This document shows, one piece after another, positions 1-38,643 of a stretch of DNA of 38,643 nucleotides (its first letter is position 1; every line of letters starts with the position of its first letter). The position numbers were made by a program, and so were the translations under genes. The notes beneath the pieces are model-generated. The model saw nothing but the letters and a program-made list of their open reading frames with translations, was not told where the DNA came from and did no database searches. Location: positions 1 to 38,643 of the IMG/VR virus record IMGVR_UViG_3300046009_007501; one strand, given 5' to 3'. This DNA comes from a virus.

Positions 1-1560
1 GGTGTAGGAAAGTCAACTATATCCGATGTTATAACATTTGGACTTTATGGTAAGTTAGAAGGGAAAAAGCTAAAAGATATTCCCAACAGATCTAATAAAT
101 CTGCTTGGATGAAGATAGAATTTGAACAGGACGGAAAGGTTTACGAGGTCGAGAGAGGATTAGAGCCTGCAGTTTTTCAGCTATCTATAAATGGAGAGGT
201 GTATGATCAAGCAGGAAAGAGTAATGTACAGGATTATTTGAGCGATGATATCTTAAAAATCCCATATTATGTTTTTAACAATACTATATCTCTCTCAATA
301 AACGATTTTAAAAGTTTCTTGCGAATGAGTACCGCTGATAAGAAACTTATAATTGATAAGATCTTTGGGTTCTATATCTTAAACGAGATGAGAGATATCC
401 TGAAGGAGGAAAGTAAGAGCATAAAGTCATCGATTGACAGATTGTCTGGTGAAATATTTGCCACGGGTAGATCTATAGCAGCTTCTCAAAAAGAGCTGGA
501 GGATTTACAAAAAAGAATAATCGAAAATTCAGGAACTGAAATAGGAAAAACCGAGGATCAATTAGAAAATTACAAAGCATTACTAGAGATACACACTGAT
601 AAAATAAAAGAGTTTAGAACTAAAGAAAACGAAATAAATCGAGCAGTAACAGATTCGTATGAAAAATACAGTGATCTCGGAGCTAAGATAAAGACATTAG
701 ATTCTAAAATAAATCTATATAATGATGATAAATGTCCAACGTGCTCTTCAGACCTTTCAACAGATTTTCATAAATCAATTTTTGATGATCTATGTAAGCT
801 TAAAGAAAAATACGGGGAAGATCTTAAGGAGCTAAAGAAAAATTATGAATCTGCTAAGAAAGTCCAAAATAAAATAGCAGAAACTAAGAACGATCTTTTC
901 TCTAAAGGCAGTAAAATTGAAAATGGTATAAAAACTCTAAAAGAGAAATTAAAGAGCCTTAAAACAGCTAAAAACAATGATGAGGCTAATTCTATAAGGA
1001 AGCTTCTAAGTCAAGCAAACGATGATCTATCTGAATTTAACCAAGAGAAAGCAATATTTGAAGAAAAACAGGGTTGGATAAAAACTCTAGATGAAGTTCT
1101 TAGTGAGAAAGGAGTTAAACAACTTGCAATTAAATCCATACTTCCCTCATTAAACAACGAGATTCTTAATACACTCCTGTCTTTACACTTACCATATAAG
1201 GTTGTTTTCAATGAAGAATTTAACGCTCAGATATTCCATCTAGGAGAGGAAATATCTCCACAGACTCTTTCTACTGGAGAAATGAAAAAAGTAGATTTTG
1301 CAGTCTTAGTTGCAGTTATAAAGTTAATGAAGATAAGATTCTCATCTGTTAACATTCTTTTCTTAGATGAGATATTTAGCTCGGTAGATCCAGATGGTGT
1401 GCATAGCATATTAACAACTCTTAGAAAACTCTCGGATGATCTAAGTATGAATATCTTTGTAATAAACCATGCTCCTATGCCAACTGAAATATTTGATTAC
1501 AAGATCGAGATATCGAAGAAGAACAACTTTTCAGATATTAGCTTTGATAAACTATCGTAG
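1..1560 (+). CDS. gp46: Recombination nuclease ATPase subunit gp46 (SbcC/Rad50-like), 5' truncated
   Basis: The frame is open from base 1 and opens inside the Walker A motif (GVGKST, bases 1-18), so only the first few dozen residues lie outside the window. A central coiled coil is broken by a CPTC zinc hook (733-744). The C-terminal half holds the ABC signature LSTGEMKK (1267-1290) and Walker B ILFLDE (about 1354-1371), followed by an NHA histidine loop. This order is diagnostic of the SMC/Rad50 family. The 519 codons seen fit T4 gp46 (about 560 aa). In T4, gp46 forms with gp47 the nuclease that resects DNA ends for recombination-dependent replication. A gp47 gene would be expected upstream. 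The ATG at 109 is internal, not the start. Confidence 0.93.
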   Translation, partial: GVGKSTISDVITFGLYGKLEGKKLKDIPNRSNKSAWMKIEFEQDGKVYEVERGLEPAVFQLSINGEVYDQAGKSNVQDYLSDDILKIPYYVFNNTISLSINDFKSFLRMSTADKKLIIDKIFGFYILNEMRDILKEESKSIKSSIDRLSGEIFATGRSIAASQKELEDLQKRIIENSGTEIGKTEDQLENYKALLEIHTDKIKEFRTKENEINRAVTDSYEKYSDLGAKIKTLDSKINLYNDDKCPTCSSDLSTDFHKSIFDDLCKLKEKYGEDLKELKKNYESAKKVQNKIAETKNDLFSKGSKIENGIKTLKEKLKSLKTAKNNDEANSIRKLLSQANDDLSEFNQEKAIFEEKQGWIKTLDEVLSEKGVKQLAIKSILPSLNNEILNTLLSLHLPYKVVFNEEFNAQIFHLGEEISPQTLSTGEMKKVDFAVLVAVIKLMKIRFSSVNILFLDEIFSSVDPDGVHSILTTLRKLSDDLSMNIFVINHAPMPTEIFDYKIEISKKNNFSDISFDKLS

Positions 1561-1570
1561 GATATATAGA
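1561..1570 (+). promoter_or_regulatory. TATATA-box motif before the 142-aa gene
   Basis: GATATATAGA begins at the base after the gp46 stop and lies 2 bases before the next start codon. The same decamer occurs upstream of the sheath gene. A promoter this close would give a nearly leaderless mRNA, so this copy is the least certain of the set. Confidence 0.3.
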
Positions 1571-1572
1571 TC

Positions 1573-2001
1573 ATGGCAGAAATATATCCAGCTGGAACAG
1601 AATCTATAAGAAATCTTACTCCCACGTTTATCTATTTTTTAGTAGTTAAAGGCGATCCACTATCTGTTGGTATACCGCAAAAAGAATATTTTGTTTACAG
1701 ATACAAAGTTCCGGTTTCCAAGAGTGATGGCATAGCACAATTAAGAAGCTATTTTTCATCTCTAGGAGATTCTACTATAATAGAATGCAGAGAGATTGAA
1801 GATATAGAATATGCAAATGGCCTTTTTACCCATCCTGAATATTCGGGGATTAATAGACAGCCATTAAAATTTAAAATGAGAGATATACCAATATATCTAC
1901 AATCACAAATAAGGGTAATTGATCTAGAAAAGGATCCTTATCAATACGGAAGCAAACCTATAATAAGAGACAATACCGCAGTTATAATAGATAATCAATA
2001 A
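1573..2001 (+). CDS. Unknown protein in neck/tail-completion cluster
   Basis: This 142-aa soluble protein starts ATG GCA, like many structural genes here, and ends two bases before the next gene, so the two are probably co-translated. I see no signal peptide, membrane segment or catalytic motif. It is moderately rich in aromatic residues and Ile, with a likely beta-rich middle. Its place directly before the gp15-like tail terminator and the terminase genes suggests a small head-tail connector or tail-completion protein. That role is inferred from position only; T4 gp3 or gp13 would be positional analogs, but I cannot recognise the sequence as either. Confidence 0.8.
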   Translation: MAEIYPAGTESIRNLTPTFIYFLVVKGDPLSVGIPQKEYFVYRYKVPVSKSDGIAQLRSYFSSLGDSTIIECREIEDIEYANGLFTHPEYSGINRQPLKFKMRDIPIYLQSQIRVIDLEKDPYQYGSKPIIRDNTAVIIDNQ

Positions 2002-2003
2002 AT

Positions 2004-2840
2004 ATGAATTTTCTAGAGAAATATAATACAGATGATGTCTTTTTTAGAGGGATTATAATAGGACTTTTAAGTAAGTTAAACGAAACTGTTACATACGAGC
2101 AAGTAGACAGCAATCAAGAGACCACTAAGATCTATATACCATTTTTCTATTCTATGGTAGGCGATGAGCCATTCCTCCAAGATTTTTATTTGTCATACGA
2201 AGACTGTGACGGTAACCCAGCTTTTGCTGAAGGCAATTATGATGTAGTACCGAGAGGAATACTAGAATTGGGTGCAACTAGAATAGACACAGGATCTGCT
2301 ACAACTAAATTCGTTAGAGGATCTTATACAAAAGAAATTGAAAAAGCAAGTGGTAGTGAGATGGTAACATATTCAGCTTACCTCTATCCAATCCCTCTAG
2401 GAATTTCAGTAAATGCTAAAATAAAAGCGGATACAACATTAGATGCTTTTAAAATACAGCAGAGTGTCCTTGAGATTCTATATAAGAGATTTGTTTATTA
2501 CTTTTATTATAAAGGATTTAGAGTACCAGTTCAGGTTAGCTTGGGTGACGCTCCGCCAGATAAACAGCCAAATAATTTCCAAATGTCCTATGGATCACAG
2601 AGGGGTGAAGCAATAACTCTTAGCTTTACTATGGAATTAGAGACATATCTTCCTGATCCTGACTTAACTACTGAGAGATTTAGAGGAAATCTTATGCAGG
2701 GTGGTATAAAATTAAACGTTGAGCTAGGAACAGCACCAGAAGATAATAGCAGTATAATAAGCGGTCTTGGTATCTATGACATCAAGAAAGATATTACAGG
2801 AGCTACTGGAGCTACTGGTGAAGCACCTTCTAACCCTTAA
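2004..2840 (+). CDS. gp15: Tail sheath stabiliser / tail terminator, gp15-like
   Basis: The 278-aa product follows the T4 gp15 plan: an N-terminal helix, a strand leading to IPFFYSM, a central PRGILEL segment, then IPLGISVNAKIKA, a helix for ring packing, and a closing LSFTMELETYLPDP beta segment. T4 gp15 (272 aa) forms a hexameric ring that caps the finished tail and binds the neck. The upstream gene ends two bases earlier, and the terminase genes lie downstream, as in the T4 order. Oddly, the last residues read GATGATGEA, a short collagen-like tail also found at the portal C-termini. The match is from motif layout by eye. Confidence 0.7.
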   Translation: MNFLEKYNTDDVFFRGIIIGLLSKLNETVTYEQVDSNQETTKIYIPFFYSMVGDEPFLQDFYLSYEDCDGNPAFAEGNYDVVPRGILELGATRIDTGSATTKFVRGSYTKEIEKASGSEMVTYSAYLYPIPLGISVNAKIKADTTLDAFKIQQSVLEILYKRFVYYFYYKGFRVPVQVSLGDAPPDKQPNNFQMSYGSQRGEAITLSFTMELETYLPDPDLTTERFRGNLMQGGIKLNVELGTAPEDNSSIISGLGIYDIKKDITGATGATGEAPSNP

Positions 2841-3142
2841 GAATTTAAAGGAATATCCTTATCTTCATTTTTTTTCTCGTCATCTAAATTTTCTATACCA
2901 GAATCTTTAGATTTTCTGTATCCTAATAGCGTAGCTCCTATAGAAACGAATATGATAGACTGAGTAAGTATATCTATACTCTCGTCTAGAAACATTTTAT
3001 CAATACACCCAAGAAAAAAACATATCCCCCCTATAAAAACAATATACAATCCAGCAGTACCACTTCCTGAGGTTTTACCGTCTGAATTTGAAGTAAGTTG
3101 GCCGAAACTAAACTTCTCCATTTGAGCTCTAAATTTTTTCAT
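2837..3142 (-). CDS. Small two-helix membrane protein, only minus-strand gene
   Basis: The only convincing minus-strand gene fills the gap between the gp15-like and gp14-like genes. I chose the ATG at 3142 (MKKFRAQMEKF, 101 aa) over an upstream one at 3196 that would overlap the plus-strand gene at 3181. Two hydrophobic segments (roughly residues 32-50 and 60-78) are separated by a short acidic loop, and the C-terminus is very charged and Lys/Asp-rich. Its last bases overlap the end of the gp15-like gene tail to tail. A TATATATT box at 3157-3164, near-palindromic, lies just upstream and could serve both directions. Function is unknown; a holin- or superinfection-type role is possible but unsupported. 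Confidence 0.6.
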   Translation of the reverse strand: MKKFRAQMEKFSFGQLTSNSDGKTSGSGTAGLYIVFIGGICFFLGCIDKMFLDESIDILTQSIIFVSIGATLLGYRKSKDSGIENLDDEKKNEDKDIPLNS

Positions 3143-3154
3143 AGTGTTTTTTCT

Positions 3155-3164
3155 GATATATATT
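3155..3164. promoter_or_regulatory. TATATA box, possibly bidirectional
   Basis: GATATATATT lies between two divergent genes, 12 bases from the minus-strand start at 3142 and 16 bases before the plus-strand start at 3181. The core is self-complementary, so one box could fire both ways. The motif recurs upstream of other virion genes. Confidence 0.45.
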
Positions 3165-3180
3165 AAAAACATTAGCCAAA

Positions 3181-5370
3181 ATGGCAGAAAGCCCAATAGA
3201 TTTTTCGGCTATAGGAAACTATAGAATCGTATCCTGGTCAGAGCCCTTTAAAAATGTAGAATCATTTGATGGGTGGATTATAGACACAAGCGGAGAAGAT
3301 CCTCCTCATATATATTTATATCTTGAATATAGGTGGAGTATCAATGGCTCAAACTGGTCCTTATGGACTGAACTTACTCAAGCTTCTATATCCGCAATTC
3401 AGGTATCACCGGAAAATCCTTTCTGGGTAGAGATAAGATTGACTGCAGTTTCTGATGAAAACTCAAGTCCATATTATCCGCCAGGAACTCCGTTAAGTCC
3501 ACCTATAGTTTTACTCGACTTTGAATTGGATTTAAAATATCTTACTGTAGACCCAAGGAGCTTAATGACTAATCCTCCCGCTCCTCTTTGTAGTAAGGAG
3601 CTCACTAACTATCCTATAGTATTTTCTGATTGTAACTTTACGTTCAGACCTTATGACATCAACAGGTCTATAAATATGTACCAAGATTTAAGCAAAATAG
3701 TAAACAACGTATTCGGTCACGAGGTGGTTTATTATTCTGTTCAGCCACAAGGAAGAGGAAAAGACGTTGTTTTAAAGGAATACAATTTATTTGATGTAGT
3801 AGATGAGAAATGTGTTAAGGTTATGGTTCCAAACAACCAGTTTCCAGATGCTTCTTTAACTTTCGATTCATGGGGATTAAATTTTAACCAGCCTTTTGAA
3901 ATACACATTGATAGAAAATACTTCGAAGGAATTTTTGGTAAGGGCTCACAACCAAGAAAAAGAGATATTATATACTTCCCAATAACTAATAGAATTTATC
4001 AGATAGATTCTATGTACGTCTTCAGGGATATAAATAACTATCCTGTTTATTTTAAAATCCAATTAACTAAATATGAGGTTAAGAAAAACACAACTTTTCT
4101 TAACCCAGAAGCTGAAACAGCTCTCCTAGATTACACAGTTAACACTAAGGATCTGTTCGGAGAAGAGGTAAAAAATGAGGAAATCGAATTAACTAAACCA
4201 CAGCAATATGCGGTAACTTCACAGAGAAGATTAGAGGATCCGATAAGATCCTATATAAATAAGGATCTACCTATAATAGAATACGATTTAAACAATAACT
4301 GGACCATAGTATTTAACAATTATTATGATCTGGATAAGATATTTACAGATGCTCAAGGACAGGTAGATCCGGTCTCTCCTGCACTTCTAGTAATTGAAAG
4401 AGATGCGGTGAGATGGAAAGCAGACCCGGTCTTAACAGCTAACGAGGAGAGATCTTTTATGTGCTGGTTTAGAGTTAGAAACTATCTCGACAGAAGCAAA
4501 CTTGTCCCTAAACCCGCTCCAAAAGTACCTATAACTATAGACAACATAGGAACGGGTGAAATAACATACAGCACTTATCCCATAGTTCATAAACTATCTA
4601 TGGGAGAGAATCCGAATGGATTTGTTTCTATCCTAGCAGATGGATCTAGATCTGGAGGATTTGAACTATTGGAAGTTGTTGATGCTTACAGATTTAAGAT
4701 AAAAGACGAGGGAGCACCAGCTCCAGCAAGTACTGCCGGATGGAAAATGCAAAAAGCACAGGCAAGAATACTATTTGATGGATATTACAACGGATCTGGT
4801 TTGTTGATAGATTTTATATGGAGCGGATCTAATCAGGTTACTAGTCCTACAGATAACAACTATTTACAAACAGGAAGTTTCAGATTCAGGATAAATAACT
4901 TAGAAGTATCATCGCCATTTGGAGCAGGGATAACTAGCACCTTGGGCGAATTTATTCCTACTTCTGACGATTGGTATGGATTTGTATTTAATTTTTCTAA
5001 CATATTCAGACAATATTCAATGAAGATCTGGAGACTAACATACGATCCTGATAATCCAACAACACAAACATCAGATCTAAGCTTAGTTCACTCATTAGAC
5101 GGGGTAACGACACAGGCTTATACATTTGATATACCCCCAGTAATAGAAGAGGATTACGATAGTCCTTTCTACGGAACAAATAATTATTCATATAAAACAA
5201 GATCTTGTCCACTATGGGCTACTAACTATAGATTTTTTAAACAAATGGTAGAGGAAGAAAAGCAATCAACTATGTTAAATCAAAACATAGTAGGAGATGC
5301 TCAGCTGGGTATTATTATAGATAATGCTAAGCCAGTATTGAAACTTCCTAAAGTTGCCAGAAACAGATAA
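3181..5370 (+). CDS. gp14: Neck protein, gp14-like core with large N- and C-terminal extensions
   Basis: The 729-aa product is almost three times the length of T4 gp14 (256 aa). Residues about 235-305 carry the recognisable gp14 signature: FEIHIDRKYF, a short FG-rich loop, RDIIYFPITN, then a strand ending in LTKYEVKK. T4 gp14 closes the packaged head together with gp13. The first 110 residues look like a beta-sandwich rich in Trp and Tyr. Residues about 420-640 resemble a LamG / concanavalin-type jelly roll (CWFRVRNYLD, DGYYNGSGLLIDF, WYGFVFNFS), which would place a possible glycan-binding module at the neck. The gp14 assignment is moderately sure; the LamG call is tentative. It has its own TATATA box. 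Confidence 0.65.
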   Translation: MAESPIDFSAIGNYRIVSWSEPFKNVESFDGWIIDTSGEDPPHIYLYLEYRWSINGSNWSLWTELTQASISAIQVSPENPFWVEIRLTAVSDENSSPYYPPGTPLSPPIVLLDFELDLKYLTVDPRSLMTNPPAPLCSKELTNYPIVFSDCNFTFRPYDINRSINMYQDLSKIVNNVFGHEVVYYSVQPQGRGKDVVLKEYNLFDVVDEKCVKVMVPNNQFPDASLTFDSWGLNFNQPFEIHIDRKYFEGIFGKGSQPRKRDIIYFPITNRIYQIDSMYVFRDINNYPVYFKIQLTKYEVKKNTTFLNPEAETALLDYTVNTKDLFGEEVKNEEIELTKPQQYAVTSQRRLEDPIRSYINKDLPIIEYDLNNNWTIVFNNYYDLDKIFTDAQGQVDPVSPALLVIERDAVRWKADPVLTANEERSFMCWFRVRNYLDRSKLVPKPAPKVPITIDNIGTGEITYSTYPIVHKLSMGENPNGFVSILADGSRSGGFELLEVVDAYRFKIKDEGAPAPASTAGWKMQKAQARILFDGYYNGSGLLIDFIWSGSNQVTSPTDNNYLQTGSFRFRINNLEVSSPFGAGITSTLGEFIPTSDDWYGFVFNFSNIFRQYSMKIWRLTYDPDNPTTQTSDLSLVHSLDGVTTQAYTFDIPPVIEEDYDSPFYGTNNYSYKTRSCPLWATNYRFFKQMVEEEKQSTMLNQNIVGDAQLGIIIDNAKPVLKLPKVARNR

Positions 5371-5373
5371 TTT

Positions 5374-6147
5374 ATGCCAAGAAGAAAACCAAAAACCCCT
5401 AATTTATCCAAGGAGCAAGAACTTAATCTCAAGGATAAACTTGATAGTATAATTTTAGCAGATGAAATGTTGTCTGGGTTAAACACCCCAGATATACCGC
5501 CTATAAAGCCACACAGAGAACTTAAAGTTGACGTTGTTAAAAGCGAAGTGGAAATGGAAGCTAGAGCTATACTTGATTCATTATCAAGGTTTTATAACGA
5601 TGTTGAAAATATTTCAGAGGATTCATACATTAAACATAAACAAAAAATAGATGCCATGAGTATCTCTACTATGGCATTTCAAATAAGAACAGCACAGCAC
5701 GCCATAGCTAAGCTTATTGAGGAAATAGATTCAGGAAGGGTAGAACCTAGACTTTTTGAAGTTTTAGCTCAATTACAGAATCAGGTAATGCAAATGCCTA
5801 AAAATTTCTCCTCTTATATGACTCAGATGGAGAAAAATTATAAGCAGCTCAAGAGTGAATCCGAAGAAATAAAGAATGGATCTGATATACAGTTTGATGA
5901 AAATGGAAATATAATACAGTCAAAAGAAAACGAGGATCTATTAAAAGCAAGAGGAACAAGGAGCTTAATGGAGAACCTACAGAATGCTATGAAAGGAGGA
6001 AGTTTAGTTAAGGATGCTGAAATAGTAAAAAACGATCCACCAGACGATAATCTAATAAACCCGAGAACAAAATTCGGGGGAACATCAGATCTTCTTGGCG
6101 GAGAAGATGATATAGATTTTGAAATAGAGGACGACATATTTGAATAA
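5374..6147 (+). CDS. gp16: Small terminase subunit, gp16-like
   Basis: This 257-aa protein lies between the neck gene and the large terminase, with gaps of three and two bases, which is the T4 gene 16 position. Residues about 60-165 are predicted helical and fit the central oligomerising coiled coil of gp16: a long helix, a PRLFEVLAQLQNQV turn-helix, then QMEKNYKQLK. The ends are charged and probably disordered; the C-terminus is acidic (DDIDFEIEDDIFE), which could contact the large subunit. T4 gp16 (164 aa) forms rings that recognise DNA and stimulate gp17 ATPase. The protein is longer than T4's, mostly from an extended tail. Assignment rests on position and helical pattern. Confidence 0.7.
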   Translation: MPRRKPKTPNLSKEQELNLKDKLDSIILADEMLSGLNTPDIPPIKPHRELKVDVVKSEVEMEARAILDSLSRFYNDVENISEDSYIKHKQKIDAMSISTMAFQIRTAQHAIAKLIEEIDSGRVEPRLFEVLAQLQNQVMQMPKNFSSYMTQMEKNYKQLKSESEEIKNGSDIQFDENGNIIQSKENEDLLKARGTRSLMENLQNAMKGGSLVKDAEIVKNDPPDDNLINPRTKFGGTSDLLGGEDDIDFEIEDDIFE

Positions 6148-6149
6148 TT

Positions 6150-7955
6150 ATGAGTGTCAAAGAAGAAAGATCCAGTAATTTCTGGTCTACGGCTAAGGTC
6201 GACAAGTTAATATACGATGCGGAAGAAAATGGAATAGATTACAAGGATGTAGATAATCCATTCCATGAAAACGACCCAGAACTTAGAAAGGGAAATATAC
6301 TTTTCGAATACACGGAATGGGAATTAGAGGAAATAAAGAAATGTGCAGAGGACGTTGTTTATTTCGCCAATACTTATTGTCATGTTATGACCGATGAGGG
6401 CATTAGACAGATATTACTTCGTGACTATCAAATACAAATTCTGAACCAGTACCAACACCATCGAAAAAATGTGTTCGTATCACCTAGGCAATCCGGTAAA
6501 ACCATTACCTCATCAATATTTCTTCTCTGGTATCTTCTTTTTAATTTTGAAAAAAATGCCATGATTATGGCGAATATCGGGGATACAGCTGCGGAGTTGA
6601 TGGATAAGATAAAGGTTATTATGAAAGGATTACCTTTCTTTTTAAAGCCAGGATTGGTTGTTTATAACGTTATGACCATGAAATACGACAATGGTTGTAG
6701 GATAATGGCAAAAACAACAACTAAAACATCTTCTATCGGTTATACGATTCACATGTTATACATGGATGAGTTTGCTCATATTAACCCTAACTTTATAAAT
6801 CAATTCTTTAAATCAGTATATCCTACCATATCATCATCACAAATAGCCCGTGTTATTATCACATCCACTCCTAACGGAATGAACAAATTTTGGGAAATAT
6901 ACAAGGGTGCGATCGAGGGAGAAAACGAATTTAACCCAATTAGAGTTGAATGGTGGCAGGTACCAGGAAGAGACGAGGAATGGAAGAGAAAAGAAATAGC
7001 AGCACTAGGATCGGAGGAAGACTTTAATCAAGAATACGGATGTCAGTTCCTATCTTCTTCCCGATTACTACTAGATTCAAACACATTAAAGAGATTAAAA
7101 AGTACGGAACAACAATTCGTTTTTCACGAATTATGGCCATTTGAGAATAGTCCAATAGATTATTCAGGACTTTTATGGCATCCTAAGTTTGATCCGGCAT
7201 CCATATTCGAAAAAGATGGTCAGAAGTTCTATATCTCTATAGATACTGCGAGTGGTGGAGGTGGAGACTATTCAGTTGCAAACATTTTTAAGGTTGCTCC
7301 TATGCCATCTAATGTTATAAAAAATAAAAGATTTTTTGAAGACGAAAGCGATTTCTTCTGTTTATTACAAATTGGTATATTTAGATCTAATGTTATCGAA
7401 ATAGATGAATTTAAAGCTTTCTTAGAGATACTAATAACTGGTGTTCTTGGAGTAGATAATACTAGGATAGTGTTAGAGCTTGATCATAAAGGAGAAATGC
7501 TTATGGACAAGCTTTTGGATTGTGACGATTTCTTTGATGAGATGTTTGTTTATACTAAACATTCAGAGGCAACAACTAAATTAAAACCAGGGGTTAAACT
7601 CACGGTTAAAAACAAGGAAAAATTTTGCTACGATCTAAAAATAAATGCGAGAGGGTACAAAATTATACCATCAAATAAAAACGGTATTCATGAATTAGCT
7701 AACTTCGGTATAAATCCGAATGGAAGTTTCTCTAGTCAAATAGGTAAAGACGACGAAGCAATGACTTTAGTTAATTTAAATTGTGTTTTTGACAATGGAG
7801 ATTTCCAAGAGACAGTAATGGATCTCTATGATATAATACCAGAAAAGTTCAGAAAACTGATAGAAGAAAGGCTTTTAGAAAATGCAGAAGCTGCACAAAA
7901 TAAAACTAGTGATCTATCAAACTATACTTTCTTAAACGGACTCCTTGATTCTTGA
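6150..7955 (+). CDS. gp17: Terminase large subunit, gp17-like
   Basis: This is the DNA packaging motor ATPase and headful nuclease. The Walker A variant SPRQSGKT is at residues 111-118, Walker B with catalytic Glu (LYMDEF) at about 203-208, and the coupling motif TSTPNG at about 238-243. The C-terminal RNase H-fold nuclease shows its acidic residues in order: D365 (ISIDTASGG), D445 (LELDHKG) and D534/D535 (GKDDEA). Its 601 aa match T4 gp17 (610 aa). It follows the small subunit by two bases and is the last gene before the sheath promoter. All motifs are intact, so it should be functional. Confidence 0.97.
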   Translation: MSVKEERSSNFWSTAKVDKLIYDAEENGIDYKDVDNPFHENDPELRKGNILFEYTEWELEEIKKCAEDVVYFANTYCHVMTDEGIRQILLRDYQIQILNQYQHHRKNVFVSPRQSGKTITSSIFLLWYLLFNFEKNAMIMANIGDTAAELMDKIKVIMKGLPFFLKPGLVVYNVMTMKYDNGCRIMAKTTTKTSSIGYTIHMLYMDEFAHINPNFINQFFKSVYPTISSSQIARVIITSTPNGMNKFWEIYKGAIEGENEFNPIRVEWWQVPGRDEEWKRKEIAALGSEEDFNQEYGCQFLSSSRLLLDSNTLKRLKSTEQQFVFHELWPFENSPIDYSGLLWHPKFDPASIFEKDGQKFYISIDTASGGGGDYSVANIFKVAPMPSNVIKNKRFFEDESDFFCLLQIGIFRSNVIEIDEFKAFLEILITGVLGVDNTRIVLELDHKGEMLMDKLLDCDDFFDEMFVYTKHSEATTKLKPGVKLTVKNKEKFCYDLKINARGYKIIPSNKNGIHELANFGINPNGSFSSQIGKDDEAMTLVNLNCVFDNGDFQETVMDLYDIIPEKFRKLIEERLLENAEAAQNKTSDLSNYTFLNGLLDS

Positions 7956-7964
7956 AGGAAGAAT

Positions 7965-7974
7965 GATATATAGA
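7965..7974 (+). promoter_or_regulatory. TATATA-box late-promoter candidate for tail sheath
   Basis: GATATATAGA sits between the terminase stop and the sheath gene. By analogy with T4 late promoters, transcription would start near 7980, exactly where a hairpin begins. An upstream small hairpin (7948-7953 with 7959-7964) overlaps the terminase stop. Confidence 0.5.
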
Positions 7975-7980
7975 TAGAAA

Positions 7981-8003
7981 AAGAAGTAAGAGGTTAACTT
8001 CTT
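7981..8003 (+). promoter_or_regulatory. Hairpin at the predicted 5' end of the sheath mRNA
   Basis: AAGAAGT (7981-7987) pairs perfectly with ACTTCTT (7997-8003) around a nine-base loop. It would sit at the very 5' end of a transcript starting from the box at 7965-7974, where terminal hairpins commonly protect mRNA. No T-run follows, so it is not a terminator. Confidence 0.45.
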
Positions 8004-8024
8004 AAATATAAATAAAAATTAAAA

Positions 8025-11000
8025 ATGGCAAAACAAGTCAAACTTGATTTATCCCAATTTAAAGCATCTGGTGTTTATACTCTAGAATTTGATGCTAGTG
8101 AGAATATCATTATAAACCCATCAACGATTAGATTAGTTGTTGGTTATTCCACTATCGGACCTTTCAATACGCCAGTTTATTGTCCGGATATAACGACTTT
8201 CCAATCAGTATTTGGAGATATAGACAAATCTATGGAGAAAAAAGGATCTTTCTTCCACAGATCTTCACTAGTTTGTTTACAAAGCGGACCTATATTTGCA
8301 CTTAATTTAAGACTTTTAAATAATTCAGTAGACGAGAACGGTGATCCTGACTATGCGGCAGGTGCAGACGTTGCTAGATATAGAGCATTCTCTATGGATA
8401 CTGAAGAGCAAAATGGTGCAAATGCAACAGGAGCTTACTCTGATCCTCTTACTAAACAAGATAAATTATTATCCTCTTACTACAACAAAGAGAAGTTCTG
8501 GTTCCCAGATACTACATATTTACTAGCTACAGAGGACACATCTGGGTCACAACCTGACTCTAGAAAATTATTTAGTATAGTTAACCTAGGACAAAATCCG
8601 GTCAGTATTATAGTTAGAAAATCTCTTGACTCAAGATTCCCATTAAAAGGATTCGACATCACAGCAAGAGAATATTTCGGAGCTGATAACGTTCCTTCTT
8701 ATATGAACCAGTATGATTATCTTTCTGATTGGTTTATAGACGTTATAGTTATAAGCGGAAATTGGACAGACTACCAAGCACTAGCAAACGATCCTATCTA
8801 TAGTGCATACTTTACTTCCAAAGGATTTATCAAATCACAAATAGATAATTTCTTAGCATTGGATGGTATTAATTTAGTACTTACAACTACTGGTACTGTA
8901 ATCCCTAACTTCGTTGATCAAAATGGTACTCTAAGATACATTCAAACTTTAATTAACAACCAGACACCTACTACAGGTATCTTCTGTGCAGTTAATGAAG
9001 AAGCTTTAGATGATTTAGTAGATAACTCATCAGTATTTGACTTAGTTGGACATCACTTAGTAGATGAAATAGGACCAGATGCAGATATAACAGCTGTACC
9101 AAAAAATCTTAATTTCTTATCTTATAGTCAAAATTTATTTGCTGACTACACATACTACAGAAACGTAGACGGAGCAACAGGTGGTACTGAAATACAAGAC
9201 GACCTTTCTCCATCTAACCCAGGAATGGATATACTTCCAGAAACTGGTACTCTTCTTTTAGATACGTTGTATAATGCAACTGGAGATGCTGGTATCCCTA
9301 CAAGTTTATGGGATTCTTACAATTCTACAGCTAGAGACGGAGGAGCTATTTATATCGATACTTTATTTACATCATCAACTCTTCACGACGATCAAATAAC
9401 TACGTTGGATGAATTCGTATCTGTTTCTAATGATGCACCTGCGGATAGATGGGTATTAGGAAAAGTAACTTCCAACTTACCAACTCCTGGTTATCTAGGA
9501 TTCTACGAGGGTGATTTAGTTAAATTAAGAATCGTTGAAGCTAAATTTATTACTAATTCAACTTTACCAACTGGTGTTAGACAACAGGTCAGACTAAGAT
9601 TAAAACATCCTCTTGTTGGTTCTACAGCAGCTACAACATATGTTGAACCATACGATTTAACAAATAAGAGTAGCGCAGCAGCTTATCAAATTGGTACTCC
9701 GGATTATTTTGATAACGATGACGTTTACTTCTCTCCTGATATCCCAGTAGGAACAGATTCTTACTTAGCATACGAAAACTCTTCTATGTATAGAGACTGG
9801 GTTACCGGTAATATCGGTGATGGCGATACGGATTGGAAAGACGATTCAGGATCTTTATTACAGTATCTAAAATTTGAGGTTAATGTAGACCGAGATGGAT
9901 ACAACATCCTAGTTTGTAGAGCTTATGGAGATGACACATTCACAACTCCTGAAGCTATAGCAACGTGGGATACAACTTACGTAAGCTCACTTCCGGTTGG
10001 AACTAATCTAACAACAGGAGAAAGCTTCAATATAGTATCTACTAAAGGTAATATAAGCGATTATGTTGATATTATAACTCAGTTACAGCCTAACATTATA
10101 GAAATAACAACTGCGGTTGCTAATTCTTCAGCAATAAAGGTTGGAGATCTACTAGTATCTACAGACACACAGATCTATGATAATCCATTAACTGAAAATC
10201 TTCAGTCAAGATTAACTAGAGTACTGGAAGTTAAAACTGTAGCTTCTGCGACATCTCCTGGGGTTTACACGGTACAGGTTAAAACTGAAAGACCGATTCA
10301 ACTATACCCTGGAGTAACTACTAGAGTTTGGAAATTTAAAAATATCCAAGAGTTTGTTACTACGTTTAATTTCACTTATTTACCTGGTGCAGACATTAAG
10401 GCAGCTTCTATGCCTAATGGAACTGACACAAGAATGAATGCTATCTTAAACGTACTTACTAACACAAACCTTGCTAGAACATTAGCGGACACAGACGTAA
10501 TTACTTTCAGATACATTATCGATACATTCGATGGAGGTATACAGCCTAACTGTAAATATCAGCTTACTAGACTTGCTAAAAACAGACAAAAATGTTTAGC
10601 AATATGTAACCTCCCTTCAATGAAGAAATTCTCAGAGTCAGTAGATCCTAGATTTACTTCGGCTCCTACTGCAACTGATCCAGCACCACTTTTACAAGCT
10701 AGATACATTGCAGACGGAGGTAACCTAAGTTTAAATCCTTCATTTACTTTCTCATTACCTGATGAGGATCTTGGAGCTAAATTCTCTGGTTTCTTTGCGC
10801 CTTTCTTAACTATTAGAGAGAACAACAAGAACTTGAACGTTCCTCCAGCACCATACGTTTCGAATAACTTTATCCGTAAGTTTATTACAGGAGAACCTTA
10901 TTCAATAGTGGCAGGTCTTAAGAGAGGTATTATATCAGCTGGTAACTTAGTAGGACTAGAGTATGATTTCGATCTACAAGACAGAGAATACTTAGAGCCA

Positions 11001-11426
11001 TTTGGTATTAACCCAATCATCAGAAAAAGAGGGGTTGGTATTGTTATCTACGGTAACCAAACTAGCTACCAAAGAACAAACTCAGCATTCAACAACTTAC
11101 ACGTTAGAGACCTTCTAATTACTGTTGAAACTGCAATAGAGGATATCCTTTCTAACTACGTTTTCGATTTCAACGAAGATAACGTTAGACTTGAGATCAA
11201 GACTTTGGTAGACAACTACTTATCTGGAGTAAGATCTGTTGGAGGAGTTTACAACTACCTTACTATTATGGACTCTTCAAACAATACACCTGCAATCATC
11301 GATCAAAACATCGGTATAATCGACGTTATTATCGAGCCTGCAAGAGGTATTCACAAGTTCATCAATAGAATGACAGTTACTAGAACAGGAGGTATATCTT
11401 CTGGAGGATTTATACAATTCAGCTAA
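8025..11426 (+). CDS. gp18: Contractile tail sheath protein, gp18-like, enlarged
   Basis: The 1133-aa product is the tail sheath subunit. The N-terminus has the usual sheath strand and the segment FFHRSSLVCLQSGPIFALNL. The last 200 residues carry the conserved sheath core with GVGIVIYGNQTSY, a helix beginning NLHVRDLLITVE, and the closing strand IIDVIIEPARGIHKF. T4 gp18 is 659 aa, so about 470 extra residues are inserted, mainly in the middle (roughly residues 150-850), where sheath proteins place surface-exposed domains. It is followed by the two tail-tube genes, as in T4. It starts in an A-rich context (AATAAAAATTAAAA before ATG) with no Shine-Dalgarno sequence. Confidence 0.95.
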   Translation: MAKQVKLDLSQFKASGVYTLEFDASENIIINPSTIRLVVGYSTIGPFNTPVYCPDITTFQSVFGDIDKSMEKKGSFFHRSSLVCLQSGPIFALNLRLLNNSVDENGDPDYAAGADVARYRAFSMDTEEQNGANATGAYSDPLTKQDKLLSSYYNKEKFWFPDTTYLLATEDTSGSQPDSRKLFSIVNLGQNPVSIIVRKSLDSRFPLKGFDITAREYFGADNVPSYMNQYDYLSDWFIDVIVISGNWTDYQALANDPIYSAYFTSKGFIKSQIDNFLALDGINLVLTTTGTVIPNFVDQNGTLRYIQTLINNQTPTTGIFCAVNEEALDDLVDNSSVFDLVGHHLVDEIGPDADITAVPKNLNFLSYSQNLFADYTYYRNVDGATGGTEIQDDLSPSNPGMDILPETGTLLLDTLYNATGDAGIPTSLWDSYNSTARDGGAIYIDTLFTSSTLHDDQITTLDEFVSVSNDAPADRWVLGKVTSNLPTPGYLGFYEGDLVKLRIVEAKFITNSTLPTGVRQQVRLRLKHPLVGSTAATTYVEPYDLTNKSSAAAYQIGTPDYFDNDDVYFSPDIPVGTDSYLAYENSSMYRDWVTGNIGDGDTDWKDDSGSLLQYLKFEVNVDRDGYNILVCRAYGDDTFTTPEAIATWDTTYVSSLPVGTNLTTGESFNIVSTKGNISDYVDIITQLQPNIIEITTAVANSSAIKVGDLLVSTDTQIYDNPLTENLQSRLTRVLEVKTVASATSPGVYTVQVKTERPIQLYPGVTTRVWKFKNIQEFVTTFNFTYLPGADIKAASMPNGTDTRMNAILNVLTNTNLARTLADTDVITFRYIIDTFDGGIQPNCKYQLTRLAKNRQKCLAICNLPSMKKFSESVDPRFTSAPTATDPAPLLQARYIADGGNLSLNPSFTFSLPDEDLGAKFSGFFAPFLTIRENNKNLNVPPAPYVSNNFIRKFITGEPYSIVAGLKRGIISAGNLVGLEYDFDLQDREYLEPFGINPIIRKRGVGIVIYGNQTSYQRTNSAFNNLHVRDLLITVETAIEDILSNYVFDFNEDNVRLEIKTLVDNYLSGVRSVGGVYNYLTIMDSSNNTPAIIDQNIGIIDVIIEPARGIHKFINRMTVTRTGGISSGGFIQFS

Positions 11427-11455
11427 TGATTTTGAGTATAATTCTCTAATGTAAA

Positions 11456-11464
11456 TATATAAAA
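11456..11464 (+). promoter_or_regulatory. TATATA-box late-promoter candidate for tail tube 1
   Basis: TATATAAAA lies 7 bases before the first tube gene, within the 45-base gap after the sheath gene. A start about 6-7 bases downstream would give a leaderless or nearly leaderless transcript. It may instead be part of the A/T-rich translation-initiation region. Confidence 0.35.
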
Positions 11465-11471
11465 TAAAAAC

Positions 11472-12044
11472 ATGGCAGGATTACCACATTATACGAGTTC
11501 TAAGGCTTCGGTTAACAAATTCGAACCGATTTTCCTCAACCAGTTTGAGGTTACCATTACTCCGCCAACGGCTATTCCAGTACAAGCTGGAAACCCTGGC
11601 GCAGCTAATATATTATTGGAACAAGTTACTAGAGTATCAGGTCTTCAAGTAGATCAAAATGCTGGAGAGATCACACAGCAATACAAATTTGCTAAAAGAT
11701 ACTACTCTGGTGCTGCTCCTCAAAGAACTGGTTTAGATGTTGACATAGAATTTGAAATTAACCTTAACGAGAATAATTCGATGTATGTTTTTAAAACATT
11801 ACGTCAATGGTCTGATTTAATTTACAATCCTCTTACTGGGGCAATGGGACTTAAGAAAGACTATACAGGTAATATACTCGTTAACGTTTTCAACAAACAA
11901 GGAGATATCTTTAGAAAAATAAACCTAAGAGATTGTTTCCCAATGACTCCAATACCAGAAATGGCATTAAACTACACACAAACTTCAATCTACAAATTGA
12001 ATTTAACTTGGGCAGTTGACTATTTCGACGACGTATTTATATAA
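11472..12044 (+). CDS. gp19: Tail tube protein gp19-like, copy 1
   Basis: This 190-aa protein has the tail-tube signature: an N-terminal FLNQFEVTITPP strand, VSGLQVDQ, the tube hairpin, LRQWSDLIYNPLTG, and a closing WAVDYFDDVFI. T4 gp19 (163 aa) stacks as hexamers to form the inner tube through which DNA passes, surrounded by gp18. It lies directly after the sheath gene. The next gene, 11 bases on, is a clear paralog with the same start (MAGLPH), the same RQWSDLIYNPLTGA block and the same YF(D/E)DVF end. Confidence 0.95.
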   Translation: MAGLPHYTSSKASVNKFEPIFLNQFEVTITPPTAIPVQAGNPGAANILLEQVTRVSGLQVDQNAGEITQQYKFAKRYYSGAAPQRTGLDVDIEFEINLNENNSMYVFKTLRQWSDLIYNPLTGAMGLKKDYTGNILVNVFNKQGDIFRKINLRDCFPMTPIPEMALNYTQTSIYKLNLTWAVDYFDDVFI

Positions 12045-12055
12045 AAAAATAAAAA

Positions 12056-12634
12056 ATGGCAGGATTACCACATTTTACAGCATCAAAAGCAGCAGTACAA
12101 TTATACGAACCGGTATATCTTAACCAGTTTGAGGTTATAATACAGCCTCCAGTTGGTGTTGCTTTAGAACAAGGGAACGGAGGAAGAACTCTTTTAGTAG
12201 AAAACGTGCTTTCAGTTTCTGGATTAGCAGTTGATAAAAACCCAGGTATAGCGGAGCAAAGATATAAATTCGCTAGAAGAAGATACGCTGCAGGTGCAGT
12301 TGATGATACTGGTGTTAAGGTTAGGATTGAATTTGAAACAAACCTTAACGACAACAATAGCAACTATGTATTTAAGGCATTAAGACAGTGGTCAGATTTA
12401 ATATACAACCCTCTAACAGGAGCAACTGGTATTAAATCAACTTACGCAGGAGGAACTTATATACTAATTTCTATATTCAATAAACAAGGAGACGTTTTCA
12501 GAAGAATTAAATTAGTAAACTGCTTCCCCGTAGATCAGATTAAATCACTGGATTTGGATTATACTAACGGTACAACACCTTATAAGATCCCACTATCTTT
12601 TAGAGCGGATTATTTCGAAGACGTTTTTAATTAA
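12056..12634 (+). CDS. gp19: Tail tube protein gp19-like, copy 2
   Basis: The 192-aa product is a second tail-tube protein. It shares with copy 1 the segments MAGLPH, YLNQFEV, VSGLAVDKN, ALRQWSDLIYNPLTGA and DYFEDVFN, but the loops between them have diverged, so this is not a recent duplication. Both copies keep the full fold and intact ends, which argues against a decaying duplicate. It could form a distinct part of the tube (for example the distal end), a mixed tube, or a baseplate-proximal ring. It is preceded by AAATAAAAA without a Shine-Dalgarno sequence and followed by an intrinsic terminator, which closes the sheath-tube operon. Confidence 0.93.
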   Translation: MAGLPHFTASKAAVQLYEPVYLNQFEVIIQPPVGVALEQGNGGRTLLVENVLSVSGLAVDKNPGIAEQRYKFARRRYAAGAVDDTGVKVRIEFETNLNDNNSNYVFKALRQWSDLIYNPLTGATGIKSTYAGGTYILISIFNKQGDVFRRIKLVNCFPVDQIKSLDLDYTNGTTPYKIPLSFRADYFEDVFN

Positions 12635-12654
12635 TTTTATCTTTACCAATATAT

Positions 12655-12686
12655 AAATGGAGGCTCAACAAAGTCTCCATTTTTTG
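12655..12686 (+). terminator. Intrinsic terminator after the tail-tube genes
   Basis: AAATGGAG (12655-12662) pairs with CTCCATTT (12675-12682) around a 12-base loop and runs into six consecutive T. It ends the sheath-tube operon. A TATATAAAT motif (12650-12658) overlaps its left arm. Confidence 0.85.
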
Positions 12687-12736
12687 TTTTTGGTTAAAAC
12701 TTAAAATGTTAAATTAAAATAACATGGACGACGATC

Positions 12737-12949
12737 GTGAACCAGAAAAGAAGAATAAGAATGGCTTCAGTGTGTTTAGTCTTAGCAACTTTCTTCAATC
12801 CCTTCGGATTCGATATCCTTTTTGCAGCAATAATGAGATGGACGAATTCCTACTGGCATACAGTAGCAATTTTTTACTTCCTTTCGGGTGTTTTCTTTGG
12901 GCTTTATTTCTTTTTGTCATCAAATAAGAAACTAAAATCAAAAGATTAG
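12737..12949 (+). CDS. Small two-helix membrane protein
   Basis: This short frame starts with GTG at 12737 (70 aa); an internal ATG at 12761 would give 62 aa. The N-terminus is basic (NQKRRIR), followed by a hydrophobic segment, a Trp-containing turn (RWTNSYWHT), a second segment (IFYFLSGVFFGLYFFL) and a Lys-rich end, a normal two-pass topology. A competing frame starts with ATG at 12724 (67 aa) and overlaps almost entirely. I prefer this one because its hydrophobic pattern and charged ends look natural, but I cannot exclude the other. It lies just after a terminator and before the baseplate gene. Function is unknown. Confidence 0.5.
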   Translation: MNQKRRIRMASVCLVLATFFNPFGFDILFAAIMRWTNSYWHTVAIFYFLSGVFFGLYFFLSSNKKLKSKD

Positions 12950-12972
12950 TAAAATGAGATATAAGAAAACCT

Positions 12973-14016
12973 ATGACAGATAATATAAATGACGAATTAC
13001 TAGGTCAGCTTAGCCAAAGAGAAGCTGCTTCTAGATTTGAGTATGATCAAGATCCTGATGTTGCTGGATACGAAATACCAAATTGGATTCAGAATGAAAC
13101 AATGCCAAAAAATCCAGCTACTCCTAACCAGACTCAACCACAGTCTAATAACTTAGGTAAGGCTAATGTTTCTAGAACACCTCTAGGCATGGAATCAGAA
13201 TGGAAGAATATACCCGCAGAAAATCTTCCTTCCAAAGGATTTGGATATCCGCCAGGATTCGAAATTGCCATAAAAGCTGCAGAGGTTAGAGAAATAAGAC
13301 AATTCTCAACAGTTGATGAAAATGATAGGATAGATCTTGACGACAAATTAAATTCTATACTTGCTAAGTGTATGAAGATAAGATGGAACGGCGGATTTCT
13401 AGAGTCTTTTGATCTTTGGTACGAGGATAGATTTTACATAATAATGTCAATCCGAGACGTCACTTTTATCAGAGGCGAGAATAAAATATTATTACCAGTA
13501 ACAAAAAATTGTAAGAGAGAAGACTGCGATGTTCCAGATATGATAGAGCTAAGATCTAATTTATTAGATAGCTTTGTTGTTGACCAAGAAATACTTAAAA
13601 GATATAGTACGGAATCTTACTCTTTTAAATTTATACCGAAAGACGGAACACCAGAACTGAACCTTTATATTCCTACAGTTGGAGTAACGACTATCTGTAG
13701 AAAAATCATAGCAGAAAAAAGAAGGAGAGGAAAAAAATTCGACGAGAGTTTTGCTAAGGTTGCTACATTTATAATTCCAGATTGGAGAGGATTGGACGAG
13801 TCTTTATATGACCAATACGAGAGAGCATCACTTGATTGGACTCCAATACAATTTTCAATAGCAGATCAAATAACGGAGAAGATCAACTTCGCAACAAAAT
13901 CTAGGATCTATAGTAAATGTGAAAGCTGTGAGGGGGAGGTCACAGCTGATATATCATTTCCCGGAGGGTACAGATCTCTTTTCGTTATTTCAGATATCTT
14001 TAGCCAATTACTTTAA
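12973..14016 (+). CDS. gp26: Baseplate hub protein, gp26-like
   Basis: The 347-aa product has the layout of the T4 baseplate-hub family that includes gp26: a disordered N-terminus of about 75 residues, the LPSKGFGYPPGF motif, then a conserved region around the ILAKCMKI and DRFYIIMSIRDVT segments, a Cys pair (KNCKREDC), and a C-terminal zinc-knuckle-like CESCEGEV followed by FPGGYRSLF. T4 gp26 (208 aa) is part of the hub assembly pathway. The final codons are CTT TAA, and a second frame running past this stop encodes a gp51-like segment. A +1 slip here would yield a 406-aa fusion. Confidence 0.75.
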   Translation: MTDNINDELLGQLSQREAASRFEYDQDPDVAGYEIPNWIQNETMPKNPATPNQTQPQSNNLGKANVSRTPLGMESEWKNIPAENLPSKGFGYPPGFEIAIKAAEVREIRQFSTVDENDRIDLDDKLNSILAKCMKIRWNGGFLESFDLWYEDRFYIIMSIRDVTFIRGENKILLPVTKNCKREDCDVPDMIELRSNLLDSFVVDQEILKRYSTESYSFKFIPKDGTPELNLYIPTVGVTTICRKIIAEKRRRGKKFDESFAKVATFIIPDWRGLDESLYDQYERASLDWTPIQFSIADQITEKINFATKSRIYSKCESCEGEVTADISFPGGYRSLFVISDIFSQLL

Positions 14017-14194
14017 TATAAAGTTCAGGCTATGGGAGGAGTTCAAATTATCTATAGATCTTTTAGAATCAATGCCCTTTTATGAGTATCAGATATTTAT
14101 AGACAAGTTAAACGAAAAAATAGAAAAAGAAAATAAGAGAATAGAACAAGGAAACTTAGTAGAAGCATTCTCGTTTAAAAACCCAAAAAGATAA
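13919..14194 (+). CDS. gp51-like hub-assembly segment in the +1 frame
   Basis: This frame overlaps the gp26-like gene by 98 bases and continues 178 bases beyond its stop. Only the part after 14012 looks like protein: an aromatic helix (FRLWEEFKLSIDLLESM), then PFYEYQIFIDKL and a charged helix. Short proteins of this type, with a MPFYE-like turn, follow gp26 in related phages as gp51-like assembly factors; I recall this family only loosely. There is no convincing start: the ATG at 13919 is deep inside gp26, and the next ATG (14072) would remove half the helical part. This makes +1 frameshifting at CTT TAA (14011-14016) the more attractive explanation. Confidence 0.6.
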   Translation: MKAVRGRSQLIYHFPEGTDLFSLFQISLANYFNIKFRLWEEFKLSIDLLESMPFYEYQIFIDKLNEKIEKENKRIEQGNLVEAFSFKNPKR

Positions 14195-14209
14195 CATTTT
14201 TGGGTTTTT
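14177..14209 (+). terminator. Strong intrinsic terminator after the hub genes
   Basis: AAAAACCCAAAAA (14177-14189) and TTTTTGGGTTTTT (14197-14209) form a perfect 13-base inverted repeat around a seven-base loop, ending in a T-run. The left arm overlaps the last codons and stop of the gp51-like frame. The symmetric A/T tails could terminate transcription in both directions. Confidence 0.9.
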
Positions 14210-14212
14210 AGG

Positions 14213-14222
14213 TATATAAATA
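14213..14222 (+). promoter_or_regulatory. Late-promoter candidate with exact T4 late box
   Basis: TATATAAATA directly follows the terminator and contains the T4 late consensus TATAAATA (14215-14222). It would drive the 578-aa gene that starts 10 bases later, again with almost no leader. Confidence 0.6.
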
Positions 14223-14231
14223 AAAAATATT

Positions 14232-15968
14232 TTGGCAGGAGAAACAGGAACACAAGGAGCAGCAGGATCGGAATTTCCGGTTTTCAAATCATCCGAAGGA
14301 GCTTTCGATAGAGCAAAGTACGAGGAGCAAGATAAGGCAAGGATAGTATCAGATGGAATAACTGCGCGTTCTACTGGAAAAGAAATAGACGAGGATCTAG
14401 TAAAGAAAAAAAAATCAGCGGATCAAGTTATAAAAGAAGCTAATAAATTTTACGACGATTCATTTCAAAAAAACGTAAAAGGATTAGATCCTGCTTATGA
14501 TCCAAGCCTTATCTATTATTCAGAAGCTTATTCAGATGGAGGATTAAATAAAAACAAAATACGAAGGAAATTAGAAAAAGGAGAAACTATAGACGGCAAG
14601 GAGATTTTTGAAATGTCTAAGCAAGCTGCCGAAAATAAAATAAGTAATGCCAAGGTTCTTAAAGATGGTAGAGTTACTGATATAGTAGAAAATTTAGGCT
14701 TAAAAGATGTAAAGCAATTAGATCTATACGAGGATGTAAAAAGTGATTTTGATAGTAAGATAAAGGACGAAAAAATTAAATTTGAGCCACTTCTTGATAA
14801 TTTTGCTAAGGTGCTACACTATTTTAGTGTTAAGGATTCATTTATGGCTAGTCAATATGCTCCTATTTTATATACTCCTGAAAATATGGCTATAATTTCT
14901 GCTTTAGGAAAAGTTCTAGAAGCTGAAGGATTTACCAATGAGAGTGTTACTAAAATGGCAAAAGCATATGATGATAACATAAAAAAGCTAATAGAAAAAA
15001 AAGAAGGAAAAAAAGCTGAGGATATAATAAAAGAAGCTGGAGAAGAGGCAAAGAAAGAAGGAGAAGCTAAAGTAGAAGAGCAAAAATTAGATGAGAAAAG
15101 CACACCAGCTCCTACCGGTCCTACCGGAGAAGGTGCTAAGCCATTAGAGGGAACACAAGAGACTCAAACGGGGGTAACAGGAGCATCTACAACAGCATCC
15201 ACTACTACTACAACAGAAACATTAACAACTGTAACATCAACTACCGGTCCTACCGGTCCTACCGGGTCACAAGAGCCATCAAAAGTTGAAGGAGCAAAAA
15301 CATCAACAACTGGTACAACTGGATCTAAACCGGTAACATCATCAGACGTTACAAAAAGACAAGAGGACCTATTATCATCTCTATTTGGTATAAAGTTCGC
15401 AGAATCTGGTACTGGTGCAACAGGACCAACAGGGGGTACCGAAACTACACCGAAAAAAAAGAAAGAGGAAACTACTCTAGAAAAAAAGGTAGAGGAGAAA
15501 AAAACCGAAACGGCTCAAAACACGACAACCACACCGACTACATCGACCACAGAGACCAAGCTGGAGGAGAAAATTTCATCAAATAATCAAACAGAAAATG
15601 AAACTTCCTCAGTAAATACTCCTATAAAAGAAACAGAACAACAAAACTTATCTAGTGTAATATCTCCAGAAAAAGAGAGCACTGATATGGATAAAAATAA
15701 TACAGAGGGAAATAAGGGAACAACAACTACAACAACAGAGACAAAAACAACAGAGACAAAAACTGAGGGAGGAGAAGGGGGTACATCATCCGCATCTAGT
15801 TTAGAAACAAATAAAACATCAGAGGATAAAGCAGCAACGGAGGAAAAACAAAAGGCTGATAAGGAAATGGCAGACGACATAAAATCTATGGTAAATCTGC
15901 TTACTCAATTAAACAGCACTTTACAAAATCCTCTTATGGTTATTCCAAACGGAAAAAAATTCAACTAG
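14232..15968 (+). CDS. Thr/Glu-rich virion protein candidate with collagen-like motifs
   Basis: This 578-aa protein starts with TTG (TTG GCA GGA, matching the ATG GCA GGA starts of the tube genes) after an A-rich leader. Residues 1-285 are helical and charged, with one conserved-looking block (LHYFSVKDSFMASQYAP). Residues 286-540 are low-complexity, dominated by Thr, Glu, Lys and Ser with scattered GPTG triplets, and are surely disordered. A short hydrophobic helix (MADDIKSMVNLLTQL) and the end NPLMVIPNGKKFN close it. It lies alone between a terminator and the next operon. Length close to the T4 tape measure gp29 (590 aa) and the baseplate context are suggestive, but the composition is not typical, so I leave the function open. 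Confidence 0.75.
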   Translation: MAGETGTQGAAGSEFPVFKSSEGAFDRAKYEEQDKARIVSDGITARSTGKEIDEDLVKKKKSADQVIKEANKFYDDSFQKNVKGLDPAYDPSLIYYSEAYSDGGLNKNKIRRKLEKGETIDGKEIFEMSKQAAENKISNAKVLKDGRVTDIVENLGLKDVKQLDLYEDVKSDFDSKIKDEKIKFEPLLDNFAKVLHYFSVKDSFMASQYAPILYTPENMAIISALGKVLEAEGFTNESVTKMAKAYDDNIKKLIEKKEGKKAEDIIKEAGEEAKKEGEAKVEEQKLDEKSTPAPTGPTGEGAKPLEGTQETQTGVTGASTTASTTTTTETLTTVTSTTGPTGPTGSQEPSKVEGAKTSTTGTTGSKPVTSSDVTKRQEDLLSSLFGIKFAESGTGATGPTGGTETTPKKKKEETTLEKKVEEKKTETAQNTTTTPTTSTTETKLEEKISSNNQTENETSSVNTPIKETEQQNLSSVISPEKESTDMDKNNTEGNKGTTTTTTETKTTETKTEGGEGGTSSASSLETNKTSEDKAATEEKQKADKEMADDIKSMVNLLTQLNSTLQNPLMVIPNGKKFN

Positions 15969-15973
15969 GGGGA

Positions 15974-16004
15974 TTTACTTTTTAAAACCAATTTTATATA
16001 TTTG
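15974..16004 (+). promoter_or_regulatory. Bacteroidota-type promoter of the dCMP deaminase operon
   Basis: TATATTTG (15997-16004) matches the Bacteroidota -7 consensus TAnnTTTG exactly. TTTA (15974-15977), close to the -33 TTTG, lies 19 bases upstream. The predicted start is about 20 bases before the first gene of the operon. It differs from the TATATA boxes of the virion genes. Confidence 0.6.
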
Positions 16005-16030
16005 TAATAAATAAACCTAAATAATAAATT

Positions 16031-16306
16031 ATGAGTAAAAACTATGAAATTACCAAGGAACTGAGAGAGACTTTAGTCAAGTTCATTAGTATGTATGGAG
16101 GCTACAAAGAATGTTTGGATCTTTTAGAAAATCAGGAAAAATCGGAATTTAACGAAGAAGAAGTAAACAAAATACTAAATCTCCTAGGAGTGTTTAGACT
16201 TATGGATACATTCCATATTGTAGAGCGCTTTAAAATCGAAGTCACACCACTAAAAAGCGCTGAATCTGATGAGCAATCAGAACCTACCGAAGAAAAAGCA
16301 GGATAA
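16031..16306 (+). CDS. Small acidic unknown protein
   Basis: This 91-aa acidic protein is predicted mostly helical, with a Glu-rich C-terminus (EQSEPTEEKAG). It is the first gene of the operon read from the host-like promoter at 15974-16004 and overlaps the start of dCMP deaminase by 38 bases, so the two are probably translationally coupled. I see no known motif. First position in what looks like an early or middle operon is typical for small host-interaction proteins, but nothing in the sequence shows that. Confidence 0.75.
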   Translation: MSKNYEITKELRETLVKFISMYGGYKECLDLLENQEKSEFNEEEVNKILNLLGVFRLMDTFHIVERFKIEVTPLKSAESDEQSEPTEEKAG

Positions 16307-16706
16307 GATAGATTCCCTATATTTGAGAATGGCCAAAGTTTGGTCGGAGAATTCACACTGCAATAGAAATAAGGTAGGTTGTTTAATAGTAAAAGATCGC
16401 CAAATAATATCTGACGGTTATAACGGAACCCCCTCTGGATTTTCCAATGAATGTGAGGACTGCGACAATAATACTTTTCCTATAGTATTACACGCAGAAG
16501 CTAATGCCATAACAAAAATAGCTAAGAGCACTAATAGTGCCGAAGGATCTACACTTTACGTGACACTATCCCCTTGTTTTGATTGTGCTAAATTAATCAT
16601 ACAAGCGGGAATAAAGAGAATTGTTTATTCTGAAACTTACAGAAATACCGATTCTTTTAAACTTTTCGAAGAGGCAGGAATAGAAATAAGAAAATTGGAA
16701 ATTTAA
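16269..16706 (+). CDS. cd: Deoxycytidylate (dCMP) deaminase
   Basis: This 145-aa enzyme converts dCMP to dUMP, feeding thymidylate synthesis. The zinc-dependent deaminase motifs are complete: HAEANAI with H75 and proton-donor E77, and SPCFDCAK with C103 and C106. The N-terminal block DGYNGTPSGF is typical of the dCMP subfamily rather than cytidine or tRNA deaminases. T4 Cd is 193 aa; this shorter form resembles bacterial and other phage enzymes. The ATG at 16269 overlaps the preceding gene but supplies the usual first helix (DSLYLRMAKVWSENSHC), so it is preferred over the internal ATG at 16329. Confidence 0.95.
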   Translation: MSNQNLPKKKQDKIDSLYLRMAKVWSENSHCNRNKVGCLIVKDRQIISDGYNGTPSGFSNECEDCDNNTFPIVLHAEANAITKIAKSTNSAEGSTLYVTLSPCFDCAKLIIQAGIKRIVYSETYRNTDSFKLFEEAGIEIRKLEI

Positions 16707-16719
16707 AAAAGATATTAAA

Positions 16720-17343
16720 ATGGCAGTAAAAAACATACAAGAATTGGCAGAGAGTTTTATGAGGACATCATCGGAGAAAGACTTCGTTGAATTATATAAA
16801 AGAATTAAACCCGGACTATTAAATCACTGTAAGTCCATACTAATAGAGCAAGAAGCTGCAGAGGATGCTGTTTCCAATACTATGGCTAAGATATGGACTA
16901 AGATATCACAGTATGATCCAACAAGAGGGAATTTCTCTACTTGGGTTTATAACATAGCAAGAAATGAATCCCTTGGTATAAAGAAAAACGAGGACCGGTA
17001 TTTACCAATGATACATGAAGTGGTAAGGAATAACGACGAAAATGATGATAGCTCTTATCCAACTATAACATCGTCTCCAGTTACTCTAGAAGCAGAGTTT
17101 GACTACGTTAATGTTGATAATGACGAGATGGAGGACCTATACGATAACGTTGTAGAAAAAATGAAGGATCTTCCTGAGATCTACAAAGACATCCTTTTCG
17201 ATCGTGAAATACTAGGAATGAGATATCAGGAAATAGCTGATAAGTATGGTATGAAGAAAAGAGCTATTGCTACCAGAATTAGAAGAGCTAGACTAAAAGT
17301 TAGAGAGATGTTTCCTGGTGTTAATTTAACTTTTAACGATTGA
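16720..17343 (+). CDS. ECF-type RNA polymerase sigma factor
   Basis: The 207-aa product has sigma-70 family regions 2 and 4 only. Region 2 spans roughly residues 20-85 with AEDAVSNTMAKIWTKI and FSTWVYNIARNESL, where the -10 element is bound. An acidic linker of about 50 residues follows. Region 4 (about 140-195) has the helix-turn-helix MRYQEIADKYGMKKRAIATR, which would read the -35 element. It sits in a host-promoter operon with dCMP deaminase, so it is likely made early and could redirect host polymerase to middle genes. It is distinct from the gp55-like factor at 24335. Whether it acts alone or with gp55 cannot be told from sequence. Confidence 0.88.
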   Translation: MAVKNIQELAESFMRTSSEKDFVELYKRIKPGLLNHCKSILIEQEAAEDAVSNTMAKIWTKISQYDPTRGNFSTWVYNIARNESLGIKKNEDRYLPMIHEVVRNNDENDDSSYPTITSSPVTLEAEFDYVNVDNDEMEDLYDNVVEKMKDLPEIYKDILFDREILGMRYQEIADKYGMKKRAIATRIRRARLKVREMFPGVNLTFND

Positions 17344-17377
17344 TGTAACTTTTTTCAATAGGTAAAATATAATTGAT

Positions 17378-17839
17378 ATGAATTATCCTTTTAAAAGAGT
17401 TATAAACGATATTAGGAACTATTTCTTTATAAGGAAAACAATAAAGAAAAATATTTCTAGCATAGATTGGGAGAAAAATAAGCTCCGCGTAGATTGGATT
17501 GGGAGAATATACACCGTTGTTAATCTCCCACCAGAAGTTATCTATTCACCAGATTCACCTGAGGAAATCAGACCAGCGTATGTTCTGGAGGAATCTAGAC
17601 CGATAAATGAATATCTAACCAGTCTTAATCTACAAGAGGTAATAATGCCGGAGATAAGTCCGATACCAAATTCCATCTCTTATCTTATTATATACAGGCC
17701 TTATTTCCAAAGGCTATCAGTTAGGTGGTTAATCTATAGGATAATACTTATTCTTCTACTAATTTGGCTTCAATACAAATTCGGATTTATAAGCTGGATT
17801 TTTAGTGGTATTAAATACATGATTGATGTTATCTTCTGA
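17378..17839 (+). CDS. Unknown protein with C-terminal membrane segment
   Basis: This 153-aa protein has a basic N-terminus (FKRVINDIRNYFFIRKTIKK), a small central beta-like region (DWIGRIYTVVNLPPEV), and a C-terminal hydrophobic stretch from about residue 117 onward (YRIILILLLIWLQYKFG) that is probably membrane-anchored. Its end overlaps the start of the next gene by 14 bases, so the two are likely coupled. It lies between a sigma factor and a nuclease in the same operon. I do not recognise the family; the soluble part would face the cytoplasm if the C-terminal anchor is correct. Confidence 0.8.
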   Translation: MNYPFKRVINDIRNYFFIRKTIKKNISSIDWEKNKLRVDWIGRIYTVVNLPPEVIYSPDSPEEIRPAYVLEESRPINEYLTSLNLQEVIMPEISPIPNSISYLIIYRPYFQRLSVRWLIYRIILILLLIWLQYKFGFISWIFSGIKYMIDVIF

Positions 17840-18581
17840 TATACAAATAAATCGACAAGCATTCCCTTGGGGAAGAGCTTATGTGGTAGAAGGAGCTGGT
17901 GAAGCTCCTTTAATTTTACCCTCAGTCACTACTATATTAAAATTAGTAAAGAACGAGAAGTACGAAAAATTAAAGGAGCAATTTGGAGAGGATCGATGGA
18001 ATAAAATACTCTATGATGCAGCAGAAAGGGGAACAGTAATGCACAGAATGTTAGAACTGTTTCTTCTTGAGTGGGCTAAGGAAAAAGACGTAGATAGATC
18101 CTTAAAAAAAGCACAAATATTTGCTATAGAAGAATCTAGAAGAGACGACGGAAAGTATGCTAAATACGTAAACAAAGGAAGAGATCTATTCTGGAATTTT
18201 TACCATACTAATTTTTGGGAAAGTATAGAGGAAGTTGTAGACAACGAAGCTTTCTTATATACAACTTTCAAGGGAGGTTGGGCAGGAGCTTGTGATTTTG
18301 TTTATAGGGATAAGGCATACAACTTGATAGTTGATGATTTTAAATCTTCAACATCTCTAAAAGATGAGGAAGACATATTAAGCTATAAATTACAAATCTC
18401 AGCATATATGTTTATGTGTGCTGAAAAATACGGTGAAGTCCCTAAGCAAGGAAGAATTAGGATAGCAAATGAACAAACATCAGATATACAAACATTTATT
18501 GTTCACGATTACGAACTGAAAGAATATCTTGGTCAGTTTATAGAACTTGCTAAAAAATTCAGAGAAATTTACGGAATATAG
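17826..18581 (+). CDS. RecB/Cas4-like PD-(D/E)XK exonuclease
   Basis: The 251-aa product shows the ordered motifs of the RecB nuclease family: GTVMHRMLE (motif with the metal-binding His), GACDFVY (Asp), the VDDFKSS active site (D-x-K) and QISAYMFM (conserved Gln plus Tyr) near the end. Enzymes of this type cut single-strand ends of DNA and in phages assist recombination or host DNA breakdown. I chose the ATG at 17826; a TTG one codon earlier is possible. No iron-sulfur cysteine cluster is evident, unlike typical Cas4. It overlaps the upstream membrane-protein gene by 14 bases. Confidence 0.82.
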   Translation: MLSSDIQINRQAFPWGRAYVVEGAGEAPLILPSVTTILKLVKNEKYEKLKEQFGEDRWNKILYDAAERGTVMHRMLELFLLEWAKEKDVDRSLKKAQIFAIEESRRDDGKYAKYVNKGRDLFWNFYHTNFWESIEEVVDNEAFLYTTFKGGWAGACDFVYRDKAYNLIVDDFKSSTSLKDEEDILSYKLQISAYMFMCAEKYGEVPKQGRIRIANEQTSDIQTFIVHDYELKEYLGQFIELAKKFREIYGI

Positions 18582-18620
18582 GAAACTTAATTGATTCTAT
18601 CTGTATAAAAAATAAAAAAA

Positions 18621-18845
18621 ATGAGTTCGCTAGGAATTAATTATAAAAAAGCTTTAATAAAAAAATACGAATTTCAGATGGAAGAAGCGAAAGCAAATCT
18701 TTCCCTTTATTTTTCTAGCACCAACTTAGCTGCTATAGGTGAACATTCGGATCTTTTAGCTGAGCATGACAGATGGGTAGAACAATATGCTAATGCTAAA
18801 GATAAGCTTGAAGCATTATTGGACTTATACGAAAACGAAAACTAA
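18621..18845 (+). CDS. Small helical unknown protein
   Basis: This 74-aa protein looks like one or two long helices, rich in Ala, Glu, Lys and Leu (MEEAKANLSLYF, WVEQYANAKDKLEALLDLY), typical of a short coiled coil. It starts after ATAAAAAATAAAAAA, an A-rich leader without Shine-Dalgarno. It is followed by another helical protein 16 bases downstream. No family is recognised. Confidence 0.8.
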   Translation: MSSLGINYKKALIKKYEFQMEEAKANLSLYFSSTNLAAIGEHSDLLAEHDRWVEQYANAKDKLEALLDLYENEN

Positions 18846-18861
18846 ATAAAAACAAATAAAA

Positions 18862-19359
18862 ATGGCAAACAAAAAACCAAAAGAATTAAACGAAGATCAA
18901 AACGAAGCGGTTCTTGAAAAATTTATCAGCAACGTAGATCAAGAAAAAGTTGAGAGCATAAGAAAAGATCTAGAAGGTTACAAAAATAGTCTTAAAGACA
19001 AAGAATACGCCGTTTCTATGGATAAAGATCTATTAAGAAGATTTGAGCAATTCATGAGAGAAGATGTTGAATGGAGATCTAAAGAGGCATTAGGAGTAAT
19101 GGAGATCTTAAAAAGAATCGACTCAATAAAAAAAGAAGGCATTAAAGACGGAGTAGCTTATCTAACAAATCTAGAAGTTGAAGCTTCGCACTACTTCCTA
19201 ATGAAATGGGCAGGAAAAGGGGAGTCGGAAATTAGTAATTTCATCTCACTTTGGAAAACATTCGAAGAAACCCTTACTCTTATTCAACAGGACAATATTG
19301 TTTTGAAAGATCTAGAGAAACAACTTGCAGCAGCAGAACAGGGAATTGAATTAGAATAA
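18862..19359 (+). CDS. Helical unknown protein, end of operon
   Basis: The 165-aa product is almost entirely helical and charged, with a central segment LTNLEVEASHYFLMKWAGKG and coiled-coil-like ends. It starts after AAACAAATAAAA and is the last gene before the terminator at 19380-19411. Together with the 74-aa gene just upstream it may form a small complex, but this is only suggested by adjacency and similar composition. I do not recognise the family. Confidence 0.8.
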   Translation: MANKKPKELNEDQNEAVLEKFISNVDQEKVESIRKDLEGYKNSLKDKEYAVSMDKDLLRRFEQFMREDVEWRSKEALGVMEILKRIDSIKKEGIKDGVAYLTNLEVEASHYFLMKWAGKGESEISNFISLWKTFEETLTLIQQDNIVLKDLEKQLAAAEQGIELE

Positions 19360-19379
19360 TATTTCCATAAATATATAAT

Positions 19380-19411
19380 AAAAGACTGGCGCTAATGTGT
19401 CAGTCTTTTTT
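19380..19411 (+). terminator. Intrinsic terminator of the dCMP deaminase-sigma operon
   Basis: AAAAGACTG (19380-19388) pairs with CAGTCTTTT (19401-19409) around a 12-base loop, with a run of six T at 19406-19411. It separates the host-promoter operon from the next TATATA box. Another TATATAATA motif (19372-19380) overlaps its left edge. Confidence 0.88.
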
Positions 19412-19416
19412 GTGGA

Positions 19417-19426
19417 GATATATAGC
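19417..19426 (+). promoter_or_regulatory. TATATA-box promoter candidate for the membrane coiled-coil gene
   Basis: GATATATAGC begins five bases after the terminator T-run and ends five bases before the ATG at 19432. A T4-like start distance would make this mRNA leaderless. Confidence 0.45.
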
Positions 19427-19431
19427 TAGAT

Positions 19432-20652
19432 ATGAAAAAGAAATTATTACCCTGGATAATCGCTTTATCTGCACTTACAGTTTCTGGATCTGCAGCTTTT
19501 TATTCTGTATCTGGACTAGGAAAAATGTTTGCCGGTGCAGCATTACAAGTAATGATATTAGCAGGAAGCCTAGAATTTGCTAAATTAGTAACAGCTTCTT
19601 TACTCTACCAATATTGGAAAAAGCTTAATTTGGGATTAAAGCTTTATCTTTCAATAGCAACCTTAATACTGATAGTAATAACATCTGCAGGGATTTATGG
19701 ATTTTTATCCTCAGCTTACCAAGAAACATCGTTCAAGGTGCAAAACCAGGATAAGAATATCGAGATTCTAGATAAAAATATATCCATAATACAAGGAGAG
19801 ATAAAGAATTTTGAATCTCAGGTAAAACAAAAGAACGATAGGATAATACAGCTAACTTCTATAAGAACAAATCTTCAATCAACACAAGATGTATTGATAG
19901 AAAAATCAAAGTCTACTAATGCAGTTAGACAACAGATAAAGGATGTCGATTCGGAGATAAAAAGAATGGATTCGGAGGTTTCTGTATTAAATGATTCCAT
20001 ATCTTCAAAAAACACAAGAATATCTTCCATAGAGAAACAAAAACTAGATGTTTCCTCAGATTCAGATCTAGCTAGGGAAGTTGGCCCTTTAAAATATATT
20101 GCTGAGCTAACAGGAAAAGATATAGACTCCGTGGTTAACTGGTACATAATCGTGCTGATGCTAGTTTTTGACCCTTTAGCCATTGCATTAGTAATAGCAG
20201 CAAATTTTGCTTTTGAAATAAATGAGCCAAAAAAAGAAGAAGAAATGGAAGAAAAAGAAAATAAAAAGCCTGGTAAAATTAAATCACTATGGAATAGAAT
20301 AACTTTGTTTAATAAAAAAAAAGAAACATTAAACAAAACAGAAGGAACATCCGTGTCACCTAACCAGGAAGTATCTATTTTGTTTAAGGAAAATCCAGAA
20401 ACATTAAACAAAGAGGAAATACCAGCTGAATACGATCAATTGGTACAGGAAGAACCTAATAATAATATCGAAGAAAAAGAATCAAATCCAGAATCGAATA
20501 ACAATAAAAAAGAGGATACATATAGTAAAGATACACCAACAAAATTTGATAAATCACAAAGGGAAAGATTTAGAGGAAATCCTGATTCAATGGAATCTCG
20601 AAAAAGCTTTAGAAATAACCCAGGAGATGAGAATCCAATTAATTTAAGATGA
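19432..20652 (+). CDS. Membrane protein with long coiled coil
   Basis: The 406-aa product starts MKKKLLPWIIALSALTVSG and has about three hydrophobic segments in its first 95 residues. A long coiled coil follows (about 100-215, heptad-like, with IEILDKNISIIQGEIKNFES), then another membrane segment (about 236-262, WYIIVLMLVFDPLAIALVIA). The last 140 residues are Lys/Glu/Asn/Pro-rich and disordered. Proteins with the DPLAIALV-type segment after a coiled coil occur in other large phages, where their role is not known to me. The layout suggests a cell-envelope anchor with a cytoplasmic tail. The next gene starts within its last codons. Confidence 0.85.
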   Translation: MKKKLLPWIIALSALTVSGSAAFYSVSGLGKMFAGAALQVMILAGSLEFAKLVTASLLYQYWKKLNLGLKLYLSIATLILIVITSAGIYGFLSSAYQETSFKVQNQDKNIEILDKNISIIQGEIKNFESQVKQKNDRIIQLTSIRTNLQSTQDVLIEKSKSTNAVRQQIKDVDSEIKRMDSEVSVLNDSISSKNTRISSIEKQKLDVSSDSDLAREVGPLKYIAELTGKDIDSVVNWYIIVLMLVFDPLAIALVIAANFAFEINEPKKEEEMEEKENKKPGKIKSLWNRITLFNKKKETLNKTEGTSVSPNQEVSILFKENPETLNKEEIPAEYDQLVQEEPNNNIEEKESNPESNNNKKEDTYSKDTPTKFDKSQRERFRGNPDSMESRKSFRNNPGDENPINLR

Positions 20653-21233
20653 TTAAACCAGTTTACACTACCAATCAGAAGTACATAGAGCATTTGGATT
20701 GTAATCCTGGCGTTTATCGTATGGTATATTTTCAGAGCTGTAACCTAGATATCAAGGAGGGATCCAATATACTAGCAAGTGTTTCTTTGTGTGACTTTAA
20801 GCTTGAATCTCTTGGAAATTCCGAACTAGGCGGATGCGGTGGGTCACTTAAAAGAAACATAACGTTATCCCCGTCTGCAACATACACTCTTACTGCACCA
20901 GAAGTGGGACAGGCACAAGGTGAGGTTCAGATGATAGTAGTTAAAGTTGTTTACGAAAAAGATTACCCAGAGGAGGAAAGATATCTTAATTGGGAGTATA
21001 AGGGAAATGTTTACCCAATACACACTCTTATGATATTAACAGGAAGAACCGAGCCAGATATACCTTGGCAGGGATGGGATCTTAACTATTATTCAAATAA
21101 CCCGCCAACTCCTGAATTTAGCCCACAGCCTTATCCAGTAATTGCATCACCTAATTTATCATTTGGAGGTATATTGTTCAGCAATCCTAGTGATACATAT
21201 AGTGCTGAACTAGAAATATTTGTTTTTAACTAA
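20649..21233 (+). CDS. Unknown Cys-motif protein, tandem paralog A
   Basis: This 194-aa protein overlaps the preceding stop (ATGA) and shares its last base with the next start (TAATG), so all three genes are tightly coupled. It is beta-rich with the motif FQSCNLDIKEG...SLCDFKL, a second Cys cluster (GGCGGS), then MILTGRTEPDI...GWDL and a closing GGILFSNP. The downstream 162-aa gene carries the same ordered motifs, so the pair is a diverged duplication. It resembles a small virion decoration or adaptor protein in size and fold, but I do not recognise the family. Confidence 0.8.
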   Translation: MIKPVYTTNQKYIEHLDCNPGVYRMVYFQSCNLDIKEGSNILASVSLCDFKLESLGNSELGGCGGSLKRNITLSPSATYTLTAPEVGQAQGEVQMIVVKVVYEKDYPEEERYLNWEYKGNVYPIHTLMILTGRTEPDIPWQGWDLNYYSNNPPTPEFSPQPYPVIASPNLSFGGILFSNPSDTYSAELEIFVFN

Positions 21234-21721
21234 TGGCTACACCACCTCTAGTATGTAATACTATACAATTTGAAGGAGCAATATTCCAAAGATGTAATCT
21301 TCAAGTAATAAGCGGGACTACAGTTCTAAGAGAAATAAGTCTGTGCGACACTAATATAGTATTAAATAATTACTCAAGCTTTAGCGGATGTGTCTATGGT
21401 AATTCAAGTCTTATACTAAATTCTGAAGGATTAGGTGAATTATGTTTTATAATGATCAAAGCAACCTATCCCTCCGTTTTACCCGTTTCTAGTCGATTTA
21501 TAAATATACTATACAACGGTGCATATATGCCAATGGCAAACCTAACTATTTTAACAGGTAATCCATCAGATATATCACCATATATGGATAATCGGGGATG
21601 GGATTTAGATCCTAATGGTAGCGATATAGAATCTCCTTTCTTTTCTCAAGGAGGGATGTTATTATACAATCCTCACTCAGTTAGAGTAAACATCGATGTT
21701 ATTTTAGGAGGTAACATCTAA
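21233..21721 (+). CDS. Unknown Cys-motif protein, tandem paralog B
   Basis: The 162-aa product is a paralog of the preceding gene: FQRCNLQVISG and SLCDTNI match FQSCNLDIKEG and SLCDFKL; a central single Cys (SGCVYG) replaces GGCGGS; NLTILTGNPSDI and GWDLDPNG match MILTGRTEPDI and GWDL; GGMLLYNP matches GGILFSNP. It lacks about 20 N-terminal residues of paralog A. The start ATG overlaps the upstream stop. Two related beta-rich proteins made in equal amounts would suit a heterodimer or two positions in one structure; this is inference. Confidence 0.8.
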   Translation: MATPPLVCNTIQFEGAIFQRCNLQVISGTTVLREISLCDTNIVLNNYSSFSGCVYGNSSLILNSEGLGELCFIMIKATYPSVLPVSSRFINILYNGAYMPMANLTILTGNPSDISPYMDNRGWDLDPNGSDIESPFFSQGGMLLYNPHSVRVNIDVILGGNI

Positions 21722-21747
21722 CACGTATAAAAACTTTAAGAAAGTAA

Positions 21748-21757
21748 GATATATACT
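21748..21757 (+). promoter_or_regulatory. TATATA-box late-promoter candidate for the 771-aa gene
   Basis: GATATATACT lies in the 53-base gap after the Cys-motif pair and 17 bases before the ATG at 21775, leaving room for a leader of about 10 bases. Confidence 0.5.
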
Positions 21758-21774
21758 AAAAAAGCGAATAACAA

Positions 21775-24090
21775 ATGGAAAAAAATATTAATCCAGAGAT
21801 CAACAGATTAAATATGGAGACTTCTAAGAATGCCGCAGACTCCTTAAGAGAATGGGCTGGACTAGGATCAGAAAAGAAACCTGTTGCTTCTTCTTTCCTA
21901 AACGGTTCTACCGCTCAAATGTTAAAAGAGTCACAAATGCCAGATTTATCTACTGGTGCAAAAAATGGTGTTTCTTTTAGTTTTGGACTTGTTAATACAG
22001 TATCTGCATTAAAAAATAGCTCAGTAGGAGAACTTCCTGCTGGTAGAATCCTATTAGATAAATACGAGCATTTATTACTAGGAAAAGGTATTTCTGAAGC
22101 ATTTGTTCTTGAATCTTTTATAAACGACCTTAGACCATTTTCTTGGGAAAATTCAGTAGTGCCCGTTTTAGAGACATTAAATAGAACTTTAGAAAACAGA
22201 AGAAGAGAGGTAGAAGTTCTTAAGGCTTACGAGACTATGAAGAACGCTCCAGGAAAAGAGCTTTTTTCTGATGCTACAGAACAAATGAAAAATTGGTTAG
22301 TATCTGAAACAAAATCATCAGATACATTAATTCACGGTCTTAAAAGATTCGGATTTAACCCAATGGTAAGAAATTTAGTTAGCTTCCTTTCGATGTACGA
22401 AAACGAGAACAGTGGGAAATTCAATGTAGGTTTCGATAATAACGTATGTAAAATAGAGAATGTATATTCACCTATTTACGTTAACGAAAACGAGACTATG
22501 TTCTATTCATCCGGTAAATTCTTAAAGTTAAATCAGGATAACGGAATTATTCAAGAATGCAACATGGACGAAGTCCCTGCAGAACTACAAGATCAAGCTG
22601 CTATAGTTAGTGATAGAGACGTAAAAATCGATAATAATAAAATATCATTAAACATCGGTAATAATAAGGTAGAGATCGTATTTACTAATGAATCTAAGGA
22701 GGTTTATATCGATGGTAAAAGAATAAACGAAAGTGATTTACCAGTTGCTGTTAGTGTTACTACTAATAACCTTCTAGAAGGTTCTAATAATAGAGTAGCT
22801 AAAGCAGTTTTTGTTGCTAAGAACGCTGAAGAAATAGTAGATATCGATTTCGGTAAGAAAATAAGATCTAAAGTATACGAAAACGTAGAGGTTAACATCT
22901 TTAAAACTGATAATGCTATTTATGTACAAACAGTTAATCCAGCAATGAGATTAAATAAGATGTATGAAGCAAATGCAACCCAAGCTATTTCGATAATTAA
23001 AGATTTTATTAAATACGATATTTCTGAGTCATTAACAGAATTCTTAGAAGGAGAACAAGCTTTCCTAAGTGTTATGAAAAATGACAAGAACGAGATCGTT
23101 AAAAACATCGAAATTCTAGAAGGAGAATTAAGAAAACTAGACGTTGTTAAAGAAAGCAATCCTTTATTAGCTAATTCCCAAGAACTTATTGCTTTAGAGG
23201 AGAGCATCGAAAATGAAATCGATAATCTTAAAGATAGATGGAACGAGATAAACGTTGAGATTTCAAGATTCGAAAATAGAGTTAAAGAAGTTCCTTCAGT
23301 AAATGAGGATCTAGGATATCCTATCGATACTGAAGTAAGAATCAAAAGAAACGGAAACAAGGGAAGAGTAATAGGAGTTGATGGAAATTCTAAAACTTAC
23401 ACTATCCTTTTTAAAGAAGGTAAAACTGGTGAATACTTTTTCTCTGACGTAGAAGATATCGATGATGAAGTTGACAGATACGACATTAAAGCTCCGGATC
23501 TTGATATAGAATACACAAACGAATCTAATCAGAACTTTGCAAATGCTCCTGGAAATAGAGGTGGTTCACATAGAGATCCTAGAATCGAAAGTTTATCTAA
23601 AAAACACATGGCACAAGCTCCTGATAAAAAAACAGGATCATCTGCTAAGTTTATAAACAACGAAAAAGGAACTATGGCAGGAACACCTAAGAGCGGTAAA
23701 TCTGCACCTTTAACAGGAAGAGGAGTTAATGCTAAATCTGCTAATATGGCTGATCTTCATAGTAAAGGAAAAGGAGGATCTGGGAAAAAGTTTATTGACG
23801 GCTTAGATAATCTTGATTTAGCTAAAGCACCTAGTGCATCTATTAAAGGATCAGGCAAATTCATACAAGATCTTAAAAATATGAATCTGTCCCTGAAAGA
23901 GAGTCAAAAAAATTCTCACGTAGAAAAAGCACCTAAAGGAAAAACAGAAAAGCCTAAAAAATTTATCGAGGACGAAGACGATTTTAATCTAGCTGATGCT
24001 CACGGAAACAGCAAGAAAAACGGAAAAAGATTTGCAGAAAGCGACAAAGTAGCAAATCTATCTTCTGCTCCCAAGACAAAAAAAAAGTAA
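21775..24090 (+). CDS. Large virion-associated protein candidate with C-terminal KFI repeats; likely -1 frameshift at its end
   Basis: The 771-aa product has a helical N-terminal half (1-240), a beta-rich domain (about 240-400), a coiled coil (about 440-520), an SH3/KOW-like segment (YPIDTEVRIKRNGNKGRVIG), and a basic, probably disordered tail from residue about 600. The tail contains about six degenerate units of 20-27 residues with core K-F-I...N-L...A-P (KKFIDGLDNLDLAKAP is the clearest). The gene ends ACA-A9-G-TAA, a classical A AAA AAG slippery site, and the -1 frame stays open for 83 more codons. It lies just before the gp55-gp4-portal block under a late-type promoter, so a head-internal or scaffold role is plausible but unproven. 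Confidence 0.82.
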   Translation: MEKNINPEINRLNMETSKNAADSLREWAGLGSEKKPVASSFLNGSTAQMLKESQMPDLSTGAKNGVSFSFGLVNTVSALKNSSVGELPAGRILLDKYEHLLLGKGISEAFVLESFINDLRPFSWENSVVPVLETLNRTLENRRREVEVLKAYETMKNAPGKELFSDATEQMKNWLVSETKSSDTLIHGLKRFGFNPMVRNLVSFLSMYENENSGKFNVGFDNNVCKIENVYSPIYVNENETMFYSSGKFLKLNQDNGIIQECNMDEVPAELQDQAAIVSDRDVKIDNNKISLNIGNNKVEIVFTNESKEVYIDGKRINESDLPVAVSVTTNNLLEGSNNRVAKAVFVAKNAEEIVDIDFGKKIRSKVYENVEVNIFKTDNAIYVQTVNPAMRLNKMYEANATQAISIIKDFIKYDISESLTEFLEGEQAFLSVMKNDKNEIVKNIEILEGELRKLDVVKESNPLLANSQELIALEESIENEIDNLKDRWNEINVEISRFENRVKEVPSVNEDLGYPIDTEVRIKRNGNKGRVIGVDGNSKTYTILFKEGKTGEYFFSDVEDIDDEVDRYDIKAPDLDIEYTNESNQNFANAPGNRGGSHRDPRIESLSKKHMAQAPDKKTGSSAKFINNEKGTMAGTPKSGKSAPLTGRGVNAKSANMADLHSKGKGGSGKKFIDGLDNLDLAKAPSASIKGSGKFIQDLKNMNLSLKESQKNSHVEKAPKGKTEKPKKFIEDEDDFNLADAHGNSKKNGKRFAESDKVANLSSAPKTKKK
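24078..24087 (+). other. Candidate -1 ribosomal frameshift site (A AAA AAG)
   Basis: Nine A then G precede the TAA stop (24088-24090) of the 771-aa frame. In that frame the heptamer 24081-24087 reads A AAA AAG, the same slippery sequence as E. coli dnaX. A -1 slip continues GTA AAT ACT into a frame open to 24338. Confidence 0.7.
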
Positions 24091-24338
24091 ATACTACATC
24101 ATTAATTGAGTCTATCGCCAAAGACCCAGACGAGGGAATTGGCAATAGACTCAATTTTGTTTTAGACGATTTAAAAAATTGTTTAGAAAAAGTAAAAGAA
24201 TTAGAAACTTCTAGCGTGGAAAACGGTAGAATAGGTATAGACATAATTAAGAATTCGAGGAAAAATTTGGAAGAATTAAGGGTAGATTTAGAAAAACAGA
24301 TAGAGAAACTACAAAATAATATTCCAGACCAAGAATGA
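24087..24338 (+). CDS. -1 frame C-terminal extension of the 771-aa protein (83 codons)
   Basis: This frame has no ATG, GTG or TTG before a GTG at 24216, yet it encodes a coherent, charged helical segment (LNFVLDDLKNCLEKVKELE, LEELRVDLEKQIEKLQ). Its TGA (24336-24338) overlaps the ATG of the gp55 gene as ATGA, the usual coupling arrangement in this genome. Both facts indicate that ribosomes translate it, most simply by -1 slippage at 24081-24087, giving an 854-aa fusion. A miscalled A in the nine-base homopolymer would produce the same picture: with ten A the two frames would be one gene. Confidence 0.65.
   Translation, partial: VNTTSLIESIAKDPDEGIGNRLNFVLDDLKNCLEKVKELETSSVENGRIGIDIIKNSRKNLEELRVDLEKQIEKLQNNIPDQE
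24104..24156 (+). promoter_or_regulatory. Long hairpin downstream of the slippery site
   Basis: The arm 24104-24121 pairs with 24139-24156 over 18 positions with one C-A mismatch, and CCC/GGG inside the loop adds three more pairs. It starts 16 bases after the slippery heptamer. Because TTTTGTTTT follows the right arm, it may also act as, or instead be, a transcription terminator. Confidence 0.75.
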
Positions 24339-24691
24339 TATATGTAAAAAACAAAGAGTTAAAAAGAGCTCTTCTCGAAAGCAAAGAAAAAGGACAACTT
24401 ACAGACGAGACCGTAAAAATGTTTACTCTAATAGTAAACGGTATGTCCAAAACACACTCCTATAGAGATAACGAAGATAGAGAAGATTGCATATCTTCCG
24501 GATTAGAAGATCTTGTAAAGTATTGGAACAGATATGATCCAGAAAAATCCGACAATCCGTTTGCATTCATATCTCAAATAGCACACAATGGGATGAAAAA
24601 GGGGTGGAAAAAAATACACCCACCTAAGTCACCTAAAACTATACCTTTCTCCAGAATAGTAAAAGAAGAGAATTCCAATTATAATGTATAG
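24335..24691 (+). CDS. gp55: Late-transcription sigma factor, gp55-like
   Basis: The 118-aa product matches the T4 gp55 pattern: a YVKNKELKRALLE start, a helix ending NGMSK, then CISSGLEDLVKYWNRYDP, the NPFAFISQIAHNGMKKGWKK region-2 helix, and a short tail. T4 gp55 (185 aa) is a minimal sigma that directs host polymerase to TATAAATA late promoters when linked to the sliding clamp through its C-terminus. Here the last residues (FSRIVKEENSNYNV) are shorter and lack an obvious acidic clamp peptide. Its ATG overlaps the stop of the -1 extension frame. The TATATA boxes before virion genes in this window are its likely targets. Confidence 0.82.
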   Translation: MIYVKNKELKRALLESKEKGQLTDETVKMFTLIVNGMSKTHSYRDNEDREDCISSGLEDLVKYWNRYDPEKSDNPFAFISQIAHNGMKKGWKKIHPPKSPKTIPFSRIVKEENSNYNV

Positions 24692-24693
24692 TT

Positions 24694-25179
24694 GTGGATA
24701 TAAAAAAGTTAAAGCCTAACGGTAACTGGAAGTCTGGTAAATATATGCCAGTTAACCCCGAGAAATATATCGGTGACATACACAATATAATATACAGAAG
24801 CTCTTGGGAAAGAAAATTCTGTCAGTATTGTGATATTAATCCTAATATAACTAAATGGAGTTCAGAACCTACAGGAATACCTTATTGGTCACCAATAGAT
24901 AAAAAAGAACACAAATATTTCGTAGATTACTATATACAGGTACAAAAAGCCGATGTCGTTGAAAACTGGTTAATTGAAATAAAACCAGAGGATCAATATG
25001 CTTTACACAAGAGACCAAAAGAACCAGTAGGTAACTTAACTGAAAAGAAGATAAGAACCTATAACGAAAAACTTAAAACGTGGATCACCAACAGAGCTAA
25101 ATTTGAAGCAGCAACTAGATTTGCTGAATCCAGAGGATATAAATTTGGTGCTATTAATGAAAGCTTTATATTGAGATGA
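24694..25179 (+). CDS. gp4: Head completion protein, gp4-like
   Basis: This 161-aa protein is of the T4 gp4 (gp50/gp65) head-completion family. It has the typical start region (NPEKYIGD), YRSSWERKFCQYCD, a VDYYIQ / WLIEIKP pair (the E-x-K of a nuclease-like PD-(D/E)XK fold) and NRAKFEAATRFAESRGYKF. T4 gp4 (150 aa) is needed to finish DNA-filled heads before tail joining. It starts with GTG two bases after the gp55 stop, with no better start nearby. Its stop overlaps the next start. Length and all core motifs agree with the family. Confidence 0.92.
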   Translation: MDIKKLKPNGNWKSGKYMPVNPEKYIGDIHNIIYRSSWERKFCQYCDINPNITKWSSEPTGIPYWSPIDKKEHKYFVDYYIQVQKADVVENWLIEIKPEDQYALHKRPKEPVGNLTEKKIRTYNEKLKTWITNRAKFEAATRFAESRGYKFGAINESFILR

Positions 25180-25772
25180 TAGATCCATTTAAAAAAAGAT
25201 TTGAAGAATATAAACTTTCTATATCCGGACTTTCCTCACCACAGGAAGAATCTTTCATGTTTTGGTTTAATAAATTCGTAAATAAAAACTCCCAATTCAA
25301 TCCTCTAGATTTTTTATCAGGGAAAGTTTATTCGTTTGAATACAACGATAAACTAGAAGGAGGTAAGAAATTTATAAATAAAAGACCTGTCGTGTTTTTT
25401 ACAGGATACGACAACTATGAGAGAAAAAATATATTTAGCGGATTAGATCTAATACTAATACCACCTATTTTCAGAATGTATTTTTTTGAAAGAGTACAAA
25501 GCGTTTTCCAAGATCAGATTGAAAGAAATATAAGAAAAGATGAAAATGGGGAGGGAAGAGATCAATCTCCTTTAAAAACTGATTATCAAATAATGGAGTC
25601 CATATTAAAAGGAATCCCATATAAGCACTCATATAGATCTTGGGATTTAAAAAAAGTTAGGGGCGTTGTGGAAATTCCTTTTGAAGATTGGACTAGAATA
25701 GTATATCTTGATACTAGGTCAATTGAAGGGACCCAGCTTATTGAGATATATAATAAAAATTCACAAGTCTAA
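25176..25772 (+). CDS. Unknown protein between gp4 and portal
   Basis: The 198-aa product overlaps the gp4 stop (ATGA) and shares one base with the portal start (TAATG), so it is embedded in a head-assembly operon. Visible features are a helical N-terminus, a strand GKVYSFEYN, a KRPVVFFTGYDNY segment and GLDLILIPPIFRMYFF. T4-like phages of other hosts encode a similarly arranged protein (a Y-F-Y strand, then a PLVI strand, then a G-L-N/D motif before a Pro), whose function I do not know. Being coupled to gp4 and portal genes suggests a virion or assembly role. Confidence 0.82.
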   Translation: MIDPFKKRFEEYKLSISGLSSPQEESFMFWFNKFVNKNSQFNPLDFLSGKVYSFEYNDKLEGGKKFINKRPVVFFTGYDNYERKNIFSGLDLILIPPIFRMYFFERVQSVFQDQIERNIRKDENGEGRDQSPLKTDYQIMESILKGIPYKHSYRSWDLKKVRGVVEIPFEDWTRIVYLDTRSIEGTQLIEIYNKNSQV

Positions 25773-27391
25773 TGGCTGGATTGACCGACGAAAAAAAATC
25801 TTTTTTTAGCTCTATTATAGAGAACATAAAGAAAGTGGGCAGTTTTGGAATGGCATACGAAGATCTTGTCGTGAAAAACTCCCAGGCAGTTGGTATTACT
25901 GAAGCACAATTTCTACAAAAAGGAGGCATAAAAGACGAAGCTTTCTTATTTGGATTAAGGAGAGCAGATACAACAACCAAGCAATACATAGCTTATTTTG
26001 ATAAGGACTATAAAAACAAAAGACATTATCTTCAAGGATTTGCACAAAATCCCGAAATAGAGTTTATCTTAGATACTATATGTGACGAAACAATAGTTTA
26101 CGACGAAAAGAATTTCTGGGCTTATTTCTCATTCATGCAACACGATGATGTAGATGAGGCGGCATATGAGAAAGTACAGAAAAGATACAAAGAGGTCTAT
26201 AACCTGTTCGGATTTAATCAGGATATATCAGCATGGCATTTATTCAGAAAATTCCTAGTTGATGGTAATATAGCTTTTGAAATTGTATTTGATAAGAAGG
26301 GTAAAAATATAGTAGGATTTAAGGAATTAGATCCTTGGTCTTTAATTCCAACGGTAGAAGCACAACCAGATGGGTCATTTGCAGATATCTGGATACAGTA
26401 TCCGGATAATCCTGCACTTACTAGAAAGCTTTACGATTCTCAGATTATCTATATAAGTTACGCTAAAGGAGGCGGTACTGCAGCTAGAGTTAGCTATTGC
26501 GAAAGAATGATAAGATCATTTAACCTTCTTAGGATTATGGAGCACACTCGTATTATATGGAACGTTATGAACTCCTCATACAGGATGGCAATGACAGTTC
26601 CAATAGGTACTAGATCCCCGCAAAAAGCAAAACAAACGCTGGGTGAACTTATGTCAATATACAAAGAAGATATAAGATTAGATACAGATAGTGGAGAATT
26701 AAGTGTAGACGGAAGACCTAAGATACAATTCTTTAAAAACTATCTAATGCCATCATCCCCTAATGGTACACCAGATATACAACCTTTACCTGGTGGTGGT
26801 GATGCTACAGCATTCTCCGACACAACAGTACTTAAGTATTTTGCTAATAAACTTAGAATGGACTCTAAGATACCTGCTACCAGATTCGGAAGAGAAGAAT
26901 CCGGATCTGAGGGTACAATTACATTTACTGCGGAGGGTCTAGACCAAGAGGAAATAAGATTTGCTAAATTTATAAACAGATTAAGATCAATATACCAGGA
27001 GATATTAATGAAGCCTCTTTGGGTTCAGTTCTGTTTAGATTTTCCACACCTTAAAAAAGATTATATTATTAAATCTGAATTTGGTCTCGATTATGTTAAG
27101 GAAAATATATTTAGAGAGGCTAAAGAGATGGAGGTAATGACTGCGAGAAAGGATCAGGTGATTAAAATATCTGCTCTTATGAATTCGGCAGGCAAAAAAT
27201 ACTTCAGTATGGATTTCTTAGTTGATAGATTCCTAGGCATGAAAGGACAGGATCTAGTAGCTAATAAGAAAGCAAAAGAAAAAGCTGCAGAAGAGAAGAA
27301 GAAAGCAGAAGAGGCTGCTGGAGCTACAGGAGAAGCAGGAGCTACAGGGGAAGAAGGCGGAGCAGCTGGTGGAGACATGGGAGAAATTTAA
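25772..27391 (+). CDS. gp20: Portal protein gp20-like, copy 1
   Basis: The 539-aa product is a T4-type portal vertex protein (T4 gp20, 524 aa): an EFILDTICDETIVYDE helix near residue 100, VGFKELDPWSLIPT, IIYISYAKGGG, YCERMIRSFNLLRIMEHTRI, and AMTVPIGTRSPQKAKQTL, ending in the crown-helix region (YQEILMKPLWVQF). Twelve copies would form the ring through which DNA enters and to which the neck binds. The C-terminus carries a Lys/Ala/Glu helix and then a short GATGEAGATGEEGG collagen-like tail. The second portal gene starts six bases downstream. Confidence 0.95.
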   Translation: MAGLTDEKKSFFSSIIENIKKVGSFGMAYEDLVVKNSQAVGITEAQFLQKGGIKDEAFLFGLRRADTTTKQYIAYFDKDYKNKRHYLQGFAQNPEIEFILDTICDETIVYDEKNFWAYFSFMQHDDVDEAAYEKVQKRYKEVYNLFGFNQDISAWHLFRKFLVDGNIAFEIVFDKKGKNIVGFKELDPWSLIPTVEAQPDGSFADIWIQYPDNPALTRKLYDSQIIYISYAKGGGTAARVSYCERMIRSFNLLRIMEHTRIIWNVMNSSYRMAMTVPIGTRSPQKAKQTLGELMSIYKEDIRLDTDSGELSVDGRPKIQFFKNYLMPSSPNGTPDIQPLPGGGDATAFSDTTVLKYFANKLRMDSKIPATRFGREESGSEGTITFTAEGLDQEEIRFAKFINRLRSIYQEILMKPLWVQFCLDFPHLKKDYIIKSEFGLDYVKENIFREAKEMEVMTARKDQVIKISALMNSAGKKYFSMDFLVDRFLGMKGQDLVANKKAKEKAAEEKKKAEEAAGATGEAGATGEEGGAAGGDMGEI

Positions 27392-27397
27392 TAGATA

Positions 27398-29050
27398 ATG
27401 GCAGGATTTTTAGATAACTTAGGAAAAATTAACCCAAATATCTCCAGGATATTAAAGACCATTAGTGGTCTAGGGTCATTTGGTATGGAATACAAAGATA
27501 TGGTCATAGAAGATTCCATGGCTATAGGTGTTTCAGAAGCTAACATGAGAGAAAGATTCGGATTTACTGAATCTGATGAAGATTTTATCTATAGCATAGC
27601 CGCTCAGGATACTTCCAATAGAAAGTACATAGCTTATTTTGATAAGGATTACCCGTTTAAAAGAGATTTTCTTAGAACATTTGCTTTAAACTCCGAGATA
27701 GAGTATATTTTAGATACTATATGCGACGAGGCAGTAGTTTATGACGAGAAGAATTTCTTTTGTCATCCAGCTCTAATGAGCATGGATCTAAAGGACGATG
27801 TTGTAAAGTCAATGAGATCCAATTTTAGAAAATTATATGTTCTACACAACTTTGCAAACGGTCTTACTGCTTGGCAATATTTTAGACAATTAATTGTCGA
27901 AGGATTTTTAGCTTTCGAGATAATATACTCGAACGACGGTAAAGAGATCGTTGGATTCAAAGAACTTGATGCGGTAAGTTTAACTCCCGCAGTAGAGAGA
28001 AAGCCAGACGGTACAAGAGAAACTATATGGTGGCAATATTACGGAGAAACAACCAGACAAAGAAAACTTTTAGATGCACAGGTTATTTATATCTCTTACG
28101 CTAAAGCTAATGTTGTTTCAAGGGTTTCTTATACAGAAAGATTAATAAGATCATACAACTTATTAAAGATAATGGAGCATTCGAGAATAATATGGAATGT
28201 CATGAATGCCCAATATAGAATAAAAATGACAGTTCCTATCGGAAGTAAAGCTCCACAAAAAGCCAAAGAGACTTTAGGAGAGCTAATGTCAGTATATAAG
28301 GAGGATATAAAATTAGATACCACATCAGGTGAGCTTTCTATAAACGGTAGACCCGATATACAATTTTATAAGAATTATCTTTTTCCTCAACAAGGAGGAG
28401 AATCAGTAAAGATAGAAACATTAAATGCTCAAGGTCCTAACCTTAATATAATGGATTCTGTTGTTTATTTCTATAATAAACTAAGACAGGATTCAAAGAT
28501 ACCTTACAATAGATTCTCATCTCGATTTGGTGTTGGATCTAATAACGTTTTTAAAACTGCTGCTGATGGAGCAGAAAGAGACGAAGTTAGATTTGCTAAG
28601 TTTATAACACGACTTAGATCTATATTCCAGGAAATAATAGTTAAGCCACTATGGATTCAGATGTGTCTAGAATTTCCCGAACTTAAAAATGACGCTGAAT
28701 TTAGAAGCCAAATAGGAGTTAAATTCGAAAGTGATAATATGTTCGGTGAATCTAGAGAGATCGAACAGTTAATAAAGAAAATAGATTTCATAACAGCAAT
28801 GGGAGAAATAAAAGAAACTGTAAAGGAGGAAGAGGTTCAATATTTCGATCAGGACTTTATGATAGAAAGATGGCTGGATTTAAATTATGAAGATATTCAG
28901 CTTAACAAATCCTATATTAGAAAAGCCGAGGAGGAAGGTAAATCCGGAGCAACAGGAGCAACAGGAGCAACAGGAGCAGAGGCCGGAGGAGCTGAAGCTG
29001 GAGCAGCAACAGGAGCTGAAGGCGAAGGAGCAACAGGAGCGGCAGTTTAG
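27398..29050 (+). CDS. gp20: Portal protein gp20-like, copy 2
   Basis: The 550-aa product is a full-length paralog of the preceding portal. Shared blocks include FGMEYKDMV, YIAYFDKDYPFKRDFL, IEYILDTICDEAVVYDEKNF, GFKELDAVSLTP, SYTERLIRSYNLLKIMEHSR and TVPIGSKAPQKAKETLGELM, so both keep the clip, stem and wing. They differ in the N-terminus, the tunnel-loop region and the tail, which here is a longer (GAT)n-type tract (GATGATGATGAEAGG). Neither copy looks decayed. One ring of mixed subunits, two ring types, or stage-specific use are all possible. It is the last gene before the replication operon. Confidence 0.95.
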   Translation: MAGFLDNLGKINPNISRILKTISGLGSFGMEYKDMVIEDSMAIGVSEANMRERFGFTESDEDFIYSIAAQDTSNRKYIAYFDKDYPFKRDFLRTFALNSEIEYILDTICDEAVVYDEKNFFCHPALMSMDLKDDVVKSMRSNFRKLYVLHNFANGLTAWQYFRQLIVEGFLAFEIIYSNDGKEIVGFKELDAVSLTPAVERKPDGTRETIWWQYYGETTRQRKLLDAQVIYISYAKANVVSRVSYTERLIRSYNLLKIMEHSRIIWNVMNAQYRIKMTVPIGSKAPQKAKETLGELMSVYKEDIKLDTTSGELSINGRPDIQFYKNYLFPQQGGESVKIETLNAQGPNLNIMDSVVYFYNKLRQDSKIPYNRFSSRFGVGSNNVFKTAADGAERDEVRFAKFITRLRSIFQEIIVKPLWIQMCLEFPELKNDAEFRSQIGVKFESDNMFGESREIEQLIKKIDFITAMGEIKETVKEEEVQYFDQDFMIERWLDLNYEDIQLNKSYIRKAEEEGKSGATGATGATGAEAGGAEAGAATGAEGEGATGAAV

Positions 29051-29102
29051 GAAGAAATTTCGAAAACTTATTATTTTTAGACGATATAACAATTAAATCC
29101 TT

Positions 29103-29132
29103 TTTGTTATTTAAAACGGATTTCTATATTAG
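29103..29132 (+). promoter_or_regulatory. Bacteroidota-type promoter of the replication operon
   Basis: TTTG (29103-29106) and TATATTAG (29125-29132; one mismatch to TAnnTTTG) are 18 bases apart, 15 bases before the ligase ATG. The -33 element lies in the right arm of a weak A/T hairpin (ATAACAA 29086-29092 with TTGTTAT 29104-29110). Confidence 0.5.
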
Positions 29133-29147
29133 CTAAAAATATTTTTC

Positions 29148-30470
29148 ATGAAAAAAGAGCTGGGAATTCTCCTACAGATAGAAAATGCTACAGGAAACGG
29201 ATCTCAAAAGATCAAACAAGATTTAATAAAAGATAATTATTCCAGAGAATTAGAATATCTTCTTAAAGTAGCACTAGATCCCTTTCTGACAACCAAGCTT
29301 CACAAACTACCAGTATTAGAAGAATCTCCCTATGAATTAGATACTGATCTTTTTGAAAGATTCCAGGATCTAACAAAAAGATTGTTTGATGCACCAGCAG
29401 CAAATGATAAGCTTAGAGAGGAAGCTTTTGAAATAGTTAATTGCTACGCTATATCTTTCGAAGAAAGAAAGATGCTTGGCAAGGTGTTAACAAAGAGACT
29501 AAATATAGGCATCGGAGCTAAGCTAATAAACAAAGCTTTTAACAAAGAGGTTATTCCAGACCCTAGTCTTATGTTAGCTCAGGACGACGAGGATGAGATT
29601 AAAAAATGGGAAACAATAGTCTGTGAAGAAAAGTACGATGGCGTTAGAGTTATTGCATACACGTCGGGTGAGGAGGTTAGATTTTATACCAGAGCATTCA
29701 ACGAAATTCCTAATCATTACTTAGAGAAAATAGCGGAAGAGTGTATAATACTAATTAAAAACTCCGGGCTTAAAGGTGATTGGTTCTTCGATGGCGAGTT
29801 GACAGATCTAAATCGAAAAAGTGTATCTGGTAAAGTAACGCAGATGTTAAAGGGAAAACCTATGAATTCCATAGGTGATGATCTTATTTATAATGTATTT
29901 GATCTTGAAGATGGGGAAACTCTAAAGAATGGTAAAGGGGTAATCCCTTTTGATGTTAGAAGAAGTACCTTAGAGGGTGTTTTTATGACGTATAACACAT
30001 CTTCTCTCACTCTAGCAGATTCTTTCTTAACTTCAGAAAAAGAAGACATCTACGCTTATTATAATAAGATAGTTGCTAGAGGTGGCGAGGGTGTTATTCT
30101 TAAAAACCCGGATCACGTTTACGAATGTAAAAGATCCAAAAATTGGATAAAACTAAAAGAAGTAAACGATTGCGATCTAATTATAACTGGGTGGTATCCA
30201 GGAGAAGGAAAAAGAGAAGGGTTAATTGGGGGCTTTTATTGCGAGGATTCAAGCGGTAAAGTAAAAGTAAAGGTTGGAGCGGGGTTTACTGATAACGATC
30301 TTAAAGAACTTAGCCAAAATCTAGATTCTCAGATAGGAAAAGTTTGTGCTATCCAATACAATGTTATTATAAACGACAAAAATGATAATTGGTCGTTGTT
30401 TTTACCAAGATTTATAGAGATAAGAAACGATAAAGATACAGCAGATGATATGAGTCAATTTTGTAATTAA
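29148..30470 (+). CDS. gp30: ATP-dependent DNA ligase, gp30-like
   Basis: This 440-aa enzyme seals nicks in replicating DNA. The nucleotidyltransferase motifs are in order: motif I EEKYDGVR with adenylated K162, motif III WFFDGELTDL, motif IV GGEGVILKN and motif V KRSKNWIKLK, followed by an OB-fold domain (CDLIITGWYPGEGK, VKVGAGFTD). The N-terminal helical region (1-150) corresponds to the T4 ligase DNA-binding domain but is slightly shorter; T4 gp30 is 487 aa. It leads an operon of replication genes with a host-type promoter. Confidence 0.96.
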   Translation: MKKELGILLQIENATGNGSQKIKQDLIKDNYSRELEYLLKVALDPFLTTKLHKLPVLEESPYELDTDLFERFQDLTKRLFDAPAANDKLREEAFEIVNCYAISFEERKMLGKVLTKRLNIGIGAKLINKAFNKEVIPDPSLMLAQDDEDEIKKWETIVCEEKYDGVRVIAYTSGEEVRFYTRAFNEIPNHYLEKIAEECIILIKNSGLKGDWFFDGELTDLNRKSVSGKVTQMLKGKPMNSIGDDLIYNVFDLEDGETLKNGKGVIPFDVRRSTLEGVFMTYNTSSLTLADSFLTSEKEDIYAYYNKIVARGGEGVILKNPDHVYECKRSKNWIKLKEVNDCDLIITGWYPGEGKREGLIGGFYCEDSSGKVKVKVGAGFTDNDLKELSQNLDSQIGKVCAIQYNVIINDKNDNWSLFLPRFIEIRNDKDTADDMSQFCN

Positions 30471-30479
30471 TTAGAATTT

Positions 30480-31067
30480 ATGGAGAGAGAAAATACAAAG
30501 TTTGTAAAGTGGGAATGCAAGGAACACGGATTTACCGATTTCTATACGTACCGTAACGGAAAGAGATACAAGTGTGTCACTTGTGCAAGAAAACAGAGCA
30601 AAAAATGGAAGGGAGAAAACCCCGAGAGGGTGATCTATACATTAAATATATGGAACAAAAATAATCAAGAAGCACTAGAAGAATATCGAAAAAAACATTT
30701 AGAGGAGTGTAGAAAAAAATCGAAAGAAAGGAGAGATAAGTTTTACGGAAGATTCGGATCCTTTATAGATGATGTTAAATCGAAAATTGGATTAAAAAAA
30801 ATATCCAGGAACATCATGGTTATTAAAGATCCCGACGAAGAAAAAATATTTAATTTTCTGATAGATCTTAAGAGAGCGGAGCTCAGAATGTATCACACAT
30901 ATAGAATATCATCATATGTTAAATGGGAACATCTTAAAGCTTTAAATCTTAAATCTGCAACAGAGGAGCAGAAAAAAATAATAAGGGAAGAATATAAAGC
31001 AAAAGCAAAAGAATTTGTTGACTTGGAGATCGATAAAATAATAAAAAATTATAAGCAAAATAAATGA
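30480..31067 (+). CDS. Unknown protein with N-terminal zinc-ribbon-like motif
   Basis: This 195-aa basic protein has an N-terminal C-x2-H-x(n)-C-x2-C arrangement (WECKEHG and YKCVTCARKQ), a plausible zinc-binding ribbon like those preceding HNH nuclease or recombination-endonuclease domains. I see no clear HNH catalytic core after it. The rest is helical and very Lys/Glu-rich. It lies nine bases after ligase and overlaps the clamp-loader start (ATGA), so it belongs to the replication operon. A DNA-binding helper is the simplest guess; I do not recognise a family. Confidence 0.8.
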   Translation: MERENTKFVKWECKEHGFTDFYTYRNGKRYKCVTCARKQSKKWKGENPERVIYTLNIWNKNNQEALEEYRKKHLEECRKKSKERRDKFYGRFGSFIDDVKSKIGLKKISRNIMVIKDPDEEKIFNFLIDLKRAELRMYHTYRISSYVKWEHLKALNLKSATEEQKKIIREEYKAKAKEFVDLEIDKIIKNYKQNK

Positions 31068-32011
31068 TAAAGGAATTACTAACAGAAAAATTAAGACCTA
31101 GAGAATTAAAACATATGATCCTTCCACAAAGGATCAAAGCATCTTTTAATGAGGGTCTTCAGCAGAACGTTTTATTATCGGGATCTCCAGGATCTGGTAA
31201 AACTAGTATGGCAAAAATCCTAATCAAGGATCATCCCCATATTTTTATAAACGTGTCTGACGAAAGTTCTGTTGAAACTATAAGAACTAAAATACACGAT
31301 TTCTGCTCAACGGTTTCTATTTTAGACGGAGAGAACAAAATAAAAATAGTGGTTCTCGATGAGTTTGATGGAGCTTCGGATCAATTCTATAAAGCATTAA
31401 GAGGAACAATAGAGAAATACGCAAAGACAACTAGATTTATAGCTACGTGTAATTATTTAAATAAGATTCCAGATGCAATTAGATCAAGATTCCAAGTATA
31501 TGACTTTGACCCAGTAGATAAAGCAGAGGAGTTAGAGATAAAATCACAATGGAATGAAAGGGTAGGAAAGATCCTAGATCTTATGGGTATAAATTACGAT
31601 AGTCAGGTTTTGGAAAGTTTTACTAAAAAATACTTCCCAGACATGAGATCTGTATTAAATACCATACAGAGATGGAATGTTGATGGTGTAACTGATCTAA
31701 CAGAGAAAAAAATAAACGAGATAGTTTGGAATAACGAGGAGATCTTTAATCTTATATTTACTTCCAAAGATCCTGTTGAAAATTACAAACTAATCGTTGG
31801 ACAATATTCATCCAGAGTTGATGAGGTACTCTCATCACTAGACTCCGAATTTATAAACTGGATTTCAGAAAAACACCCAGCTAGATTGGGATTAATCCCT
31901 CCTATTATAATTACTGTTGCTAAATACCAAGCTGAAAGAAATCTAGTTATAGATCCGGTTGTTAGTTTATTAGCTTGTATATTTTCTTTACAGCAGATAG
32001 TTAATAAATGA
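31064..32011 (+). CDS. gp44: Sliding-clamp loader ATPase, gp44-like
   Basis: The 315-aa product is an AAA+ clamp loader subunit (T4 gp44, 319 aa). Walker A is GSPGSGKTS with K46; Walker B is VVLDEFD with D99 and E100; sensor 1 is FIATCNY, followed by IPDAIRSRF with the conserved Arg finger region. The remaining helical C-terminal collar is in place. With gp62 it loads the gp45 clamp, which T4 late transcription also requires. It is coupled to the preceding gene by an ATGA overlap. Confidence 0.95.
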   Translation: MIKELLTEKLRPRELKHMILPQRIKASFNEGLQQNVLLSGSPGSGKTSMAKILIKDHPHIFINVSDESSVETIRTKIHDFCSTVSILDGENKIKIVVLDEFDGASDQFYKALRGTIEKYAKTTRFIATCNYLNKIPDAIRSRFQVYDFDPVDKAEELEIKSQWNERVGKILDLMGINYDSQVLESFTKKYFPDMRSVLNTIQRWNVDGVTDLTEKKINEIVWNNEEIFNLIFTSKDPVENYKLIVGQYSSRVDEVLSSLDSEFINWISEKHPARLGLIPPIIITVAKYQAERNLVIDPVVSLLACIFSLQQIVNK

Positions 32012-32013
32012 TC

Positions 32014-32062
32014 AGTATACTAGGCATTATTAGAGGAAATGGATAATAATGAGTAGTATACT
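32014..32062 (+). repeat. Inverted repeat between clamp loader and kinase genes
   Basis: AGTATACTA (32014-32022) and TAGTATACT (32054-32062) form a perfect 9-base inverted repeat 31 bases apart. Each arm contains the palindrome GTATAC, so the arms could be two binding sites as well as a stem. It fills most of the 68-base gap between the two genes. Confidence 0.6.
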
Positions 32063-32079
32063 ATACAAAAAATAAAATA

Positions 32080-32547
32080 ATGAGTAAAATAATAATAGTA
32101 GGACCTGGAGGGTCAGGGAAAGATTTTTTAAGAAAAAAAATGGTATCAAGAGGTCTTTCCTATGGTGTATCATTTACTAGCAGACCGCCGAGAGTTGGAG
32201 AAATAGAGGGCACGGATTATTATTTTAGAGATCCAGATTTTTTTGAAGCTAATTCTGATCTTTTTCTAGAACTCCAGGAATTTAACGAATGGAAGTACGG
32301 GATATCAAAAGAAGAATTTAGAGAAAAAGATCTTTTTATACTTAGTCCCGCTGGTTTAAGAAGCTTACCAGAGCATTTGAGAAAAAATTCTTTCGTTATA
32401 TACCTTAACCCAGATGAATCAACTAGAATAAAAAGATTAGAGGAGAGAAACGATGCGGATAGTGTTGGTAGAAGATTAATTGCGGATCGTAGGGATTTTT
32501 CTGGTTTTTTTGACTATGATATAATGATAACTAACGAAGATTTTTAA
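32080..32547 (+). CDS. Guanylate-kinase-like nucleotide kinase
   Basis: The 155-aa product has a P-loop (GPGGSGKD, residues 8-15), the GMP-binding signature FTSRPPRVGEIEGTDYYF, and a lid/LID-like RLEERNDADSVGRRL. It therefore phosphorylates a nucleoside monophosphate, most likely GMP or dGMP. It is shorter than bacterial Gmk (about 200 aa), with the central GMP-binding part reduced, and the last P-loop residue is Asp instead of Ser/Thr, which is unusual and could lower activity. Its stop overlaps the start of the RNase H gene. T4's own kinase (gene 1) is unrelated in length, so this is a different solution. Confidence 0.85.
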   Translation: MSKIIIVGPGGSGKDFLRKKMVSRGLSYGVSFTSRPPRVGEIEGTDYYFRDPDFFEANSDLFLELQEFNEWKYGISKEEFREKDLFILSPAGLRSLPEHLRKNSFVIYLNPDESTRIKRLEERNDADSVGRRLIADRRDFSGFFDYDIMITNEDF

Positions 32548-33677
32548 TGACAACAGTTTGTATAGACGGAAACTATATCTTCCATAAGACGTTCGGAATA
32601 TTCTCCGGGTTTGGCTCAAAAAGCCCGGGAGATGTTTTATCATCGGAGGCGGAAAGAAATATGTTTATAAGAAAAGTAATAACGGATCTCTGTTATTCCT
32701 TAAAGCAGATACCTGATATTAAACAGGTTATATTTTGTAAAGATTCAAGATCGTGGAGAAAAGACTATAAAATAACACGAAGTGTTTACAAGGAGAGTAG
32801 AATTAAAGGGGAAGGTGTAGACTGGGGATCGTTTTTTAAATTAATGGATGAATTCTCTGAATATCTTGAAGAGAATGGATTTATTTATAGCTCGTATCAA
32901 GGAGCGGAAGGTGATGACCTTATATGGGCATGGTGTGAGCATTTATCGAACAAAGGCGAATCTGTTATTGTAATAAGTGGCGATAAGGATATGCACCAGC
33001 TTGTTAGATATGATGATCAATCGTGGGTTGGTATATGGAATAGCAATTCGAAAAATAATAAGCTAATAGTTTCTGAAAATTGGAGAGAAGAGACCGAGAC
33101 TGAAACTACTATATTTGATGTTAATCCTATTTCCGGATCTAATTCATCAAAGATGGAAAAACTACTTTCCGCTTGCTCTTTAGAGAGAATTGATACTAAG
33201 GAATATATTTTCAAAAAAATCCTAATGGGTGACAAAAAGGATGATGTTCCTGGCGTTTTTCCATACCAAACCAAGAATGGTAAAAATTCTAATATAGCGG
33301 AGGGAAAGGCGAATAAAATATGGGAGCTATATCTAGAATCCGAATGGAAATCTTTCGATATGGAATATCTTTGGGATAACGATGATTTCTTAGGATGGAT
33401 CGCTGGACTTTCACTAAGACTAGTGTCACAAACAGATAACAACGAAAACAGGGAGAGATTTAAAAAATTCTATGAAGAAAATGCTAGATTGGTTTGGCTA
33501 AATTCAAGAACTCTTCCTAGAAATATGGTTGAGGGATTAAGAAACCATATAGACGAAGTCTCGTTAAAAGAAAGAGTACCTCTAACAATAGAAAAGAAAG
33601 AAATAATAGAAAGATCACCTTGGGCTAAAGATACTACTCCTCCTAAAGGATTTGATCCATTTGAACTTTTTAATTGA
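32547..33677 (+). CDS. rnh: RNase H / 5'-3' exonuclease, FEN family
   Basis: The 376-aa product belongs to the FEN-1/T4 RNase H family, which removes RNA primers from Okazaki fragments. Metal ligands are in order: D7 (CIDGNYIF), E121, D123 and D124 (GAEGDDLIW), D146 and D148 (SGDKDMHQL), and D229 with D232/D233 (GDKKDDVPG) at the start of the helix-three-turn-helix. T4 RNase H is 305 aa; the extra length is mostly an insert near residues 165-210. The end (PKGFDPFELF) resembles a clamp-binding peptide. It overlaps the genes on both sides by one and four bases. Confidence 0.93.
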   Translation: MTTVCIDGNYIFHKTFGIFSGFGSKSPGDVLSSEAERNMFIRKVITDLCYSLKQIPDIKQVIFCKDSRSWRKDYKITRSVYKESRIKGEGVDWGSFFKLMDEFSEYLEENGFIYSSYQGAEGDDLIWAWCEHLSNKGESVIVISGDKDMHQLVRYDDQSWVGIWNSNSKNNKLIVSENWREETETETTIFDVNPISGSNSSKMEKLLSACSLERIDTKEYIFKKILMGDKKDDVPGVFPYQTKNGKNSNIAEGKANKIWELYLESEWKSFDMEYLWDNDDFLGWIAGLSLRLVSQTDNNENRERFKKFYEENARLVWLNSRTLPRNMVEGLRNHIDEVSLKERVPLTIEKKEIIERSPWAKDTTPPKGFDPFELFN

Positions 33678-34078
33678 TGAATAATCCGTTTGATATAATA
33701 AAATCCTTTCACACTAAAGACTGGAATAAAGTATCTGAGAGGGATAAGGCTAGAAATCTTTTTATGATTAATAGGATATGTTCTATAGCTTATCCGCTTC
33801 AAGCTAATTCTTTTAACCACATAAAAATAAATCCAGAGAATGTGGTTAATTTTTGGAAGATATTAGTTACACACCAACATAAAAAAACTCCATCATGGAT
33901 ATTTACAAAAACACTCAAAGGTGATAAGATAAAGGAGAAAAAAGAATATAAAGAAGAGGTTATATCCTTTATCAAAGAAAAGTATCAGATATCCAATAGA
34001 GAAATACGGGAACTCCAAGAATTTTATCCCTCCAAATTCAATACCTTTTACAAAGAGATCGAAACACTGATTAGTTAG
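33674..34078 (+). CDS. gp62: Clamp loader small subunit, gp62-like
   Basis: This 134-aa protein has a short acidic/aromatic start (NPFDIIKSFHTKDWNK), then NLFMINRICSIAYP, the block NSFNHIKINPENVVNFW, and a helical C-terminus (VISFIKEKYQISNREIREL). This arrangement, with the FMINR-type helix, fits the short gp62 of T4-like phages outside the enterobacterial group. With gp44 it loads the sliding clamp. Unlike in T4, it is separated from gp44 by the kinase and RNase H genes. The start overlaps the RNase H stop (ATGA). The identification is by pattern only. Confidence 0.72.
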   Translation: MMNNPFDIIKSFHTKDWNKVSERDKARNLFMINRICSIAYPLQANSFNHIKINPENVVNFWKILVTHQHKKTPSWIFTKTLKGDKIKEKKEYKEEVISFIKEKYQISNREIRELQEFYPSKFNTFYKEIETLIS

Positions 34079-34086
34079 ATTGATAT

Positions 34087-34125
34087 TTAAGTTCCGGATA
34101 TATATTGTAAACATAATATTCCGGG

Positions 34126-34139
<14 letters not shown>
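34087..34139 (+). promoter_or_regulatory. Hairpin enclosing the fibre-gene start codon
   Basis: TTAAGTTCC (34087-34095) pairs perfectly with GGAACTTAA (34131-34139). The right arm lies in codons 2-5 of the fibre gene, and the ATG (34126-34128) is inside the loop region. Inner CCGGATAT / ATATTCCGG can add pairs. The TATATATT box lies between the arms, so a late transcript would lack the left arm. Confidence 0.65.
34097..34106 (+). promoter_or_regulatory. TATATA-box late-promoter candidate for the fibre gene
   Basis: GATATATATT lies 19 bases before the fibre ATG, inside the hairpin loop at 34087-34139. It matches the box at 3155-3164 base for base. Confidence 0.5.
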
Positions 34140-37119
<2,980 letters not shown>

Positions 37120-37177
37120 TATTAGAGATAAGGAAATTTTTAAGGGATAAATACTAATAAAAAAAGAACAAAATTAG

Positions 37178-38643
37178 ATGCCACAGATATCAGGATTACC
37201 AGTAACTATGATCGCCAGCGTTCAGCCCGGATCGGTTACTGTTAATAGCTATTATAATAACCCCTCTAGTGTTTGGAACGGATTCCCATCTAGCTTTAAT
37301 TGTACACTTAATTTAATAGCTACTCCAACATCGCAGGAACCGAATTTTACCTTCGATGCTAACGATCTTGCGGATGGTATGTGGCTGTTACAGCCAAATG
37401 GAAATGCCTTCTTAATAACTAATATTACAGTTATTAATAATCTGGAGGTTGATGTGACTCTAAGAGACATAGAGCTCTATAATTTAGTAAGTGACTATAC
37501 AGTATCAGGTAACAATTATCCAACCGAGGGGATCAACGGAATAACCTTCGAAGTATCTGAAGATGGAGCGCCAGTAACTGCATTAATAGCTACTGCTTTA
37601 GCACCGAATCTGGACGAGAATGGCTACTGGATCGATGATGCTTTAGCTAGATTCCAATACCGTAACATAGTTAAAGCTAGCTATACGAACGTTTTTTCTC
37701 CTAACCCAACATATACCGCATTTAGTGTAGGACAAGTCGTTTATTTGGACACTTATGGCGTATTTGATATAGTAGACACGACATCAATAGCTGAAGTAGA
37801 AAAAGCATTTGGTGTTGTAACTTCTATAAATGAACCAGAAGACGGAAATATTAATGTAAGACCCTTTGGTAGAATAGTAACTACACCTTTCTCTTTACCT
37901 GGAAGTATTGGAGAGGTCCTATATTTCGATAGCTCAGCAAGTCCCTCTTTTGTCACAAATGTTAAACCTACAGTAAATCCTATACCGGTTTACATTAAAA
38001 TAAATAATAATACAGCATCCTACTTATATCCAGCACAAGGAGGGGGAAGCTCTACTTCTGGTATAAGCGGAAGCTCTGGTACTAGTGGTACTAGCGGTAC
38101 TTCTGGTTCTTCGGGGATTAGCGGAACTAGTGGATCTTCGGGAACAAGTGGAACATCAGGAACTGATGGAACTAGTGGATCTTCAGGAACAAGCGGAACT
38201 GATGGAACCAGTGGATCTTCAGGAACAAGTGGAACTGACGGAACAAGCGGATCTTCAGGATCTTCAGGAACATCAGGATCTTCTGGAACTAGCGGAAATG
38301 ACGGAACTAGCGGATCCTCAGGAACATCAGGATCTTCAGGAACATCAGGATCTTCAGGAACTAGTGGATCTTCAGGAACTAGTGGAACCGACGGAACTAG
38401 TGGATCTTCAGGAACTAGCGGAACCGATGGAACTAGTGGAACCGACGGAACTAGTGGATCTTCAGGAACTAGCGGAACCGATGGAACTAGTGGATCTTCA
38501 GGAACTAGTGGATCTTCAGGAACAAGCGGAACTAGTGGATCTTCAGGAACTAGTGGATCTTCAGGAACTAGTGGATCTTCAGGAACATCAGGAACATCAG
38601 GATCTTCAGGAACTAGTGGAACTGATGGAACTAGTGGATCTTC
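37178..38643 (+). CDS. Second fibre protein with GTSGSSG repeats, 3' truncated
   Basis: The gene starts with ATG CCA CAG after an A-rich leader (AATAAAAAAAGAACAAAATTAG), and the frame is open to the window end (488 full codons). Residues 1-288 form a globular, beta-rich N-terminal region (MPQISGLPVTMIASVQ, then ANDLADGMWLLQPNG and GQVVYLDTYGVF), likely the virion-attachment part. From about residue 289 on, the sequence is Gly-x-y repeats built from GTS, GSS and GTD with no proline. Length, further repeats and the tip domain lie outside the window. It is preceded by the collagen-like fibre gene with a 58-base gap that holds no clear promoter. Confidence 0.88.
   Translation, partial: MPQISGLPVTMIASVQPGSVTVNSYYNNPSSVWNGFPSSFNCTLNLIATPTSQEPNFTFDANDLADGMWLLQPNGNAFLITNITVINNLEVDVTLRDIELYNLVSDYTVSGNNYPTEGINGITFEVSEDGAPVTALIATALAPNLDENGYWIDDALARFQYRNIVKASYTNVFSPNPTYTAFSVGQVVYLDTYGVFDIVDTTSIAEVEKAFGVVTSINEPEDGNINVRPFGRIVTTPFSLPGSIGEVLYFDSSASPSFVTNVKPTVNPIPVYIKINNNTASYLYPAQGGGSSTSGISGSSGTSGTSGTSGSSGISGTSGSSGTSGTSGTDGTSGSSGTSGTDGTSGSSGTSGTDGTSGSSGSSGTSGSSGTSGNDGTSGSSGTSGSSGTSGSSGTSGSSGTSGTDGTSGSSGTSGTDGTSGTDGTSGSSGTSGTDGTSGSSGTSGSSGTSGTSGSSGTSGSSGTSGSSGTSGTSGSSGTSGTDGTSGS
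38060..38643 (+). repeat. Proline-free Gly-Thr-Ser / Gly-Ser-Ser tandem repeat
   Basis: The DNA repeats units such as GGA ACT AGT and GGA TCT TCA in arrays with 9-, 18-, 27- and 36-base periods, giving many ACTAGT sites. At least several longer units (GGATCTTCAGGAACTAGT) are identical, so unlike the GPTG tract this one shows recent expansion. It continues past the window end. Confidence 0.95.

Follow-up and report, generated by a model that had tools for sequence, protein, structure and literature searches.

A conserved run of nine A's as a probable transcriptional slippage site giving a late protein of T4-like phages a second C-terminal form

The gene of a 771-residue protein in a virus fragment with a T4-like late module ends in a run of nine A's (A9) at which recoding of some kind almost certainly takes place, opening an 83-residue extension in the −1 frame. 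The extended form is probably made by transcriptional slippage that lengthens the run from A9 to A10. The window (the whole stretch of DNA analysed, 38,643 nucleotides or 38.6 kb) carries late genes for terminase, sheath, tube, gp55, a gp4-like head closure protein, a gp2-like end protector, portal and ligase. The nearest matches of its portal are in huge uncultured phages, Lak phages and Bacteroidetes myophages. The features discussed below are:

21775..24090, + strand: main ORF, 771 aa, uncharacterised family (ORF reading, homology, predicted structure)
24078..24086, + strand: putative A9 slip site (0 frame ACA AAA AAA AAG TAA; −1 frame AAA AAA AAA GTA)
24088..24090, + strand: 0-frame stop codon TAA directly 3′ of the slip site, ending the short 771-aa product
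24087..24338, + strand: −1 frame extension of 83 residues, VNTTSLIES...NNIPDQE, and TGA (purifying selection in frame)
24106..24154, + strand: 14-bp stem (24106–24119 with 24141–24154) inside the extension, conserved and covarying
24155..24163, + strand: T-rich tract TTTTGTTTT directly 3′ of the stem, kept in relatives (TTTTNTTTT)
24335..24691, + strand: gp55-like late sigma factor (profile match phrog_234, E 1.2e-16)

The 0 frame of the main ORF ends in ACA AAA AAA AAG TAA with the G at 24087, the first base of the extension, whose codons occupy 24087–24335 and are followed by TGA at 24336–24338. This stop overlaps the gp55 initiation codon (ATG at 24335) as ATGA. The −1 frame has its first start-type codon, GTG, at 24216, and in the relatives examined no start for the extension is conserved. 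An earlier note, made from the letters alone, had described a 771-aa frame ending in A AAA AAG TAA, a −1 frame open for 83 residues and free of ATG, GTG and TTG over 43 codons, the ATGA overlap, and a hairpin at 24104–24156; its coordinates were confirmed, the core of the hairpin being the 14-bp stem listed above. ELETSSVENGR and NLEELR are peptides predicted from the tail and KKVNTTSLIESIAK the one predicted across the junction.

Purifying selection acts on the extension in the −1 frame. Pairwise dN/dS over 552 pairs is 0.29 in this frame versus 0.85 and 1.52 in the other two, and the third codon position is the one that varies most. The programmed −1 extension that had been proposed is thus coding by dN/dS, lacks a start of its own and adjoins gp55. 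IMG/VR searches yielded relatives in large sets; the same arrangement is found in 36 near relatives (gp55 at least 77% identical) and, with the tail as tblastn query and no run of A required, in 68 distinct junctions with an extension, of which 67 have A9 and one has A10. A stop codon lies directly 3′ of the run in nearly all 68. This conservation reaches main proteins only ~30% identical, and it identifies the A run as part of a real genetic switch. The arrangement is kept in clade 1b (~40% identity), with a homologous tail that includes ELETSS, in clade 2a (~30% identity), with a tail of 56–58 residues that has AP repeats, and in clade 2b, with 50–55 residues; tail length across clades is ~50–85 residues. 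The comparison of junctions in related phages suggested by the earlier note revealed no lineage that starts the tail independently, and the version it had named as refuting, ten A's in one continuous gene, was not seen within the clade of the window. The tree, built from 58 rows with L104 left out, is consistent with the arrangement having arisen once, long ago, and having been lost in the L191/L230 lineage. L104 represents a second loss, in which A9 is gone, the tail is decayed and a clean terminator remains. Neither A9 nor tail is present in the homologues compared from LR756500 and Lak-A1. A search of bacterial and archaeal genomes found no homologue, hence no provirus context.

The main protein has a predicted structure (pLDDT 66) composed of a helical N-terminal part, a beta/alpha middle, a long coiled coil at ~421–501, a Tudor/SH3-like domain at ~515–565 and a C-terminus of disordered repeats with AP motifs. 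The clade-1 extension, folded alone, is predicted with low confidence (pLDDT 66) to form two helices in a helical hairpin; the clade-2 extensions add AP-type repeats. A fold search of the PDB matched only the Tudor/SH3-like domain (E ~0.04), a sequence search of the PDB gave no significant relative, and Pfam gave only sub-threshold MSSS-SH3 and coiled-coil matches. The BFVD fold search returned uncharacterised phage relatives only, including a protein of Tenacibaculum phage PTm1 (A0A5S9HXP5; Foldseek E 8.8e-16), for which no CDS of matching length was found in ~134 kb of genome annotation. From the gene neighbourhood one may guess at a late role in structure or assembly. Two adjacent full-length genes (25772–27391 and 27398–29050) both match portal family phrog_213 (E 3.8e-61 and 1.1e-58) and appear to encode a duplicated, diverged portal protein. 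The neighbours 11472–12044 and 12056–12634 likewise match one family, phrog_32623, and more weakly tail tube proteins; they appear to be a duplicated tail tube. Sequences resembling a T4 late promoter (TATAAATA) at 8007–8014 and 14215–14222 lie ~10–20 bases upstream of two start codons, that of the sheath gene and the TTG of ORF 14232, and T-rich hairpins between genes point to separate transcription units. A long GTSG/SSG-type codon repeat (GGAACTAGTGGATCTTCA...), apparently coding, occupies ~37900–38643 and runs off the window end.

Among 47 non-redundant genes the base after A9 is G in 39, C in 7 and A in one, so that the codon before the stop is AAG (39/47), AAC (7/47) or AAA (1/47); AAC is the codon throughout clade 2 and in two lineages of clade 1. 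The two Lys codons at the site are both AAA in 47 of 47 genes, as against 46% of the 355 other Lys-Lys pairs in the same genes and 39–60% at three other conserved Lys-Lys columns. Elsewhere in the gene, runs of at least eight A's number 10 versus 48.6 ± 5.0 expected, and runs of at least nine are absent versus 5.1 expected (43 genes, synonymous shuffles); the related rows are not independent, and these departures and that of the Lys codons are therefore overstated. The slip site runs against this gene-wide depletion. The conserved element thus appears to be the A9 run and not the heptamer A_AAA_AAG, although A_AAA_AAA is contained in every site, the AAC and AAA variants included. For the window as a whole, runs of at least nine A's are only mildly low (3 versus 5.9 expected). 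Two more A9 runs lie inside genes on the same strand, at 14406–14414 and 20314–20322, so A9 alone is not unique to the site; of these two, the one at 20314 is not conserved in the small number of homologous segments available. A control run at 25791 varies from A3 to A8 in homologues (local tblastn, where partial alignments bias the lengths, which are indicative only).

Two sister lineages read the tail in different ways. In L216, L217, L218 and L221, which form one haplotype in a distant lineage, CCCC replaces CTA after A9 and the tail is in frame, giving a single ORF of 816 aa with A9 kept; one added A would there give the short form instead. This fusion into one gene shows the tail to be part of the same polypeptide. 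In L214, sister of the L216 group, the register of A9 differs (GAA AAA AAA ACC) and the 0 frame closes further downstream; a −1 shift leads again into the tail. The run is present in both sisters at ~5015 (L214, tail shifted) and ~5292 (L216, tail in frame), and the pair appears to represent a natural switch in recoding; the register change is known from one lineage and the in-frame case from one haplotype.

The stem inside the extension is conserved as a structure. Its positions pair in 91.8% of cases versus at most 38% when slid, and double-sided changes number 35 versus 9.5 in shuffles, with compensatory exchanges U-A/C-G, G-C/A-U and A-U/G-C/U-A. In all 35 clade-1a forms the stem lies 16 or 19 nt from the stop codon, and TTTTNTTTT then follows it in nearly all of them. 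Clade 1b has a stem of different sequence at the same place with a T-rich stretch after it, the L041 clade an unrelated stem and T-rich stretch in the same position. Clade 2a has a stem ~100 nt into the tail, while the stem of clade 2b is a textbook terminator 3′ of the tail's stop; a conserved stem near the slip site is found in neither. In L191 and L104 a stem stands directly 3′ of the gene, without slippage. The element thus shifts place between clades and outlives A9 and the extension, which argues for a terminator and not a frameshift stimulator, and it is best read as an intrinsic terminator. A role as stimulator was rejected for this mobile position and for a distance of 16–19 nt, the usual spacing being 5–9 nt (3–14 nt are known; PMC5009743). 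The earlier note had allowed that the hairpin might be a terminator, and the covarying stem, the T tract and the stand-alone copies in L104, L191 and clade 2b bear this out. Rfam has no relevant family at the hairpin, and a simple terminator scan does not list it because the scan allows loops of 3–8 nt only.

In the mechanism we favour, RNA polymerase would sometimes slip on A9 and add one A. Ribosomes on a faithful A9 mRNA would stop at TAA and yield the 771-aa protein, while on an A10 mRNA they would read on in the −1 frame of the DNA and yield an 854-aa form with the 83-residue tail. The intrinsic terminator would then be embedded in tail-coding sequence, and in the window's clade translation of the extended form would deliver ribosomes to gp55 through the stop/start overlap. 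We infer that both forms are produced and used. On a run of nine A's the RNA polymerase of bacteria is known to slip efficiently in vivo, and A's are added in Thermus dnaX (PMC5009743); this slip length comes from other bacteria, and the polymerase of this phage's host may differ. One extra A in the transcript leads precisely into the −1 frame. Features expected of transcriptional slippage include an A run about nine long, conserved coding sequence reached only through an indel, and a run kept in whatever register and before whatever base and avoided elsewhere in the gene; these are seen here, and the decay of the tail in L104, where A9 was lost, was counted for this reading too. The varying next base, the two registers and the depletion of runs of at least eight A's elsewhere favour it over a dnaX-type site. 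The A9 of L216 may persist only through a recent fusion.

Instead, with a faithful polymerase, tRNA-Lys could slip before TAA at A_AAA_AAG or A_AAA_AAA, a dnaX-like −1 ribosomal frameshift that had been the default reading of the earlier note and that we regard as rather unlikely, though a serious candidate. A perfect A_AAA_AAG immediately precedes the stop codon in the window, as it does in 39 of the 47 non-redundant genes, and A_AAA_AAA is in every site, so ribosomal −1 slippage would also work; clade 1 has in addition a strong hairpin downstream. Antonov et al. take one constant shift direction among orthologues to point to ribosomal frameshifting (PMC3711429). Wherever a lineage has to change frame to reach the tail, the direction is −1 (in one lineage no shift is required), and the unfixed direction that would indicate transcriptional slippage is not observed; this rule serves for prediction and does not define the process. 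Ribosomes of E. coli, however, are much more prone to shift at A_AAA_AAG than at A_AAA_AAC or A_AAA_AAA (PMC5009743), which makes AAC in all of clade 2 and two clade-1 lineages, and AAA in one, an argument against a purely ribosomal site. Seven A's would be enough for the ribosome, yet nine are always kept, and L214 changed register. The hairpin is 16–19 nt off and mobile, with no conserved close stem in clades 2a and 2b, and a Shine-Dalgarno-like stimulator is absent in all but ~1 of 48 rows (judged by inspecting the 24 nt 5′ of the stop). What is conserved appears to be the run and not the heptamer, and we do not take ribosomal frameshifting as the default.

Explanations that dispense with recoding have very low probability. 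The tail could be a separate small gene, expressed from an internal start or by re-initiation; it adjoins the upstream stop and overlaps gp55 as many small phage genes do, but 43 codons free of ATG, GTG and TTG in the window, the lack of a conserved start in relatives, the strict A9 and the natural in-frame fusion of the L216 group led us to reject this origin. A homopolymer at the break could equally betray a sequencing or assembly error, or replication slippage (phase variation), in a gene that is truly continuous; against this, equally improbable, view A9 recurs in the 68 distinct junctions from many independent metagenomes with the stop next to it in nearly all, and the only A10 relative owes its tenth A to a G-to-A substitution, with which the two frames stay separate. 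Assembly error was rejected on this recurrence.

Slippage could, as an addition to the preferred transcriptional mechanism, act as an attenuation switch setting expression of the late sigma factor and the head genes downstream, a proposal we consider doubtful. On the A9 transcript the leading ribosome would stop 16 nt before the stem and transcription would tend to end; on the A10 transcript the ribosome would traverse the stem, prevent termination and reach gp55 through ATGA. The terminator-like stem that clades 1 and 2a carry within the extension and the ATGA overlap fit such a switch, for which Shigella spa13/spa32 offers a precedent (PMC5009743). Li et al. report that translation running close to a terminator strongly represses it: in E. 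coli its efficiency was 0.12 at 17 nt in one series and 0.8 at 18 nt in another, and one inserted G that brought the upstream stop from a distance of 28 bp to one of 5 bp lowered it from ~90% to <10% (PMC4824070). The 16/19-nt gap between stop and stem lies within the range where efficiency swings. However, the terminator of clade 2b follows the tail's stop and A9 and tail are kept all the same, so the switch is not the general reason for the site; gp55 starts ~60 nt away in clade 2a, and transcription-translation coupling in the host is assumed. The coupling of termination, frameshifting and gp55 suggested in the earlier note is thus possible in the window's clade at most. The combined proposal, a family-wide transcriptional slippage site giving two C-terminal forms and doubling as gp55 attenuator in this clade, is accordingly put forward as speculative and, taken as a whole, improbable; if the terminator coupling is true, slippage would be linked to late sigma factor expression.

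Annotation of these large T4-like phages misses the last 50–85 residues of a conserved late protein. The 68 junctions, together with an in-frame lineage that keeps A9, make the question of ribosome versus polymerase testable. Conserved recoding by polymerase slippage occurs in insertion elements, secretion genes, dnaX and RNA viruses. For phages the literature searched gave only single suspected cases, a methyltransferase of a Campylobacter phage (PMC2853527) and Acinetobacter prophage genes (PMC6095929).

Members of the protein family itself, recognised by tblastn (21–26% identity) or fold, occur in Lak phages, LR756500 and PTm1; LR756500 and Lak-A1 differ by having no A9 and no extension, and the PTm1 protein is shorter (442 aa). 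T7 gene 10 (10A/10B), lambda G/GT and Listeria phage PSA resemble the present case in producing two C-terminal forms of a late protein, and a downstream terminator takes part in frameshifting of T7 gene 10 (PMC5009743); these systems are ribosomal, the family is unrelated to them as far as tested, and here A9 alone is conserved. E. coli dnaX and IS elements share A_AAA_AAG with the window and most of clade 1, as well as a stem-loop downstream, whereas here the stem is too far or absent, clade 2 does not keep the heptamer and no Shine-Dalgarno-like sequence is found. In Shigella spa13/spa32 and mxiE a C-terminal extension made by slippage also overlaps the start of the next gene (PMC5009743); those are bacterial secretion genes with slippage shown experimentally, while ours is a phage gene followed by gp55 with a putative terminator in the extension. 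Thermus thermophilus dnaX has the same A9 run, with A's added and two C-terminal forms (PMC5009743, PMC1088944). There the DNA frame encodes the long form and slippage gives the short one; at the window's site, where slippage is deduced from sequence, the order would be reversed, and in the L216 lineage, whose DNA frame encodes the long form, the Thermus-like arrangement is found.
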